In this document: piece by piece, positions 1 through 64,000 of the stretch
Numbering within the stretch: the first letter of the stretch is position 1
Layout of the letters: every line of letters begins with the position of its first letter
Source: Tautonia plasticadhaerens
Lineage (GTDB): Bacteria > Planctomycetota > Planctomycetia > Isosphaerales > Isosphaeraceae
DNA length: 64,000 nucleotides
Reading direction: 5' to 3'
Assembly (NCBI RefSeq): GCF_007752535.1
Contig: NZ_CP036428.1
Span: forward strand, 1-64,000
Program-made: the position numbers and the translations under genes
The notes under the pieces: model-generated
Databases searched by the model: none
Told to the model about the DNA's origin: nothing
What the model saw: only the letters and a program-made list of their open reading frames with translations

Positions 1-1470
1 ATGGGGGCGCAGATAGCGATGGACGAGCTGGTCGACTCGCTGTTCCCGGACATTCCCCCCACGGAATTGCAGACCATCAGCGGCCGGGACGAAATGAACC
101 TGGCTGAGTTTCCGATCACGTTGCTGAGCGACCGCGCGCCGAAGGGGCAGAAGGCCATCAAGTTCCAGGACGAGGTCTTCGACGAGCGACGCGGTAAGCT
201 GATCACCCGCAAAGTTGTCATCGAGGGGTCCGAGGAATACGGCCTGCCGACGGCCGTCGACGACGAGGTCATCCTGGCCCTGCTGCAGATCGCCAAGCAG
301 ACCAACGACTTCGGCAGCCGCGAGGTCCTCTTCACCCGGCTGCAACTGATCCAAATGCTGGGCTGGCCCAACGACGGCCGCAACTACCGGCGGATCGTCC
401 TGTCGCTGCAGCGGATCGCCAGCATCACGCTGCACTACGAGAACGCCTGGTGGGACAAGCGCCGCCGGGCCTGGACGACGCGAACGTTTCACATCATCGA
501 CAACGTCGAAATCAATGACAGCCGCTCGGCCCAACAGGAACTCTTCCCCTCCTTCTCGCGGATCGTCTGGAACGAGGTCGTCTTCGACAGCTTCCAGGCT
601 GGCTTCCTCAAGGGGCTCGACTACGCGTTGTGCGTGCGGATGAAGCTCTCGACGTCGAAGCGGATCTACCGGTTCCTCGACAAGCGGTTCTACCACCGGC
701 CCGACTGGACCTTCGAGTTGAAGGACTTCGCCTACGAGCACGTCGGCCTCAGCCGGCGCTACGAGGGCAACGCCCACATCGTCCGCAAGCTGCAGCCGGC
801 CCTCGACGAGCTGACAGGACTGGGCTTCCTTGAGCCCCTTCCCGACTCGGAGCGGTACCTGCGCGACGGCAAGGATTGGAAGATCCGCCTGGTCAGGAAG
901 CAGCTCGACCCGGGGCGGGCGAAGGCGCCAGCGAAGGAGCCCCCGTCGCCGCTGGTGGCCGAGCTGGTCGTCCGCGGCGTCACCGAGGTGACGGCCGCCG
1001 AGCTGGTCCGGTCCCACCTGGCCGAGGCCGTCACCGAGAAGCTCGAGGTCTTCGACTGGATGGTTGCCAACGGCGACCGCCGCCTCCAGCGCAGCCCGGC
1101 CGGCTACCTCGTCGACTCGATCCGCAAGCGGTACTCGCCCCCCAAGGGCTTCGTCTCGAAGGCCGAGCGAGACCGCCGCGAGGCCGAAGAACGCGAGAGG
1201 GCCCGATGCGAAGCCGAGGAGCGCGAGCGGAAGCGGTTGGAGCAGGCCCGGCTGGCCGCCGAGCGATCAAAGGTCGCTGCCTACTGGGAGGGCCTCGGCC
1301 CGGTCGAGCGGGCCGCCCTGGAGTCCGAGGCCCTGGAACAGGCCGACGCCGCTCTGGCCGAGTCGCTGCTCACGAGCTGCGGCACGCCGCTGGAGTCGAT
1401 GGCCCGTCGCCTCATCCGCGAGGCTCACATCCGACGCCTCCTCGGACTGCCCGCCGCCGAGGCCGGCTGA
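1..1470 (+). CDS. plasmid replication initiator protein (RepA/RPA-like)
   Basis: Predicted to bind the plasmid origin and start replication. The N-terminal 300 residues read like the replication initiator A family of planctomycete and proteobacterial plasmids: an early 'NLAEFPITLLSDR' segment, then a winged-helix-type region with 'TRLQLIQMLGWPNDGRNYRR', then 'RMKLSTSKRIYRFLDKRF'. Residues about 390-430 form a charged Glu/Arg/Ala-rich stretch, probably a coiled coil. The ATG is the first base of the window, so an upstream start or ribosome-binding site cannot be judged. The 489-residue length suits the family. It points the same way as parA-parB, which lie 56 kb downstream. The origin itself was not located; only short CCTGACG repeats were noticed just 3' of the gene. 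Confidence 0.85.
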   Translation: MGAQIAMDELVDSLFPDIPPTELQTISGRDEMNLAEFPITLLSDRAPKGQKAIKFQDEVFDERRGKLITRKVVIEGSEEYGLPTAVDDEVILALLQIAKQTNDFGSREVLFTRLQLIQMLGWPNDGRNYRRIVLSLQRIASITLHYENAWWDKRRRAWTTRTFHIIDNVEINDSRSAQQELFPSFSRIVWNEVVFDSFQAGFLKGLDYALCVRMKLSTSKRIYRFLDKRFYHRPDWTFELKDFAYEHVGLSRRYEGNAHIVRKLQPALDELTGLGFLEPLPDSERYLRDGKDWKIRLVRKQLDPGRAKAPAKEPPSPLVAELVVRGVTEVTAAELVRSHLAEAVTEKLEVFDWMVANGDRRLQRSPAGYLVDSIRKRYSPPKGFVSKAERDRREAEERERARCEAEERERKRLEQARLAAERSKVAAYWEGLGPVERAALESEALEQADAALAESLLTSCGTPLESMARRLIREAHIRRLLGLPAAEAG

Positions 1471-1701
1471 TTGCCCTCCTGCCCCGCGTCGGCCGTTCCG
1501 ATTGCCATCGGCCCTGGGCGGGCTCAGCCAGGCCGGTTAACCAGTTACTAGCGAGCCCAATGGTCTGATGGATGCGCAACACGTCCTGACGCCCTGACGG
1601 ACTTCTGGGCGACCTGACGCCACGGCGGACCTCGCCGCCTGCATGCGACGGGTCCGCTCGGGGCCTCACGAGAGGGCGAGGTTGGGTGTGGGAAGCGTGC
1701 C

Positions 1702-2565
1702 TCAATGCCGAGGTTCGGCGACTTCGGGCCCGGGACCCATTGCCCGGGCACAGGCCGCTCGCTCGGAGGCTAGGCGCTCCCGCAGCCCGGCGGCCGGAGC
1801 CCAGGGATTGACCCTGGCGGACCGCGTCCCCAGGTCCCTCGGGATGCACCGGGCGTGGAAGTCGCGGCCGGAGCACTGCTTACAGCTCTCGTAGCGCGAC
1901 CCGGGCTGCGGCGTGTCCGCCCGGCGACGGACCCGGCCCCGCCCGCGGCACCCCTTGCAGAGCCTCCAGCGCCACGGCGGCTGGAGCGAGGCGGCGGGGC
2001 CGAGCAGCGAGCCCGGTGAGGTGTCCGGGTGCGTCATATCGCCGAAGCCCTCGATGATGCGGATGTCGTCCCGGTCGAGCCGGACCTCGCGCCGGATCAG
2101 TTCGATCGCCGGCCGCACCCGGCCATAGAGGCGGACCGACTTGTCGAACAGCCTCAAACCGCGTCTCCTGGAGGCGACGCCGGAGCTTCCAAATTTTGAT
2201 CCACTTCCCGGCGGTGTAATGGCCCTCCGGGGCGAGCCGGGGCTTCTTGACTAACGCCTCATCCCCCAGTCGGGCATCACCTCCGGCAGATCGGCGTCGT
2301 CCGGAGCGACGTCGACCTGCCGTCCGTCCGGATCGCCGGGGCCAGGCGTCGCGACGTCGGCCTGGAGGTCCCCACCGACCAGCGGGGCGTCGCCGGGGGC
2401 TGCCTGCCTCGGCGCCACCGGCTCGGTGACGTCCGGCTTGGTGACGGCGACACCTTCCTCGCCTCGATCGGGCTCGGTCGGAGGATCGCCTGCCCCCGGT
2501 CCGGCCGATCCCCTCTCGTCAATCGGCATGTCGGCCCGCCCGACGTCCTCTTTGGCGGTCTGAGG
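1702..2565 (-). pseudogene. decayed Cys-rich hypothetical gene, 5' end cut by an IS
   Basis: No known function. The clearest part is 1702-2157, whose translation contains two CxxC pairs (CKGC and CKQC), as in a zinc ribbon, after the segment 'VRLYGRVRPAIELIRREVRL'. Upstream, plausible coding sense continues in other frames: 'APEGHYTAGKWIKIWKLRRR' around 2160-2250, then an acidic Pro/Asp/Gly-rich stretch at 2251-2529 that stays open into the end of the IS at 2566. The simplest reading is a single gene on the minus strand that lost its start to the IS and suffered two single-base frameshifts, near 2155 and 2255. Alternatively 1702-2157 is a small intact gene starting at TTG 2157. The family was not recognised. 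Confidence 0.4.
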
Positions 2566-3665
2566 GGCGTTGTTGCACGGAGAGTGTAGTCGCAGGAAGT
2601 CCCCCGACCTTGGCCGGCCTACGCCACCCGCACGCTCTGCGGCATCCCGAGGCGGGTCATGATGTTCAACGCCCGGCCCCGGATCGCACCCTCGGTCGCC
2701 TGGCGTTCCGGCCTCCGGCTAGCCAGATGATCGCCGAAGATCACCTTCAGCCGGCAGACCCCCGTCTCGGCCAACGACCTCATGTGGTAGCCGGACTCCC
2801 GCTTCCACGCGTTGCGACCGGACCGCCGGATGGCCCGCAAGTTCTCGTCACGGGCCAGCGGCGGACCGGAGGTGTTGCCGTGCTTCCAGATCCGGGCGTT
2901 GCCCCTCGGCGGGATCAGGATGCGACCCGTGCGGGGCTCCAGGACCCGATACACCTTCCGCTTGTCGTAGGCCCCGTCGCCCGCCGCAGCGGCGATCTCC
3001 CGGTCGATCGGCTTGAGCAGCGGCTCGGCCATCTCGGCGTCATCGACCCCGGCCTCGGTCACCATCACCGCCTGGACCTCGTGGGTCTGGGCGTCGATGG
3101 CCAGATGCAGCTTCCGCCAGGTCCGCCGCCTGGAGTAGCCGTGCTTGCGGACCTTCCACTCCCCCTCGCCGTAGACCTTCAGCCCGGTGCTATCGAGGAC
3201 CAGATGCAGCGGCCCCTTGCCCCTGCGGGCCAAGTCCACCGCCACCTCGGCGGCCCGGCGGGAGAGGGTGCTGTAGTGAGGCACGTCGAGGTCCAGGCCC
3301 ATCAGTTCGAAGATCGAGGCGGCCATGCCCTGCGTGGCCCGCAGGGGCAGGTGGGAGACGGCCCGGAGCGTCAGCAGGCACCGGATGGCCGCATCGCTGT
3401 AGACGAACTGCCCTCCCCATTGATTCGGACCCTGGTAATGCCAGGCGTCGAGGGCTCCTTGATCGACCCAGACGGTCAGCGAGCCACGCCGGACGAGGGC
3501 CTGGTCGTACTCCCGCCAGTTGCGGATGCGGTAGACGGCCCTCATGGTGGCCTGGCGAGCGAACGACTTGCGAGAACGACGAGTGCGGCGGGGGGTGCGG
3601 GTCTGGCTCATACCCAAGTATACGGAAGGCCATCACCAAGGCGAGCCCCTTCATGCAACAACGCC
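2566..3665 (-). mobile_element. IS5-family (IS903-like) insertion sequence, copy A
   Basis: A 1100-bp element with imperfect terminal inverted repeats (GGCGTTGTTGCATGAAGG at the transposase 5' end, GGCGTTGTTGCACGGAG at the 3' end), resembling the IS903 ends. It matches copy B at 51973-53072 in opposite orientation. The 9-bp flanks do not form a direct repeat: left flank ggtctgagg, right flank cggcagcga. The right flank is the exact reverse complement of the sequence to the right of copy B (tcgctgccg), so the two copies share a target duplication across 48 kb. This is the signature of an inversion, described in the findings. Confidence 0.93.
2619..3617 (-). CDS. IS5-family transposase (copy A)
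   Basis: DDE transposase of 332 residues carrying out cut-and-paste or replicative movement of its IS. The sequence 'YRIRNWREYDQALVRRGSLT' near the N-terminus is typical of the IS903 subgroup of IS5. Candidate catalytic residues are the Asp in 'VLDSTGLKVYGEG', the Asp in 'AAGDGAYDKRKVY' and the Glu in 'SLAETGVCRLK'. The protein is identical to the one encoded at 52021-53019, so duplication is recent. The frame is intact and fills nearly the whole element, so it is probably functional. Confidence 0.93.
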   Translation of the reverse strand: MGMSQTRTPRRTRRSRKSFARQATMRAVYRIRNWREYDQALVRRGSLTVWVDQGALDAWHYQGPNQWGGQFVYSDAAIRCLLTLRAVSHLPLRATQGMAASIFELMGLDLDVPHYSTLSRRAAEVAVDLARRGKGPLHLVLDSTGLKVYGEGEWKVRKHGYSRRRTWRKLHLAIDAQTHEVQAVMVTEAGVDDAEMAEPLLKPIDREIAAAAGDGAYDKRKVYRVLEPRTGRILIPPRGNARIWKHGNTSGPPLARDENLRAIRRSGRNAWKRESGYHMRSLAETGVCRLKVIFGDHLASRRPERQATEGAIRGRALNIMTRLGMPQSVRVA

Positions 3666-3760
3666 CGGCAGCGACCGAACCTGCTGGCCTCGTTCATCCG
3701 CCACGCCGGAATCCCACTCCGGTTGGAGTCCTTGTCTCTTTGGCAAGGCTGGGCTCAGTA
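3666..3760 (+). pseudogene. detached 3' end of an IS630-family transposase and its right inverted repeat
   Basis: Starting at the IS5 boundary, the plus strand reads R-Q-R-P-N-L-L-A-S-F-I-R-H-A-G-I-P-L, the usual C-terminus of IS630-type transposases. The first three codons (cgg cag cga) duplicate the last three codons of the interrupted transposase at 53073-53081, in the same reading frame. A right terminal repeat (tctctttggcaaggctgggc, 3734-3753, continuing to a TA at 3759-3760) mirrors the left one at 54081-54104. This fragment therefore belongs to the IS630 copy at 53073-54106, now about 49 kb away. Confidence 0.85.
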
Positions 3761-3962
3761 TACCGAGAAAATTCTCCCCGTCGGTACGGTTCCTGGCTGA
3801 GCGGGCCGGCGACGTCCATGACGATGGCATGACAGAGATCCCCCACACTCCGCGTGGGAGGCCCGTCCGGTGTCACGCCACCGTCGCGGCCATCCTCCTC
3901 GGGACAGCCAACGTCGGGCGGCGGCATGGCCGGCGGGCCGGCGGCCGCGAAGGGGTACGCCC

Positions 3963-4619
3963 ATGCAGCGACATCGAGTGGTCGGGTCGTGGTCGCGTGC
4001 GGACTGGGAGCGGCTGCCCGTCGAGGCACGACCCCGCGGTGCCATCCCCTTCGGGGACGGCTGGGTCCAACTGGCGGAGGTGCCACTGCGAGGCCCGGCG
4101 GGGACGAATGCCGGGCGAACGGCATCCGAAGCGGCCGGGGAGTCGTGGGACGCGTGTGCGTGGCCGCAGGGCTCGGTGAGGGCTCGGACCGGGACCGTCG
4201 GGCTCATCGAGCCGGCGGGAGATGGCCTCGAGGGGAAGTCCCCCGGGCCGCCCCTCTCGCCGGACGGGGGGATGCCCGATGGCCACGACGTGGCCATCGC
4301 TCGCCGCCCGATTGTGATCGGCAACGCCGATGGCCTGCACCTGAGGGCCGCGACCCTCTTCGCCTGCCTGGCCGGGCGGTTCGCGTCCGAGGTCCGCGTC
4401 CATCGCGACGGCCGGGCGGCCGACGGCAAGAGCATCCTGGACCTCGCGACGCTCGCCGCCGGATGCGGCACTCGTCTCAACCTGGAAGCCCGCGGGCCGG
4501 ATGCCGAGGCGGCCCTCGCGGCGTTGGCCGGGCTCGTCTCGGCCCGATTCCACGAGGGGAGCAATTCATGCCCCGAGTGGGCGGGACGCTTGGCACAGGA
4601 AAAGCTCAATAAATTATAG
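3963..4619 (+). CDS. HPr-like phosphocarrier domain protein with N-terminal extension
   Basis: The C-terminal 90 residues fit the HPr fold of the phosphotransferase system: 'GLHLRAATLFACLAGRF' carries the His (about residue 126) that takes phosphate from enzyme I, and 'DGKSILDLATLAA' carries the regulatory Ser (about residue 157). The first 110 residues are unlike HPr and not recognised, so the 218-residue protein is more than twice the usual 85-90. The ATG at 3963 was chosen because it follows a purine-rich AAGGGG; an upstream in-frame start at 3870 would add 31 Arg-rich residues. No other PTS gene is near. A regulatory (NPr-like) role is possible but is inference. It precedes the YihY gene by about 60 bp of unusually A/T-rich sequence. 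Confidence 0.65.
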   Translation: MQRHRVVGSWSRADWERLPVEARPRGAIPFGDGWVQLAEVPLRGPAGTNAGRTASEAAGESWDACAWPQGSVRARTGTVGLIEPAGDGLEGKSPGPPLSPDGGMPDGHDVAIARRPIVIGNADGLHLRAATLFACLAGRFASEVRVHRDGRAADGKSILDLATLAAGCGTRLNLEARGPDAEAALAALAGLVSARFHEGSNSCPEWAGRLAQEKLNKL

Positions 4620-4678
4620 GATATTCTGTTCAAATTTGAATGCGATGTCCGACCCCTCGCACGAGGTTCGCCCTGACG

Positions 4679-5689
4679 ATGAGGATGAAGACCTTCTGGG
4701 GATTGCTCCGGCAGACCGCCCGCGAGTGGCACGCGGACAAGGCCCACCGCCTCGGGGCGGCCGTCGCCTTCTACTGCATCCTGACGCTCGTCCCGCTGCT
4801 GGCCGGGGCCGTCGCCCTGGCCGGCCCGGTCCTCGGCGACCGGGCCGCCCGCTGGCGGGTCGTCGAGCAGATGCGGCGCATCGTCGGCGTGCGGGGCGGC
4901 GAGGCGGTCGAGACGCTCGTCATCAGCACCGACACGCCCGAGACCGGGGCGGTCGCCCTCGTCGGCGTCTCCACGCTGCTGTTCGCGGCCACCGCCCTGT
5001 TCGGCCAGCTCAAGGACGCCCTGAATACGATGTGGGGGGTCCACCCCGTGCCGGGACGCGGGCTGCGCGGCCTGCTCCGCGAGCGGTTCCTGTCGCTGTC
5101 GCTGGTGCTGGGCGTCGCCTCCCTGCTGCTCGTCTCCTTGACCCTGGGCCTGGGCCTGGCGGCCCTGGGCGACTCGCTCGTCGACCTGCTGCCCGGCTAC
5201 GCCACGGCCGTGCGGGCCGGGCACTTCGCCTTCTCGCTGGGCGTCGTGGCGACGACCTTCGCCCTGGTCTTCAAGTACCTGCCCGACGCCCACATCGCCT
5301 GGCGGGACGTCTGGGTCGGTGCCGGCATCACGGCGGTGCTCCACGCCGTCGGCGTGGCCGCCGTCCGGCTGTACCTGGACCGGTCGCCCGTCGGGGTCGC
5401 CTACGGGGCGGCCAGCTCCTTCGTGGTCCTGCTGCTGTGGGTCTACTACTCGTCGCAGATCCTCCTGTTCGGGGCGGAGTTCACGCAGGTCTACGCCAAC
5501 GCCCACGGCGACCGGATCTGCCCGGCGGCGGACGCCGAATGCGTGACCGAACAGGCCCGTGCCCGGCAGGGGATGCCGCGAGGCAAGCGGCCGGGCCGAC
5601 GAGGTCCGAAGGAGGACGGGCATGCGGGAGGGACGCGGGAAGCAGGCAGCATCGCGGTTCGTCCTTCGAGCAGGAGGCGAACTCGCTGA
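4679..5689 (+). CDS. YihY/virulence factor BrkB family inner-membrane protein
   Basis: Integral membrane protein of the YihY (formerly mis-assigned 'RNase BN') family; its physiological role is unsettled. Family signs are the N-terminal 'EWHADKAHRLGAAVAFYCIL', the segment 'LFGQLKDALNTMWGV' and the C-terminal 'YYSSQILLFGAEFTQVYANA'. About six hydrophobic helices are visible. The last 60 residues are basic and low in structure, a common cytoplasmic tail in this family. The ATG at 4679 gives MRMKTFW directly before the first amphipathic helix; an upstream ATG at 4640 would add 13 residues. A/T-rich sequence at 4608-4640 could hold a promoter. Confidence 0.88.
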   Translation: MRMKTFWGLLRQTAREWHADKAHRLGAAVAFYCILTLVPLLAGAVALAGPVLGDRAARWRVVEQMRRIVGVRGGEAVETLVISTDTPETGAVALVGVSTLLFAATALFGQLKDALNTMWGVHPVPGRGLRGLLRERFLSLSLVLGVASLLLVSLTLGLGLAALGDSLVDLLPGYATAVRAGHFAFSLGVVATTFALVFKYLPDAHIAWRDVWVGAGITAVLHAVGVAAVRLYLDRSPVGVAYGAASSFVVLLLWVYYSSQILLFGAEFTQVYANAHGDRICPAADAECVTEQARARQGMPRGKRPGRRGPKEDGHAGGTREAGSIAVRPSSRRRTR

Positions 5690-6010
5690 GGTCGTGCCGA
5701 GGACGGCGGTCTTCTGAGACTCGCCGGCCGGTCGTAACATAAAGGATCCTTGCCGGACGGTGTGCCGGGGTGCGCGCGGTAGGGGGAGCCGATCGGCCGA
5801 CTTCCGGCCGGGCGAAAAGCCCTGCTCGGTCGCCGACCGCGGCGGCGACCTTCCTGCGCGGCCTGCGCACCCGTGGTCGACCTTGATTCTAGCCTTGCAT
5901 CGAAATCGGCAGGCGGACGATTGCGTCAATCGGGGCAGAGGACGCTGCGCAAAACATCGACTCGGTCGGGCTCCCAATCGCTCGGTCGAGGGCGGCCGCA
6001 TGCGGGCCGC
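5690..6010. other. intergenic region between convergent genes
   Basis: About 320 bp between the YihY gene and the permease operon, which converge here. No coding sense was recognised. At 5922-5940 it carries one copy of a short dispersed motif (TGCGTCAATCGGGGCAGAG) that recurs with variations near 10970, 28617 and 40717, each time outside genes. No clear terminator hairpin was seen. Confidence 0.4.
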
Positions 6011-7174
6011 TCAAACCTCCCGGAGGGCGTCGATGACATTCATGCGGACGGCGCGCACGGCGGGGAAGAGGCCGCCGAAGAGGCCCATCGCGGCCGTCAT
6101 GACCAGCGCACCGCCCAGCACCCAGGGGCCGAACCGGAAGTTGATCGTCACCTCCGAGAAGGTCGAGAAGTTGCTCGTGCCGAAGGTCAGGTTCGACAAG
6201 GGCAGGGTCGCCAGGAGGCCGAGCGCGCCGCCCAGCAGGCAGAGCAGCAGCGACTCGCTGAGGAAGGAGGCGAGGATGTCCCGCCCCCGGAAGCCCAGCG
6301 CCCGCATCGTCCCGATCTCCCGGGAGCGGGACTTGACCGCCGAGAACATCGTATTCGCCGAGGCGAACATGGCCCCGATCGAGAGCAGCAGCGCGATCAG
6401 GATGCCGGCCGCCTTGAGGAAGGCCCCCGACTCGGTCTGGCTCTGGAAGTAGTCGACCTCGTCCATGGCGAGGAGGCCGAAGCGCTCGTCGTCGCGGATC
6501 GTCGCCCTGAGCCGGTCGCGGTCGGCGGCTGATGCGGCTCGGAATTGCACGCAGGAGACGCTCCCCTCGCGGCCGGTGTTGCGGCGGAGGTCGCCGATGT
6601 CGGCCCAGATCTCACTCTCGGCGGCGCTGCCGCCGGCGGTGAAGATGCCGACAACGCGGTAGGATTCGTTGCTGCTGATCCGGAACTCCTCACCGAGCCC
6701 GGCCCCCTTGAACCGCCGGGACAGGTTGACGCTGGCGAGGCATTCGCCCTTGCCCGGCTCCAGGTCGCGGCCCCGGACGATCGTGAAGGCGGGCCGGAGC
6801 GCCCGAGACGCGGGCACGACCCCGCGCAGGGTGACATTGGCCCGGCTGCCGTCGCGGCGCTCAACAATTGGGATGGTTACCACCTCGGGCGCTGCCAGCA
6901 GGCTCCCGTTGGCATCCCGGGCGACGCCGTCGAGGTTGGCGAGCTCGTCGGCCTTCGCGGCCTCGAACCCGCTGTTGACGTCGGTCGTCGAGCCGTTACG
7001 CAGGACGATCAGGTCGAGCGGGTCGCCCGAGACGTCGAGGCTGTGCTGCAGGCCGTCGATGAAGCCGAAGAGCACGCACGACGACCATACGACCAGGCCC
7101 GTCGCCAGGACGGCCAGCAGCGTGGTCGCCCACCGGACCCGGAGGTTGCGGACGTTGTATTTGATCGGGATCAT
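6011..7174 (-). CDS. ABC transporter permease, FtsX/MacB type
   Basis: Membrane component of an exporter. The 387-residue protein has one N-terminal transmembrane helix (residues about 17-40), a large periplasmic domain of the MacB-PCD type, and three C-terminal helices with the family segment 'VKSRSREIGTMRALGFRGRD', which couples to the ATPase. It is the last gene of a four-gene minus-strand operon (adaptor, ATPase, permease, permease), starting 6 bp after the stop of the preceding permease. Substrate cannot be told from sequence; homologues export lipoproteins, peptides or small molecules. Confidence 0.88.
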   Translation of the reverse strand: MIPIKYNVRNLRVRWATTLLAVLATGLVVWSSCVLFGFIDGLQHSLDVSGDPLDLIVLRNGSTTDVNSGFEAAKADELANLDGVARDANGSLLAAPEVVTIPIVERRDGSRANVTLRGVVPASRALRPAFTIVRGRDLEPGKGECLASVNLSRRFKGAGLGEEFRISSNESYRVVGIFTAGGSAAESEIWADIGDLRRNTGREGSVSCVQFRAASAADRDRLRATIRDDERFGLLAMDEVDYFQSQTESGAFLKAAGILIALLLSIGAMFASANTMFSAVKSRSREIGTMRALGFRGRDILASFLSESLLLCLLGGALGLLATLPLSNLTFGTSNFSTFSEVTINFRFGPWVLGGALVMTAAMGLFGGLFPAVRAVRMNVIDALREV

Positions 7175-7180
7175 CGCGGT

Positions 7181-8389
7181 TCAGACCACCTTCCTCAGGC
7201 CGTTGACCACCGAGAGCCGGGCCGCCTGGGCCGCCGGCACGACGCCGCTGATCAGGCCGATGACCAGCGAGACGCCCAGCCCCAGCAGCGCCACATCCCA
7301 CGGCACGGAGAAGAACGGGAGGAAGCCCCCGGTGTAGGGCGACACGTCGATGACATCGAAGAGGGCCTTGGCCCCCAGCGCCCCCGCCATGCCGCCGAGG
7401 CCGGCGATCAGCGTCGCCTCGGCCAGCACCAGGAACAGGACCAGGCCCTTACCGAAGCCGATCGCCTTGAGCACCGCGACCTCCGTGGTCCGCTCCCGCA
7501 TCGCCATGGCCATGGCCACCCCTGAGACGCAGACCAGCGAGAAGACGACGGCCATCCCGACGTAGAAGATGTAGTCGCGCATGTCGCCGAGCATCTCGGC
7601 GAACATCTGCACGAACGCCTCTTCGGACTGCGTCCGCGTGGGGACGTCGCTGTTGCGCGTCTCGGCGTCGATCTTCTCGGCGACGGCCGTCATCGCGACC
7701 GGGCCGGTGCATTTGATGACGATGCTGCCGGCGTTACCGGCCATGTTGCTGCCCATCGGGTTCCGCTTGAGCGCCTCCTCCATCAAGTCGAAGTGGAAGA
7801 AGACCGAGCGGAGGTCGGCGTTGTCCGGGCCGTCGTAGATGCCGGCGACCTTCATGTCCAGGTCGATCGGGTAGATGTCCCCCTTGAGGCGGATGACGTC
7901 GCCGACCGCGAGGTCCCGATCCTCGCCCACCAAGACGCCCTCCTCGGCTAGCTTGCGGCCGACGACGCAGGACGTCCGGTCGTTGCGGAAGGCGCTGAGC
8001 TGCTCGGGGGGGATCGTCAGCTCGCCGTAGACGGCGAAGAGGGCGTCGGCGTCGACGCCGAACTGGGCGAAGGTCGCCCGCTCCTCGCCGACGCGCCCCC
8101 CGAACCAGGAGAGCGGGCTGATCGCGACGATCCCCGGGACCTCGTCACCCTCCTGCCAGGCCCGGATCTGATTGACCAGCGAGATCGGCACCGGCTGGGC
8201 GAAGCCCTGGGCGCTCATGGTCATCAGCCGGTTGTACTGGCGCGAGTCGGCCGCCACCTCCCGGTAGAGCGCGATGAAGGAGATCAGGATCATCATCAGG
8301 AACAGGCTGATGCCCACCGAGGCGACCGTCAGCAAGGTCCGCACCGGATTGCGCCGGGTATTCCGGGTGATGTAGCCGAGGAACTTCAT
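7181..8389 (-). CDS. ABC transporter permease, FtsX/MacB type
   Basis: Second permease of the same exporter, 402 residues, with the same plan: an N-terminal helix ('VASVGISLFLMMILISFIAL'), a periplasmic domain, and three C-terminal helices including 'MRERTTEVAVLKAIGFGKG'. The start ATG at 8389 overlaps the stop of the ATPase gene by 4 bp (ATGA), implying translational coupling, and it begins exactly at [10 protein letters not shown]. The two permeases are only distantly alike, suggesting a heterodimeric membrane unit. Confidence 0.88.
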   Translation of the reverse strand: MKFLGYITRNTRRNPVRTLLTVASVGISLFLMMILISFIALYREVAADSRQYNRLMTMSAQGFAQPVPISLVNQIRAWQEGDEVPGIVAISPLSWFGGRVGEERATFAQFGVDADALFAVYGELTIPPEQLSAFRNDRTSCVVGRKLAEEGVLVGEDRDLAVGDVIRLKGDIYPIDLDMKVAGIYDGPDNADLRSVFFHFDLMEEALKRNPMGSNMAGNAGSIVIKCTGPVAMTAVAEKIDAETRNSDVPTRTQSEEAFVQMFAEMLGDMRDYIFYVGMAVVFSLVCVSGVAMAMAMRERTTEVAVLKAIGFGKGLVLFLVLAEATLIAGLGGMAGALGAKALFDVIDVSPYTGGFLPFFSVPWDVALLGLGVSLVIGLISGVVPAAQAARLSVVNGLRKVV

Positions 8390-9105
8390 GATGCGGCCTC
8401 CAGCGAGGAGGTCGGCTCGGACTGGCTGTCGCCGACCAGGCGGCCCTTGTCCAGCCGGAGCAGCCGTCCGGCGCGACGGGCGGCCAGGGGGTCGTGGGTG
8501 ACCATGACGATCGTCTTGCGGAACTCGCGGTGGAGCAATTCGAGCAGCCCGAGGATCTCCTCGGCGGTGTCGCGGTCGAGGTCGCCCGTCGGCTCGTCGG
8601 CCACGAGGAGGTAGGGGTCGGTGACGACGGCCCGGGCGATGGCCACGCGCTGCTCCTGCCCGCCGGAGAGCTGGCGCGGGTAGTGGTCCTCTCGGCCCTC
8701 CATGCCGACGATCCGCAGGGCCGTCCGCGCCCGCTCGCGCCGCTGGCGGCGCGAGAGCCGGGTCAGCAGCAGCGGCAGCTCGACGTTCTCGACCGCCGAG
8801 AGCACCGGGATCAGGTTGTAGAGCTGGAAGATGAACCCCACGTTGGCCGAACGCCACCGGGTGATCGCCGAGTCGGACATCTGCGCGATGTCCTGGTCGT
8901 GGACGATCACCTCGCCGGCGGTCGGCCGGTCCAGGCCGGCGATGAGGTTGAGCAGCGTCGTCTTGCCGGACCCCGAGGGGCCCATCAGGGCGAGGAACTC
9001 CCCCTGATCGACTTCCAGGTCCAGCTCGCTGAGCACGGGGACGCGGATCTGGTCGCGCCGATACTCCTTCGACACGTTCCGCAGCACGATCGACGGGACG
9101 GACAT
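8386..9105 (-). CDS. ABC transporter ATP-binding protein, MacB/LolD type
   Basis: Energises the two permeases downstream. It has a Walker A '[13 protein letters not shown]' (residues about 41-53), the ABC signature '[15 protein letters not shown]', Walker B '[12 protein letters not shown]' and the switch His in 'IVMVTHD'. The 239-residue length is normal for stand-alone LolD/MacB-type ATPases. The ATG at 9105 follows a strong GAGGAGGAG ribosome-binding site; an in-frame extension to 9231 lacks one. It shares an ATGA overlap with the following permease. Confidence 0.92.
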
Positions 9106-9199
9106 CTGCTCCTCCTCGCGGTCCCTGGGGATGGAAGCGGCGTGGTCCGCGGCGCCTCGGCCGATCGGCCCGGCGCGCACGCCGGCCGGACGGGGATCA

Positions 9200-10501
9200 T
9201 CAGTCGGCGACCCGGACCTCCTCGCCCTCATTCAGGCCGGCCGGAGGGCCCACGACGACGGCCTCGCCGGCCTCCAGGCCGGCCTCGATCCGGGCCAGGT
9301 CGTCCTGGTTGACGACGACCTCGACCCGACGCTTCCGGAGTCGGCCCCGATCGTCGACGACCCAGGCGACGGTGTGCCCGCCCTCGTCGATGATCGCCCG
9401 CTTGTCGACGAACATGAGAGTACGCCCCGCGTCGGGGTTGTCCACCGACGAGTCGGGGAGGAAGTGGACCGTGGCGGCCAGCTCGGGGAACAGACGGTCG
9501 TCCGGGTCGAGGATCTCGACCTCGACCTTGACTGTGCCCCGGGAGCGGTCGCCCTGGGGGATGATCTTGCTCAGTCGGCCCCGGTAGGTCCGGCCCGGCA
9601 CGGCGCCGACGGCGATCTCGGCCGGCTGACCGGGGGCGATCCGGGACAGGAGGCTCTCGGCGACGTCGGTCTCGACCTCCAGGTGGGCCAGGTCGGCGAT
9701 CGTCACGATGGCCGAGCGGCCTCCGGAGGTCCCCAGGCTCATGGTGTTGACCGTCTCGCCGAGCTGGGCGTCGAGGCTGACGACCGTGCCGTCGAACGGG
9801 GCGATGATTTGCATGTTCCGGACAGATTCCTCGACCTCGGCGGCCTCGGCCTCGAGCACGCCGATGCCGGCCTCCAGGGCCTCGACACGGGCCGAGGCCA
9901 TGTCCCGGCCGGCGATCGCCTTGTCTAGCTCCTCGATGGTAGCCACGTTGGAGGAGCGGAGTCGGCGGACGCGGTCGGCCGACCGCTCCTTCTCCGCCTT
10001 GTCGGCCTTCGCCTCCTGCAGCTCGGCCCGAGCCCGCTCGATCATCGCGCGCTTGGTCCGCAGCGCGGCGTCCAGCTCGTTGTGCTCGAGTACGGCGATC
10101 AGGTCTCCCTTGCGGACCTCCGACCGCTCGTCGACCATCAGCCGGGCGATCCGGCCGGGGATCTTCGTCCCGACAGCCGCCTGGCGACACGACTGGAGGT
10201 AGCCCTTGGCGCTGAGCAGCTTCTCGGCCTCGCCGACGGTCATCCGCTGCACCGACGCGACCTCCACCTCGCGCTTCGGCCTCAGCTGCTCCATCCGATT
10301 GTAGCCGAAATAGCCCGCCCCAGCGAGCATCCCCAACGGGATTAGCCAGAGCAGCAACGCTCCCGGCCCCCGGCCCCCGCGACTTCGGCCGGGGCGGACG
10401 GCGGTCGCATCGCGCTCGATACGCAGGGACGCCACCTCGTCCCGCAGCGAGCGGTCCCGATCCGCCGCTGGTCGTTCTCCCTCGGTCCTGGGACGGCTCA
10501 T
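9200..10501 (-). CDS. periplasmic adaptor (HlyD/MacA/RND membrane-fusion) protein
   Basis: First gene of the exporter operon; it links the inner-membrane transporter to the outer envelope. The 433-residue protein has a basic cytoplasmic N-terminus of about 45 residues, one membrane anchor ('ALLLWLIPLGMLAGAGYFGY'), a lipoyl/barrel-sandwich half ('LQSCRQAAVGTKIPGRI'), a long alpha-helical hairpin (residues about 140-210), the second lipoyl half ('IIAPFDGTVVSLDAQLGE') and beta-barrel domains. With the ATPase and two permeases it makes a MacAB-like tripartite pump; no outer-membrane TolC-type gene is in the window. Confidence 0.88.
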   Translation of the reverse strand: MSRPRTEGERPAADRDRSLRDEVASLRIERDATAVRPGRSRGGRGPGALLLWLIPLGMLAGAGYFGYNRMEQLRPKREVEVASVQRMTVGEAEKLLSAKGYLQSCRQAAVGTKIPGRIARLMVDERSEVRKGDLIAVLEHNELDAALRTKRAMIERARAELQEAKADKAEKERSADRVRRLRSSNVATIEELDKAIAGRDMASARVEALEAGIGVLEAEAAEVEESVRNMQIIAPFDGTVVSLDAQLGETVNTMSLGTSGGRSAIVTIADLAHLEVETDVAESLLSRIAPGQPAEIAVGAVPGRTYRGRLSKIIPQGDRSRGTVKVEVEILDPDDRLFPELAATVHFLPDSSVDNPDAGRTLMFVDKRAIIDEGGHTVAWVVDDRGRLRKRRVEVVVNQDDLARIEAGLEAGEAVVVGPPAGLNEGEEVRVAD

Positions 10502-11507
10502 GGGCGGCCCCCACTGTTTGAGGTCCTTGCCAAGACTCGGCCCCGACCGGATCGGCCGCGTCGGGGACGCCGGGCCGCCAGCCAGATGGCTTCGTCCCGG
10601 ATCGGATCATCGTCGATGGCGGGCCACGAGTCGTCGAGCGGCGAGGCGAATCTATCGGGCTTCGATCGCGAGCGGGCCTCCGCCCGGGCCGAAGTTGACA
10701 AAAATTCACCAAAAGAGCCACGAAAGGTCAAGGGCGCTGCCGCAAATTATCGGTATCGATCTGGCCACATCTGCTCAACCGCATCTCGCGCGTCGGGAGC
10801 CGACGCTCTGTCTCCCGGTGCCCGTTTCTCGCTTCCCGTGCCGAATCCTTGGAGCGCGAGCCGTGAGGACTGGCCCTCGGTCGCGGGGTCGCCTGGAGAG
10901 GACGATGGTCGACGATCGAACCGGCAGATACCCAACAAACTCTCCTGAACGCAATCGACATCCAGGCACTGCGTCAATTGGGGCGGAAGGCGAACTCAAT
11001 CGAGTGTGTTCGGCTTGGACCCGGCCCTTGAGGTGGGTGGACGACGCCCGCCTCGTGATCGACCATCGGGGTAGGAGCCGTCGATCGGGAAACGGCGCAA
11101 GCGCCCACGCCGATTTCCTCGAGGAGAGTCCGGCTGCCATTGATCGACCGCTGCCTGCAGCTCCTCGATCGGGGAGCAGGCCTCCGGTGCGCGACTGCCC
11201 GTGGAAGTCCGGTTTGGCGAAAGGCACCGGGTGGACACGTTGTCGGTTTCCATGGCCCCGACCGGCGGTGCGACCGTGCCCTCAGCCTGGCAATGGTGCA
11301 CCGGCCCCCGGTGCGGATGACGGCCCGAAGGAGGAACGTGAGGCGTCGGGAGGTCGGCCGGAGATCGGGTGAGCGAGGCCTCGGAGGATCGTCGTCGCCT
11401 CGATCGGCCGAGTCACCTGGCGCCGTCCTCGGTCGATGTCCTGGGTTGCGCGTGCGACTCCCCATACGAAGGCCTCGGCGGCCTCACGCAAGCCTCGTCA
11501 GTCGGGC
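10502..11507. other. 1-kb intergenic region without recognised genes
   Basis: Lies between the start of the exporter operon and the 3' end of the thiolase gene. Frames on both strands are Arg/Pro/Gly-rich with no recognisable family, as expected of non-coding high-G+C DNA. A dispersed motif copy (TGCGTCAATTGGGGCGGAAG and following CGAACTCAA) lies at 10970-10999. The A/T-richer stretch 10695-10765 upstream of the adaptor gene is the likeliest place for its promoter. Confidence 0.4.
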
Positions 11508-12683
11508 TCAGATCGGTCGTTCGACGACCATCGCCACCGCGTTGCCGCCCCCGAGGCAGAGCGAGACGAGCCCGAACCGGCCCCCGCACCGGTCGAGCGT
11601 GTGCAGCAGCGTGACGAGTGCCCGGGCCCCGCTGGCGCCGATCGGGTGCCCGAGCGCGATCGCCCCGCCGTGCTCGTTGACGCGATCGGCAGGCAGGCCG
11701 AGCCTGCGGTTACATGCGATCATCTGGGCGGCAAAGGCCTCGTTCAACTCGAAGCGGTCAATCTGGCCGATGGTCAGCCCGGCGCGGTCAAGGGCCCGGC
11801 GGATCGCCGCGACAGGAGCTACGAACAGGTCTTCGGGCTCGACACCGGCGGTCGCCCCGGCGATGACCCTCGCGAGCGGACGCCTGCCGAGCCGCCCCGC
11901 CAGTCGGGGCGAGGCGACGACGACCGCCGCCGCCCCGTCGCTGATCATCGACGCATTGCCCGCCGTCACCGTGCCCCCCAGGCCGAATGCCGCCGGAAGC
12001 GCGGCCATCCGGGCGGGGTCCGCATCCGGGCGGGGACCCTCGTCGTTCGTGACCTCGACGGCCTCCCCGCGCCTCGGCACGGAGACGGGCACGATCTCCG
12101 CCTGGAAGGCCCCCTCCTCCCGCGCCCGGACCGCCCGCCGGTGGCTCTCCAGGGCGTAGGCGTCCTGCTCATGTCGGGTGATCGCGTCGCCGCAGGCCAG
12201 CGCGTCGGCGATCCGGCCCATCGCCTTGCCGCTGCGGGCGCAGGAGAGGCCATCGTGCAACAGCGAGTCGATCAGCGTGCGATCGCCCAGGGCGGGGCCG
12301 TCGCGGGGAAGCACGAAGGGGGCCCGGCTCATGCTCTCCATGCCTCCGGCGACGACCGCCTCCGCGTCGCCGGCCCGGACGGCCTGCGCCGCGAGCATCA
12401 CCGCCTTCAGGCCCGATCCGCAGACCTTGTTGATCGTGAGCGCGGCGACCGTCACCGGCAGCCCGGCCGCCAGCGCCGCTCGCCGCGCCGGCGCCTGGCC
12501 GACCCCGGCGGCGAGGGCGATGCCCATGATCACCTCGTCCACGTCCGTCGGATCGACGCCGCTCTGGGCCACGGCCGCGGCGATGGCCGCCGCCCCCAGC
12601 TCGGGGGCCCCGAGTCCGGACAGCGAGCCGCGGAACTTGCCGATCGGCGTCCGGCGTGCCGAGAGGATGACGGGGGAATCCAT
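11508..12683 (-). CDS. thiolase family protein (acetyl-CoA C-acyltransferase)
   Basis: Catalyses thiolytic cleavage of 3-ketoacyl-CoA, or the reverse condensation. All active-site blocks are present: the nucleophilic Cys88 in 'TINKVCGSGLKAV', the His-containing 'NEHGGAIALGHPIGASGAR' and the second Cys in 'SLCLGGGNAVAMVVE'. The 391-residue length is standard. It is transcribed away from the acyl-CoA ligase gene at 13018, sharing a 334-bp divergent promoter region. With the adjacent ligase, dehydrogenases and hydratase it completes a beta-oxidation-like set. Confidence 0.93.
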   Translation of the reverse strand: MDSPVILSARRTPIGKFRGSLSGLGAPELGAAAIAAAVAQSGVDPTDVDEVIMGIALAAGVGQAPARRAALAAGLPVTVAALTINKVCGSGLKAVMLAAQAVRAGDAEAVVAGGMESMSRAPFVLPRDGPALGDRTLIDSLLHDGLSCARSGKAMGRIADALACGDAITRHEQDAYALESHRRAVRAREEGAFQAEIVPVSVPRRGEAVEVTNDEGPRPDADPARMAALPAAFGLGGTVTAGNASMISDGAAAVVVASPRLAGRLGRRPLARVIAGATAGVEPEDLFVAPVAAIRRALDRAGLTIGQIDRFELNEAFAAQMIACNRRLGLPADRVNEHGGAIALGHPIGASGARALVTLLHTLDRCGGRFGLVSLCLGGGNAVAMVVERPI

Positions 12684-13017
12684 GGCACCTTCCTCCGGCG
12701 ATGGGCCGGCACGAGGACGGGCGAATCATCCCGGAAACCGGTTGGCCCCGCACTCCATTCTGGCGTCACCGTGGAGGGGCGGGAAGCCATCACGTCGGGT
12801 CGCAGGGCCACGACGAGGACGGGGCGACGAGGGGTCCAAGGTGGGTGATCCCCGTGTATCTGAGCCTCTGGGCAAGGGCGTCACCCGCTCGTGATCTCGC
12901 CGGGCGGCCCGGGCGCGCTGCACCTGCGAGCGAGCTCGATATAATCGGGGTCGGGGTCGCACGTCCCCACCCGGACTCGAACCGAGCCGGCGCGTCGCCT
13001 TCGCAGGAGGGGTGGCC
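12684..13017. promoter_or_regulatory. divergent promoter region between thiolase and acyl-CoA ligase genes
   Basis: The 334-bp space separates two divergent genes of the same pathway and must hold both promoters. For the rightward gene a TATAAT hexamer occurs at 12940-12945, about 75 bp before its ATG, but the -35 position is weak. A ribosome-binding site (GCAGGAGG) lies at 13003-13010. No clear operator palindrome was seen. Confidence 0.4.
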
Positions 13018-14700
13018 ATGGGTGAACCGCATGCGCCCTGGGTCGACGGCCTGACGATCGGCCAGGCCCTCCGCGCGTCGGCGGGCCGCTTCGGCGAGCG
13101 GGAGGCGATCGTCTTCCCGCTCGCCGATTTCCGATGCACCTACGAGGCCTTCGACCGCCAGATCGACGCGGTCGCCCGGGGGCTGATCGGGCTCGGCTTC
13201 GGGCGTGGCGACCGCTTCGGCGTCTGGTCGACCAACTGGCCCGAGTGGGTCCTGCTCCAGTTCTCCGCGGCCCGCGTCGGCGTCGTCCTGGTGACGATCA
13301 ACCCGTCCTACCGAGCGAGCGAGGCGAAGTACGCCCTGGCGCAGTCGGAGGTGCTCGGCCTGGGCCTGATCGCGCGGTTCAAGACCTCGGCGTACTTCGA
13401 GATGCTCGCGGAGATCTGCCCCGAGCTGGCCGGATCGACGCCCGGGGCGCTGCACTCGGCCGAGCTGCCCCACCTGCGATGGGTCGTCGCCCTGCGGGGC
13501 GACCCCCCGCCCGGGATGCTGGGCTGGGGCGGCCTAGTCGACGCCGGCCGCGACGTTCCTCCCGAGGCCCTCGCCGAACGGGAAGCCCAGATCCTGCCCG
13601 AGGACCCGATCAATCTGCAATATACCTCCGGCACGACCGGCTTCCCCAAGGGGGCCGTGCTGTCGCATCGGAACCTGCTCTTGAATGCATTTTACGCCGG
13701 CCGGAACATGCGGCTCGACCACCGGGACCGCATCGGCATCCCGGTGCCGCTCTACCACTGCTTCGGCTGCGTGCTGGGGACCCTGGTCTCCGCGGTCTAC
13801 GGGGCTGCGATGGTCTTCCCGCACGAGGCGTTTCGGCCCGAGGCGACGCTCGACGCCCTGGAGCGCGAGCGCTGCACCGCCGTCTACGGCGTGCCGACGA
13901 TGTTCATCGCGATGTTCGAGCACCCGAGCTACGCCGGCCGCGACCTCGGCGCGCTGCGCACGGGCATCATGGCCGGCAGCCCATGCCCGATCGAGCTGAT
14001 GCGCCGGGTGACGACCGAGATGGGGGCCGAGGAGATCACCATCGGCTACGGCCAGACCGAGGCGTCCCCCCTGATCTCGCAGACGCGGTGGGACGACCCG
14101 ATCGAGCTGCGCGTGGGCACCGTCGGGTGCCCGCTGCCCGGGGTCGAGGTCCGGATCGTCGATCCCGTCACCGGCCGGGAATGCCCCGACGGCACCTCGG
14201 GCGAGCTCTGCGCCCGCGGTCATTGCGTAATGCAGGGATACTTCAATATGCCAGATCGGACGGCCGAGGTGATCGACCCCGAGGGCTGGCTCCACACCGG
14301 CGACCTCGCGATGCGCGAGCCGAACGGCTACATCCGCATCACGGGGAGGCTCAAGGACATGATCATCCGGGGCGGCGAGAACATCGCCCCGCGCGAGGTC
14401 GAGGAGCTGCTCTACCGGCACCCGAAGGTCGAGGACGTGCAGGTCGTCGGCGTCCCGAGCCGGACGTATGGCGAGGAGGTGCTGGCCTGCGTCAAGCTCC
14501 GCGCCGGCCAGTCGGCCACCGAGGACGAGATCCGCGACTTCTGCGCCGCCTCGCTCGCCCACTTCAAGGTGCCCCGATACGTCCAGTTCCTCGACGCCTT
14601 CCCCACGACCGTCACCGGCAAGATCCAGAAGTATAAGCTCCGCGAGCAGGCGGTCCGCGCCTTCGGTCTGGAGGCCGACGCCGGGATCGAGACCGCGTGA
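13018..14700 (+). CDS. AMP-binding acyl-CoA ligase (fatty-acid-CoA synthetase)
   Basis: Activates a carboxylic acid to its CoA thioester via an acyl-AMP. The P-loop-like motif 'YTSGTTGFPKGA' is at residues about 202-213, followed by 'GYGQTEASP', the hinge 'GWLHTGDLA' and the C-terminal catalytic Lys in 'TVTGKIQKYKLRE'. Length is 560 residues. It most resembles medium/long-chain or branched-chain acyl-CoA synthetases of the FadD/AtuH-like type, but the substrate cannot be fixed. The ATG at 13018 follows CAGGAGG at good spacing. The SDR gene starts 15 bp after its stop. Confidence 0.92.
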   Translation: MGEPHAPWVDGLTIGQALRASAGRFGEREAIVFPLADFRCTYEAFDRQIDAVARGLIGLGFGRGDRFGVWSTNWPEWVLLQFSAARVGVVLVTINPSYRASEAKYALAQSEVLGLGLIARFKTSAYFEMLAEICPELAGSTPGALHSAELPHLRWVVALRGDPPPGMLGWGGLVDAGRDVPPEALAEREAQILPEDPINLQYTSGTTGFPKGAVLSHRNLLLNAFYAGRNMRLDHRDRIGIPVPLYHCFGCVLGTLVSAVYGAAMVFPHEAFRPEATLDALERERCTAVYGVPTMFIAMFEHPSYAGRDLGALRTGIMAGSPCPIELMRRVTTEMGAEEITIGYGQTEASPLISQTRWDDPIELRVGTVGCPLPGVEVRIVDPVTGRECPDGTSGELCARGHCVMQGYFNMPDRTAEVIDPEGWLHTGDLAMREPNGYIRITGRLKDMIIRGGENIAPREVEELLYRHPKVEDVQVVGVPSRTYGEEVLACVKLRAGQSATEDEIRDFCAASLAHFKVPRYVQFLDAFPTTVTGKIQKYKLREQAVRAFGLEADAGIETA

Positions 14701-14715
14701 GCGAGGGGGACGACG

Positions 14716-15483
14716 ATGCAGCTCGACGGCCGCACCTTCCTGATCGCCGGGGGCAGCTCCGGCCTCGGCGCCGCCTGCGCCCGACGCCTCACGGGCCGGG
14801 GGGCGAGCGTCGTCATCGCCGACATCGACGAGCGGCGGGGGGCGACCCTCGCCTCCGAGCTGGGCGATCGCGCGGCCTTCGCCCCGGCGGACGTGACCGA
14901 TGAGGACGGCGTGGGGCGCGCCATCGCGACGGCACGCGACCGCTTCGGCGATCTGCACGGGGCCGTCGTCTGCGCCGGCATCCACCGGGCGGAGAAGGTC
15001 CTCCGGCGCGACGGGGTCGCCTCGCTCGACGCCTTCCGCCGCGTGGTCGAGGTCAACCTCGTCGGCACGTTCAACGTCGTCCGCCTCGCCGCCGACGCCC
15101 TCCGATCGGCCCCCGAGGGGGAGGACGGCGAGCGGGGGGTGATCGTCATGACCTCATCGATCGCCGCGTATGAGAGCCAGGTCGGGCAGGCGGCCTACGC
15201 GGCGTCGAAGGGCGGCGTGGCGTCGATGACCCTGCCGATCGCCCGGGAGCTGTCGCGGTTCGGCATCCGGGTCGTGAGCGTCGCCCCGGGCGTCTTCGAG
15301 ACGCCGATGATGGTCGGCGTCGCCGAGGACGTCCGCCGATCGCTCGCCGATCAGATCCCGTTCCCCCCCCGGTTCGGGCAGCCGGACGAGTTCGCTGCGC
15401 TGGTCGAGCACATCATCACGAATCGGATGCTCAACGGCGCCGTCCTCCGACTCGACGGCGCGATGCGCATGCAGGCCCGGTAG
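14716..15483 (+). CDS. short-chain dehydrogenase (3-hydroxyacyl-CoA dehydrogenase type)
   Basis: Classical SDR of 255 residues. The NAD-binding motif is 'AGGSSGLGAACARRL' near the N-terminus, with 'DIDE' after the second strand favouring NAD over NADP. The catalytic set is the Ser of 'VIVMTSSIAA' and the YxxxK in 'AAYAASKGG'. The sequence 'IPFPPRFGQPDEFAALVEHI' near the end is characteristic of type-2 3-hydroxyacyl-CoA dehydrogenases (HSD10-like), fitting oxidation of a 3-hydroxyacyl-CoA made by the hydratase of the opposing operon. It is cotranscribed with the ligase gene. Confidence 0.9.
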   Translation: MQLDGRTFLIAGGSSGLGAACARRLTGRGASVVIADIDERRGATLASELGDRAAFAPADVTDEDGVGRAIATARDRFGDLHGAVVCAGIHRAEKVLRRDGVASLDAFRRVVEVNLVGTFNVVRLAADALRSAPEGEDGERGVIVMTSSIAAYESQVGQAAYAASKGGVASMTLPIARELSRFGIRVVSVAPGVFETPMMVGVAEDVRRSLADQIPFPPRFGQPDEFAALVEHIITNRMLNGAVLRLDGAMRMQAR

Positions 15484-15539
15484 CTCGGCCCGTCGGGTGA
15501 CCGCGTCTCGTCCCGGATTGCCCGGAAGTCTGACCGTTG

Positions 15540-15621
<82 letters not shown>

Positions 15622-15657
15622 TGGCCCGGAATGGTCATTGATAAACGAAACCATGTA

Positions 15658-17448
15658 TCAGCGTTTGTCGATTGAAGCCCGCGCCGCGGCGAGGAAGCGG
15701 GGATCGTCGTTGTGGTCCAGGTCGCGGAGTTCCTCGCGGATGCGGCGGGCCGACATCTGCAACGCCAGCGCCGCAGCGTCACCGCGGAGGGCGGGCTCGG
15801 GGTCGGGCGGCAGGGCGCCGGACAGCTCGGCGTCGCGACGGGAGAGGACGCAGGCCATCGCGTATAGCTCCATCGCGGCCCAGGCGATCCGCGCGTGGAC
15901 GAGCTGGCGTTCGAGGATCTCCTCGCGGTGCCGCATCATCGCCCTCTGCACGGCGAGGGCGAACCGTCGGATCAGCCGAGCCAGCTCCCGGGCGTGCGGC
16001 CTCAGCGCCGACGACCGCACCGGGACCGCGGGCGAGCGGAAGCGCGCCGCTGCCTGCTGGCCGAGGAAGCGGGGGACAAGCCCGAGGCGACGATGCTTGA
16101 CCACCGCCTCGTAGACGTCGCGGAGGTGCTCTCCGGGACCGCGCAGGCCGACCATGGCGATGAACGAGGTGAGCACCTCGTTGGCCCCCTCGCCGATCTG
16201 GTTGATCCGGGCGTCGCGGAACATGCGCTCCAGCGGCCGGTCGGTGAAGTAGGCGGCGCCGCCGTGGATCTGGAAGGCGTCGTTGACGATCGTCCAGAGG
16301 GCCTCGGTGCTGTAGACCTTCAGCATGGCGGTCTCGAGCATGTAATCATCGAGTCCGCGGTCGATCAGGCCGGCGGTGACGGTCGTCATCGCCTCCATCG
16401 CATAGGTCCAGGCGGCCATGCGGGCGACCTTCGAGCGGACCAGCTCGAACGCGCCGAGCGTGCGGCCGAACTGGCGGCGGGTGCGGGCGTGTTCGATCGC
16501 CAGGCGGAGGCAGGACTTCGAGGCCCCGGTGCAGCAGGCGCCGAAGGTGGTGCGGCCGAAGTCGAGCACCGTGAGCGCCAGCCGAAGCCCCTTGCCGAGC
16601 GTGCCGAGGACATTCTCCCTCGCCACGGCCATGTCCTCGAAGGCGAGCTTGCCGGTGGCGGTGCCCCGGATGCCGAGCTTCGCGGCGCGCGCCTCGACGA
16701 CGCGGAAGCCGGGAATGTCGGGCGTGACGAGGAAGGCGGTGACGGCCGTCCCCTCGCGGCCGGGCACGGGCGTGCGGGCCATCACCGTCAGCACGTCGGC
16801 GATCCCGCCGTTGGTGATGTAGCGCTTCTGACCGTTGAGGACGTAATGCGAGCCGTCGCCGCTCGGCGTCGCGGTCGTCTGGACGTTGGCCGCGTCGGAG
16901 CCGGCCTCGGGCTCGGTCAGGGCGAAGGCGGCCAGCGCCTCGCCCCGGATCAGGCCCGGAAGCCATCGCCGCTTCTGCTCATCGGTGCCGAACAGGAGCA
17001 GGGCGCGCATGCCGATCGAGTGGTGCGCGTTGACGAAGATCGAGGTCGAGCTGCACCGCGACCCCAGCTCCTCCAGGATCTTGCAGTAGGCCCCCTGCGA
17101 GAACCCGCGGCCCCCCATCGCCTCCGGCGCCGTCATGCCGAGGACGCCGAGCCGGCCGAGGCCATCGATGACCGCTCGGGGGATGTCGGCCTGGCGATCG
17201 ATCGCCACCGGGTCGAGGTGGGCGTCGCAGAAGCCCCGCAATTCGGCCAGGGCGGCCTCGACCTTCGGGCGCTCGTCGCCGAGCGTCGGGTAGGGGAAGA
17301 CCCAGTCGGCGACGAAGCGGCCCCAGAACAGCCCCTTCGCCACGCCGAGCCGCTGGGGGCCGGCGAAAAGCAGCTCCTCGGCCTGCTTGACCTGCTTCTC
17401 GCGTTCGAGGGCCTGTTCGTCGCGGGACTCGGTCGTCGGGGCGCTCAT
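15658..17448 (-). CDS. acyl-CoA dehydrogenase, VLCAD-like
   Basis: FAD enzyme introducing the alpha-beta double bond into acyl-CoA. The flavin and substrate motifs are visible: 'AFALTEPEAGSDAANV', 'YITNGGIADVLTVMA', and 'INQIGEGANEVL' with the likely catalytic Glu. At 596 residues it is longer than the usual 380, with an extra C-terminal helical domain of about 170 residues as in very-long-chain acyl-CoA dehydrogenases. The ATG at 17448 follows GGGAGGCAAGG and begins MSAPTTES; an in-frame extension runs into the enoyl-CoA hydratase gene and is spurious. Last gene of the five-gene operon. Confidence 0.92.
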   Translation of the reverse strand: MSAPTTESRDEQALEREKQVKQAEELLFAGPQRLGVAKGLFWGRFVADWVFPYPTLGDERPKVEAALAELRGFCDAHLDPVAIDRQADIPRAVIDGLGRLGVLGMTAPEAMGGRGFSQGAYCKILEELGSRCSSTSIFVNAHHSIGMRALLLFGTDEQKRRWLPGLIRGEALAAFALTEPEAGSDAANVQTTATPSGDGSHYVLNGQKRYITNGGIADVLTVMARTPVPGREGTAVTAFLVTPDIPGFRVVEARAAKLGIRGTATGKLAFEDMAVARENVLGTLGKGLRLALTVLDFGRTTFGACCTGASKSCLRLAIEHARTRRQFGRTLGAFELVRSKVARMAAWTYAMEAMTTVTAGLIDRGLDDYMLETAMLKVYSTEALWTIVNDAFQIHGGAAYFTDRPLERMFRDARINQIGEGANEVLTSFIAMVGLRGPGEHLRDVYEAVVKHRRLGLVPRFLGQQAAARFRSPAVPVRSSALRPHARELARLIRRFALAVQRAMMRHREEILERQLVHARIAWAAMELYAMACVLSRRDAELSGALPPDPEPALRGDAAALALQMSARRIREELRDLDHNDDPRFLAAARASIDKR

Positions 17449-17461
17449 CGCCTTGCCTCCC

Positions 17462-18229
17462 TCAGGTCCATCGGGGTTTCCGCTTCTCCAGGAATGCGGC
17501 CAGGCCCTCGCGTGCCTCGTCACTGACGCGGGCCCTCGCGTGCGCCTCCAGGGCGACCTGCTCGGCCACGCCTCCCAACGCGGCCCGGACCTGGCCGAGC
17601 AGCCGCTTGGTCTCCCGGACCGCCTCCGGGGCGCCTTCGAGCACGAGCCCGGCGAGCCGAGCCGACTCGTCCCGGACGCGGTCCTCGGCGACGACCCGGT
17701 GAACCAGGCCCATCGCCAGGGCCCGATGGGCGTCGATCGGCTCGGCCAGCAGGAACAGCTCGCGGAGGTCGGCATCCCGCAGCGTGTGCGTCAGGACCAT
17801 GGACACCAGGGCAGGGACCAGCCCCCGACGCACCTCGGGGAAGCCGATCCGGAGCCCCTCGGCCGCGACGGCGAAGTCGCAGCAGGCAAGGAGCCCGGCG
17901 CCCCCGGCGAAGGCGGCGCCGTGGGCCTCGCAGATCGTCACCAGCGGCGTGCCGGAGAGCGTGTCGAGCAGCCGTCGGACCCACTCGGCGCCCTCCTCGG
18001 CCGTGTTGAGGTTGGCCGCTTCTTCCAGGTCGAGCCCCGCGCAGAACACGGGGCCATTCCCTCGAAGGATCAGGACGCGGGCGGACGGGTCGGCCGAATG
18101 CCGATCGATCGCCCCGCACAGCTCCCGCATCAGCGCCATGTTCAGCGCGTTCCGGCGGCCCGGCCGGTTCAGCGTCAGGGCGACGACGCCCGGCCGCACC
18201 TCGTCGTCGAGCAAGACCGGCTCGCTCAT
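17462..18229 (-). CDS. enoyl-CoA hydratase/isomerase family protein
   Basis: Crotonase-fold protein of 255 residues. The oxyanion-hole segments are 'RNGPVFCAGLDLEEA'-like (FCAGLDL) and 'AHGAAFAGGAGLLACCD'. It probably hydrates the enoyl-CoA produced by the dehydrogenase encoded 13 bp downstream; members of this clade also include methylglutaconyl-CoA hydratases of leucine and isoprenoid breakdown. Its ATG overlaps the stop of the preceding AtuA-like gene (ATGA, 18226-18229). Confidence 0.9.
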   Translation of the reverse strand: MSEPVLLDDEVRPGVVALTLNRPGRRNALNMALMRELCGAIDRHSADPSARVLILRGNGPVFCAGLDLEEAANLNTAEEGAEWVRRLLDTLSGTPLVTICEAHGAAFAGGAGLLACCDFAVAAEGLRIGFPEVRRGLVPALVSMVLTHTLRDADLRELFLLAEPIDAHRALAMGLVHRVVAEDRVRDESARLAGLVLEGAPEAVRETKRLLGQVRAALGGVAEQVALEAHARARVSDEAREGLAAFLEKRKPRWT

Positions 18230-18582
18230 GATCCCCTCGGGTCATTCGACGGAAGGAGCCTCGCGGGCAACTCGATCGGCACCTCCAGGATCGCTTGCCC
18301 GAGGGCCTTCCCCTGGGCATCGACCCGCGTGATCCGGCCGAGCACCCCCTTGAGCACAAAGTTCAACGCCCGGAGGTTCGGCAGCTCGTATCGCGTGACG
18401 CCAGCGACCCCCAGTGGCCGGAAGAAGTCGGCCACGCGATCGGCGGTCAGTTGCTCGCGCACCAGCGCGTAGAGGTCATCGGATGGGACGAACACGCCCA
18501 CGTTGGCCCCCGTCCCCTTGTCTCCGCTGCGGGCGCGGGCGATCCGGCCGAGCTGCACGGTCGAGGTGTCATTCGGTCGCAT
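18226..18582 (-). CDS. AtuA-like C-terminal ferredoxin-fold domain protein
   Basis: A 118-residue protein beginning 'TVQLGRIARARSGDKGTGAN', the recognisable start of the C-terminal domain found fused to AtuA in many bacteria. Here it is a separate gene whose start (18582) lies 14 bp inside the 3' end of the AtuA gene in another frame, so the two are probably translated together and form a complex. Function is not biochemically established; genetics in pseudomonads link the family to acyclic terpene catabolism. Confidence 0.85.
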   Translation of the reverse strand: MRPNDTSTVQLGRIARARSGDKGTGANVGVFVPSDDLYALVREQLTADRVADFFRPLGVAGVTRYELPNLRALNFVLKGVLGRITRVDAQGKALGQAILEVPIELPARLLPSNDPRGS

Positions 18583-19966
18583 CGGCCGTCGCCTCCACCA
18601 GGGTGACGCGGGGACGGACCCGATCGCAATCGACCAGGGACGGCCAGTAGCGGAAGACAGGGTGAACCCTCGGGCGGCCCTCCGAATAGCCGGTGATGCC
18701 CTGCGGCCCGCTCGTGATCAGGGGCATCAGCTCCTTCGAGAACCGCTCGACGGCCTCCCGGGACGGGTCGGCCACGGCGACGCGGAGGACGACCTCCATC
18801 AGCGCGTCCCGATCGACCGACGACGGCACGCCCGGCACCGCATCGCCGGCGCCGAGGCGCTCGACCGTCACCTCGCGCAGCGGGTAGCCCGCCTCGCGGA
18901 CGCGCCACAGGACGATCTCGCCGCATCGGCTCGCCTTCGCGGCGGCATGCCGGCCATAGATCGTCAGCATCCCCTGGGCCCGGTAGCCGTCGCGGTAGGT
19001 TGCGCTCACCTTGTAGGAGGGCGGGGCCGGCCGGCCCTGGGCGCCACGGACGCGGACGCGATCGGAGCCGAGGTCTTCGACAGACAAACCGAGGAACGAG
19101 ACGGTTGCGTCGGGGCTCAGGTAGTTGTCCGGATCGCCGATCTCGTACAGGAGTTGCTCCGTCACGGTCCGTGCGTCGACCCGCCCGCCGGTCCCGGGCG
19201 GCTTGGTGACGACGCACGACCCATCGGCATCCACCTCGACGATCGGGAAGCCGATGTGGGCCGGGTCGGGGATGTCGAGCCAGTCGGTCGCGATGCCGCC
19301 GGTGACCTGCGTGCCGCACTCGATCAGGTGGCCCGCCACCGTCGCGCCGGCGACGCGGTCGAGATCGTTCAGGTCCCAGCCGAAGTGGCGGACGACCGGC
19401 GCGACGGTCAGGCTCGGGTCGGCGACCCGGCCCGTGATGACGATTTGGGCCCCCCGATTCAGGGCCTCGACGATCGGCGCGGCGCCGAGGTAGGCGTTCG
19501 CGGTCACGAGGCGGTCGAGGACCGTCGCGATCGGCTCGCCCGTGTCCAGGTTCCGCAAGGGATCGGCCGCCTCGCCCAGCCCGGCTAGATCCCGGACGGT
19601 CGCGAGCACGTCGTCGCCGTCGACCACGCCGACCGTCATCGGCGGGGCGCCGGCCTGCCGCAGTTCCTCAGCACAGGCGCGGGCACATCCTTCGGGATTG
19701 AGGCCGCCGGCGTTGGTGATCAGTCGGCACGCGCCGCCGTCCCTCCAGTAGGGGGCGAGCGAGCGGACGACCTCGACCACGTCCCGGGCGTAGCCGAGGG
19801 CCGGGTCGCGGTCGCGCTGGAGGGCGAGGATCGAGAGCGAGACCTCGGCCAGGTAGTCGAGCGTCAGGGCGTCCAGCCCCGGCTCTCGGGCGAGCAGCTC
19901 GGCCGCGGCGTCGCCGCGGTCGCCCCAGAAGCCCTGAGCGTTGCCTATCCTCGCCGGCCGGGTCAT
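18569..19966 (-). CDS. acyclic terpene utilization AtuA family protein (DUF1446)
   Basis: The 465-residue protein fits the DUF1446 family: 'IGNAQGFWGDRGDAAAELL' at the N-terminus, 'ITNAGGLNPEGCARACAEEL', 'IVITGRVADPSLTVAP' and 'ECGTQVTGG'. AtuA is part of the citronellol/geraniol and leucine degradation gene set in pseudomonads, where its exact reaction is unknown. It sits between the carboxylase beta gene (16-bp gap) and the split-off AtuA-like domain (14-bp overlap), so this operon is probably devoted to branched or isoprenoid acyl-CoA catabolism. Confidence 0.88.
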   Translation of the reverse strand: MTRPARIGNAQGFWGDRGDAAAELLAREPGLDALTLDYLAEVSLSILALQRDRDPALGYARDVVEVVRSLAPYWRDGGACRLITNAGGLNPEGCARACAEELRQAGAPPMTVGVVDGDDVLATVRDLAGLGEAADPLRNLDTGEPIATVLDRLVTANAYLGAAPIVEALNRGAQIVITGRVADPSLTVAPVVRHFGWDLNDLDRVAGATVAGHLIECGTQVTGGIATDWLDIPDPAHIGFPIVEVDADGSCVVTKPPGTGGRVDARTVTEQLLYEIGDPDNYLSPDATVSFLGLSVEDLGSDRVRVRGAQGRPAPPSYKVSATYRDGYRAQGMLTIYGRHAAAKASRCGEIVLWRVREAGYPLREVTVERLGAGDAVPGVPSSVDRDALMEVVLRVAVADPSREAVERFSKELMPLITSGPQGITGYSEGRPRVHPVFRYWPSLVDCDRVRPRVTLVEATADATE

Positions 19967-19982
19967 CGTCGCGTCCTCGTGC

Positions 19983-21584
19983 CTACACCTGGAGGACCCC
20001 CGTGCGGAAGGGGGGCGACTCGCGATCGTCGGGAATCAGCCGGAGGGCCTCGGCGAGCCATCGCCGCGTCTCGTGCGGGGCGATGATCGCGTCGACCCAC
20101 CCGCGGGCCGCCCCGAAGCGGATGTCGCTCTGCTCCTGGTACTGCGACCGGATCGCCTCGCGGAGCCGACCGACCTCGTCCTCGGCCAGCGGCCGGCCCT
20201 CGCGCTCGGCGACGCGGAGGCGGAGGCTGAGCAGCGTCTCGGCGGCCTGGTGCGGGCCCATCACGGCGTACTGGGCGTTCGGCCAGGCCAGGATCAGCCA
20301 GGGGTCATACGCCTTGCCGCAGAGCGCATAGTTGCCGGCGCCGAACGACCCGCCCACGATCACCGTCAGCTTGGGGACCACCGAGTTGCTCACCACGTTC
20401 ACCAGCTTCGCCCCGGCCCGGATGATCCCCGACCGCTCGGCCTCCTTGCCGACCATGAAGCCCTGGACGTCCTGGAAGAAGACGATCGGCAGGCCGTCCT
20501 GGTTGCAGTCCATCACGAACCGCGCCGCCTTCTCCACGCTGTCGGGGTACAGGACGCCGCCGATCTGCACCTCGCCGCGGCCCGACGTGCAGCGCCGGCG
20601 CTGGTTGGCGACGATCCCGACCGGTCGGCCGCCGATCCGGGCGTACATCGTCACGAGCGTCGGGCCGTAGTCCGCCTTGTACTCTTGGCCCGAGTCGCGG
20701 TCGATGACACAGGCCAGCAGATCGCGCGCGTCGTAGCCCCCCCTGGGGTCGTCGGGGACGAGGTCGTACAGCGATTCAGGATCCCGCGCCGGGCCGACAT
20801 CTTCCGCCCCGTCGGCCGGGCCGCCGCGACGGGCCTCCGGCCGGAGGGCGAGGAGCGACCGGATCCGGGCCAGGCAGCTCGGGTCGTCGGGCTCCTTGAA
20901 ATCGACCGTGCCGCTGACTCCCGCGTGCATGGCGGCGCCACCCAGCTCCTCCGGGTCGACCTCCTGGCCGATGGCTGCCTTCACCAGCGCCGGCGCGGCC
21001 AGGTAGAGCTGGCTCCCCTCGGTCATCAGCACCGTGTCGCAGAGCACCGTAAGATAAGCCCCCCCGGCGACGCAGCTCCCCATGACCGCCGCCACTTGCG
21101 GGATGCCGAGCGCCGAGAGCACGGCGTTGTTGCGGAAGATCCGCCCGAAGTCGTCTTCGTCCGGGAAGATCTCGTCCTGCATCGGCAGGAAAACGCCGGC
21201 CGAGTCGACGAGGTAGACCAGCGGCAGGCGGAACCGCTCGGCGACGCGCTGGGCCCGCAGCACCTTCTTCACCGACATCGGGAACATCGCTCCGGCCTTC
21301 ACGGTGGCGTCGTTGGCCACCGCCAGGCACGCCCGCCCGGCCACCCGGCCGATGCCTACCACCACGCCGGCGGCGGGGATTACTCCCCACTCGGCATACA
21401 TCCGATGAGCGGCCCAGAGGCCCAGCTCGAAGAAGATGCCGTCGTCGAACAGGGCCGCCAGGCGCTCCCGGGCCGTCATCCGGCCGAGCCGCCGCTGACG
21501 CGCGACCCCGTCGGGGCCGCCTCCCTGCCGGATCTGGTCCGCTTCCGCCTCTAGGGCTCGGGTTCGTTCCTTGAGATTTGTCAC
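19983..21584 (-). CDS. acyl-CoA carboxylase beta subunit (methylcrotonyl/geranyl-CoA type)
   Basis: Carboxyltransferase subunit that moves CO2 from biotin to an acyl-CoA. The family features are 'VYLVDSAGVFLPMQDEIFPD', 'GSCVAGGAYL', and 'GGSFGAGNYALCGKAYDP' in the C-terminal half; these resemble 3-methylcrotonyl- and geranyl-CoA carboxylase more than propionyl-CoA carboxylase. Length 533 residues is normal, with a small insert after 'LLALRPEARRGGPA'. It is the first gene of the operon. The biotin-carrying alpha subunit needed for activity is not in the window, so it must be supplied from elsewhere in the genome or this enzyme is incomplete. Confidence 0.9.
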   Translation of the reverse strand: MTNLKERTRALEAEADQIRQGGGPDGVARQRRLGRMTARERLAALFDDGIFFELGLWAAHRMYAEWGVIPAAGVVVGIGRVAGRACLAVANDATVKAGAMFPMSVKKVLRAQRVAERFRLPLVYLVDSAGVFLPMQDEIFPDEDDFGRIFRNNAVLSALGIPQVAAVMGSCVAGGAYLTVLCDTVLMTEGSQLYLAAPALVKAAIGQEVDPEELGGAAMHAGVSGTVDFKEPDDPSCLARIRSLLALRPEARRGGPADGAEDVGPARDPESLYDLVPDDPRGGYDARDLLACVIDRDSGQEYKADYGPTLVTMYARIGGRPVGIVANQRRRCTSGRGEVQIGGVLYPDSVEKAARFVMDCNQDGLPIVFFQDVQGFMVGKEAERSGIIRAGAKLVNVVSNSVVPKLTVIVGGSFGAGNYALCGKAYDPWLILAWPNAQYAVMGPHQAAETLLSLRLRVAEREGRPLAEDEVGRLREAIRSQYQEQSDIRFGAARGWVDAIIAPHETRRWLAEALRLIPDDRESPPFRTGVLQV

Positions 21585-22386
21585 CGGATTGACGCCGATC
21601 GATCGTGAGGATGTGGCGACGCAGGGGATGTGGGTCCGCCCTGAGCCGACGACTATTGTATGCTTTACGTCCGGCCGCCTGCCAGCGACGCGGCCCGACG
21701 CCCTTGCCGGTGCGATCGGGTCGACCCCTCAGGGCCGGCGCGCCTAATTTCCTGCATTTCCGCACAATACTTGTTGTAGGTCACCCGGCAGGCGGTGACG
21801 CCGCGTTGAGTCAGCGTAGCGGCGGGGCTGCCCGTATCCCGATCGGGATTGGACTTCAAGCAGTCGAGCCTTGGCCCTACCACGCGGGCCTCGCGGGGCG
21901 TTCGGCTCGCTGACGTCGCCTGCCCCCGCTTCTCCGGCATGTTGTGGTCCCCCGTGCCTTTCGGCCGTGGGTAAGCCGGATGGCCCAGGTTCGTCACCCG
22001 AGAACCTCCTCTCTGACAGAGGGATACGAGAACCAGTCGCTCAGCACACTCATTGTGGGCAGGATGCGCACCGCCGGGCCGGTGGGGACGCGCGGCCATC
22101 GGGTCCCGGTGGGGCTCGGCTCTCCGAGGAGCTATCCTGGTCTGCGGGGAGCAGCGGAGCCGGCTCCGGTCCGGGTCGGGCCGGCCGCTCGGCATGGGGC
22201 CTCCCGCACGACCCGCCCGACGGGCTCGCGGGGGGATGATGGGCCCCGGGGGCCATTGGCCTGGACCCGGCCCCGATGCGGACGATGCCGGCACGGCCCT
22301 CGCCCCGGCCCTCCTCTCCACGCCCGACGGCCGGGACGAGTCCGGCGTGGGCCACGTCCGCCCCGCCGCCATCGGGGCCGGATCGC
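21585..22386. other. intergenic region holding a ~170-bp dispersed repeat
   Basis: About 800 bp between the carboxylase gene start and the 3' end of the TPR operon. Part of it (21750-22020) gives a long minus-strand reading ('ACRVTYNKYCAEMQEIRRAG') that was not recognised and may be remnant coding sequence. The stretch 22061-22230 is one copy of a repeat listed separately. The promoter of the carboxylase operon should lie near 21590-21680; no clear hexamers were seen. Confidence 0.4.
22061..22230 (+). repeat. ~170-bp dispersed repeat, copy 1
   Basis: Shares an extended imperfect match with 36590-36760 in the same orientation. The best-conserved blocks are GGCAGGATGCGCACCGCCGG at the left, GAGCTATCCTGGTCTGCGGGG-like sequence in the middle (AGCTATCCTGGTCTGCGGGG) and GCGGAGCCGGCTCCGGTCCG. 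Both copies sit upstream of or between genes, not in them. It could be a small non-autonomous element, a structured RNA, or residue of a gene read on the minus strand. Confidence 0.6.
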
Positions 22387-23736
22387 TCACGGGCCGGGGG
22401 GCGGCATCGCCTCCGTGGCGAAGGAGCGCAGGGCCCGGGCCTCCCGCCCCAGACCGAGGGCGTCGCAGAGCGACGCCAGCCTCTCGGTCTCGCCCGCGTC
22501 ATCCTGCGGGACGCCGCTGCCCGGCGGTACGACCCGGCTGTAGGCCTGGAGTGCGTCGTGGAAGCCGTCTCGGGCGTCGAGCACGGCCCTCCTCCGGGCC
22601 ATCAGGAGATCGGCCTCCTCACGCCGACCCGCCCGCCGCTCCGCCAGCGCGAGCCGGTAGAGGAGCTGCTCGTCGGAGGGGCGCAGCGCGACGGCGCGCC
22701 GGAACGCGTCGGCGGCCGCCCCGACCTCGCCCGAGGCCAGGAGGGCCAGGCCGCGATGGGACCAGATCCGGCCGTCCCCGACGGCCCCGCCCGGCAGCTC
22801 GGCGAGGGCCGCGACCAGGCCCGCCCGATCGCCTCGGTCGCGGTGGATCTCCAGGAGGTCGCACCGGGGCCGGAGGTCGTCCGGCCGCGCCTCGATGCAG
22901 GCCAGCGTCCCCCGGGTCGCCTCGCCCCGGCGGCCCAGCTCCCAGTCCGCACGGGCCAGCCCGAGGCGCGATTCCCAGTCGTCCGGGTCGGCCGCGACAA
23001 ACCGTCGCAGGCGAGCGACCCGAGTCTCGGCCGAGATGCGCTCGACCTCGACCCGCAGCCTCATGATCAGGACATTCGGGCGGTCGGCCGGCCCGACCGC
23101 CTCGTACAGCCCCCAGAGCACCGCGTTGGCCTCGTCCCAGCGCCCCTGCGTGGCGTAGAGCTCGACCAGCCGCTCGGCCGCCGCCCGATGGTAGGCCATC
23201 GGCGTCGGGTGGAGCGGGTCGGCCGCGATGCAGGCCCTCCAGGCGGCCTCGGCGTCCCGGGCGCGGTCGACCCTCAGGTACGACTCGCCCTCGAGGAACA
23301 ACGCCTCACGCTTCGTCGGCCACCAATCGGGGACGCGGTGTAGTTGCCCGGCCGCGCCGGGCAAGTCCCCCCGGGCCGCCATCGACCTCGCCAGCAGCAT
23401 CCGGGCCCGGCCGTCCCGGGGGGATCGTCGGAGATGCGCCAGGAGCGTGCCCTCGGCCCGCCGATGGTCCCCCCTCGCCATCATGCGACCGATGACGCCC
23501 GGGCCGGGCAACGGCCGGGCGTCCCGGGCAAACCACCAGAGATTGAAGCTGATCAGGCAGAGGGCGACGGCGCGAAACCCCAGGCGGGTGGCCCGCTCCC
23601 CGATCCGATGGCGTGCCGGCCGGGGCGTAGGGCCTCCCCCTTGCGTCCGGGTAGCCGCCGGCGCCGGGTCGGAGCCGGCGGCACACCAGGGGGGAACGAT
23701 CGACGGCTCTCGACGTCCGCGCTCGTTCATCTTCAT
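22387..23736 (-). CDS. TPR-repeat membrane-anchored protein (second of a pair)
   Basis: A 449-residue protein with one membrane helix at residues about 52-70 ('AVALCLISFNLWWFA') and then tetratricopeptide-like helical repeats to the end ('GLALLASGEVGAAADAFRRA', 'YRLALAERRAGRREEADLLM'). Such proteins are protein-protein scaffolds; the partner is unknown. The ATG at 23736 overlaps the stop of the upstream TPR gene by 4 bp (ATGA), implying coupled translation. Last gene of a minus-strand run: lipoprotein, DUF1559, TPR, TPR. Confidence 0.75.
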   Translation of the reverse strand: MKMNERGRREPSIVPPWCAAGSDPAPAATRTQGGGPTPRPARHRIGERATRLGFRAVALCLISFNLWWFARDARPLPGPGVIGRMMARGDHRRAEGTLLAHLRRSPRDGRARMLLARSMAARGDLPGAAGQLHRVPDWWPTKREALFLEGESYLRVDRARDAEAAWRACIAADPLHPTPMAYHRAAAERLVELYATQGRWDEANAVLWGLYEAVGPADRPNVLIMRLRVEVERISAETRVARLRRFVAADPDDWESRLGLARADWELGRRGEATRGTLACIEARPDDLRPRCDLLEIHRDRGDRAGLVAALAELPGGAVGDGRIWSHRGLALLASGEVGAAADAFRRAVALRPSDEQLLYRLALAERRAGRREEADLLMARRRAVLDARDGFHDALQAYSRVVPPGSGVPQDDAGETERLASLCDALGLGREARALRSFATEAMPPPGP

Positions 23737-24920
23737 GGCCCCGGGGACGCCGTCGCCGCGGGGGGCTGGAGCGGCGGCATGTCCTCGGGTGCCTCCCCGG
23801 GGGAGGGCCCGCGTCGGATCCGGTCGGCGATCGCCTGGTAGCGTTCGGCCCGATCGACCTGCCCGAGGCGTCGATGGGCCTGGGCGAGGTGGTGGGCGGC
23901 GGCGAGCGACCCGGGGGCCAGCGCCGCCGCCCGCTCCAGGGGGGCGATCGCCTCCCCCGGGCGGCCCCGGACGAGGGCCAGGCGGCCGAGGTCGACCCAG
24001 GCGTCGGCCAGGCCGGGGTCGCCCAGGGTCGCGGCCTCCCAGCGCCGGCCGGCCTCGTCGAGCGCCCCGTCCTGGAAGCAGGCCCGGCCCAGGAGCCATT
24101 GGAGGGCCGGGCCGCGGTCGGATGAGGGGGCGGCCTCCAGCATCATCCTCGCCTCCGAGGCCCTCCCGGTCGCCAGGAGGTCCTCGGTCAGCTGGGCCCA
24201 GAAGACACGCCGGAATGCGGGGTCGGCCGGCAGCCGGCGGAGCCCCGGGTCGACCTCCAGCACGCGGCGATAGGCCGCAATCGCGGCCGATCGCCGCCGG
24301 CGATGGTGCTCGATGGCCCCGATCATCGCCAGGCCGTCGACCTCGCCGGCCGGCGTCCGGGCGAGGCGATCGGCCACCGCCCGGGCCTCGTCCCAGCGCA
24401 TCATGGTGATCAGCTCGGCGCCAAGTCGGCGGAGGGCGGTCGGGTCGTCCGGCCACCGGCGGAGGATCGCCTGGTAGGTGGCCTCGGCCCGGAGCCGATG
24501 GTTCCCCCGGACCAGCCCGAAAGCCCGGACGTGTAGGTCGTCGAGGTCGAGCGCGCCGGCGCGGCGGTAGTACGGCTCGGCGAGCACGGCGAAGTCGAGC
24601 CGGCTGAGGCAGAGTGCGGCGACCCGGGCCGCCCGTCGACTCCAGGGGCGGCGATCGAGGTGGTCCAGCGCCCGCTGGAGTGCGGTCACGTCATCCCCCC
24701 GCCGGTCGGCCCCCTCGGCCTCGCCCAGGGCGGCGGAGCGGGTGACATTCCAGGCCGTCACGGCCAGCAGCGCCGACAGCAGGGCGATCCGGCCCGCCGC
24801 GGTCGAGGCCCACCACCCCCCCGGGGAGCCCGGAGGACCGGCGGCGGCCCTCCCGGGCTGCCGGGCTTCGACATCGGTCGGGGCGGTGTTCATCGGCGGT
24901 GGCTCGCGTCGATCGATCAT
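23733..24920 (-). CDS. TPR-repeat membrane-anchored protein (first of a pair)
   Basis: About 395 residues: a basic/Pro-rich N-terminus, a membrane helix ('IALLSALLAVTAWNVT', residues about 46-61) and many tetratricopeptide repeats ('LEVDPGLRRLPADPAFRRVF', 'DAWVDLGRLALVRGRPGEAI'). Its architecture is the same as the following gene, so the pair probably arose by duplication. The ATG at 24920 was taken as start; GTG 24926 or ATG 24893 are possible. It begins about 40 bp after the DUF1559 stop and is probably cotranscribed with it. Confidence 0.75.
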   Translation of the reverse strand: MIDRREPPPMNTAPTDVEARQPGRAAAGPPGSPGGWWASTAAGRIALLSALLAVTAWNVTRSAALGEAEGADRRGDDVTALQRALDHLDRRPWSRRAARVAALCLSRLDFAVLAEPYYRRAGALDLDDLHVRAFGLVRGNHRLRAEATYQAILRRWPDDPTALRRLGAELITMMRWDEARAVADRLARTPAGEVDGLAMIGAIEHHRRRRSAAIAAYRRVLEVDPGLRRLPADPAFRRVFWAQLTEDLLATGRASEARMMLEAAPSSDRGPALQWLLGRACFQDGALDEAGRRWEAATLGDPGLADAWVDLGRLALVRGRPGEAIAPLERAAALAPGSLAAAHHLAQAHRRLGQVDRAERYQAIADRIRRGPSPGEAPEDMPPLQPPAATASPGP

Positions 24921-24962
24921 GCCCACCCGGCCCGAGGTGCGTCGGCCGGGCGGGTCGGCCGA

Positions 24963-26078
24963 TCAGTAAGCGTCGGCGCTGACGACCTCGCCACCCCGGT
25001 GGGTCGCGATCGCGTAGTAGGGGACGTGGTCGACGGTGTCCTTGACGAATCGCACCGAGCCGTCGGCGAAGAGGATGTTGACGCCGCCCGGGTGGTAGGA
25101 GCTGGCGTTGACCATGGTGATCGAGCCGCGCACGTCCTGGTGCGTGTCGTTGGCGTAGTCGCAGGCCTTCTTGTTGGGCGTGACGGTGTGCGAGTAGATG
25201 CTCGTGCCGCCGTAGAGCCACCACGACCCCTTCTCGGCCCACTGCTCCACCGTCGAGGCCTGGCAGAGCAGGGCGTTGGCCCGGTCGCCGACGACGGGCC
25301 CGAGCTCCTCGTTGGACCACGACTCGGGGCCGACGTAGACCATCCCCAGGCCCGGGTCGCCCCCGGCCTGGCCCGGCCCCTTGACCCACTCGCTGAAGAT
25401 CGCCGTGCCGCTCATGCCGTCGGTGAAGCTCGCCGTGGTGATCACGCGGTTGCAGTCCGAATCCCAGTCGCTGGCGACGTAGTAGGGCCCGTTGGACTTC
25501 CAGCCGTTGATGTTCCGGTTCAGGCCCACGTTGTAGGGGTAGTTGAACGAGCCGACCGGCCGGGCGGTGCCGCCGACGTTGAGCTGGCCGAAGGTCCCGG
25601 GGTTGGGATCGGACGGGCAGAGGAAGACGGAGACCTGGGTCGTGATCGCCGTCATCTGGATCGGGGCCACGGGGCCGCCGTTCGCCCCGAGGTCGTACGT
25701 CGGGTCGTTGTCCCAGCCGCCGTACCGCGCCGGCACGAGGAGGTTGACCGAGTTGTAGACCGTCTGGAGCTCCAGGTACGGCAGCAGCCGGGCCAGGGGC
25801 GAGTAGTTCTGATACGGGTCGGTGAGGAAGTTCCCCAGCTCGAAGTCCCCGACGGCGTTAGGGCGCACGTCCGTGGTGATCGGCGGGACGGCCCCGTTCG
25901 CGTCGATGTAGTTGTGCAGGGCCAGGCCGATCTGCTTGAGGTTGTTCGTGCACTGCATCCGCCGGGCGGCCTCGCGGGCCGACTGGACGGCCGGCAGCAA
26001 GAGGGCGATCAGCACGCCGATGATGGCGATGACCACCAGCAGCTCGATCAGCGTGAAGGCGCGATGGGCTCGACGCAT
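24963..26078 (-). CDS. DUF1559 domain protein with type IV pilin-like N-terminus
   Basis: Typical planctomycete DUF1559 (SBP_bac_10-like) protein of 371 residues. It has a prepilin signal ('[20 protein letters not shown]', cleavage expected before Phe8 or at the equivalent site), the pilin helix, then '[20 protein letters not shown]'. The C-terminal hallmark '[12 protein letters not shown]' is present. These proteins are thought to be exported through a type II secretion/pilus-like system and are hugely expanded in planctomycetes; individual functions are unknown. It lies in an operon-like run with two TPR proteins and a lipoprotein. Confidence 0.93.
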
Positions 26079-26208
26079 GCGAAGTCCCTCCCCGATGATG
26101 ATCGTCTCCCGACCGACCTCCCCGGCCGGTGGCGTCCCGACGCGTCCCGCCCGGTCGCGGGCACGACCTCCGTGGCGGCGGCCGGCCCCCCGGTGCGGCC
26201 TGGCCGCG

Positions 26209-26448
26209 TCATTGCTGGCCCCGGTAGGATTCCCTCCCCCCCTGCGACATGCCCTTCATCCGCTCGACCATATGCTGATGATGGGCGTCCGGGGTCTCGG
26301 CGTACGGGGCGACGGTCGACGTGGGCGTCGACTCGACGACGTTGCGCTCGTTGACCGCGCCCGGCGGCGCGCAGCCGGCCGCGAGCGTCGCGGCGGAGAC
26401 CGCCAGGATCCGGGCGCCGCGGGACGCCCCCGGGAGGATGGACCTCAT
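26209..26448 (-). CDS. small lipoprotein
   Basis: 79-residue protein with a lipoprotein signal: basic start ([13 protein letters not shown]), hydrophobic stretch and the lipobox 'ATLAAGC' with Cys about residue 26. The mature part is short and polar, ending '[13 protein letters not shown]'. Similar small lipoproteins are often encoded immediately upstream of DUF1559 genes in planctomycetes, which supports it as a real gene. The ATG at 26448 has a GGAGGG about 10 bases upstream. Confidence 0.65.
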
Positions 26449-27127
26449 GCCGACGACCCTCCGCCGAGCGACAGGGACGACGGGCTCGCCTTCGCCCGGC
26501 CCTCGGCCCACACGCGACGGGGGGAGGGCGTTGGACCAGCACGCCGGCCGGAGTGGGCCCGGGGCCCCGGGTCCGGGGCCGTTGGCCGGGCAACTCGCGG
26601 AATCTGGCCGGCCGGAGACGTCGAGGGGAGGGGGGCGACGCGATGGCGAGATCGGCGGCCCCTCGGGGCGTCGATGTGTCAATCGCCGGCGGGCCCGGCC
26701 CACCCCCGGATCGGGACGCACGACACCCGATCAGAAGCGACCATAGCCCGGCGCCGGCACCAAAGGCAAGCCCCTCCCGCCGGCGATCCTCCCCGATCGC
26801 CGTGGGCCGGCCCGCGCGAACTGCCGCCCCGCCCGACGGCCGGCCGCCGGACGAGGGCGGGCCTCGTGCCCGGGACGTCGGTCGCGCCGGCGGGAGGCCG
26901 ATCGTCCCGCCGACCCGCCCCTTGCGGGGGGCCGCACTCGCGGCATCCCGGCCACTCCGCCACGAGGCCACGCCCCCGGCCCGCGGGTCCGCATCAGCTC
27001 GACGTGCGCCACGACAATCGTGAAGTCATCGCGGAGCCGGGCAGCAGGATACTCGGGAGGAGACACCTAAGGTCTTTCGCCGGGATGAACCGTCCGATAC
27101 GCAGCTTGGCTCGGCAGGATGGCCTGC
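26449..27127. other. intergenic region, nothing recognised
   Basis: About 680 bp of very G+C-rich sequence between the lipoprotein gene and a transposase fragment. Both strands have long open frames, as is normal at this composition, but none gives a recognisable protein. The promoter of the lipoprotein-DUF1559-TPR run is presumably at its left end. Confidence 0.4.
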
Positions 27128-27379
27128 ATGTCGAACCCCACCGTGCAGGCCATCAAGTCGAAGTACGCCGGCCCCGAGCCTTTCCTCGATGGGCGGGCAC
27201 GTCGCCTCTGGGCCGCCGCCGAGGCCCGGGCGATCGGCAGGGGTGGGATCACCCGGGTCGCCGAGGCGACCGTCCCGTCTCGGGTCGCCATCCGGGCGGG
27301 CCGGACCGAACTCGACCTCCCGGCCACTCACTCGACCCGCATCGAGGGCGGCCGGGCCCGGGCCGGGCCGAAGGACTGA
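27128..27379 (+). pseudogene. N-terminal fragment of an ISAzo13-family transposase
   Basis: Begins MSNPTVQAIKSKYAG and continues 'RRLWAAAEARAIGRGGITRV', the characteristic start of ISAzo13-type transposases ('DERARRLWAAAEARALGRGG' type), followed by a helix-turn-helix region. The reading ends after about 83 residues at 27379, whereas full proteins are about 400 residues; no catalytic domain follows. It is a remnant left by deletion. The match rests on family recall. Confidence 0.65.
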
Positions 27380-27512
27380 TCGGCTAAATTACCGCGTGCC
27401 GGCACATCAGATCCAACTTCGGCCGCCCCACGCCCAGGTGCGCGAATCAGGGCAGGAAGCGAACCGCGTCTCGACGGACCGATCCGGGGCCACCACGGCT
27501 CCGGCGATCGCT

Positions 27513-28004
27513 TCAAAGCGGGTCGGACACCCAGACCAGGCGGCCCCCGTGCGGGCCCCCTCGTTGCGCTTCGTAGAACGGCCGGTCCGCCGTCACCAGC
27601 CGGCAGTCCAACGCCACCGCCAGCGCCAGGTAGCAGCAGTCGTACACCGTCGACCGGCCCGGGCCGGTCGCCAGCTCGTAGGCCGACCCCAGCAGCGGGC
27701 CCAACCGGTGCGCCGCCAGCGGCACCTCACTCAGCAGGCCCAGGATCTCCCGCCCTTCCTCCACCGTCAGCTCCGCCGGCCTCAGCACCCGGGCCTTCTT
27801 CCAGATGATGTTGCCGACCTCGGCGAAGAACAGCTCCGGCACGTGCAGGGCGTAGGCCGGGTCGAGCAGCCGCTTGGCCTCGGCCTCGTACGGCTCGGGC
27901 ACGTACCACTTCAGCGCCACCACGGCGTCGACGACCAGGTCGGTCGGCGTCGGGGGCGGGCCGCCGGGCTCCTCGACCTCCTCCGGCTCCCCGGCGTCGC
28001 TCAT
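27513..28004 (-). CDS. vapC: PIN-domain toxin, VapC-like
   Basis: Probable Mg-dependent ribonuclease toxin. The 163-residue protein has PIN acidic positions in 'VVDAVVALKWYVPEP' (first Asp, about residue 26), 'VPELFFAEVGNIIWKKA', 'TVYDCCYLALAVAL' and 'LVTADRPFYEA'. The N-terminus has about 22 extra Pro/Glu-rich residues. Its start overlaps the antitoxin stop by 4 bp (28001-28004), the standard antitoxin-first arrangement. On a plasmid it would act as an addiction or stabilisation module. Confidence 0.88.
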   Translation of the reverse strand: MSDAGEPEEVEEPGGPPPTPTDLVVDAVVALKWYVPEPYEAEAKRLLDPAYALHVPELFFAEVGNIIWKKARVLRPAELTVEEGREILGLLSEVPLAAHRLGPLLGSAYELATGPGRSTVYDCCYLALAVALDCRLVTADRPFYEAQRGGPHGGRLVWVSDPL

Positions 28005-28234
28005 CGCCGGCGATCCTCGCCCAGCAGCTCGACGCCGTCGGTGTGGCGGCGATCGGCCAGCCGGCGGGTCATCTGCTCGGCCCGGGCCCGCGCCGTGGCC
28101 AGGTCGGCCTGGCGGGCGGCCTGCTGGAGGATCAGCCGCAGCTCGGCCCCCAGCGAGCGGCCGTGGGCCCGGGCCCGGCCCTTGAGCCGCTCCAGCGAGG
28201 CGTCGTCGAGGTCGCGGACGAGCACGTCGGGCAT
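28001..28234 (-). CDS. vapB: ribbon-helix-helix antitoxin (FitA/VapB-like)
   Basis: 77-residue partner of the PIN toxin. The N-terminal 'MPDVLVRDLDDASLERLKGR' and 'RSLGAELRLILQQAA' match the FitA-type ribbon-helix-helix DNA-binding domain; the charged C-terminus should wrap the toxin. The A-T-G-A overlap with the toxin couples their translation. A palindrome 24 bp upstream is a probable autoregulatory operator. Confidence 0.85.
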   Translation of the reverse strand: MPDVLVRDLDDASLERLKGRARAHGRSLGAELRLILQQAARQADLATARARAEQMTRRLADRRHTDGVELLGEDRRR

Positions 28235-28257
28235 GGCGGCCTCCGGGGCAGGGCAGT

Positions 28258-28276
28258 CGATATCACGATGATATCG
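28258..28276. promoter_or_regulatory. probable VapB operator palindrome
   Basis: The sequence cgatatca-cga-tgatatcg is a perfect 8+3+8 inverted repeat starting 24 bp upstream of the antitoxin ATG, standing out by its A/T content. Ribbon-helix-helix antitoxins bind such palindromes to repress their own operon. Confidence 0.65.
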
Positions 28277-28642
28277 CGGCCGACCGAGGACATCCAGGGT
28301 CGTCGAGGCGCAGAGACCGGGGCATCCTGAACCATCGGCTTGCTGTCGTGCCGGCGGGCCGATGGACCCAGGCAGCTGGGCCGGATGCCGGGTGGATGAG
28401 ACGTGCAGCGGCTGCGTCCTCCGGTGTCGGAGACGCGGACCCTCGAGGACTCGCCGGCGGGGTGTTCGACGCTTCCCGCTGCGGAGTCAGCGGATCCGCG
28501 CCGGCCGTCAACGGGTGATTCCTCGTCGATCAGATGTCGCTCCGGGCCGCGTCCGACCCGATGGGAAGCGGTGTGGGCGCCGATCCCCCAGGGATTTCTG
28601 TGGGATCGGTGCCCGGTGCGTCGATGGGGGCGGAAGGCGAAC
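28277..28642. other. intergenic region with one dispersed-motif copy
   Basis: About 365 bp between VapBC and the WD40 remnant. At 28617-28646 it holds a motif copy closely matching the one at 10970 (shared GGGGCGGAAGGCGAACTCAA). No gene was recognised. Confidence 0.4.
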
Positions 28643-29739
28643 TCAAAGTGAAATCGAATCCGTAAACCTGAGAAGAAGGGAGCTAGCCATCCGAAGGAGT
28701 GACCTATACTTGGCGAAGACGTCTTCCGGCAGTGCGGATGCGGGCGTTTGGCTTTGTCTTCGTCTCTCTTCGTCGTCGAGCCGAGCTTGGGCGGCGTCGC
28801 GGCGGGCACGAAGAGCGGTATCGTCTGGGGTCCGCGCCAGGAGCTGGTTCAGGTGCCAGACGGCGGCGAACCACTGCTTCTTGCGCTCACAGACCTCGGC
28901 CTCGCGGCGTTGCCAGGATGCCCAGCGCTTCTCCATCTGCGACCGCCGCTCTAACGGCGTGAGAACGGCCGATCCGAGTACTTCCCAAACCATCACAGAA
29001 TCATCCCACCCGGTCGAGGCGATCCACGAGCCGTCGCGGTTGAATGCCACGCCAGTGACGGGACCAGCGTGCCCCCGGAAGGTCAGCAACTCCTGGCCCG
29101 TAAACGTGTCCCAGAGCCGCACCGTCCCGTCGGCGCTGGCGGTGGCGATCCGCTCGCCATCGGGGCTGAAGGCCGCGGCCCAAATCACTCCGGAATGGCC
29201 CTTGAGACTCACGAGTTCCTGACCCGTGGCCGCATCCCAAAGCTCGACGGTCCCGTTGCCTGTGGTGGCGATGCGTGTTCCGTCGGCGGTGAAGGCCACG
29301 CTCTCGACGCCACCGGCAAGGCCCTTGAGGGCCAGGCGTACCTGACCGGTGGCCACATCCCAGATCCTCGCGGTATCGCCGATGTTGGTGGCGAGCCGTT
29401 GGCTGTCGGGACTGAATGAGAGGTGGCGCGACGGAATGTTCAGGCTGAAGCGTTCCTGGCCGGAGGCAGCGTCCCAGACCTTTACCTCCCGGGGCGCGCT
29501 GGTGGTGGCGAGAAGCGTCCCGTCGGGGCTGAACTTCACACCGAAAACATTGCCGGTGGAGCCACGGAGGGTAAGGAATGTCCGGCCGGTGGCTAGGTCC
29601 ACCACCTGGACCGTCTTGTCGTCGCGTGCGACGGCGACACGGCGGCCGTCGGGGCTCAGCGCCAAGGCGTAGAGGATCTCCACCGCACTTGAGGGGTCCG
29701 GGGCTCCCGGCCGGTTGTCAGAGAAAAAGTCTGCTGCTT
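28643..29739 (-). pseudogene. WD40-repeat C-terminal half of a (Ser/Thr kinase-type) protein
   Basis: About six WD40 repeats ('LALSPDGRRVAVARDDKTVQ', 'VKFSPDGTLLATTS', 'AAFSPDGERIATASADGTVR' and others) followed by a charged helical tail. There is no convincing start: the frame opens right after a TAA at the border of a transposase fragment, and the first candidate is GTG 29683 in the middle of a repeat. In planctomycetes such repeats form the C-terminal part of membrane Ser/Thr kinases with an ECF sigma gene next door. The kinase start and a sigma remnant are found in the same orientation at 34044-34866, so this is probably the other end of that gene. The kinase catalytic core is missing. 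Confidence 0.6.
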
Positions 29740-29740
29740 A

Positions 29741-30266
29741 TCACGGATTTCGGGGAGCCCTGCGATCCCCTCCGAGTGAGGCCGAGATCAGCAGGTTCTG
29801 GAGCCAGTCGGGGTGATACCGCTTCCCGTTGAGCCGTTCCGCCGGGCTCCTCAACTCGGGGGTCTCTCGGACCGTCCAAGGGCACATCGGGGCGAAGTTG
29901 TGGATCAACGCCCAACCTCGCAACCCCTGCTCAGCCGCTGCCGATTTGCCGTGCAGTTGCTGCGTGCAGGACAGGTGGCAGTCGAGCCGTCGCAACAGCC
30001 GGTCCACCGGGTTGCTCGTCCGAGGGCAGCCGGGATGGGCGTAGGCCAGGGCGAACGCCTCGCGCTCCTCGCACAGTGACAGCACCTTCTCCCGCACGAT
30101 CGGCTTGTCGATGTGCTTCGGGGCCCCCTCCCGCAGCCGGCGAAGCCGTTGCGAGAAGGTGCGGGCATCCGGGGCGTGATACGCACCCCAGACCCGCCCC
30201 CGGAGGGCATCGAAGGTCTCCTTCAGGTGCTTGGCCCGCTCCCGGATCTCCAGGAACGCATGGAAG
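29741..30266 (-). pseudogene. C-terminal fragment of an unassigned planctomycete transposase-like protein
   Basis: From the Tn3 border leftward the minus strand reads about 174 residues without stop: 'HAFLEIRERAKHLKETF', then 'RTSNPVDRLLRRLDCHLSCT', 'LRGWALIHNFAPMCPW', 'SPAERLNGKRYHPDWLQNLL' and a stop at 29741. I recall similar proteins with a 'SPAERLNGxRYHxxWLQNLL' ending as repeated, transposase-like genes in planctomycetes, but cannot place it in a named IS family. The 5' end is cut at 30267 by the Tn3-family element. The frame is open across the whole fragment. Confidence 0.5.
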
Positions 30267-30304
30267 GGTACCGCCCAGATTGCTGCGAAAATATGCTCTA
30301 AGGA
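30267..30304 (+). repeat. Tn3-family left terminal inverted repeat (38 bp)
   Basis: Begins GGGTACCGCCCAGATTGCTG and ends CTCTAAGG. It is the exact reverse complement of 34006-34043 and lies 6 bp from the tnpA stop codon. Confidence 0.93.
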
Positions 30305-30310
30305 CGCCCG

Positions 30311-33226
30311 TCAGCGGACCTGGGCGCGGTCCAGGACGTACTGCCCGTACAGGATCACGTTGTCCCACTCGATGGGGCTGACGTGCTCCAACAGCGCGAT
30401 GTCGAGCTTGTCCTTGTCGTCCTCGGGCTGGCACCAGCGCACGACCCGCGAGATCTCCTTGGCCTGCCAGTAGATCACGCACGCCAGGATCAGCGTCAGG
30501 CAGCTGCACGAGTTCATCTGCTCGTGTAGCTCCCGGGCGTTGATCCGGCCCCGCCGGCCGTAATAGACGTCCCGGGCCAGGGCGTGCAGCTGCTCGACCT
30601 TCAGCAGGCCCCGCCGGATCCGCGACCGCAGCTGCGGCTCGCACAGGTAGCTCAGCAGGAACTCGGTCTTGAAGATCCGGCCCAGGTCGCGATTGGCCCG
30701 GTAGAAGCGGTTCTTGGCCGTGCACGAGGCCAGGCGCTTCAGCGCCACCGAGGCGGTCGTGTGGCCGCGCTCCAGCGACGCGTAGAACTGGCCCATCCGG
30801 TCCCACTGCTCGACGATGACCTGCGGGTCGATCGTGCGATCGGCGCGGCTCACCAGGCCGGCCAGCGGCCCGTAGTCGCGCCCGGCGTCGAGGCGGTAGA
30901 GGCGTTGCTTCCGGAGGCCGCGGATGCGCGGGCAGAACCGGCGGCCCAGCATGGCGAACGCCGCGAAGTTGATCTCCGTGTAGCCGTGCGTGTCGGTGTA
31001 GTGCTCCTCCAGCTCCAGGTCGCTCTCGTTGTAGCAGAGCCCGTCGAGCACGAAGGCCGAGTCCCGGTCGGTGCATTCGATGGGCAGGCTGTAGAACGGC
31101 GCGTAGTTGTCGGCGACGAAGGAGTAGAACTCCAAGGCGAAGTCGCTGAACCGGGTGCTGTAGGTCTGCTGCAGGACCTTGCGGGGCAGGGCGAACCGCT
31201 GCCCGTCGCTGGCCGAGGTCCGGCCGTCGCCCCAGTGCAGCGTGGCGTCGAGGCGGGAGATGGCGTGCACCAGGGCCGCGAGGGCGGCACGCTGCGCCTC
31301 CTCGGTCATCTGCCAATCGCTGACCCGCTTGAGCTGCTTGTAGGTGACGCCCTGGGTGATCCGGGCCATCGTGTGCAGGCCGAGGTTGCAGCCGTGCGCC
31401 AGCACGACGGCCAGGAGCGTGCACACGTCCTCCGCGTCACGCCCCCCGCGCTGGGCCGGCGGCAGGAAGTGGTCGGTGAACCGCAGGTCGTTGTCGACCT
31501 CGATGAGCAGGTCGGGCAGGCGCACCGTCCGCATGTGCTCGGACAGCCACCGGCGGAGCTCTCCCAGCCGCCCCTGGGCCTCGGCGTCCGGGGCCTCGGT
31601 GGCGTCGGTGGAGAGATGCCAGCCGTCCTCATCCGCCGTGGCGTAGCTGTTCGCGGGCGCCGTCGCGAGGAACAGGTCGTAGGCCGCGTCGAGGCGCTTC
31701 GTCAGGTGACCGGGGACATCCCCGGGGTCGGCGGGCAGGCCGGACCGCCGGAAGAAGGGCTGCCGCAGCGGCTCCCAGCGCTCCCCGGGCAGGAAGTAGT
31801 CCTCGAACCGGCCGAACCGCTTGCCGTGCTTGACCGAGAGGTTGCCCGATCGCAAGTCGTCCTTGAGCTTCAGCAGCAAGGCGCACTCCCAGGCCTTGCG
31901 GTCCGGCTTGCCGTCGGTCACGACCAGGGGCAGCAACCGCCTCGGGATGAAGTCCGTGGGGGCGTCGTCGGGGAGCTTGCGCCGGGAATCCGCGTTCATC
32001 TCCTTGAGGACCCGGAGGGCCTCCAGGCAGGGGACATCGCCGGCGCCGGCGTCGGGGAAGAACTCCAGGGTGCGGAGCAGGATCGGCGCGTACTGCCGCA
32101 GGTGGGCGAACCGCCGGACGAGGCCGTGGAACACGTCGCTCCGGGCACCGGTGACCCACTCGTCCAGTCCCGCCACCTGGGCCGCGAGTTCCTCGCGGGG
32201 CACGACGGCGAACAGCCGCGACCGCAATGCGGCGTCGCCGATGGTGTCGTCGAGGAGGATCGTCCCCAGGGACCGCAGCGCGGCCAGGGCCGTCTTGATC
32301 GTCTGGCGCTGGCGACGCATCTGGTCGCTCGGTTCGTGCTCGGCCCGGGTCTGGGTCCGGGTGAGGAGCTTGTCGAACATGTCCACCGCCGAATCGATGG
32401 CGTCGCGGTAGCTCTGCCGCAGGAAGCAGACCAGAGCCGCGCGGCGACGGGGCGGCACCGCCTCCCGCAGCCGGTCCGCCGAGCACTTGCGGACGTAGTG
32501 GTACAGGGCGCGTTGGTAGTTGGCGTTGAGCCAGGACAGGTCGACGGCCAGGACGCCCATCGCCTCGATCGCGGCCAGCTTGTCGGCCAGGGCCTGCATG
32601 GCGCCGGCCGAGGGCCTGGCCGGGTTGGCCTTGAGGGCCTGGAGCCGGGAGGTGGCCTCGCCCTCCTTCACCTCCAGCAAGCCGTCGAGAGCCCGGGCCA
32701 CGCCGGGGGAAAGGCCACCGGCCAGCCTGGAGACGATGTGCTCGCGGGCCTGCTTCCTCTGCTCGCCGACCAGGCGCAGCAGGGCCGACTCGGCGGGGAG
32801 CAGCACGCGTCGCTCCTTGAGGAATTCGCGGGCCCGGGCCAGCAGCGCGGCCGTCTGCTCCAGGCGGCAGGATTCCTCGAAGACGAAGCGTGCCAGGGCC
32901 GCGGCCTGGTCGGCGTCGAAGACGGCGAGCCTCAGGTGGTCTCGGATGCTTGCCTGATGGTCCGAGACCGTATGCTGCCGGGCGGCGTACCCCTCGAACC
33001 GGGTCGCGTCGATGCCCAGTTGCAGGGCGACGAAACCCAGGAGTTCGTCGCAGATCTCCAGGGGTTGCTGGGCTGGGAAGCGGCCGAAGAGCCGGACGAA
33101 GCCGAGCTGATAGGCGAACCCGAGGCGGTTGTGTTCGCGACGGCACCGGGCGACCTCGGCCAGGTCGGCATCGGTCAGGGTCGCATCGCGCACCATCTGC
33201 GCCCGCGCGAACGAGAGCGTCGCCAT
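30311..33226 (-). CDS. tnpA: Tn3-family transposase
   Basis: Replicative DDE transposase of about 971 residues, the normal size. Family landmarks are the N-terminal 'REHNRLGFAYQLGFVRLFGR', the catalytic region with 'HWGDGRTSASDGQRFALP' (first Asp), 'EEHYTDTHGYTEINFAAFAM' (second Asp), and the C-terminal 'RDLGRIFKTEFLLSYL' with a Glu. The ATG at 33226 starts MATLSFARAQMV; an upstream in-frame ATG at 33355 lies inside the divergent tnpR region and is less likely. The reading frame is intact. Confidence 0.93.
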   Translation of the reverse strand: MATLSFARAQMVRDATLTDADLAEVARCRREHNRLGFAYQLGFVRLFGRFPAQQPLEICDELLGFVALQLGIDATRFEGYAARQHTVSDHQASIRDHLRLAVFDADQAAALARFVFEESCRLEQTAALLARAREFLKERRVLLPAESALLRLVGEQRKQAREHIVSRLAGGLSPGVARALDGLLEVKEGEATSRLQALKANPARPSAGAMQALADKLAAIEAMGVLAVDLSWLNANYQRALYHYVRKCSADRLREAVPPRRRAALVCFLRQSYRDAIDSAVDMFDKLLTRTQTRAEHEPSDQMRRQRQTIKTALAALRSLGTILLDDTIGDAALRSRLFAVVPREELAAQVAGLDEWVTGARSDVFHGLVRRFAHLRQYAPILLRTLEFFPDAGAGDVPCLEALRVLKEMNADSRRKLPDDAPTDFIPRRLLPLVVTDGKPDRKAWECALLLKLKDDLRSGNLSVKHGKRFGRFEDYFLPGERWEPLRQPFFRRSGLPADPGDVPGHLTKRLDAAYDLFLATAPANSYATADEDGWHLSTDATEAPDAEAQGRLGELRRWLSEHMRTVRLPDLLIEVDNDLRFTDHFLPPAQRGGRDAEDVCTLLAVVLAHGCNLGLHTMARITQGVTYKQLKRVSDWQMTEEAQRAALAALVHAISRLDATLHWGDGRTSASDGQRFALPRKVLQQTYSTRFSDFALEFYSFVADNYAPFYSLPIECTDRDSAFVLDGLCYNESDLELEEHYTDTHGYTEINFAAFAMLGRRFCPRIRGLRKQRLYRLDAGRDYGPLAGLVSRADRTIDPQVIVEQWDRMGQFYASLERGHTTASVALKRLASCTAKNRFYRANRDLGRIFKTEFLLSYLCEPQLRSRIRRGLLKVEQLHALARDVYYGRRGRINARELHEQMNSCSCLTLILACVIYWQAKEISRVVRWCQPEDDKDKLDIALLEHVSPIEWDNVILYGQYVLDRAQVR

Positions 33227-33353
33227 GGGCGGCCCCGCGTGGTCTAGAAAAACGGGCGTCTTGTTGGCCCATAGTTGACCATAGAACGAGCAGGGATTTA
33301 TGGTCCGTGTTCGCGAAATAAAATCGCCATTCGGCCTTTTCGTAGCCCTTGCC
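33227..33353. promoter_or_regulatory. tnpA-tnpR intergenic region, probable res site
   Basis: 127 bp of relatively A/T-rich DNA between the divergent transposase and resolvase genes, where Tn3 elements carry the resolution site and both promoters. It contains short inverted elements such as CCATAGTTGACCATAG and a later TTATGGTCC. Individual resolvase subsites could not be assigned. Confidence 0.55.
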
Positions 33354-34010
33354 ATGAAAACCGTCGCCTACCTGCGCGTCTCGACCGGCTCCCAGGACCT
33401 GGCCAACCAGAAGCTGGCCATCCTCGACCACGCGCGGCAGAAGCGGTTCGCCGTCGATCGCTTCGTCGAGGCGCAGGCCTCCTCACGGAAGGGGCCGGAC
33501 CAGAGGCGGATCGAGGAGTTGCTGGGGGCGCTGGAGGCGGGTGACCGCCTGGTCGTCAGCGAGCTGTCCCGCCTGGGTCGCAGCCTGGGCCAGGTGATCC
33601 AGCTCGTCGACGAGCTGGTCAAGCGGAGGGTCCGCTTCACGGCGATCAAGGAAGGGATCCGCTTCGAAGGGAAGCAGGACCTTCAGACCAAGGTGATGAT
33701 CGCCCTGTTCGGGCTGTTCGCCGAGGTGGAGCGGGACCTGATCTCGGAGCGGACCAAGGAAGGGCTGGCGGCCGCCCGGGCCCGGGGCCGCTTGCTCGGT
33801 CGCCCCAAGGGCTCGCTGGGCCGGTCAAAGCTCGACGGCAAGGAAGAGGAGATCCGGAAGCTGCTGGAGAAGGCGGTCTCCAAGCGGTCGCTCGCGAAGA
33901 TGCTGGATGTGTCGACGACCAACCTCCGGCACTTCATCCGGGCCCGAGGACTCGCCCCGGAGACTCCGAAAGGGGCCACGAAGAGGCAGGCTCGCGGTCG
34001 GCGACCTTAG
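33354..34010 (+). CDS. tnpR: serine recombinase (Tn3 resolvase)
   Basis: Resolves transposition cointegrates at res. The N-terminal 'MKTVAYLRVSTGSQDLANQK' has the catalytic Ser (Ser10), followed by 'VSELSRLGRSLGQV' and 'LFGLFAEVERDLISERTKEG' of the catalytic domain and the E-helix. The C-terminal part ('SKRSLAKMLDVSTTNLRHFI') is the DNA-binding helix-turn-helix. 218 residues is a normal length. The ATG at 33354 was preferred because it starts directly at the conserved domain. Its 3' end overlaps the right terminal repeat. Confidence 0.93.
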   Translation: MKTVAYLRVSTGSQDLANQKLAILDHARQKRFAVDRFVEAQASSRKGPDQRRIEELLGALEAGDRLVVSELSRLGRSLGQVIQLVDELVKRRVRFTAIKEGIRFEGKQDLQTKVMIALFGLFAEVERDLISERTKEGLAAARARGRLLGRPKGSLGRSKLDGKEEEIRKLLEKAVSKRSLAKMLDVSTTNLRHFIRARGLAPETPKGATKRQARGRRP

Positions 34011-34043
34011 AGCATATTTTCGCAGCAATCTGGGCGGTACCCT
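34006..34043 (-). repeat. Tn3-family right terminal inverted repeat (38 bp)
   Basis: Exact reverse complement of 30267-30304; its inner end overlaps the last codons of the resolvase gene. Confidence 0.93.
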
Positions 34044-34507
34044 GGATCGCGTGCCCGGTACACGGTGCCGAAGGCCCCGGACCCGACGGCCTCGATCAGC
34101 TCGAAGCGGTCCAGCCGCTGACCCCCGCGCGGGCTCCAGGACGCGGTGGACTCCCGCTCCAGGCGGAAGGTCGAGCCGCAGGCCGGGCAGAGGACCTCGG
34201 CCTCGGCGGGCAGGCCGACCAGCTCGATGGGGTTGCGGCAGTGCGGGCAGATGAGGTGCACCTCCAGGCCGCGCAGCCGCATCGGGGAGGGCCGCTCGGC
34301 GTCCGCCTCCCGCCCCCTCGGGTCCGCGGTCGTCAGGAAGTGGTCCCGGCTGGCCCGCGCGTCGTCGGCCAGCAGCCGCTCGACCGCGGCGCGCAGCGCG
34401 GCGTCGCCTCCGCACAGCCCATCGAGCAGGGCGGCACGCCCGGCCGGGTCGCACCCCCGGGCGGCCTCGAAGATGGCCGCGATCCGCTGGTCGCCTCCCG
34501 GAGTCAT
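34044..34507 (-). pseudogene. 5' fragment of a Ser/Thr protein kinase gene
   Basis: From ATG 34507 the frame reads 'GDQRIAAIFEAARGCDPAGR', a zinc-ribbon-like pair ('ICPHC' and 'LCPACGS'), and then the kinase start 'ELIEAVGSGAFGTVYRARDP' with the glycine-rich nucleotide loop. It is cut right there by the Tn3-family element, before the catalytic Lys. The start overlaps the sigma-factor stop (ATGA), the usual sigma-kinase pairing in planctomycetes. WD40 repeats that may be its C-terminus lie at 28643-29739. As it stands no active kinase can be made. Confidence 0.8.
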
Positions 34508-34866
34508 TGCCCCGAGCCCCCGAGTCGCCCCCGCAGCCAGGCGCGCGCGAACTGCCAGTCGGCCTCGACGGTCGTGTCCGAGACCCCCAGCGTGGCGGCG
34601 ACCTCGGGGACCGACAGCCCGCCGAAGTAGCGGAGGTCGACGACCTGGGCCTGCCGGGGGTGCTCCTGCGTCAGGCGTTCGAGGGCCTCGTGCAGGGCGA
34701 TGACGTCCAGGCCTCGTTCCTCGAAGCCGGCCAGCGCCCGGTCCAGGGGCACCCGGATGCGGTCGCCGTCGCGCTTGCGGGCCCGGCGGCGGCGGGCGTG
34801 GTCGACCAGGACCTGGCGCATGGTTCGGGACGCGGCGGCGAAGAGGTAGCAGATCACCCCGCGGCT
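34504..34866 (-). pseudogene. N-terminally truncated ECF-type sigma-70 factor
   Basis: The recognisable part is the C-terminal 118 residues of a planctomycete ECF sigma factor: 'YLFAAASRTMRQVLVDHARR' (end of region 2), then region 4 with 'HPRQAQVVDLRYFGGLSVPE' and 'LGVSDTTVEADWQFARAWLR'. Upstream of about 34866 the open frame turns into unrelated Pro/Arg-rich sequence up to 35037, so region 2 is mostly missing. It would not bind core polymerase normally. It overlaps the kinase fragment by 4 bp. Confidence 0.75.
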
Positions 34867-35054
34867 CGGTGCCCATCTCGTTCCTCGCGAATTCGCCGGA
34901 ATCGTGTGAGGGGCGCAACCGGGATTCTCGCATGCCCCAGGGGACGGGCGGAAGATCGTCCTCCTCCATGAGGCCTCTGCCCGGGACCCGTTAGCGAGCG
35001 TCGCTCCTGAAGGGGGAACAGCCATGTCGCAAGGCATCGAGACCGACGGGCGGG

Positions 35055-35424
35055 TTGATCCGCGGGGCAGTTCGACGGCTGCGGGTGCAGGCCATCGAGC
35101 GGACGGCGATCGTCCGCCTCGTGGACGCGGAGTTGCTCTTCGCGGAGGCGGACGTCCAGGCGGTGGGCGAGCAGCTCAAGTGCCTGATCGAAGGGGGGCG
35201 GCTACGCACGGCTGCTGCTGAACTTCACCGGCGTGCGGTACATGTCCAGCGACGTGCTGGGCATCCTTGCCGATCTCCAAAGGAAGTTCGCCCCGGCGTG
35301 CGGGCGCATCCAGTTCTGCGGCCTGGACCCGCTGCTCCGGGACATGTTTCGGATCACCCATCTGGAGGACGTGTTCGACATCTGCACCGACGAGGCGGAG
35401 GCGTTGGGGCTCCTGATCTCTTGA
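35055..35424 (+). pseudogene. STAS-domain anti-sigma-factor antagonist, frameshifted
   Basis: Two frames together make one STAS protein of about 122 residues. The first (from TTG 35055) gives 'RVQAIERTAIVRLVDAELLF' and 'VGEQLKCLIEGG'; the second (to the stop at 35422-35424) gives 'LLLNFTGVRYMSSDVLGILA' and 'LRDMFRITHLEDVFDI', where the Ser-Ser of 'MSSDVLG' is the usual phosphorylation site. The join is at a run of six G (35193-35198), where one extra base explains the shift. It could be a real mutation, a sequencing error or slippage. It lies divergently from the sigma/kinase remnant, so a shared stress-signalling origin is plausible. Confidence 0.75.
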
Positions 35425-35502
35425 CGATGCGACACCGGATCGCGTCGGCCCTGCAATCCCTGGGACGCGGCCCCCGCCTCGTCCTACATCAAAACCGTTG
35501 GC

Positions 35503-36450
35503 TCATGGGGCCGAATCCATGCTCGGGGGTCTCCCCAGCAGGACTCGCAGGAATTCATCGGTGACGGACTTAATCTCGAACCCCCACTGGAAGACCGCCT
35601 GATACCGGGCCAGGTACCACTCGCTCACGCCATAGAACCGCCTCAGGAAGTCCCGGACGTGTGTCCAGATCCCCTCCTGCGTGTCGCAGTGCACCTCGCG
35701 GACCCCGTCCCCGTCGTCGTCCCGCGCCCAGGTGGACTTCGGCCCCCAATGGTCCACCGTCACGCGCACCCGCCCCATCCGGGGCAAGCCGTTGTACCCC
35801 TTCCACTCGTCGCTGTCGACCACCGTCCCCTCCAACGTCGCGCAGTCGATGACCTCCTCCAACTCCGCCGCGTTGGCGTGACCCAGGACCTCCGAGCGGA
35901 ATTCACCCGACCGCCGCCCGACCACGCCGGCGATCGGCGGGCGGTCATCGGCGAAGGTGCCGTGCCCGCGGCGGCGATTGGCCCGCCGCCGCGGCGGGTC
36001 GGCCGGGTCGCGATGCGGGATGCCTTTCTTCCCCCGCGTCCTGATCCATCTCGTCGGCCTCGACCACGGCGTCATCCAGCGGGTTGCGGTCCAGCCCGAG
36101 CCGGGCGTTGTCCTGGAGCCGGCGCCGCAGCTCCAGCAGGTGCTTGCGGTCGCAGCCCGGCTCGCGCGCCATCCGGGCGGTGGGCTCGCCCGTGGCGACG
36201 CCGTGGAGGATCAGCAGCAGTTGGCCGGGGCGGGGGTGCGTCCCCTGCAGGGCGGCCCCGGTCCAGGCGTTGAAGACCCGGCCGCGATGACCGCACTGGT
36301 ACTCCAGGACCGGCTCCCGGTGGCGGCTGTGGATGCCCAGCCGCTCCCGTCGGCCGCACCTGGGGCAGGCCAACCCCCCGGGGTGCAGCAGTTCGACCAG
36401 CTTGCGGTAGCAGGCGTCCTCGTCCAGGAAGTCGATCAGGGGAGGTCCAT
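35503..36450 (-). pseudogene. IS1595-family transposase with two frameshifts
   Basis: Reading from ATG 36450: MDLP, then after a missing base 'LIDFLDEDACYRKLVELL', the zinc ribbon 'ACPRCGRRERLGIHSRHREP' with 'YQCGHRGRVFNAWTGA', and 'VVEADEM', where the DDE (ISXO2-like) domain begins. A second shift near 36025 is needed to continue with 'KKGIPHRDPADPPRRRANRR', 'VVDSDEWKGYNGLPRMGRV' and 'QWGFEIKSVTDEFLRVLLGR'. Both lesions are single-base changes in homopolymer or purine runs. The terminal repeats were not delimited. Confidence 0.8.
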
Positions 36451-36589
36451 GGCGGGGCCCTCCGCGTGATGCGACGGATCTCCCTCGATGCGAACGCCTT
36501 CGGAAACGGTCGTCAAGATGCCGGGCACGGATTCGGCCCCATGAGCCAAACCGTTTCTGGTCGGCCGACAACCGGGTGCGCGATTCTGG

Positions 36590-36760
36590 GCAGGATGCGC
36601 ACCGCCGGGCTGGTGAGGACGCACGGCCGTCGGGCCCCGTTGGGTCCCGGTCCTCCGAGCAGCTATCCTGGTCTGCGGGGGGCGGCGGAGCCGGCTCCGG
36701 TCCGGGGCGCGTCTGCCGCTCAGCCTCGGGCCTCCCGCTCGACCCGCCCGAGATGCTCGT
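36590..36760 (+). repeat. ~170-bp dispersed repeat, copy 2
   Basis: Same-orientation imperfect copy of 22061-22230, sharing GGCAGGATGCGCACCGCCGG, AGCTATCCTGGTCTGCGGGG and GCGGAGCCGGCTCCGGTCCG. It ends about 50 bp before the diadenylate cyclase start, so it may overlap that gene's leader. Confidence 0.6.
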
Positions 36761-36807
36761 GGGTCGGCACCGCGGCCCGATCCCGCCCACCCGACTCGGA
36801 GGCCGCC

Positions 36808-38274
36808 ATGGCCCTCCTCCCCGACCCCGGCTGGCGCGACGTGGCCGACGTCCTGATCCTCAGCTACCTCGCCCACCGCCTCATCCTCCTGGCCCGCGGC
36901 ACGCGCGCACCGCAGGTGCTCCTGGCCCTGGCCGCCCTCTGGGCCCTCTGGCATGTCGCCCGCCACGCCGGACTGGAGCTGACCGCCTGGTTCCTCGGCG
37001 CCCTCAACGCGCTGGCCCCCGTCGCCCTGATCGTCGTCTTCCGCGACGAGATCCGCGACGTCCTGGTCCGCTCCAGCCCCCTCCGCCTGCTGGCCGGCCG
37101 CCCCACGCGGGCCGGGGCGATCGACCTGCCGGCGGTGGCCGAGGCCGCCTTCCGCCTGGCCGCCTCCCGCACCGGCGCCCTGCTGGCCTTCGAGGGCCGC
37201 GACCGCCTGGACAAGCTCGCCCGCGAGGGGACGCGGGTCGATGCCCGCTTCAGCGTGCCCCTGGTCGAGAGCCTCTTCGCCAAGGGCAGCCCCGTCCACG
37301 ACGGCGCCGCCCTGGTGCGGGGCGGCCGGATCGACCGCGTCGGGACCTTCCTGCCCCTGTCGACCCGCGACGGCCTCCCGGCGGCGTTCGGCACCCGCCA
37401 CCGCGCGGCCGTGGGCCTGAGCGAGCGCTGCGATGCGGTCGTGCTCGTCGTCTCCGAGGAGCGCGGCGAGGTGGCCCTGGCCCGGGACGGCCGCGTCGAG
37501 CCCATCGCCTCCCCCGAGGAGCTGGAGCGGGCCCTGGACGCCTCCCCGCGAGTCGAGGCGGGGGCCGAGGCCCACCGCGGCCGGGCTCCGAGGCTGGTCT
37601 CCTCGGCCGCCGGCTTCCTGCTGACGACGCTGGCGGTCGCGACGCTGTGGGCCCTCTACGACCGCCAGCAGGTCGCCCGGCGGACCGTCACCGCCTCGGT
37701 CAACTTCCGCGGCCTCCCGGAGTCGCTGGAGCTGATCGACCCGCCCGAGGCGATTGACCTGCAGCTCCGGGGCAAGCGGACGCTGATCGACGGCCTGTCG
37801 CCGGATCGGGTCACGATCTCGGTCGACCTGTCGGGGGCCGAGCGCGGGGGCCGCTACGCGATCGAGCGGGGGGACATGGCCGTGGAGCTGCCGGTGGGGG
37901 TGGAATGGTCGCGGGCGGACCCGGGGTTGAGCGTGCGGCTGGGCGAGCGGGTCGAGCTGACGCTGCCGGTCCGCCCTCGCCTCGAAGGCCGGCCGCCGCC
38001 GGGCTTCGCGTTCACGCCGCCGCGGGTGGAGCCGGCGACGGTGACCGTCCGCGTGCCGCGGGGCATGGAGGGGAGGCTGGAGGCCGTGGAGACCCGGCCG
38101 ATCGACGTCGGCGAGCTGGCCCTGGATGCCGCCACGAGGGAGGCGACAGTGGAGGTGCCCCTGGAGCTGGGCCGCATCGCGACCCGACCGGCGGCGGGGT
38201 CGGCGGACACGGTGCGGGTCACCGTCGGGACCCGGCCGGCGGCGGCCCCGGATGACCCGGAGGCGGCCCCGTGA
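36808..38274 (+). CDS. diadenylate cyclase fused to YbbR-like domains (CdaA-CdaR fusion)
   Basis: Predicted to make cyclic di-AMP from two ATP at the membrane. The N-terminus has three hydrophobic segments (residues about 10-75), as in CdaA. The DAC domain follows, with the catalytic motifs 'HDGAALVRGGRI' (DGA) and 'FGTRHRAAVGLSE' (RHR). Another membrane helix occurs at about 270-290 ('AAGFLLTTLAVATLWALYD'), then two or more YbbR-type beta domains ('RTVTASVNFRGLPESLELID', 'RVELTLPVRPRLEGRPPPGF') as in the regulator CdaR. In Firmicutes these are two adjacent genes; here they are one 488-residue protein. The ATG at 36808 precedes MALLPDPGWRDV. Confidence 0.88.
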   Translation: MALLPDPGWRDVADVLILSYLAHRLILLARGTRAPQVLLALAALWALWHVARHAGLELTAWFLGALNALAPVALIVVFRDEIRDVLVRSSPLRLLAGRPTRAGAIDLPAVAEAAFRLAASRTGALLAFEGRDRLDKLAREGTRVDARFSVPLVESLFAKGSPVHDGAALVRGGRIDRVGTFLPLSTRDGLPAAFGTRHRAAVGLSERCDAVVLVVSEERGEVALARDGRVEPIASPEELERALDASPRVEAGAEAHRGRAPRLVSSAAGFLLTTLAVATLWALYDRQQVARRTVTASVNFRGLPESLELIDPPEAIDLQLRGKRTLIDGLSPDRVTISVDLSGAERGGRYAIERGDMAVELPVGVEWSRADPGLSVRLGERVELTLPVRPRLEGRPPPGFAFTPPRVEPATVTVRVPRGMEGRLEAVETRPIDVGELALDAATREATVEVPLELGRIATRPAAGSADTVRVTVGTRPAAAPDDPEAAP

Positions 38275-38554
38275 ATGCGATGTCGGCGGGCGGCGTCCCT
38301 GTGACCTCGGTGGCCACGGAGTCGAGGGGCCGCCCCACGGATTCCCGGGACACATACATATTATCTTGTTATCTAATTAGTGCGTGATCGGGGGCAGGGG
38401 ACGCACGGATCATGACCTTGCAGACGGTGCTCCGATCCGATACCCCCGTCGACCCCCGGCCGCATCCCTCGCACGACGATGCCGTCGCGGTATGGGCCTT
38501 GCTGGCCCTCTGCGCTCCCTGGGGACCGGGGGGGTCCCCGGGGGGAGGTGGCCC

Positions 38555-39226
38555 GTGATCCGGGGCGTGATCTTCGACATCGACGGCACGCTGGTCGACT
38601 CGGTCGACCTGCACGCCCGGGCCTGGCAGGAGACGTTCCGCCACTTCGGCCGCGAGATCCCCTTCGATTGCGTCCGCGCCCAGATCGGCAAGGGCGGCGA
38701 CCAGCTCCTGCCCGCCCTCCTCCCCGAGGACGTCGTCCGGGACCGCGGCGAGCAGATCGAGGCCTACCGGAGCGACCACTACAAGCGCGTCTACTTGCCC
38801 GAGGACCGCGCGTTCCCCTCGGTTCGGGAGCTTTTCGAGCGGCTCCGGGCCGACGGCAAGCGGCTGGCCCTGGCCTCCTCGGCCAGGGGGGATGAGCTGG
38901 AGGCCTACAATCGCATCACCCGGGTCGGCGACCTGATCGAGGCCGAGTCCTCCTCCGACGACGCCGAGCGGTCCAAGCCGCACCCCGACATCTTCCAGGC
39001 GGCCCTGGGCCGGCTCGGCGGCCTCGGGCCCGACGAGGTCCTCGTCGTGGGCGACACCCCCTACGACGCCGAGGCCGCCGCCAAGGCCGGCATCCGCGCC
39101 GTGGGGCTGACCTGTGGCGGCTGGCCCGAGGAGCAGCTCCGGGCCGCCGGGTGCGTCGCCGTCTACCGCGACCCGGTCGACCTGCTCGGCCGGTACGAGC
39201 GATCGCCCCTGGCGCGGGGCGCGTAG
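38555..39226 (+). CDS. HAD-family hydrolase (phosphoglycolate phosphatase-like)
   Basis: Phosphatase of 223 residues with all HAD motifs: 'FDIDGTLVDSVD' (nucleophile Asp and the acid Asp two residues on), 'LALASSARGDELE' (motif II Ser), 'KPHPDIFQAAL' (motif III Lys) and 'VVGDTPYDAEAAAKAG' (motif IV). The cap domain between motifs I and II is of the small helical type. The GTG at 38555 was chosen as start because it follows GGGAGGTGG and precedes the domain directly; an earlier ATG at 38384 would add a low-complexity leader. Substrate unknown. Confidence 0.88.
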   Translation: MIRGVIFDIDGTLVDSVDLHARAWQETFRHFGREIPFDCVRAQIGKGGDQLLPALLPEDVVRDRGEQIEAYRSDHYKRVYLPEDRAFPSVRELFERLRADGKRLALASSARGDELEAYNRITRVGDLIEAESSSDDAERSKPHPDIFQAALGRLGGLGPDEVLVVGDTPYDAEAAAKAGIRAVGLTCGGWPEEQLRAAGCVAVYRDPVDLLGRYERSPLARGA

Positions 39227-39403
39227 GCCCGGCCCGTGAAGTCCGGCCTCGTGCCCGTCGACGGCCGCCCGAACGCCTGCGACGAGGCCGCCGATGCAAC
39301 CCACCCGCCGCGCCGGGATGGGCGACCGGGCGACTCGGGGCCGTCGGGCGGGGGAGGATACAGGGGTAGGGCGCCGGCAGCCACCGACTCAACGCCGCCT
39401 CGT

Positions 39404-40501
39404 CTACGGGAGGGGCACCGCCCAGGTATACGGGGCGATCAGCGAGGCGACCGGCGGATGGGCCAGCGCCACGAGCAGCGAGTGGTAGCCCCCGACATAC
39501 GGGCGCAGGTCGAACCCCGCGTACCGCGCCCGCAGCGGGCCCAGCCGGCGTCCGTCCCGCGGCAGCAGGCCGACGCTCCCCATCGCCGGGCGGTGCCCGG
39601 TCCGCGGCAGCAGCGGGTACGGGGCCAGCACCCGGTCGCACGGGTTGTACAGGCCCAGGACCGCCTCGGTCGCCGGCAACGCCCGCCCCAGCCGGCGGCC
39701 CGGGCCGAGCCAGTGGTGGTCGATCGCCCCCGAGATCAGCACCGCCCGCAGCCGCAGCGGCGGCCGCGGCCCGGGCAGGCCGATCGGCGGGTCCAGCGAC
39801 TGGCTGTTCAGGGCCCCGCCGCCGATCAGGTGCAGCGCCGCCGGGACGACGCGCCCCCCCTCGCTGTGGCCGATCAGGCAGGCGCGGGCGCCCGGGGGGA
39901 ACGCCTGGAGCAGCCGCGCCAGGTGATAGCCGGCGACGAAGGCGCGCCGCGACTTCTCGTTCAGGTCGCGGGCCGGGTCGAGCAGGGCCCTGCCGCTCGG
40001 CCAGTCGAAGAGGACGACCAGCGCGTCGCGGGGGATCGCCCCGGCGCCGTCGAGCCACTGCCACGCCTTCAGGGTCGTGTTCACGGCGAGCATCCCGCAG
40101 ACCAGGTTGCCCTGGACCATGATCACGACGGGGCGGCCGGCCGCCTGCGTCAGCAGCGCGCCGGGGTCGGCCGGGGCGAGCAGGCCGAGCGAGTCGAGGC
40201 GGTAGGCCTGGAGGTGGGGCCAGGGGTCGGAGCCCATGACCTGGGGGGCTTCGGCCGTGCGGATGACCCAGAAGTCGCCCCGCCGCCCGGGCGGCGGGGC
40301 GACCGGGGCCGCGCCGGCGACGTCGGCCGGGACGACGGGGCCCGGGTAGAGCAGCGACCCGGTGCGGGCCCACGGCCCGGCCGCATCCGTCGCGGGCCCG
40401 GCGAGTGCGAGGTCGGGCCTCGCCGGGCCGAAGGCCAGACAGGCAGCCACGACGAGCGGGGCAGTCGCCACCCGGATCGCGTGCGCACTTCGGAGGTCCA
40501 T
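39404..40501 (-). CDS. exported alpha/beta-hydrolase-fold protein
   Basis: 365-residue protein with an N-terminal signal sequence (hydrophobic core 'VATAPLVVAACLAFGPA'), then an alpha/beta-hydrolase core: 'RPVVIMVQGNLVCG', 'LVVLFDWPSG' and the nucleophile elbow 'ACLIGHSEGGRVV' (Ser in GHSEG). The late segment 'LYNPCDRVLAPYPLL' may hold the acidic residue and 'VGGYHSLL' the His. It resembles the DUF900-type serine hydrolases common in planctomycetes. Substrate unknown. It is transcribed alone, convergent with the HAD gene. Confidence 0.7.
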   Translation of the reverse strand: MDLRSAHAIRVATAPLVVAACLAFGPARPDLALAGPATDAAGPWARTGSLLYPGPVVPADVAGAAPVAPPPGRRGDFWVIRTAEAPQVMGSDPWPHLQAYRLDSLGLLAPADPGALLTQAAGRPVVIMVQGNLVCGMLAVNTTLKAWQWLDGAGAIPRDALVVLFDWPSGRALLDPARDLNEKSRRAFVAGYHLARLLQAFPPGARACLIGHSEGGRVVPAALHLIGGGALNSQSLDPPIGLPGPRPPLRLRAVLISGAIDHHWLGPGRRLGRALPATEAVLGLYNPCDRVLAPYPLLPRTGHRPAMGSVGLLPRDGRRLGPLRARYAGFDLRPYVGGYHSLLVALAHPPVASLIAPYTWAVPLP

Positions 40502-40846
40502 CGCGTCACCTCAAGTCCGAGAGGCCGCCCCGCGGGGAGCCCCGAGCGGGCCGCTACGGGCTCGCTCACGGGCCGGCACGACCTGTTCATCGACCGGATC
40601 GGGCAGGCGGCTCGACCCCGCGGCCGGCCCGGTTGACGGCCCCTCCCCCGATACGGATCAGCCGGAAGGGTTGAAGCCGACGCGGTGACGCGATCGACCA
40701 GTAGTCGTCGGCCGACTGCGTCAATCGGGGCAGAAGCTGCACCGCGAATGGGTCCCGGAGCGATGGTGGTCAGCAAGCTGACGCGGCCGGGCCGGCCGGT
40801 ATAGTGGTGGCCAGCGCCTCGCCCCCTCCGACCGGGAGCCCACCCC
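40502..40846. other. divergent intergenic region
   Basis: 345 bp between the divergent hydrolase and amidohydrolase genes. It holds one dispersed-motif copy at 40717-40745 (TGCGTCAATCGGGGCAGAAG). A TATAGT hexamer at about 40800, 45 bp before the amidohydrolase ATG, could be a -10 box; no good -35 was seen. Confidence 0.4.
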
Positions 40847-42148
40847 ATGACCACGAACCGCACCGACGTCCTCGCCGCCACGCTGCTGCTCACGCTCTTC
40901 TCGCCCGCCACGGCCCAGCTCACCGCCATCAGGGCCGGACGGCTCATCGACATCCACGAGGGCACGGTGACGACCGATCAGGTCATCCTCGTCGAGGGGG
41001 GCAAGATCGCGGCCATCGGGCCCGACGTCGAGATCCCCGACGGCGCGGACGTCATCGACCTCTCCGACGCGGTGGTCCTGCCGGGCCTCTTCGACTGCCA
41101 CACCCACCTCTGCTACACCGTGAAGGGCGGGTTCAATCACACGAACCAGGGGGAAATGGGCTTCCGCGAGCAGTTCCTCGTGAACACCCTCACCCAGCCG
41201 GCGGCCTACCGGGCCCTGGTCGGGGCCAGCAACGCCCGGGAGGTGCTCAAGGCCGGGTTCACGACCGTCCGCGACGTGGGCAACGCCTGCGACTACGCCG
41301 ACACCGCCCTGCGGATGGCCGTCGAGGACGGCCTCGTCCCCGGCCCGACCATCATCAACGCCGGCATGATCATCAGCCCCTCCGGCGGCCAGTTCCCCGG
41401 GGAGCTGCTCAACCCGGAACTCCCTGGGATCGGGCCCCACGAGTACCTCTACGCCGACACGCGGGACGATCTGAGGAAGGCCGTCCGCCAGAACATCCTC
41501 CGGGGCGCCAGGGTCATCAAGCTCGTGGTCGACGACCAGCCCTACATCGACTCCGTCGGGGAGACCGCCTTCGTCGTCGCGGAGGCCGGGGCCGCCGGGC
41601 TGAAGGTCGCCGCGCACTGCGTCACCGAGGCCGGCGCCCGCCACGCGATCGAGGGCGGCGTCGCCTCGGTCGAGCACGGTTTCGAGATGCCCGACGAGCT
41701 GCTGGACCTCGCCCGGGAGCGGGACGTCGCCCTCGTCGGGACCGACTTCCCGGCCGATCTCTGGGACGCCCAGGGCATGCCCCGACCGATGGCGGAGACG
41801 AGGTCCGAGAAAATCGTCGACCGCCTGCGGAGGGCGCACGAAGCCGGGGTGACGATCGCCTTTGGCACCGACGTCTTCTTCCCCGTCGCCGGGCAGACCC
41901 GGGGCTCGGCGGCCCTGCTCTTCACCGATAGCTTCCGGGAGGCTGGCATCCCGCCCGCCGCGATCCTCCGGGCCATGACCGTCGACGCCGCCCGCCTGCT
42001 CGGCGTCGAGGGCGAGCGAGGCGCCTTGGGACGGGGGATGGCCGCCGACCTCATCGCCACGCCCGGCAACCCCCTGGAGGACATCGACGCCCTGCGGGAG
42101 GCCGTCTTTGTGATGAAGGACGGAGAGGTCGTCCGCGACGATCGGTGA
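40847..42148 (+). CDS. exported amidohydrolase-family protein
   Basis: Metal-dependent hydrolase of 433 residues. After a signal peptide ('[12 protein letters not shown]'), the TIM-barrel amidohydrolase motifs appear: '[11 protein letters not shown]' (HxH), '[11 protein letters not shown]' with the Lys usually carbamylated, '[18 protein letters not shown]', 'VEHGFEMPD' and the Asp in 'IAFGTDVFF'. The C-terminus '[20 protein letters not shown]' is typical of the imidazolonepropionase/prolidase-like branch. Such planctomycete proteins are usually annotated only to family; natural substrates may be peptides or amides. ATG 40847 follows a weak purine stretch. Confidence 0.88.
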
Positions 42149-42424
42149 GCCGGCCCCCGGCGAACCGGGCCCGCGGCCCGCAGTCGTGATCCGAAGGGGG
42201 CGGGCGAGTGCCCGCCGGGCGAAACGGCAGAGGCGCCGGGAGGGCCGTGAGACGCTCGACCGGTTCGCCCGGTCGCCGCCGGAGGACCTCCAGGGCCTCG
42301 GCAACTGAGCCCGATGGACGTCGTGCGTCTTAGCGGGCAGATCACGCAGACGCGGATCAGTGCGGGTGCGAGCCCGGTCCGGCGAGCCCTTGACGCGGGG
42401 CCGGGTTCGCCTGCAGCGGGGCCC

Positions 42425-44026
42425 CTACAGGAGGCCGACCGCCGCCAGCGTCGTGATCGTCGCCAGGGCCAGGAAGAACAGGCCCGCACCCGCCAGGGCC
42501 ACCCTCATGAACCAGCCGGGCCGCAACGGCTCGGGCAGCAGGGCGAGGTTGACATACAGCGTGTGCCAGCAGCTGAAGCCCAGCGCATAGTTCATCAGGT
42601 TGGTCGCGATCTTGACCAGCTGCAGCGGCTTGCCGACCCAGAGCATCAGCACGCCGAAGCCGGCATAGACCACGAGCACGGCGAAGTAGACCCGGCGGAT
42701 CCGCGCCGGGTCCCAGCAGCGGAGCCGGTGGCTGGCGGTCCAGAAGACGTCGACCCAGCGGCGCACGAAGCCGTCGACGGTCACGGCCATCGTCGGCCCC
42801 AGCGTGAGGAACCCGCACAGCAGGGTCAGGTACCAGAACGTCGTCCCCCAGCCGAGGCCCCACGCCACGCCGACGTGGTCGCCGACCGCGGCGGCCGTCA
42901 TGCCGGCGGCGGCCCACTCGGTGACGCGCGTCCCGCGCGGCAGGAACTGCAGCGACAGCAGGCTCGGCAGCGCCGCGCCCAGGAAGCACGCGGGCGCCCA
43001 GACGACCAGCTGGTCGCGGACCAGGTGCCGATACCAGCGCCGCCAGCGGGGCAGCGTCGTCGCGTCGACCTCGAAGACCGCCCCGACGTGGGACAGCCGC
43101 AGCTCGCGGCCGCCGACGATGCTGGGGATCGCCCCGACGTGGCGGCCCATGCCCCAGCCCTGGTCGCGCGTGTAGTTCGACAGCGGCGCGTTGGTCAGGC
43201 CGCCGTTGCCGGCGATGGCGGCGAACGCGGCCAGCAGGGCGACCGTGCTCAGGTCGATGGCCGGCAGGCCCCGGCCGCTCGCCAGGCTGACGAAGACGTT
43301 CCCCGTCCGATCGCCGCCGACCGGCACCGTGCCGAACTTGAAGAACCCCGAGACGATCCCGATCCAGGTCCCGCGGGTCGAGAAGAAGGCGGCCAGGAGC
43401 AGGAGGAAGCCCAGGACGGCGACGATCTTGAGCCCCATGACCCACTTGAGCGTCTGGTAGATCTGGCCGCCGACGAGCGCGGGGACCAGGGCGAGGAGGA
43501 ACACGCCGATGCCCAGGGCCTTCATCAGCATGGCGTCCCGGGCGTCGGGCAGGCGGCCGAGGTAGGCCATCGCCAGGGGCGTGGCGGCGTTGGAGGCGAG
43601 GTAGGGGAAGACGGCGCCGAAGTCCAGGGCGAGGTAGACGAGCAGCCAGAAGCGCGGCCCGGGGAGGGTGCGGAACTTGCCGGTGAAGATGGGCTCGCCG
43701 CAGTAGAGGGTGTAGCGGCTGATCTCCAGGTTGTAGGCGACCTGCCCGACGATGCTCAGGGTGGCCAGCCAGAGGATGGCGGCCCCGTAGCGGGCGGTGA
43801 CGGCCGGCCCCATGAGCCACTCGCCGCCGCCGATGGCGGCGCCGCCGGAGATCAAGGCCGGGCCGAGCAGCAAGGCCCAGCATCGCCGGTTGAAGGCCGG
43901 GGCGTCGTCGAGCTCGGCCCGATCCCAACGGGGCATGATCGCGGCCCCGGGTTGAGGCGGCTCGGACCCGCCGTCGACGTCGCTGGTAGCCTCGGTCGCC
44001 GGCGGGACGCGATGGGGATCGGGCAT
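42425..44026 (-). CDS. Nramp-like multi-pass membrane transporter
   Basis: 533 residues with about 11-12 hydrophobic helices, similar in plan to the Nramp (Mn/Fe) transporter family as annotated in planctomycetes. However, the metal-binding 'DPGN' of TM1 is replaced by 'GPALISGGAAIGGGEWLMGP', and the TM6 region reads 'FAAIAGNGGLTNAPLSNY'. A divalent-metal substrate is therefore doubtful. The ATG at 44026 follows GAGGCGGAAG and gives a Pro-rich cytoplasmic N-terminus; an upstream in-frame start at 44209 is less well supported. Confidence 0.7.
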   Translation of the reverse strand: MPDPHRVPPATEATSDVDGGSEPPQPGAAIMPRWDRAELDDAPAFNRRCWALLLGPALISGGAAIGGGEWLMGPAVTARYGAAILWLATLSIVGQVAYNLEISRYTLYCGEPIFTGKFRTLPGPRFWLLVYLALDFGAVFPYLASNAATPLAMAYLGRLPDARDAMLMKALGIGVFLLALVPALVGGQIYQTLKWVMGLKIVAVLGFLLLLAAFFSTRGTWIGIVSGFFKFGTVPVGGDRTGNVFVSLASGRGLPAIDLSTVALLAAFAAIAGNGGLTNAPLSNYTRDQGWGMGRHVGAIPSIVGGRELRLSHVGAVFEVDATTLPRWRRWYRHLVRDQLVVWAPACFLGAALPSLLSLQFLPRGTRVTEWAAAGMTAAAVGDHVGVAWGLGWGTTFWYLTLLCGFLTLGPTMAVTVDGFVRRWVDVFWTASHRLRCWDPARIRRVYFAVLVVYAGFGVLMLWVGKPLQLVKIATNLMNYALGFSCWHTLYVNLALLPEPLRPGWFMRVALAGAGLFFLALATITTLAAVGLL

Positions 44027-44270
44027 GCTTCCGCCTCGACGGGTTACGTGCGAGGCTCTCCACCTTGGCGACGGTCCGGAATCGCGATCGTCCGTTGATG
44101 AGCCGGAAGGGAGGCGGAGACGATGAGAGGGGCCGAAGCCTCTGGGTGATCTCAGGAGTGTAACGACGTCACCGGGCGCGCTCCAGTCAGGAGTCCCCGC
44201 CCGAATCAAGGAGTCGAGGCAGATGACGCATCGTGAAGCGACCCGGACGGCGGCATCCCGAACGACCTGC

Positions 44271-47200
44271 TCACCCTCTCGACGGCGATCGGCCTGTCAG
44301 TCGTCGCCGACGCATGTCGAGTGCGTCGAGGTCCCCATCAAACAACTCGACACCGCCCGGGGTCATCAGCTGCTCGATGCCCGAGAGACGCGCGACATCG
44401 ACCGAGGAGCGGGAGACATCCGCCCCCGGATCATCCTGGATCCGGAAGAGGCCGGAGAACGGCGGGAGCCCGATCGACCGCGCATCGCCCGCCGGGAGCG
44501 TGATCGTCGGGGCCCCCGAGGACTGGATCACCCCGAACCGGGCGAAGCCGTTGTCGGGGCTGAAGCCGTAGACGGCGAGGTCCGTCGCCCCGTCGCCGTC
44601 GTAGTCGCCGGCCACGGGGCGGTCGTCCCGGCCGCCGAAGGGGATCGACCGCGTCGGCCGCCCCGAGGAAGAGACGACTCCGAAGCGGGCGAACCCCTCG
44701 TCGGGACTGTAGCCGAAGACGGCGAGGTCGGTCGTCCCATCGCCGTCGTAGTCGCCCTGGAGGGGCCGGTCGTCCCGGCCGCCGAAGGGGAAGGTGAGCG
44801 TCGGGCCCCCGCCCGAGAAGACCACGCCGAACCGGCTGTAGCCGTCCTGGGGGCTGTAGCCGAAGACGGCGAAATCATCGCGCCCGTCGCCGTCGTAGTC
44901 GCCGGCCACGGGGAAGTCGTCCCGGCCGCCGAGCGGCCTGAGAACCGCCGGACTCCCGCCCGAGGGCAAGACCGCGTACCGGCTGAAGCCGTTGAGGGGG
45001 CTGTAGCCGTAGACGGCGAGGTCGGTGGTCCCGTCGCCGTCGTAGTCGCCGGCGATCGGGAAGTCGAACGGGCCCCCGAAGGGCCGGCTGTACGTCGAAC
45101 CATCCGACGAGCGTCGGACCAGGAAGCGGGCGTATCCCAGGGAGGGATCGTAGCCGTAGACGGCGAGGTCGGCGATCCCGTCGCCGTCGTAGTCGCCGGC
45201 GATCGGGAAGTCCCCCGGGTTGCCGAAGTCGACGGCCGTCGTCGCGTCGCCCGAGGACAGCCTCCTCGAGAATCGCCCCGGGGCATCCCCGGCCGCCGGG
45301 GAGTAGACCGTGAAGTCGGTCCTGCGGTCGCCGTCGAAGTCGGCAACGACCCCCGGCGGACGGCCGTCGATGATCGTGACCACGAGCGGGGAGGCCGTCG
45401 CCGGGATGCCGGCCTCGACCGCGGCGAGCCGGACCTCGATCGTCTCCGGGCCCTCGACCCGGTCGTCGGCGACCGCGGAGAGCGTCAGCGTGCCGCTCGT
45501 GCTGCCGCTCGGGATGGTGATGGAGGGCTGCGAGGCCGAGTAGTCCGCCCCGAGGGTCGCGGATCCGCCATAGTCGAGGCGGATGACGACGGCCCGTCCC
45601 GAGGCCGACGACGACCTCGCCGTCACCGTGACCTGCCCGCCGCGCTCGGCGATCGAGGCGGTCGAGGCCCCGATCGAGACCTCGGGCGGCGGGTCGTCGT
45701 CGAGGATCGTCGCACTCCCCTCTGCCCGGTCGATGACCGCGTTGACTCCCCCGCTCAGGACCACCGAGAAGAGCTCCTCCTCCTCGTCGATCGCGTCGTC
45801 GATCACCTCGACGGCGATGGTCCCGCTCGACCGGCCGGCGGGGATCACCAGCGGGCTTGTCGTGGTGATCCGGTAGTCCGTCCCCCGGCGAGCTGATCCA
45901 TCCTCGACACTGAAGTCGATGCTCACCGGCGCCGGTGCCGCTCGGGAGAGCGAGACGGTGAAGACGGCCGCGGTCGAGCCCCGGCCGCCTTCCGTCACGG
46001 TGATGTCATCGATCGAGGCCAGGGGGAGAGCGGCCGGCTGGGAGGTGACGATCCCCGACACCGAGAACTCGAAGGGCGACTCGTCCGCGTCGTCGTTGCC
46101 GAACGAGACCATCCCCGAGAAGGTGCCTACCCCCTGGGCGGTGAGCTCCACCGAGAAGGTCGTCGAGGCCCCCGGGGCGATCACCGTCTCGGGGAAGCCG
46201 CTCGCCAGCCGGAATCCCTCCGGCACGGACACCGGGGCCGAGAGGGTCAGCGGCGATGACCCGACATTCGAGACGGTGAAGGTCTTCGACACGGCCGACC
46301 CGAGGGCCGTCGCGCCGAAGGAGACCGAGCCGGCACCATCCGGGATGATCGTCGATCCGTCCCGGACCTCGATCTCCGGCAGGTCGGGTCCAGGAGTCGG
46401 CAGGGATCGGATCTGATAGATGACCCCGCTGCCCGCCCCGCTGCCGATCGACCCGACGGACGACAGGTCGGCCAGGAAGAGCGAGTCGGCGGTCGCCAGG
46501 AGCCCGTCGAGGTGCCCCACGCCCGGGGAATCCCCCCGGATGAAATGCACGTAATCGCCGGAGCCGAGGTCGTAGTAGACGACCGGATTCTCCTCGTTGG
46601 CCGCACCCGCCAGGTTGAACTGCCCGTGGAAGCCCACGAAGACGCCATCGTTGAAGCCGGGCGGGAACGCCGACGGGGCGATCGCGATCTCGGCCGGCCC
46701 CTCGCTCTCGGCACCGGTCCGGGGGTCGGGGATCGGCTGGAAGGCCACGACCGGCTGCACTCCCGCCCCCCCGACGAGGGTGCCGGTGCGGTAGGCCGTG
46801 TAGTTCGACGGGAAGCCGAAGTCCTCGGCCGCGCCGCCGACGTCGGCCGCCGCGACCCGGTTCAGCTCGTCGGCGCTCAGCGGCTCGATCCGGTTCGAAG
46901 GCGTGTCGATCCCGTTGTCCTCGAAATAGAGGTCGCCCGAGGCCGGATGCACGGCGATCCCCGCCGCGTTCCTCAGCCCCGAGGCGATCCGGGTGAGCCC
47001 CGAGACGGAGAGACCCCCGGGCCCGTCGCTCACCGTCACCCGATAGAGCGAGTCGCCCCGGAGCGTCCCGTCGATCAGCCCGCTGACCCGAACGGTCTCG
47101 GTCGTCGCGGCGAAGTTCTCCGCGGCGCCGAGGTTGAAGAACAGGTCGTAGCTCCCCGGCGAGCCCGGCGTCGCCCGGGTCTCCAGTGCGAAGACCTTGT

Positions 47201-47735
47201 GCTCGAATCCGGGCGGGATGGCGAATCGGATGCTGCCCGCGAGGCGCAGCGGGTCGGAAGGGGACGCGCCGGTCCGGAGCACCGAGATGCGCTCGCCCCC
47301 ATCCTGGGAGCTGACGACCAGGATCAGGTCGCCCGCCCGCTCGATCGAGGTGAGGGCCCCGGGCAGCCCGCCGTAGAGCACCGCCCCCGGCCCGTCGGCG
47401 ACGCCGTCGCCGTCGGCGTCCGAGAGGCGCAGGAGTTGTCCCGTGGAGTTGAAGTAGCTGGTCGAGGCCGGCCGGCTCGTGGCGACCAGCAGCGAGCCGT
47501 CCACCAGCTGCGTCATGCCGTAGGGGTAGTCCAGGCCGCTGGCGAAGGTCGTGACCCTGAATACCGACGGATCGACACCCGGGTCGAAGTTCAGGGACAG
47601 CAGGACACGTCCCTCCAAGGCCTCGATCGCGGGTGCGAGCCGTCGCCCCCGGACGGCTGAGGGGGAGGCCTTGGACGAAACCCTTCGTGCCCCTCCACCG
47701 AGCCTCAGGTCGGGGGGCCTTCGCTTCCTTCTCAT
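44271..47735 (-). CDS. large secreted protein: sorbosone-dehydrogenase-like, Calx-beta and FG-GAP repeats
   Basis: About 1154 residues. The N-terminus has the planctomycete export/sorting-type signature 'IEALEGRVLLS' (the LEPR-like motif). Next comes a beta-propeller resembling PQQ-type glucose/sorbosone dehydrogenases (residues about 50-380; 'ASGLDYPYGMTQLVDGSLLV'), a 'choice-of-anchor D'-like immunoglobulin domain ('VSKTFTVSNVGSSPLTLS'), two Calx-beta domains ('FTVSLSRAAPAPVSIDFSVE'), and six or so FG-GAP/VCBS repeats with the Ca-binding pattern 'GDYDGDGTTDLAVYGYSP'. Probably a cell-surface or extracellular protein; catalysis is unproven. ATG 47735 was chosen for its upstream GAGG; ATG 47753 is possible. 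Confidence 0.75.
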   Translation of the reverse strand: MRRKRRPPDLRLGGGARRVSSKASPSAVRGRRLAPAIEALEGRVLLSLNFDPGVDPSVFRVTTFASGLDYPYGMTQLVDGSLLVATSRPASTSYFNSTGQLLRLSDADGDGVADGPGAVLYGGLPGALTSIERAGDLILVVSSQDGGERISVLRTGASPSDPLRLAGSIRFAIPPGFEHKVFALETRATPGSPGSYDLFFNLGAAENFAATTETVRVSGLIDGTLRGDSLYRVTVSDGPGGLSVSGLTRIASGLRNAAGIAVHPASGDLYFEDNGIDTPSNRIEPLSADELNRVAAADVGGAAEDFGFPSNYTAYRTGTLVGGAGVQPVVAFQPIPDPRTGAESEGPAEIAIAPSAFPPGFNDGVFVGFHGQFNLAGAANEENPVVYYDLGSGDYVHFIRGDSPGVGHLDGLLATADSLFLADLSSVGSIGSGAGSGVIYQIRSLPTPGPDLPEIEVRDGSTIIPDGAGSVSFGATALGSAVSKTFTVSNVGSSPLTLSAPVSVPEGFRLASGFPETVIAPGASTTFSVELTAQGVGTFSGMVSFGNDDADESPFEFSVSGIVTSQPAALPLASIDDITVTEGGRGSTAAVFTVSLSRAAPAPVSIDFSVEDGSARRGTDYRITTTSPLVIPAGRSSGTIAVEVIDDAIDEEEELFSVVLSGGVNAVIDRAEGSATILDDDPPPEVSIGASTASIAERGGQVTVTARSSSASGRAVVIRLDYGGSATLGADYSASQPSITIPSGSTSGTLTLSAVADDRVEGPETIEVRLAAVEAGIPATASPLVVTIIDGRPPGVVADFDGDRRTDFTVYSPAAGDAPGRFSRRLSSGDATTAVDFGNPGDFPIAGDYDGDGIADLAVYGYDPSLGYARFLVRRSSDGSTYSRPFGGPFDFPIAGDYDGDGTTDLAVYGYSPLNGFSRYAVLPSGGSPAVLRPLGGRDDFPVAGDYDGDGRDDFAVFGYSPQDGYSRFGVVFSGGGPTLTFPFGGRDDRPLQGDYDGDGTTDLAVFGYSPDEGFARFGVVSSSGRPTRSIPFGGRDDRPVAGDYDGDGATDLAVYGFSPDNGFARFGVIQSSGAPTITLPAGDARSIGLPPFSGLFRIQDDPGADVSRSSVDVARLSGIEQLMTPGGVELFDGDLDALDMRRRRLTGRSPSRG

Positions 47736-48298
47736 CGGAGTTTTCCTCAGCATGCCTCGCACCACCTCGGCCGATCGTCCGGGCATCGGAGCGGAGGGAT
47801 TCCTGCCACCATGCCCGGTCCCGACCCCGCTCGCAACGCCCTCATGCCGATCGTTGTCCGATCCCGATACGACCGCCCGGGGCCCGAAGTCGTTGCGGCG
47901 ACGCCGAGCCGCAATGACCATCGAACGGGGACCGAGGCAGCGATCTCGACGGGCGTGAAGAGAGGCCGCCGGCCCGGCTGGGACGATCGCCCCACGGGAC
48001 GGCAAGACGAGGCTCGACGCCTGAGCTGAGAGGATCAGTCCTTGATGATCCCGGGAGGTGCTCGTGCCAGGTCGCGGTTGCCGGTACTCGGCGAGTATGC
48101 CCGTTGTGCTCCTATGCGAGACGCGTGAAATCGGCTGTGGGAGCGAGCCCGCCCCAGGGACCGTTTCATCAAGTGCGTCAATGGTGGCAGGTCACGCAGT
48201 CGTAGGGTGGGGGTCTGGCATCTCGGACGGCATCCCTCGGTACTGAGTCCCTCTCGCGGTTTGCGGCCCCGAACCTGACCGCGATGCGTTATTCGTCC
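47736..48298. other. intergenic region, nothing firm
   Basis: About 560 bp between the large secreted protein and the TolB-like gene, both on the minus strand. Near 48170-48200 the minus strand reads Y-D-C-V-T-C-H-H then stop, which resembles a cytochrome c heme motif, but no cytochrome surrounds it. No gene was recognised. Confidence 0.35.
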
Positions 48299-49846
48299 TC
48301 AATCCTCGGGGATGAGCTGGTAGCTCACGAATGCAATCCGACTCCCGTCGGGGGACCAGCACGGCACGTTGATGGTCCCCTGGCCACCGAACAACCGAGC
48401 CAGCACATCGACCTCACCGCCGCCGAGGGGCATGGTCCGCAGGGTCACATCCCGGTCCGCAGGGTGGCCGTCGACGTCCGGTTCGTACGAGAGGAAGACG
48501 AGGTGCCGGCCGTCGGGCGACGGGTGGGGGAACCAGTCGTTGAACACATCGAACGTCACTTGTTCCTGGCCGCCGCCGTCCGGCCGCATACGCCAGATCT
48601 GCATCGTGCCGCTTCGTTCGGAATTGAAATAGATGAAGCCGCCGTCGGGGGAAAAGTCCGGTCCGTCGTCCAGGCCGGGAGCGGTCGTCAGCCGCGTCTC
48701 CCGGCCGCCCGTGACGGGGATCGTGTAGATGTCATACTCGCCGTCCCGCTCGGCGCAATACGCCAGGGTCGCCCCGTCGGGCGACCAGCCATGCCAGTAG
48801 GAGGGGCCCTCCGGGGTGACCAGGTCCGGCGTGCCCCCGGCGATCGGCAGGGTGTAGATGAGCGACTGGCCGCGGCCTTGCGACTGGTCGCTGATGGCCA
48901 GCCTCGTCCCGTCGGGTGAGACGCCGTGGTCGTTGTTGCAGCGGGTCGCGAAGCCGGTGTCGATCAGCCCGGGCGTGCCCCCAGCGACGGGCAAGCGGAA
49001 GATTCCGCCCTCACTGTTGAAGATCAGCGTGCTTCCATCAGCCAGCCAATTCGGGGCCTCGATTCGGCCTCGCGTGACATGGACGACACGCCGGTCCGTC
49101 GATGCGATGGATTGCGTCTCAAGGGTGCTGTACAGGACAGGCTCCCCCGAAGCCGCCGGGAGGTCGGTGGACAGCTCCACGCCCGAGAAGACCGCGGTCT
49201 CCGTCGTCTGGTCGTCGTGGGCACAGACACCGATGCCGACGAGGAATGGGGGCCGGAACGCGATGCGGATCGCCGCGCCCGAGTAGATCGGCGCGTCGGC
49301 CCCGGAGGCGAGGAACATCCGGGCGTATCCGCCCCGCCATTCGAGCCGCCGTCGGTCCGGTGCCTCGACGTTCGCCTGGACCTCGCGGGTGTCGCCGCCT
49401 TTGACCTCGCGGAACTGCAGCGATGTCAGGCCGTCGCCGTGCAGGGCAACGCCGACGTAGGGGGAATCCGGTTCCAGGTCCTGCCGGATCATGAGGCAGG
49501 CCTTGCGGTGGGGGTCGGCGCCCTCGCCCAGGAATCGGGCCTTCGCGGCCAAGGAGACGTCGCCGGATGCCTCGGTCCAGGCGAGATGGAAGTCATCGCG
49601 GGCGAACCACATGTTGCCGCCCCCGCCCGTGACGGTGTAGCGGCCGGAGGACTCGTCGAAGGCGACGTCGCCGGGATGCGAGGGGGTGCCAATGTCGCGG
49701 TGCTCCTCGAAGACGCCGAGCCGCGGGCCGTCCTGGCCGGGCGGCGGGCCGAGGAGTGGAAGCGGTGACGATGACCCCGCGGCCGTGGCCGCCGAATGGA
49801 GCCCGGTGACGAAGGCTGCCGCGAAGACGACGAGGCGGTTTCTCAT
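48299..49846 (-). CDS. exported TolB-like beta-propeller protein with N-terminal DUF1349-like region
   Basis: 515 residues with a signal peptide ('[18 protein letters not shown]'). The first half (residues about 40-240; '[20 protein letters not shown]', '[20 protein letters not shown]') looks like the concanavalin-type domain often placed before such propellers. The second half carries WD40-like/PD40 repeats ('[20 protein letters not shown]', '[20 protein letters not shown]', '[20 protein letters not shown]'). These proteins are common in planctomycetes; role unknown, probably binding or sensing at the periplasm. The ATG at 49846 follows AGGAGGAGACC. Confidence 0.8.
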
Positions 49847-49945
49847 TGGGTCTCCTCCTGTCCGAGGCCGCTTGTGGACCGCGATCGGACCGCGGTGTGA
49901 TCGATCAACCGACGACCGGCACACCAACGCGCATCCGGGAGATGC

Positions 49946-51442
49946 TCAAGGGCGATTCGAGGGCCCCGCCTCGATGATCCGGTCGAGGACGTTCCGCGTC
50001 ATCCGCTGGACACGCGGGTCGTCCTCGTGGAAGTCGGCCCGATTCACGTCGAGGTAGCCGGGGGGCGAGCTGAGCGGCAGGCTCCACCAGCAAGTCGCCG
50101 CGTTGAAGACGAAGTTCCCCTCCGGCCCGTCGTAGACGACGGCGGCATGCTCGCGGTCCAGCTCACTGCCGTCGGAATCGTTCAGACGGCCCCCGGCCAG
50201 CACGACGAGGCTCGGGTCGTCCCTCAAGGGCGGCCCGTGGAACTCCCAGCCGACCAGGCCCGGGATGGAGTCGCCCTCGCCCATCCTCGTCCCCTCGAAG
50301 AGCCAGTGGCCCGGCCGACGACACGTCCAGTCGCCGAGGCCCACCCCATAGGAGGAGGCGCCCATCAACTCCTCCTCCTCGTCGAATATGCGTGACCGTC
50401 GGAAGATCCGGTCCGGGCGGCCGTCGAGAGCCGGGTCGAGCGCGATCTCGCCCGACAGGCTGTTGCCCGAGAAGAACGCCAGGCAGACGCCCGCGTCCCG
50501 CGCCCGCGCGACGTTCTCGAACATCTCGGGCGTCCAGTATTCGTCGTGGCCGACGGAGAGGAACCCCTTGGCCCGTCGGAGCCCCATCCCGTCCCGGTGC
50601 GTGTCCAGGTCCGAGATGTAGGTCACGTCGTAGCCATGCCGCTCCATCCAGTAGGCCAACGGGAACTCCCAGAGGAGGAACTCGCCCGAACCTACGACGG
50701 GAGTGGCCGCCGTGTCGTCGATGGGCAGCATGTTGTAATAGCGCGAGTAGGGGCGATCGAGGCTGACATCGTTGCTGAGCCGGGTCTCCCAACGGTTGCC
50801 CTCGTAGTCGTAAAGGGATGACCATCCCGGCCAGCGGTTGTAGGCCTGCCAGGTCAGATCCGAGCACTGGAAGACGAAGTCGGCCGGGCGGTCGTCGCGG
50901 ACGATGAAGACGACATAGCTCTGCAGTCCGCTCGGCTCGGCCGTCAGCTTGCCCAGGTAGACGCCGCTGAGCCAATCTCCGGGGATCGTGAGCGAGAAGG
51001 AAGGTTCCCATCGGCATTCGCGGACGTCGCGAGGGCCCGGGTCGGGCGTGGGTTGGGTCGTCCCCGGTAACGATCCCGTCTCGTGGACCAGCCGCGCCCC
51101 GGCACCGCCATAGTATCCCATCCGGTAGATGCGGCAGCGGAAGCTCGAGGCCGGTTCGGTGCTGACGGACACGGTGAGCGTCTCGCCCGCGGCGACGCTC
51201 GCCTGCGAGCAGAATCCTTCGATCGCCCGGCTGCGCTGATCCTCATCGACCTCGACCTGATCGAGGATCCAGTCGGTCGTGCCCGCCTTGGCATTCTCGA
51301 CGACGATGGGCTCCTCGGGCGCGGCATGCGATCGACCGGCGAACCCCATCAGGGCGAGGCCGATCATGAACGGCGAGATGCCACCCGATGGGCGACGCGA
51401 GGAGGTCCAGCTCCGGGGGCGGGACGCTGGCACGACCGTCAT
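49946..51442 (-). CDS. exported N,N-dimethylformamidase large-subunit-like protein
   Basis: 498 residues with an export signal ('FMIGLALMGFAGRSHA'). The body matches the DMFase beta/large-subunit-like family: 'GETLTVSVSTEPASSFRCRI', 'YRMGYYGGAGARLV', 'SDLTWQAYNRWPG', and the conserved 'GHDEYWTPEMFENVARARDA'. True DMFase cleaves dimethylformamide with mononuclear iron bound by Tyr and Glu residues; many family members have other or unknown substrates, so only the fold is claimed. The ATG at 51442 has a perfect AAAGGAGAAACC ribosome-binding site. It follows about 100 bp upstream of the TolB-like gene, possibly cotranscribed. Confidence 0.8.
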   Translation of the reverse strand: MTVVPASRPRSWTSSRRPSGGISPFMIGLALMGFAGRSHAAPEEPIVVENAKAGTTDWILDQVEVDEDQRSRAIEGFCSQASVAAGETLTVSVSTEPASSFRCRIYRMGYYGGAGARLVHETGSLPGTTQPTPDPGPRDVRECRWEPSFSLTIPGDWLSGVYLGKLTAEPSGLQSYVVFIVRDDRPADFVFQCSDLTWQAYNRWPGWSSLYDYEGNRWETRLSNDVSLDRPYSRYYNMLPIDDTAATPVVGSGEFLLWEFPLAYWMERHGYDVTYISDLDTHRDGMGLRRAKGFLSVGHDEYWTPEMFENVARARDAGVCLAFFSGNSLSGEIALDPALDGRPDRIFRRSRIFDEEEELMGASSYGVGLGDWTCRRPGHWLFEGTRMGEGDSIPGLVGWEFHGPPLRDDPSLVVLAGGRLNDSDGSELDREHAAVVYDGPEGNFVFNAATCWWSLPLSSPPGYLDVNRADFHEDDPRVQRMTRNVLDRIIEAGPSNRP

Positions 51443-51774
51443 CGGTTTCTCCTTTGGTCTTGTGCAAGCGGGAACGGGTGGCTGGGGCTCCGCGCCGACG
51501 CTCGACTCGGTGGTCGGCCGGAGACGCCACCGACCGAGCGGCCGAGTCATCGCGGGGGAAGGTCGTCGCCTCGGCGCGATCCCTGCCTTATGATCGCGGG
51601 CTCGCCCATCCTGGTCGCGATCGGAATCGGTTCAGTCGATCATCGTGGTCGAGCAACCGCTATCTTGCCGTTGCCCGACTCCCCGAGCAACCGCCTCCAC
51701 GGCGTGCGGCCTCGGGACAAGTCACGCTCGAAGCGTTCCCGGAGGCCTTCGATGAGACCATCTCCCTGGCGTCG
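51443..51774. other. region upstream of the DMFase-like gene
   Basis: About 330 bp that should hold the promoter of the DMFase-like gene and of the truncated gene to its right. No clear promoter hexamers or palindromes were seen. Confidence 0.35.
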
Positions 51775-51972
51775 ATGCTGGCCACCTGCTCCCTCTCGCC
51801 GGCCCAGGAGCCGCATCGCCACGGGCCCCAGCCGAGGGTCCGCCACGAGTTGGGCCCGGACTCGCTCCCCCGGCAAGACGTCCCGAGCGGGAGGCTCGAA
51901 GGCCCCTTCCTCTTCCGGAGCGAAATCATCGAGGATACGGTCCGCAAGTACTGGATCTTCGTGCCGGTCCGA
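51775..51972 (+). pseudogene. 5' fragment of an esterase-like gene cut by IS copy B
   Basis: The plus-strand frame has a signal-peptide-like start ('MLATCSLSPAQEP') and then 'LEGPFLFRSEIIEDTVRKYW' followed by 'IFVPVR', running into the IS at 51973. The pattern '...FxSxIxxxTVRxYWxxVP' is how secreted planctomycete putative esterases (PHB-depolymerase/enterochelin-esterase-like) begin before the catalytic domain. The remainder of the gene was not found at the other end of either IS copy. The exact start is uncertain; the first in-frame ATG is 51775. Confidence 0.4.
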
Positions 51973-53072
51973 GGCGTTGTTGCATGAAGGGGCTCGCCTT
52001 GGTGATGGCCTTCCGTATACTTGGGTATGAGCCAGACCCGCACCCCCCGCCGCACTCGTCGTTCTCGCAAGTCGTTCGCTCGCCAGGCCACCATGAGGGC
52101 CGTCTACCGCATCCGCAACTGGCGGGAGTACGACCAGGCCCTCGTCCGGCGTGGCTCGCTGACCGTCTGGGTCGATCAAGGAGCCCTCGACGCCTGGCAT
52201 TACCAGGGTCCGAATCAATGGGGAGGGCAGTTCGTCTACAGCGATGCGGCCATCCGGTGCCTGCTGACGCTCCGGGCCGTCTCCCACCTGCCCCTGCGGG
52301 CCACGCAGGGCATGGCCGCCTCGATCTTCGAACTGATGGGCCTGGACCTCGACGTGCCTCACTACAGCACCCTCTCCCGCCGGGCCGCCGAGGTGGCGGT
52401 GGACTTGGCCCGCAGGGGCAAGGGGCCGCTGCATCTGGTCCTCGATAGCACCGGGCTGAAGGTCTACGGCGAGGGGGAGTGGAAGGTCCGCAAGCACGGC
52501 TACTCCAGGCGGCGGACCTGGCGGAAGCTGCATCTGGCCATCGACGCCCAGACCCACGAGGTCCAGGCGGTGATGGTGACCGAGGCCGGGGTCGATGACG
52601 CCGAGATGGCCGAGCCGCTGCTCAAGCCGATCGACCGGGAGATCGCCGCTGCGGCGGGCGACGGGGCCTACGACAAGCGGAAGGTGTATCGGGTCCTGGA
52701 GCCCCGCACGGGTCGCATCCTGATCCCGCCGAGGGGCAACGCCCGGATCTGGAAGCACGGCAACACCTCCGGTCCGCCGCTGGCCCGTGACGAGAACTTG
52801 CGGGCCATCCGGCGGTCCGGTCGCAACGCGTGGAAGCGGGAGTCCGGCTACCACATGAGGTCGTTGGCCGAGACGGGGGTCTGCCGGCTGAAGGTGATCT
52901 TCGGCGATCATCTGGCTAGCCGGAGGCCGGAACGCCAGGCGACCGAGGGTGCGATCCGGGGCCGGGCGTTGAACATCATGACCCGCCTCGGGATGCCGCA
53001 GAGCGTGCGGGTGGCGTAGGCCGGCCAAGGTCGGGGGACTTCCTGCGACTACACTCTCCGTGCAACAACGCC
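51973..53072 (+). mobile_element. IS5-family (IS903-like) insertion sequence, copy B
   Basis: Same 1100-bp element as 2566-3665, in the opposite orientation, with the same terminal repeats. Left flank ccggtccga and right flank tcgctgccg do not match each other, but the right flank is the reverse complement of the right flank of copy A. It lies inside an IS630-family transposase gene. Confidence 0.93.
52021..53019 (+). CDS. IS5-family transposase (copy B)
   Basis: 332 residues, identical in sequence to the product of 2619-3617, with intact candidate Asp, Asp and Glu residues. The ATG at 52021 is 49 bp inside the left terminal repeat. Confidence 0.93.
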   Translation: MGMSQTRTPRRTRRSRKSFARQATMRAVYRIRNWREYDQALVRRGSLTVWVDQGALDAWHYQGPNQWGGQFVYSDAAIRCLLTLRAVSHLPLRATQGMAASIFELMGLDLDVPHYSTLSRRAAEVAVDLARRGKGPLHLVLDSTGLKVYGEGEWKVRKHGYSRRRTWRKLHLAIDAQTHEVQAVMVTEAGVDDAEMAEPLLKPIDREIAAAAGDGAYDKRKVYRVLEPRTGRILIPPRGNARIWKHGNTSGPPLARDENLRAIRRSGRNAWKRESGYHMRSLAETGVCRLKVIFGDHLASRRPERQATEGAIRGRALNIMTRLGMPQSVRVA

Positions 53073-54106
53073 TCGCTGCCGCAAGGCCGAGGACTCGTCC
53101 CACAGCCGGAGCCGGAGCTCTCGGGTGTCCTCGGGCGCATAGCTCGGCAATCGCGGGTACTCGGTGTCGCCCCACACCCCTTCGTCCGGATTCGCATCCG
53201 GGGCGTAGCCGGGGAAGTCCTCGGCCTCGATCCCCGGATGCTTGGCCTGGTACGCCTCCACCACCCTCGACCGCTTATGGATCCCGCCCCGGTCCCGGAG
53301 GATCGTCATCGGCCCCCGGGGCCGGCCCCGGGGCCGGGCCAGGAAGGAGACCGTGTCCTCCCCGTGGGCGTTGGCGTCGTCCGGCAGCAACCGGAAGACG
53401 AGGTTGGGCCGCCGGAGCGCCGGGCTGACGGCCACGGCGCCGATCGCCGAGATCCGGCCCTTGCGATGCCACGCCCCCTGGATCGGGGCCTTTCCCCCGG
53501 GGGCGTAGGTGCGGCGGGCCACCGGCTCGAGCGGGGACCCCGACCCGTCGAGGAAGGCGAGTCGGGCCTTCCGCTGCTCGGCCCGCTCGACGATCCGGCG
53601 CAGCACCTCGGCCCTTCAGCGGGCGATCCCCTCCTCGTTGCGCTGCTTGGCCCGCCTCTGCGGCCTCTGGCCGGCCCGGTTCAGCCGCCGTCGGATGAGC
53701 TTGCGGGCGTGCTCGACGTGGTAGGTGACGCCGAAGCGGCGGCGGATGACCTCGGCGACCCGCTGGGCACTCCACGGGTCGTTGGGCCAGCCGTGGGCCC
53801 TGGCCCCCCGCGGCAGCAAGTCCTCGAGCTCCCGGAGTCGCTCGTCGGAGGGCCGGGGCGTCGGGCCGGGATGCGGCCTGGCGGCCAGGGCCTCGGGGGA
53901 GTCCTTGGCCATGCCGAGCCAGCGATACAACGAGGTACGGCAGACGCCGAGGATGCGAGCGATGACGGTGGGGGACTCGCCCTGCTGCATCAGTTCGACG
54001 GCTCGGCGCCGGCGGCGTTCCAGTTCGTCTGCGGTCCCGATGGGCCTCATACCGGTACTACGCCGCAAACCGCCCAGGTGTTTCTTTGGCCAGGATGGAG
54101 TCAATA
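53073..54106 (-). pseudogene. IS630-family transposase, internal stop and IS insertion
   Basis: From ATG about 54051 the minus strand reads a helix-turn-helix region ('LMQQGESPTVIARILGVCRT', 'SAQRVAEVIRRRFGVTYHVE'), then 'IAR', a TGA at 53616-53618, and in the same frame the DDE domain with 'LAFLDGSGSPLEP', 'LRDRGGIHKRSRVVEAY' and 'DFPGYAPDANPDEGVWGDTE'. Family alignments have Trp where the TGA stands, so a single TGG-to-TGA change explains it; no frameshift is needed. The last codons (cgg cag cga) are at the IS5 border, and the C-terminus continues at 3675. The left terminal repeat (54081-54104) abuts a TA target. The whole element would be about 1116 bp. Confidence 0.85.
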
Positions 54107-54203
54107 GTTGGAGGAGTTTCAGGTACATCGGGCTCGTGTAGCTCGACGTCGAGGCCGCGAACACCGGCGGCCCGAACTCCCGGATCACGTCATCCATTCC
54201 TTG
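54107..54203 (-). pseudogene. exon 2 of the metallo-beta-lactamase-fold gene, truncated by IS630
   Basis: After the group II intron the frame continues Q-G-M-D-D-V-I-R-E-F, then 'GPPVFAASTSSYTSPMYLKL', a segment that follows the HxHxDH motif in ComEC-like hydrolases. It is cut after about 32 codons by the IS630 element at a TA. Splicing of the intron alone would thus give only about 123 residues, roughly half a domain. Confidence 0.7.
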
Positions 54204-54263
54204 ATAGTAGGGTAGGCGGCCAGCGAGTTACCCTCGCGGGCACTTTTCCAACCGCCCCCCTCC

Positions 54264-54297
<34 letters not shown>

Positions 54298-54305
54298 TCC
54301 AGGAG

Positions 54306-56108
54306 CTAACGAAACCGCGGCCCATCGTAGTCACCGGAATGAATCCGATGGTGGCAATGCGTGCAGACAGGAATCGCCTTCCGTCGCCGGGCTGACATGA
54401 TCCGTTCCGCTTCCGACGCCCGTCGCCGCCCGGGTCGGTCGAGATCCGCCAGCTTGCGGATGTGGTGCATGACGACTTGGCCGTCACGGCCACATAGCTC
54501 GCATCTGGCAGACATCAGCCTCTGGACGGCCTCGGAACGGTCGGTCGCGTAGCGATGCCAGGACGCGGCGAGGTCGACATCCTCCAGTCCGTCTCGCCCC
54601 CAGGGCCTCCTGACCAGCGGGAACCCGCCGAACGTGGCAACCAGCGGCGTCCGACCCGGACGCTCGACCACCGCCCTCAGCACGTCTCGGCCATCCTCGG
54701 GGACCCGGTAGCGCCGGTAGACCCCCCTGACGCTGATCCGATGTTTATGGGCAAGTGTCTTGGTCAGTGAGGTCTCGAGGACCCACTTGACCATGTGCAT
54801 CCGCCTCTTCTGGCCGGCGTTGGTCGCCAGGCAGTAGAAGTTGTAGAGCCCGGCGAGGACGCCCTGATACCGTCGGATGATGGTATAGTCCGTCTCCTCC
54901 AGGATCTCGGCCCGATGCCGGACCTTACCTCCCCTGCTGTAACGCTCGCGGATCGTCGCGACCGCGCTCCGGGGCATCAGCAGGGCGATGGCACCGTTCG
55001 TGGTCCGCTTCCCGTCGGTGAGGCGGTCGTGCGACCGCGACACCTTGATCTCGTAGCCCAGGAACGAGGCCTTCTCATCCACGGCGTGGGTGATGAGCGT
55101 CTTCTCCAGCGACAGCTCCAGCCTGAGTTCGTCCCTCAGGAAGTCGCCGATCCGCTGGCGGATCTGCTCCGCCTCGGCCTTGGGCCCGATGAACCCGAGC
55201 AGGAAGTCGTCGGCGTAGCGCACATACTTCAGGCGGCGGAAGTCGGGGTCGAAGTAATCGACGCTCGGGAGGCGTCGGAGTTCCTTCCCCAGGCGTTCGG
55301 CCCCCTCGCGGTCGCCGAGTCGCCTGAGGTAGGCCATCCGGCACCTCGTCCGGACGTACCGCTCGTCCCGCTTCCGGACCTCCCCCCGTGTGTACGCCGG
55401 GATCAAAACATCTTCAACGAACCGGTCCAGCTCGTTCAGGTAGATGTTGGCCATCAGCGGGCTGAGGATGCCCCCCTGCGGCGTGCCGCCGAGGGTCTCG
55501 ACCCGCTTCCAGTCCTCCAGGTAACCCGCCCGAAGCAGGCCCTCGATCAGGGCGATGACCCGGCCGTCTTGGACGTCCCTCTTGAGGATGCCCAGCAGGA
55601 TCGAGTGGTCGATGCTGTCGAAGCACCCCTTGATGTCGCCCTCGATGAACCAGGTCGTCCCCCGCCACGACGCCTGGACCTGTCTGAGCGCCGTGTGGCA
55701 GCCCCGGCCGGGCCGGAAGCCGTGGGATCGATCCGAGAATCGGGGTTCGTAGTAGGCCTCCAGCAGCGCCCGCAGGACCTCCTGCACGAGCTTGTCGCCC
55801 CATGTCGGGATGCCCAGCGGACGGCGACTGCCGTCGGCCTTGGGGATGTACCGTCGCCTGACCGGCCGCCACTCCCATCGCTCCTGCCGGAGCAGGTCGA
55901 TGATCGCGGTGATCGTGTCCAGCGACGTCCCGTCGACCGTCTCCCCCGTGACTCCCCGCGTCATTGCCGCGGCGTTGCGGTAGATCTTGTTATAAGCGTC
56001 GAGGCACAAATCGGGGTTGAAGAGGTGGCGGTAGACACGCTCCAGGGGCAGCCCGCGCTGCCCACGGCTCCGATGGATGTCCAGGATGGCCCTGGCGTCT
56101 CGCATCAC
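54306..56108 (-). CDS. ltrA: group II intron reverse transcriptase/maturase with HNH endonuclease
   Basis: 600-residue intron-encoded protein needed for splicing and retrohoming. RT blocks: 'IPKADGSRRPLGIPTWGDKL' (about 88-107), 'FIEGDIKGCFDSIDH', 'GTPQGGILSPLMANIYLNEL' (about 208-227) and 'YVRYADDFLLGF' with the catalytic YADD at 298-301. The maturase X region includes 'YQGVLAGLYNFYCLATNAGQ'. The C-terminal 70 residues form an HNH nuclease with paired 'CELC' and 'CTHCHHRIH' metal ligands and 'HHIRKL'. All key residues are present, so the intron could be mobile. Confidence 0.95.
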   Translation of the reverse strand: MMRDARAILDIHRSRGQRGLPLERVYRHLFNPDLCLDAYNKIYRNAAAMTRGVTGETVDGTSLDTITAIIDLLRQERWEWRPVRRRYIPKADGSRRPLGIPTWGDKLVQEVLRALLEAYYEPRFSDRSHGFRPGRGCHTALRQVQASWRGTTWFIEGDIKGCFDSIDHSILLGILKRDVQDGRVIALIEGLLRAGYLEDWKRVETLGGTPQGGILSPLMANIYLNELDRFVEDVLIPAYTRGEVRKRDERYVRTRCRMAYLRRLGDREGAERLGKELRRLPSVDYFDPDFRRLKYVRYADDFLLGFIGPKAEAEQIRQRIGDFLRDELRLELSLEKTLITHAVDEKASFLGYEIKVSRSHDRLTDGKRTTNGAIALLMPRSAVATIRERYSRGGKVRHRAEILEETDYTIIRRYQGVLAGLYNFYCLATNAGQKRRMHMVKWVLETSLTKTLAHKHRISVRGVYRRYRVPEDGRDVLRAVVERPGRTPLVATFGGFPLVRRPWGRDGLEDVDLAASWHRYATDRSEAVQRLMSARCELCGRDGQVVMHHIRKLADLDRPGRRRASEAERIMSARRRKAIPVCTHCHHRIHSGDYDGPRFR

Positions 56109-56598
56109 GCGTACCTCGGCCCCTGCGACATCCCCCCCTGCCCCCCTTCGCCATGTGCGCGGCTCTCCCGCGCCCGGACTACTATGGGGGCTCCGTACCC
56201 GTAGGGCATCTCGCGTTCCGTCCGCGCCTGACGTTCAGGTCGGCTACAGGTGCCCGTTTCGCGCCCTTGAGGCCGCAGACGCGGCCCACCCGGCCTCGGA
56301 TCGCTTCGGCGGGGGAGACCACTACTCCTCGCCTCGAGGCCGGCACCGGATGACAACCACCGTATCCGGCCCGCACACGTTGACAGGTCGGGCGCTGGGG
56401 TTCAGCCAATGCAGGCTTCACCATACCGACCGGGTCTCGCCCGGCAGCAGGCTGGGTGGCTCCGCCATCTCCGGGCTTCATGGACATGCTGTTGTCCCCT
56501 CCGACTTTCGCCTTCAGGTGAGTCCATCGACCCAGGGGTCTTGCGATCAACCCCTACCGCGTTTCGCGGTGATCAGGACGCGTCGTGACGCGACGCAC

Positions 56599-56871
56599 AT
56601 GATCCGTGTGATGGTGGCTGACGACGACCAGGTCGATCGTCGTCACCCCCAGCGCCTCCAGCAGGGGCACGATCCGGCCCGAGGGCCCGGCGTCGACGAG
56701 GGCGACCTTGCCCTCGGGCGAGCGGATCAGGATGGCGTCGCCCTGGCCGATGTCGAGCACCTGGACCAGGGCCGGATTCGGGGCTTCGGCCGGGGGCTGG
56801 GCGGGCGCGGGCGACGAGGCCCCCAGGGCGAGCCCGACGACCAGCAGCAGGCGAGCGGCGAGGCGGTTCAT
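56599..56871 (-). CDS. exon 1 of an exported metallo-beta-lactamase-fold (ComEC-like) hydrolase
   Basis: 91 codons: a signal peptide ('LLLVVGLALGASSPAPAQ'), then 'LVQVLDIGQGDAILIRSPEG', 'ALVDAGPSG' and 'LVVVSHHHTDH', the metal-binding HxHxDH motif that ends exactly at the intron border (56599). The start of this family is shared with the hydrolase domain of ComEC-type competence proteins and with stand-alone secreted MBL proteins. Its ATG overlaps the stop of the DUF3006-HhH gene by 4 bp, so the two are coupled. The gene is broken downstream by IS630. Confidence 0.8.
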
Positions 56872-57494
56872 AGCTTGAGGTCTCCCCCGGGGTCGCGGCT
56901 GCGGAGCTGCTCCTGGATCGAGCGGGTCTCCTCGGCCACCTGGCGCGTCGACTCCGTGTCCCGTTCGAGGGCGAGGGTCAGCCCCTCCCCTGCCCCGACC
57001 GGGCCCGGCAGCAGGTCGCCCGGCAGCACGACCTCCCGGCCGTCGTCGGTCGCCAGGCGAGCGTCCCCGCCCGGGCCATCGGCCGGCCGCTCGACCCGCA
57101 GCCGGATCGGCGCCGGGGCCCCACCGGGAGTCGGACCCGCCGCGACGAGCGGCCGGAGCCGTTCCAGCTTCGCCGCGCCGAGCCCCTCGACGCGGGCCAG
57201 TTCGTCGACGTCCTTGTACGGTCGTCCTGCGACCAGCCGCTCGGCGAGGACCGGCCCGACGCCGGGCAGGGCCCGCAGCTCGTCGGCCGGGGCGGCGTTG
57301 ACGTCGACCCCGGCCGACGAGCCCGAGGGGCCCGCGTCGGGCACGATCGCCAATGCGAGGACCTCGCCGCCGCGGGTGCCGGCGGGGAGCAGCCCACGGG
57401 GGAAGTTGAGGACACGCCCGTCGTCGGCGACGAGGACAGCGATTTGCTCGTCGCGGCCCTCGAACCGGTCGACGGCCAGGCGGATGGATGGCAT
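56868..57494 (-). CDS. DUF3006 - helix-hairpin-helix (ComEA-like) - DUF3006 protein
   Basis: 208 residues in three parts: an N-terminal DUF3006-like domain ('RLAVDRFEGRDEQIAVLVAD', 'FPRGLLPAG'), a ComEA-type double helix-hairpin-helix ('VNAAPADELRALPGVGPVLA', 'VDELARVEGLGAAKLERL') that binds DNA, and a second DUF3006-like copy ('LATDDGREVVLPGDLLPGPV'). DUF3006 genes commonly accompany ComEC-like MBL genes, and here the stop overlaps the MBL start. The pair suggests a small DNA-handling or nuclease system, now broken. No signal peptide is seen. Confidence 0.75.
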   Translation of the reverse strand: MPSIRLAVDRFEGRDEQIAVLVADDGRVLNFPRGLLPAGTRGGEVLALAIVPDAGPSGSSAGVDVNAAPADELRALPGVGPVLAERLVAGRPYKDVDELARVEGLGAAKLERLRPLVAAGPTPGGAPAPIRLRVERPADGPGGDARLATDDGREVVLPGDLLPGPVGAGEGLTLALERDTESTRQVAEETRSIQEQLRSRDPGGDLKL

Positions 57495-57621
57495 GTCGGT
57501 GACCTCCGGATGGCCCCAGTTGAACCCGTCGTCGGGGTCAGGATCAAGCCGGTCATGGCCGCGGCCGTGGGAGCCCGCCCTATTGGGCTGCCTCCGCGAC
57601 GCGGGCGATGCCGATTCGGAT

Positions 57622-57754
57622 CTACTCGCGGCGAGTAACCCCGGCCTTTGAGCATCTCCACCGCCGCCCGACGAGCGGCCTTACTCGCGGCGAGTAACCC
57701 CGGCCCACTCGCCCGACCGCCGGCCCCGGCGGCGGGGTTACTCGCCGCGAGTAA
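57622..57754. repeat. three 17-bp palindromes upstream of parA (candidate parS)
   Basis: The palindrome TTACTCGC-N-GCGAGTAA occurs at 57622-57638 (first base C), 57681-57697 and 57738-57754, spaced 59 and 57 bp apart, the third in the opposite orientation at its central base. The last ends 71 bp before the parA ATG. Repeated palindromes directly beside parAB are typical ParB-binding centromeres and also let ParB or ParA regulate the operon. Assignment is by position and symmetry. Confidence 0.7.
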
Positions 57755-57825
57755 GGCCAGGTTCAACCCGGGCGAGTCCAGTTGCCGATCCTAGAGCCAG
57801 GACACCAACCCGGAGGGCCCCGGCC

Positions 57826-58671
57826 ATGCCGATCATCGCCATGACGAACCAGAAGGGGGGAGTAGGTAAAACCACTTCCACCTTGAACTTGGGCGCGGCG
57901 TTCGCCCGCCTCGGGCGGCGGACGCTGATCATCGACGACGACCCCCAGTCGAGCCTGACCCAGGGGCTGCTGACGCCCGACGCGACCTTCGTCATGCCGC
58001 CCGAGCGGACGATCTACGCCCTCTTCGCCGGCCTCGACGCCGGCCCCTCGGAGCTGGTCGTCGAGGGGGTCTTCCCCGGCCTCGACCTCCTCCCCGGCTC
58101 GCCCCGGGCCGGCAGCTTCAACCGGCCCGAACCGCACACGGTCGACCCCGACCACGCCGCCCTCTTCGCCGAGGGCTTGGATCGGATCACGGCCGGCTAC
58201 GACGTTGTCCTGATCGACACCGCCCCCAGCCTTCAGTTCAACACCTGGGTCGCCCTGCTGGCGGCCGACGCGGTGCTCGTCCCGGCCCAGGCGGAGGCCT
58301 ACGGCAACCAGGGCATCGCCATCGTCTTCGACTGGCTCCACCTTGTCGGCCACGTCCGCGGCCGGGCGCTGCCGATCGCCGGCCTTCTGGTCAACCAGCA
58401 CAAGAGCCGCCGGGGGCTCCAGCAGGCCGTCGTCGACGCGCTGCGCGAGCACTTCCCCGAGACCCTCTCCACCGCGATCCCGGACACGACCGACATCCCC
58501 GAGGCGATCAACCTCGGCAAGCCGGTCCAGGCCCACAAGCCCCGGGGGACGGCGGCGAAGGCCTACGACGCGGTGGCCCGAGAGATCGGGGCCCGGTTGG
58601 CCGCCCTCGGGCTGATGGCCGGAGACGGCAAAGACCGAGGCGAGGCCGAGGACGCACGGGAGGCTGCCTGA
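57826..58671 (+). CDS. parA: ParA-family partition ATPase
   Basis: Moves plasmid copies apart by ATP-driven patterning on the nucleoid. It has the deviant Walker A 'NQKGGVGKTTSTLNLG' (Lys10 and Lys15), 'LIIDDDPQSSLTQGL' (A' box), Walker B 'DVVLIDTAPSLQ' and 'GLLVNQHKSRRGL'. With 281 residues and no N-terminal DNA-binding extension it is a type Ib/chromosomal-like ParA. ParB starts on the last base of its stop codon (TGATG). Confidence 0.95.
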   Translation: MPIIAMTNQKGGVGKTTSTLNLGAAFARLGRRTLIIDDDPQSSLTQGLLTPDATFVMPPERTIYALFAGLDAGPSELVVEGVFPGLDLLPGSPRAGSFNRPEPHTVDPDHAALFAEGLDRITAGYDVVLIDTAPSLQFNTWVALLAADAVLVPAQAEAYGNQGIAIVFDWLHLVGHVRGRALPIAGLLVNQHKSRRGLQQAVVDALREHFPETLSTAIPDTTDIPEAINLGKPVQAHKPRGTAAKAYDAVAREIGARLAALGLMAGDGKDRGEAEDAREAA

Positions 58672-59729
58672 TGAGCCGGGACGACGACAAGAAGCGGGCC
58701 GGCGTGCTGTCCAACCTCGGGATCGGCCGGGCCCCGGCCATCCCGGCCGGCATGGCGCCGCTGCCCGACGCGGCGCCGCACGACCGGCTGGCGGAGCGGG
58801 GCGCCTTCCTGCGGCGGATCCCCGTCGAGCAGATCGAGCCGGACCCGGATCAGCCCCGGAAGCGCTTCGACGAGGCGGCCATCGAGGAGATGGCCGAGTC
58901 GCTCAAGGTCCGGGGCCAGCTCCAGGCCGTCGCCGTTTACCGCGATGAGGGTAGGGGGGCTTACCTCCTCGTCTTCGGCGAACGCCGCTGGCGCGGGGCG
59001 AAGCGGGCCGGCCTGACGCACCTGGACTGCAAGGTCCTGCCGGCCCGGCCGAGCGAGCCCGAGCTGCGGACGATCCAGCTCGTGGAGAACATCCAGCGGG
59101 CCGACCTGAAGCCGTGCGAGCGGGCCGCCGCCTTCAAGGCCATCATGGACGCCCACGACTGGTCCGCGAACCGGCTGGCCCAGGAGCTGGGCGTGCCCCA
59201 GCAGAGCGTCTCCAGCGCCCTGTCGTTGCTGAAGCTCGCTCCCGAGCTGCGAGAGCGGATCGACGCCGGGAGCCTCGCCCCGACGATCGGCCACGAGCTG
59301 GCCCGGCTCGACGACGAGGCGGCCCGTGCCGCCTTGCTGACCCGGATCGAGGCCGACGGCCTGAAGCGCGACGAGGTCGCCGCCGCGGTCAAGGCGAGCA
59401 ACTCGTCGGCCGGAAAGAGCAGGGGGGATACTTCGGGGAGGGCGAAGGGTGGGCACAAGGGGAAGTCGAGTCGGGGGGCCGCCCGGAAGGTGACCCGGAG
59501 GGTGCTGAAGCTGGCCGGCTACAAGGTCACGATCGAGCGGGCCAAAGGGCTCGATGACGACTACTGCCAGGTGATCGCCGCGGCTCTGCTGGCCGGGGCC
59601 GATCCGGATGTCGAAAGGGAATCGACGCCCGGTCATGGAGGGCCGATGGCCGGATCGCCCCCGCTCGACCCTGGCCCCGTCGTCTCTGGCGCCGATGACG
59701 AGGAGCAGGGCAGGGAGGTCGCTGCCTGA
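58671..59729 (+). CDS. parB: ParB/Spo0J-family centromere-binding protein
   Basis: 352 residues. The N-terminal CTPase/nuclease-like domain has 'IPVEQIEPDPDQPRKRFDEA', 'GERRWRGAKRAGL' (GERR/GERRW box) and 'QLVENIQRADLKPCERAAAF' (ENIQR box). The helix-turn-helix is 'NRLAQELGVPQQSVSSALSL'. The C-terminal third has a basic Ser/Gly/Lys-rich linker (residues about 243-270) and a dimerisation region. One-base overlap with parA shows a single operon. It presumably binds the palindromes at 57622-57754. Confidence 0.95.
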   Translation: MSRDDDKKRAGVLSNLGIGRAPAIPAGMAPLPDAAPHDRLAERGAFLRRIPVEQIEPDPDQPRKRFDEAAIEEMAESLKVRGQLQAVAVYRDEGRGAYLLVFGERRWRGAKRAGLTHLDCKVLPARPSEPELRTIQLVENIQRADLKPCERAAAFKAIMDAHDWSANRLAQELGVPQQSVSSALSLLKLAPELRERIDAGSLAPTIGHELARLDDEAARAALLTRIEADGLKRDEVAAAVKASNSSAGKSRGDTSGRAKGGHKGKSSRGAARKVTRRVLKLAGYKVTIERAKGLDDDYCQVIAAALLAGADPDVERESTPGHGGPMAGSPPLDPGPVVSGADDEEQGREVAA

Positions 59730-59812
59730 CCCGAGTCAGGGGACCCACGCCGTCGCCAAACCTGTTGTGGGGCCAATCCGGAGCCTCCGCCCCGGATCCG
59801 GGTCGGTTCCCA

Positions 59813-60268
59813 TCAGTCGCCCAGCTCCTGGCGCACCTGCTCCCATACTCCAGCCGCCCCGGCCGCGAACCCCGCGACGAAGGAAATTCTATTCAACAGC
59901 GGACGGGCCACGGCGGTCGGCATCCCCAGGCGCCAGGCCCAGAATCGCCCCGCACGGCCCGGCTCGATTGCCGTCCGGCTGACCTGCCGGATCAGCCGCC
60001 CGGCCAGCGTCGCCCCCTGCGTCATCTCCACCTCGGCGATCTCCGACCGACGGAACAGCCCGTCCGGCCGATCGCACCGCTCGCCCAGCCGACGAAGCTC
60101 CTCATAGCTCGCCTCCTCGATTGCCCAACGCCGCCCCAGCTCCCGGCCCCAGCGGTTGGCGGCAACGTCCCGCGTCGCCTTCTCCGCCGGGTCCTCCCAT
60201 GCGTTTGCCCCGGCCTCCCGGGACGCCGCCAGCCGCTCGATCAACCGCCGACGCGCCTCGTCGTCCAT
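59813..60268 (-). CDS. unrecognised small protein, paralogue 1 of a tandem family
   Basis: 151 residues, no known domain recognised. It starts MDDEARRRLIERLAA and has 'WAIEEASYEELRRLGERCDR' in the middle and 'RISFVAGFAAGAAGVWEQVR' plus LGD at the end. The same pattern (start DDE-A-R-RL, middle W-A-x-x-x-A-S-x-x-E-L, end F-x-x-A-F-x-x-A-A-x-x-W-D/E) recurs in the next two genes on the same strand, so three paralogues lie in a row convergent with parB. ATG 60268 was chosen as it aligns with the paralogue starts. Soluble, mostly helical; function unknown. Confidence 0.65.
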   Translation of the reverse strand: MDDEARRRLIERLAASREAGANAWEDPAEKATRDVAANRWGRELGRRWAIEEASYEELRRLGERCDRPDGLFRRSEIAEVEMTQGATLAGRLIRQVSRTAIEPGRAGRFWAWRLGMPTAVARPLLNRISFVAGFAAGAAGVWEQVRQELGD

Positions 60269-60389
60269 CCCTGCTGTCCCCCGTCGATCCCCCTGCGGAC
60301 AGGGCGCACCGGCCGTCGGGATCGACGGGTCGGGACGCCGGCGGTGGGGCGCGGCGGGGGCCGCGCGTGCGAGGCACGATGGGCGGCGC

Positions 60390-60816
60390 TCAATCGCGGT
60401 GGTCGCCCAGCAGCGGCTCGACCTCATCCCAGACCCGGCAGGCGGCCTCGGCGAACGCATCGACGAAGTCGGCCGAGTCGCAGAGCCGCCGGGCCGTGTC
60501 GAGGTCGTGGGTCAGGGCGGCCCAGAAGGCGAAGGCGTGGTCCCCCGCGAGCGTGCCGGGTCGCCCTCGACGGCGCGGACCACCCGGGGGCTGAGCAGCC
60601 CCCAGGGCCGACGCCACTCGCGGGCCAGTTGGCGTAGCTCCTTGTAGGAGGCCTGATTGCTGGCCCAGTGCCGGCCCAGGTCCGCGCCGTAGCGGGCCTC
60701 GGCCGCACGGCGTTCGGCCTGCTTCGGGTCCTGCTGGGGGTCCGCCGGCGGGTCGGGTCGGGTCGCCTTCAGCCGGGCGGCCACCCGGGCCTTGGCCTCG
60801 TCGTCCAGGATCGGCA
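60390..60816 (-). pseudogene. unrecognised small protein, paralogue 2, frameshifted
   Basis: From ATG 60816 (with GAGGAG upstream): MPILDDEAKARVAARLKA, then 'ADLGRHWASNQASYKELRQL' and 'LLSPRVVRAVEGDPA'; the frame is then lost near 60553-60560. The adjacent frame continues 'LAGDHAFAFWAALTHDLDTA' and 'FVDAFAEAACRVWDEVEPLL' plus GD to the stop at 60390. A single-base deletion in cggcacgctcg restores one protein of about 141 residues that aligns end to end with its neighbours. Real mutation and sequencing error cannot be told apart here. Confidence 0.65.
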
Positions 60817-60888
60817 TTGTGGATCCTCCTCGGAGTCGTCGGTCGTCGGTCGGCGGCGGGGCGCGGCCGGTGGCCGCGCGGGCGGGGC

Positions 60889-61431
60889 TCACCGGGCGGG
60901 GTCGCGCCAGGGCGGGGCGTGCTCGGGGCGGCCGCCCAGCAGGGGGGCGTCCTGGTCCCAGAGCTGGGCGGCGACGTTGCAAAACGCGGCGATGAAGCTG
61001 AAGTCGTCGCAGGCCCGCCGGGCCGCGTCGGCGTCGCCGACCAGGCCGGACCAGAAGCCGAGGGCCTGCTCCTCGGTCAGCTCCCGGTCGCTGATCGAGC
61101 GGATGAGATGCGTGCCGATCGTCCGGGCCGGCTCCCGGACGAGGAAGTCGGCCAGGCCGTGCGAGAGGGGGTGGGAGAGCCGCCCCCAGTGCAGGCCGAT
61201 CCGGGCCAGCTCGTCCCGGCTGGCGACCTCGGTCGCCCAGCGGAAGGCGACCGCCTCGGCGCCGCGGATCAAGGCCCGGCGGCGTTCGTCCTGCCGCCGC
61301 CGCTCCTCTCGTCGCTCCGCGGTGCGGGCCTCGTCCGCCGCCTTGAGCCGCCCGGCCAGGCGGGCCCGGCCGTCGTCGTCCAGGGTGAGCCGCTTGAGGT
61401 GGAGTCCCTCGGGGGTCGGGGGAGTGCTCAT
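60889..61431 (-). CDS. unrecognised small protein, paralogue 3 of a tandem family
   Basis: 180 residues, intact, with an Arg/Glu-rich helix (residues about 35-55). It shares with its neighbours 'LDDDGRARLAGRLKAADEAR' near the start, 'FRWATEVASRDELARIGLHW', then 'EEQALGFWSGLVGDADAARR' and 'FSFIAAFCNVAAQLWDQDAP' with LLGG. Probably the founder of the array, being first in the transcription order. Start ATG 61431. No signal peptide, metal site or known fold was recognised. Confidence 0.7.
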   Translation of the reverse strand: MSTPPTPEGLHLKRLTLDDDGRARLAGRLKAADEARTAERREERRRQDERRRALIRGAEAVAFRWATEVASRDELARIGLHWGRLSHPLSHGLADFLVREPARTIGTHLIRSISDRELTEEQALGFWSGLVGDADAARRACDDFSFIAAFCNVAAQLWDQDAPLLGGRPEHAPPWRDPAR

Positions 61432-61530
61432 ACCGGTGGTCTCTCGGCCGGGTCACATCATGCACCGCCGCTGATAGTGGCATTTTGTTCATTTCACAGC
61501 AAGCGGGATCCCGTCGCGACTGTGTCCGCT

Positions 61531-61565
61531 GTTGACAGATATCAACGCGCATTCAGTTATATAAG
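61531..61565 (+). promoter_or_regulatory. candidate promoter/operator between paralogue 3 and SRAP
   Basis: In the only A/T-rich stretch of the area: an inverted repeat GTTGA-CAGATA-TCAAC at 61531-61546 containing TTGACA, followed after 20 bp by TATATA (61558-61563). The spacing is longer than the usual 17. Because a SRAP gene and a translesion polymerase follow, a damage-inducible repressor site is tempting, but the sequence was not matched to any known LexA box. Confidence 0.3.
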
Positions 61566-61664
61566 GCGATTGACGCCCGGCCGCACGACCTCATGAGCGG
61601 GGGGACGTCCCGTCGGGTGCGGCGGGGCGGATGACCCGCCGGATCGGACCCGGGAGCAATGCCG

Positions 61665-62338
61665 ATGTGTGGAAGATACGCCCTGCACGCCCACCGCCGG
61701 GCCATCGCCGAGGCCTTCGATCTCGACCCCGACGAGGTCCCCGAGCTGCCCCGGCGCTACAACGTCGCCCCCACCCAGGACGTCCTCGCCGTCCGCTCCG
61801 GATCCGAGGGGGTCGGCGGCGGCTGGCGACGCTCCGCTGGGGGCTGATCCCCTCCTGGGCGGACGACCCCTCGATCGGCAATCGGATGATCAACGCCCGG
61901 GCCGAGACCGTCGCCGGCAAGCCCGCCTTCCGCTCGGCCTTCAAGCACCGCCGGTGCCTCGTGCCCGCCTCGGGGTTCTTCGAGTGGCGGGCCGAGGGCA
62001 GGACCAAGACCCCCCATTACTTCCGCCGGGAGGACGACGAGCCGTTCGCCTTCGCCGGCTTGTGGGAACGCTGGTCGAAGGGCCCGGCGCCGGTCGAGAG
62101 CGTCGCCATCATCACCACCGAGCCCAACGACCTGGTCGCCCCGGTCCACGACCGGATGCCGGCGATCCTCCGCCCCGAGGACTACGCCCAGAGGCTCGAC
62201 CCGGAGGAGCAGGCGTCGGACCTGCACGCGCTCCTGGCCCCATTCCCGGCCGGGCTGATGGCGGCCCATCCGGTCGGCACGCTCGTCGGCAGCCCGAGGG
62301 TCGACCGGCCCGAGTGCATCGAGCCGGTCGCCTCGTGA
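61665..62338 (+). pseudogene. SRAP-family (YedK/HMCES-like) protein, frameshifted
   Basis: SRAP proteins form a thiazolidine crosslink with abasic sites in single-stranded DNA through Cys2. ATG 61665 gives MCGRYALHAHRRAI with Cys at position 2, and 'RRYNVAPTQDVLAVR'. Around 61815-61822 the frame changes; the other frame continues 'LATLRWGLIPSWADDPSIGN', 'NARAET' (Asn), 'LVPASGFFEWRAEG' (Glu) and 'VAPVHDRMPAIL' (His), so all active-site residues exist. One missing base in a GGC-repeat run accounts for the break. If real, the gene is inactive. ATG 61659 would bury the Cys and was rejected. Confidence 0.85.
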
Positions 62339-62371
62339 GCCGGCCGCGCCGCCTCCCGGCCCCGTCCGGGC

Positions 62372-62842
62372 TCAGATCCGCTGGTCGATCAGCACCGGCA
62401 TCCGGTCCGAGCCGGTCATGATCCTGTAGTAGTGGCTGGCCGGCTCGCACAGCATGTAGGCGACCGCCCAGCCCCGCTCGTCCGGCACCACCAGCCCCCG
62501 GAACCCCGTCTCGATCAGATACCACACCCCCCGACGCTCCAGGCCGAACGACGCCGGGATCTCCACCGGCACCGACTCGATCCCCCGCCAGCCCCCCTCC
62601 TCGATCGTCCGCAGCCACGTCCAGCCCGTCCGGGGCAGGGATCGGCTCTGGCCCCGCCCGTTCCCCCAGCGGACGACCTGGAGCCGGCCGTCCCGCCAGA
62701 TCGGCAGCGCCGGCCACCGCTCCCGGTACAGGAAGCGGTACTCGTCCCGCTCGCCGCGGAGGTAGCGGCGATGGGCCATGCCGGGCCGCCCGATCAATTC
62801 CGTGGGCAACTCGCTCCCCGCGACGGCGATCCCCTGGCACAC
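62372..62842 (-). CDS. hypothetical protein with Cys2, possibly a divergent SRAP relative
   Basis: 156 residues, function unknown. It starts M-C-Q-G, so Met removal would expose Cys as in SRAP. Further on it has 'LQVVRWGNGRGQSRSLPR' (compare the RWG of SRAP), and its end 'AVAYMLCEPASHYYRIM' then 'TGSDRMPVLIDQRI' parallels the SRAP ending '...TEPNDLVAPVHDRMPAIL', although the catalytic His is Ser here and no NAR motif is seen. The resemblance is suggestive only. It is convergent with the canonical SRAP gene (33-bp gap) and divergent from the polymerase gene. Confidence 0.5.
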   Translation of the reverse strand: MCQGIAVAGSELPTELIGRPGMAHRRYLRGERDEYRFLYRERWPALPIWRDGRLQVVRWGNGRGQSRSLPRTGWTWLRTIEEGGWRGIESVPVEIPASFGLERRGVWYLIETGFRGLVVPDERGWAVAYMLCEPASHYYRIMTGSDRMPVLIDQRI

Positions 62843-62866
62843 GGCCCGACGGTCCGACTCCCCGGT

Positions 62867-62894
62867 TTGACTGATCCTATGTGCAGAGTATGCT
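62867..62894 (+). promoter_or_regulatory. candidate promoter of the Y-family polymerase gene
   Basis: TTGACT (62867-62872) and TATGCT (62889-62894) are separated by 16 bp. The initiation point would fall at or next to ATG 62902, implying a leaderless transcript, consistent with the lack of a ribosome-binding site. Confidence 0.45.
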
Positions 62895-62901
62895 TCCGTC
62901 C

Positions 62902-64000
62902 ATGAAGCGCCAAGGGCCGATCGGGCACGTCGACGCCGATTGTTATTACGTCGCCGCCGAGCGGGTGCGCCACGCGCACCTCGCCGGCTTGCCCGTCGGC
63001 GTGCTCGGCAACCAGGGCGCCTGCGTCATCGCCAAGAGCTACGAGATGAAGGCCGCCGGCGTCGGCACCGGCATGCCCATCTGGGACGCCATGGCCCTCT
63101 GCCCCGAAGGGGTCTACGTCAAGCGCGACTTCCGCTGGTACGAGGTCCTCTCCCGGCTGATGCTGGAGACGATGCGGGAGCTGTCCCCGAAGGTTGAATA
63201 CTATAGCATAGATGAATTCTACTTCGAGGTCGTCTCGCCCCGGGGGGGCGACGACCAGGAGGCCGCCCGGCTGGTCCGCGACCGGATCATGGAGCGGGTG
63301 CGGGTGCCGGTCACCGTCGGCATCGCCCGGACCCGCACCCTCGCCAAGCTCATCTCCGACGCCGCCAAGCCGTTCGGCGCCCGCGCCGTCCTCGACCCGG
63401 CCGCCGAGCACGCCCTGCTGGCCGCCCGCCCGGTCACCGACGTCACCGGCATCGCCGGCCGCCGGGAACGCCTGCTGCTCCCCCGGGGCATCCGCACCTG
63501 CCTCGACCTCGCACGGGCCGACCGCCGGATCATCCGGCGGGTCCTGACCGCCAGCGGCGAGGCCCTCTGGTGGGAACTCAACGGCGACCCCGTGATCCCG
63601 ATCAACGCCCAGCGGACCCCCCACAAGGTTCTCTCCCGCGGCGGCAGCTTCGGCGCGCCGACCGGCCGGCCGGAGGTCCTCTGGGCGTGGCTGGTCCGCA
63701 ACCTGGAGCGGCTCGTCGAGGAGCTGGCCTTCCATCGCGTCCTGGCCGGTCGGGTCGCCTTCTGGGTCGGCTATCGCGACGGGCACGCCAGCGAGGGGCG
63801 GGCGACGCCCGGGGTCCCGACCGACCGCTTCGACGTCCTGCTCGACGCGCTGCGGCCCTGCCTGCGGCGGGCCTGGGTGCCGGGGGCGATGGCGGCGCGG
63901 ATGCACCTCTTCGCCGAGGACCTGCGGCCCCACCTCCCCCGGCATCTCGGCCTCTTCGACGGCACGGGGCCGGGCGACGCGGCGACGGCGGTGAAGCGGG
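62902..64000 (+). CDS. Y-family DNA polymerase (DinB/ImpB-like), partial at window end
   Basis: Translesion polymerase. Motif I 'GHVDADCYYVAAERVR' has the metal-binding Asp-x-Asp-type residues, and 'YYSIDEFYFEVV' holds the SxDE catalytic pair. The palm, fingers and thumb ('VGIARTRTLAKLISDAAK', then 'VTDVTGIAGRRERLLLPRGI' for the helix-hairpin-helix) are in order, and the little-finger domain follows. 366 codons are visible and no stop is reached by 64000, so the C-terminus lies beyond. ATG 62902 begins MKRQGPIGHVD; ATG 62890 is also in frame. With the SRAP genes it forms a damage-tolerance module. Confidence 0.9.
   Translation, partial: MKRQGPIGHVDADCYYVAAERVRHAHLAGLPVGVLGNQGACVIAKSYEMKAAGVGTGMPIWDAMALCPEGVYVKRDFRWYEVLSRLMLETMRELSPKVEYYSIDEFYFEVVSPRGGDDQEAARLVRDRIMERVRVPVTVGIARTRTLAKLISDAAKPFGARAVLDPAAEHALLAARPVTDVTGIAGRRERLLLPRGIRTCLDLARADRRIIRRVLTASGEALWWELNGDPVIPINAQRTPHKVLSRGGSFGAPTGRPEVLWAWLVRNLERLVEELAFHRVLAGRVAFWVGYRDGHASEGRATPGVPTDRFDVLLDALRPCLRRAWVPGAMAARMHLFAEDLRPHLPRHLGLFDGTGPGDAATAVKR

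Follow-up and report, generated by a model that had tools for sequence, protein, structure and literature searches.

Tandem paralogues beside parAB on a Tautonia plasticadhaerens plasmid and their putative planctomycete core-domain family

Introduction

What kind of protein is encoded by three similar genes lying in tandem beside the partition genes of a planctomycete plasmid, and what might it do there? The window analysed here (the whole stretch of 64,000 nt) is the first 64 kb of a contig of 140,537 bp (C3), in a genome of 9,395,224 bp and 6 contigs. The genome report of Tautonia plasticadhaerens ElP describes a chromosome accompanied by five plasmids (0.28, 0.14, 0.12, 0.09 and 0.09 Mb; PMC7716859), and the window most likely belongs to the 0.14 Mb plasmid. 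An original prediction, made from the sequence of the window, described the three genes (A, B and C) as tandem paralogues of an unrecognised family and saw in their amplification beside partition and repair genes a sign of a stability, anti-defence or DNA-processing function.

The array and its surroundings

The main features, in order along the plasmid, are as follows.

Beyond parA, left of the array: DUF3006/helix-hairpin-helix gene
57826..58671, plus strand: parA (Pfam AAA_31, 1.2e-33)
58671..59729, plus strand: parB (Pfam ParB_N, 1.4e-18; HTH_ParB, 5.1e-14), convergent with the array
59813..60268, minus strand: gene C, 151 aa, intact, within a longer open frame (start as in the original prediction); core-only family member
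60390..60551, minus strand: C-terminal homologous part of gene B, in another frame than the N-terminal part
60560..60817, minus strand: N-terminal homologous part of gene B, its frame continuing to a stop at 60512
60889..61431, minus strand: gene A, 180 aa, intact ORF; core-only family member with an all-helical model
61432..61658: divergent intergenic region between gene A (minus strand) and the SRAP frame (plus strand), read from the sequence
61659..62338, plus strand: frameshifted gene of the SRAP family (PF02586 positions 1-48 and 50-213 fall in different frames)
From 62875, right of the SRAP gene: Y-family polymerase frame (PF00817)
59975..63116: block of 3.14 kb, 100% identical on C3 (140.5 kb) and a second plasmid, C4 (124.3 kb), with its left end within gene C

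The predicted location beside parAB and repair genes is borne out by the matches to ParA, ParB, SRAP and the Y-family polymerase. Pfam also recognised a DUF3006/helix-hairpin-helix gene and a piece with a lactamase fold among the neighbours, alongside ORFs that gave no match. The Pfam scan of surrounding window ORFs recognised no toxin gene adjoining the array, and the ten window ORFs scanned around it included no recognisable integrase.

The split SRAP gene is divergent from gene A at the 5′ side of the array, and the copy on C4 is identical. The region between the two (61432..61658) may possibly be the promoter region of the array; no sigma-70-like site was found within 59700-61900. It contains a 16-nt near-palindrome (61531-61546) for which a genome-wide search gave exact matches only here and in the C4 copy, the one other site being chromosomal, with 2 mismatches. 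A 156-aa ORF beginning MCQGIAVAG lies between the SRAP and Y-family polymerase genes (62372-62842, minus strand; no Pfam match at 0.01), and a gene for a group II intron-type reverse transcriptase/maturase (Pfam RVT_1, Intron_maturas2 and HNH) occupies 54306-56108.

Directly 5′ of parA the near-palindrome TTACTCGCSGCGAGTAA occurs three times (57622-57638, 57681-57697 and 57738-57754; one copy mismatched), against 0.01 copies expected, making these repeats candidate parS sites. A search allowing 3 mismatches did not detect it in stretches of 14-20 kb of each of the other four plasmids. One of these, C6, carries its own near-palindromic repeat 5′ of parA, CGATCACCGGGTGATCG, twice and once as a variant (L036:3507-3694), and the differing repeats suggest plasmid-specific centromeres. 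Beyond parB, apparent short translated repeats were noted by eye on plasmids C2 ('MGSLRRG', L035:9148-10029) and C6 ('QMGSLG', L036:5653-6387).

Paralogy of the genes and the state of gene B

With gene A as sole query, its own genome returned the C-terminal part of B (E 1.3e-10), gene C (3.9e-9) and the N-terminal part of B (4.9e-6). Local alignment scores were 138 for A with C (shuffle mean 38.9, z 14.7), 98 and 124 for A with the N- and C-terminal parts of B (z 11.0 and 19.5), and 146 and 68 for C with the same two parts (z 19.5 and 9.8); in each of the five pairs, none of 1000 shuffles attained the score. A, B and C form one clade with an ultrafast bootstrap of 99, and A groups with B, also at 99, indicating that the array arose through duplication in this lineage.

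The frame of gene B starts at 60817 and ends at the stop at 60512, while the C-terminal homology lies in a different frame, from about 60551 to 60390. Homology to A and C breaks near 60555, and an alignment reading shows that about 14 codons common to A and C are absent between the two parts. In the assembly, therefore, gene B is broken, and it is broken in the identical way on C4; a frameshift and the loss of some 14 codons appear to have split it.

The tandem paralogy and amplification named in the original prediction are thus real: the similarity exceeds that of shuffled sequences in all five pairs, and the clade is well supported. The central motif W-A-x-x-x-A-S-x-x-E-L was read exactly, in all three genes. 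The motif at the end of the proteins is present, but is better written F-x-x-[AG]-F-x-x-x-A-x-x-x-W-[DE] than as first given. Lengths of 180 and 151 residues stand for A and C, but the continuous middle gene of 141 aa does not exist, since B is split, and three functional paralogues are for the same reason not supported.

A block shared by two plasmids

Plasmid C4 (124,260 bp) carries the order helix-hairpin-helix gene, parA, parB, transposase-like ORFs (so named by reading only), then C, B, A and the SRAP gene. Throughout the aligned stretch 59809-63116, every difference between C3 and C4 falls in 59812-59974, the last third of gene C. Identity of the remaining block on two plasmids indicates that it moved recently, and a recent recombination probably copied these 3.14 kb, most of the array included, onto a second plasmid. 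On C3 beyond 63116, no C4 match was present among the 8 matches listed (40 of 1459 candidates scored). A Tn3-type element, identified by reading, abuts the right end of the block on C4 (L010:7987 onward) and cuts off the Y-family polymerase frame, which continues on C3.

Relatives in other planctomycetes

Gene A alone found nothing certain outside its own genome. A profile of A, B and C with one weak additional row (a gene of genome G040) gave six weak matches outside the genus among 45 genomes of the same taxonomic family, four of them at E 6e-5 to 5.5e-4 (L047, L048, L049 and L051). In two of these four, an N-terminal stretch that reads as a ribbon-helix-helix (RHH) head precedes the core seen in A, B and C. 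Further weak matches were L050 and L052 in the same 45 genomes, and L058 and L059 in a search of the phylum.

The relationship was examined with profiles that keep the two sides apart. An hhalign comparison of A, B and C only with six outside members only gave a probability of 95.9 (E 5.3e-9). A profile of 20 outside members matched C at 5.9e-16, A at 7e-8, and the N- and C-terminal parts of B at 9.7e-7 and 2.2e-5. The best of 1200 shuffles (0.019) ranked below all four, and all four outranked the other ORFs of the window (553 scanned). The core pattern of this profile, which excludes the window (RL..S / GxxxGxxWAxxxAxxxEL / FW / FVxGFxEGALExW), was found in A, B and C, and on these comparisons the three almost certainly belong to a planctomycete core family.

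The family was matched in at least 7 of 392 genomes of the phylum, that of the window included, in at least 5 of the 45 genomes of the taxonomic family, and in at least 19 of 297 genomes of the class. These are lower bounds, since 10, up to 92 and 13 candidates per genome were scored, respectively. Four of the five genomes in the second search had supplied query rows (G033 was new), as had 8 of the 19 in the third, the window's own among them, leaving 11 without rows in the query. The distribution of the family thus appears sparse and patchy.

A plasmid collection, which may leave out the records of this genome itself, held nothing matching 57500-62500 at the DNA level, nor A or the L051 protein at the protein level, so that the homologues on other plasmids looked for after the original prediction were not found there. 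The L051 protein had no match in phages, and a pattern scan of IMG/VR viral contigs found no relatives. Contigs of GTDB gave no match with A alone and seven loci with outside members as queries, several of these being places already found.

The gene from G040 (L012:8285-8659), which A alone matched at E 3e-4, was examined as a possible relict of the family and rejected: it is outside the best 16 rows of the 20-member profile search and gave no match in the profile search of the 45 genomes. It scored strongly in two profile searches whose alignments contain it as a row, so that these scores are built in, and it is excluded from the member counts.

The conserved core and its optional head

The core, of about 120 residues, opens with a long helix that bears RLxxS...GxxxGxxWAxxxAxxxEL and continues as a small helical bundle ending FVxGFxEGALExWxxV. 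The AlphaFold2 model of A (pLDDT 84.6, pTM 0.72) contains helices only, one of 51 residues followed by six of 9 to 18 residues, and the model of the L072 protein has a similar helix order after a poorly modelled head. In an alignment of 11 rows, W158 of A is invariant, and W65, E74, L75, W127, F150 and A154 are nearly so. Hydrophobic and small residues, with the E of the EL pair, occupy the conserved positions, among which no catalytic set is apparent by reading. A fold search of the PDB with the model of A gave nothing below E 3.0, which does not show the fold to be new, and the best VIA match (Z 3.4 over 67 residues, rmsd 3.4) was not convincing. Against viral structures, the model of A had no match below E 2.4 and the best for L072 was E 0.65.

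No entry of Pfam, NCBIfam, PHROGs, PADLOC or the PDB was matched at a curated cut-off or with a convincing E-value. The best PHROGs matches (A 0.25, C 0.029) and PRK12472 (E 0.65) were treated as chance, and the sequence profile reached E 0.12 at best in the PDB. Within these libraries, the view that no described family can be recognised here is therefore upheld. The part of the literature that was searched, PMC7716859 and PMC5352709 included, likewise yielded no description of the family. The family to which A, B and C belong appears to be a core domain for which no earlier description was found, sometimes joined to an RHH-like head.

Such a head was read in 9 of 22 outside members (L071, which is L051; L072, which is L049; L108, L109, L110, L111, L113, L116 and the second gene of L069). 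Its pattern is R-x-T-I-[ST]-x-P-x-[DE]-L-K-x-R-M ... N-W-S-x-[VI]-A-x-x-A-F-E-x-K-L. The head profile matched best in the PDB a CopG-family RHH protein (9kkd, E 0.0092), and the L051/L071 protein matched the NCBIfam VapB antitoxin model at 5.5e-6, below the curated cut-off. Pfam RHH_3 was found in one of the nine heads (best E 0.0087); the L109 protein scored 17.7 bits, where the cut-off is 21.6. In the L072 model the head is not predicted as a ribbon, confidence there being low. A, C and the pieces of B gave no Pfam or NCBIfam RHH match up to E 1; the head region is mostly gap in their alignment rows, and the model of A starts with the long helix. A search of the rest of this genome revealed no member with a head. 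At L069 a headless and a headed member lie in tandem, 83 nt apart.

Neighbourhoods of the relatives

An integrase was found in 6 of 21 family loci (L072, L073, L109, L110, L111 and L112) and in none of 20 control loci (one-sided Fisher test, approximately 0.012), with a profile built in this analysis from four of the six positive loci. The controls were arbitrary loci of 12.4 kb from five of the same genomes; the family loci span 4.8 to 12.5 kb. The family gene immediately precedes the integrase, in the same orientation, in L111, L112 and L072. It converges with the integrase in L110 and is separated from it by one ORF in L109, and in L073 integrase-like frames lie about 2 kb from the family gene on the opposite strand. 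The integrases of L109, L110, L111 and L112 are backed by Pfam and PHROGs. That of L072 was called by the profile of this analysis and a match to Pfam Phage_integrase below its cut-off, and L073 had no Pfam match at 0.001.

Tape-measure matches were seen in L115 (4.8e-15) and L111 (9.7e-7), and weakly in L112 (1.7e-4); L072 has a terminase match. In L109 a large ORF was considered as a further tape-measure gene, but matched nothing. A DUF5131 gene adjoins the family gene in three different genomes (L117, L118 and L120, the last by similarity only), a recurrent pairing that may mark a functional link. PADLOC identified a gene for an Hma defence helicase about 0.7 kb from the family gene of L076, and similarity points to another about 3 kb from that of L075.

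Counting integrase, tail or terminase, DUF5131 and Hma-helicase genes together, 12 of the 21 loci have a mobile or defence-linked look, so that about half of the relatives lie in a mobile context. The other nine (L071, L077, L107, L108, L113, L114, L116, L119 and L121) showed no such genes in the scans, and several of them look chromosomal by reading.

Possible functions of the array

The presence of an RHH-like head in about two fifths of the outside members read suggests a DNA-binding regulator in which the core most likely forms the half for dimerisation or partner binding; a core that is constant where the head is variable points likewise to selection on the core, probably in this capacity. 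The explanation favoured here, plausible rather than probable, is that the core is a regulatory or adaptor domain of mobile elements that has become headless and amplified on this plasmid. The role of the family in mobile elements is supported indirectly, by gene neighbourhoods. Members with a head would bind DNA in the vicinity of mobile-element genes. The genes A, B and C would be tandem copies of the core domain, made within this lineage, of which B is a decaying copy, and the headless A and C would act by protein contacts, as partner or antagonist of another regulator. The array might in this way tune the element's own genes (for partition, or the facing SRAP and polymerase genes) without itself binding DNA or catalysing a reaction. 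Dimerisation, regulation and target are all inferred, and ParA/ParB or the facing SRAP region is only suggested as the target, by position. Counting against a regulator are the missing RHH in A, B and C, the lack of a headed member in this genome, RHH matches that miss curated cut-offs, and the absence of a sigma-70-like promoter site. The specific stability, anti-defence or DNA-processing activity of the original prediction is not supported in the form in which it was put, and its versions are weighed below among the alternatives.

It is unlikely that A and C are accessories of partition or plasmid stability that bind ParA or ParB and modulate segregation, which would account for an array beside parAB. 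The order from the DUF3006/helix-hairpin-helix gene through parA, parB and the array to SRAP is common to both plasmids (the transposase-like ORFs of C4 excepted) despite the divergence of ParA (49% identity) and ParB (46%), and the parS-like repeats are directly 5′ of parA. One recombination together with shared ancestry of gene C may, however, explain the common order, and the array is absent from C2 and C6, which share the cell with C3 and encode related ParAB. As for the outside loci, L115 contains a ParA-like ORF, but no other locus clustered with the ParA of the window.

An antitoxin-like or anti-defence factor, which would neutralise a toxin or a defence protein belonging to the host or to a rival element, is quite unlikely. 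Such a role would suit the RHH-like heads, which recall those of antitoxins (the sub-threshold VapB match being an example), the two members near an Hma helicase, and the acidity of 16 of 17 outside members (pI 4.3-5.8; L113, 7.9). The pI, however, is 7.0 for A and 9.3 for C, no PADLOC model matched A, C or the L071 and L075 proteins at E 0.01, and a toxin gene was recognised neither beside the array nor as a recurrent toxin-like neighbour when 24 neighbourhoods were compared.

That the array consists of non-functional remnants, the decaying cargo of a recombined repair block, is distinctly improbable, although B and the adjoining SRAP gene are both frameshifted. Since these breaks are common to both plasmids, they either predate the copying or represent a shared sequencing error, and the splitting of ParA and ParB on C6 as well makes the latter a real possibility. 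The two versions of gene C differ in 31 codons, and in 18 of these the residue differs too, which speaks against strong constraint on the C-terminal third; 24 of the 42 changes nevertheless sit at third codon positions, and A and C retain full-length frames and the positions most conserved in the family.

Very unlikely is an accessory of integration or recombination directionality, in which headed members would bind attachment sites beside an integrase and the plasmid copies would be headless cargo from such an element. In its favour are the three genes directly upstream of an integrase, of which those of L111 and L072 are headed and that of L112 is not. Against it, the profile detects no integrase in 15 of the 21 family loci, and none was recognised among the ten ORFs scanned around the array.

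Within the preferred reading of the core as a regulatory or adaptor domain, a more specific and decidedly speculative version takes it as a new helical dimerisation module from which planctomycete mobile elements build mixed regulators, headed and headless copies forming hetero-oligomers and the headless copies being amplified on plasmids as antagonists. If this were true, headless copies would retune the integrase or partition promoter of a rival element, and the headed and headless pair of L069 and the headless triple described here would be two states of one circuit.

Through these results, what looked like an oddity of one plasmid becomes a definable family of proteins that may carry a probable DNA-binding head and tend to accompany mobile elements. 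Many genes are still unnamed in this phylum, and 45% of the proteins of Tautonia plasticadhaerens ElP are hypothetical according to its genome report (PMC7716859). If the regulatory reading is right, the family would give access to the self-regulation of plasmids and integrative elements in planctomycetes, which would be useful for developing genetic tools in these bacteria.

Comparison with known systems

The nearest known kind of protein is the RHH regulators and antitoxins (CopG/Arc/VapB-type), whose DNA-binding domain the heads of the headed members may represent. A, B and C fail the defining feature of this kind, as they are headless. The conserved helical core matches no described family searched, and no toxin partner was recognised.

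A second comparison is with partition accessories of the ParG and omega types, small plasmid proteins encoded near parA that have RHH folds and regulate partition genes. The array proteins are likewise small plasmid proteins encoded near parA. They differ in being without an RHH and in sitting 3′ of parB, on the opposite strand and with a start region of their own.

A faint match to a described domain, PF12553 (DUF3742), was given by residues 83-126 of C at E 0.74, with 10.3 bits where the cut-off is 27.2. It was rejected as a chance match, being given by C only and neither by A or the pieces of B nor by five outside proteins.
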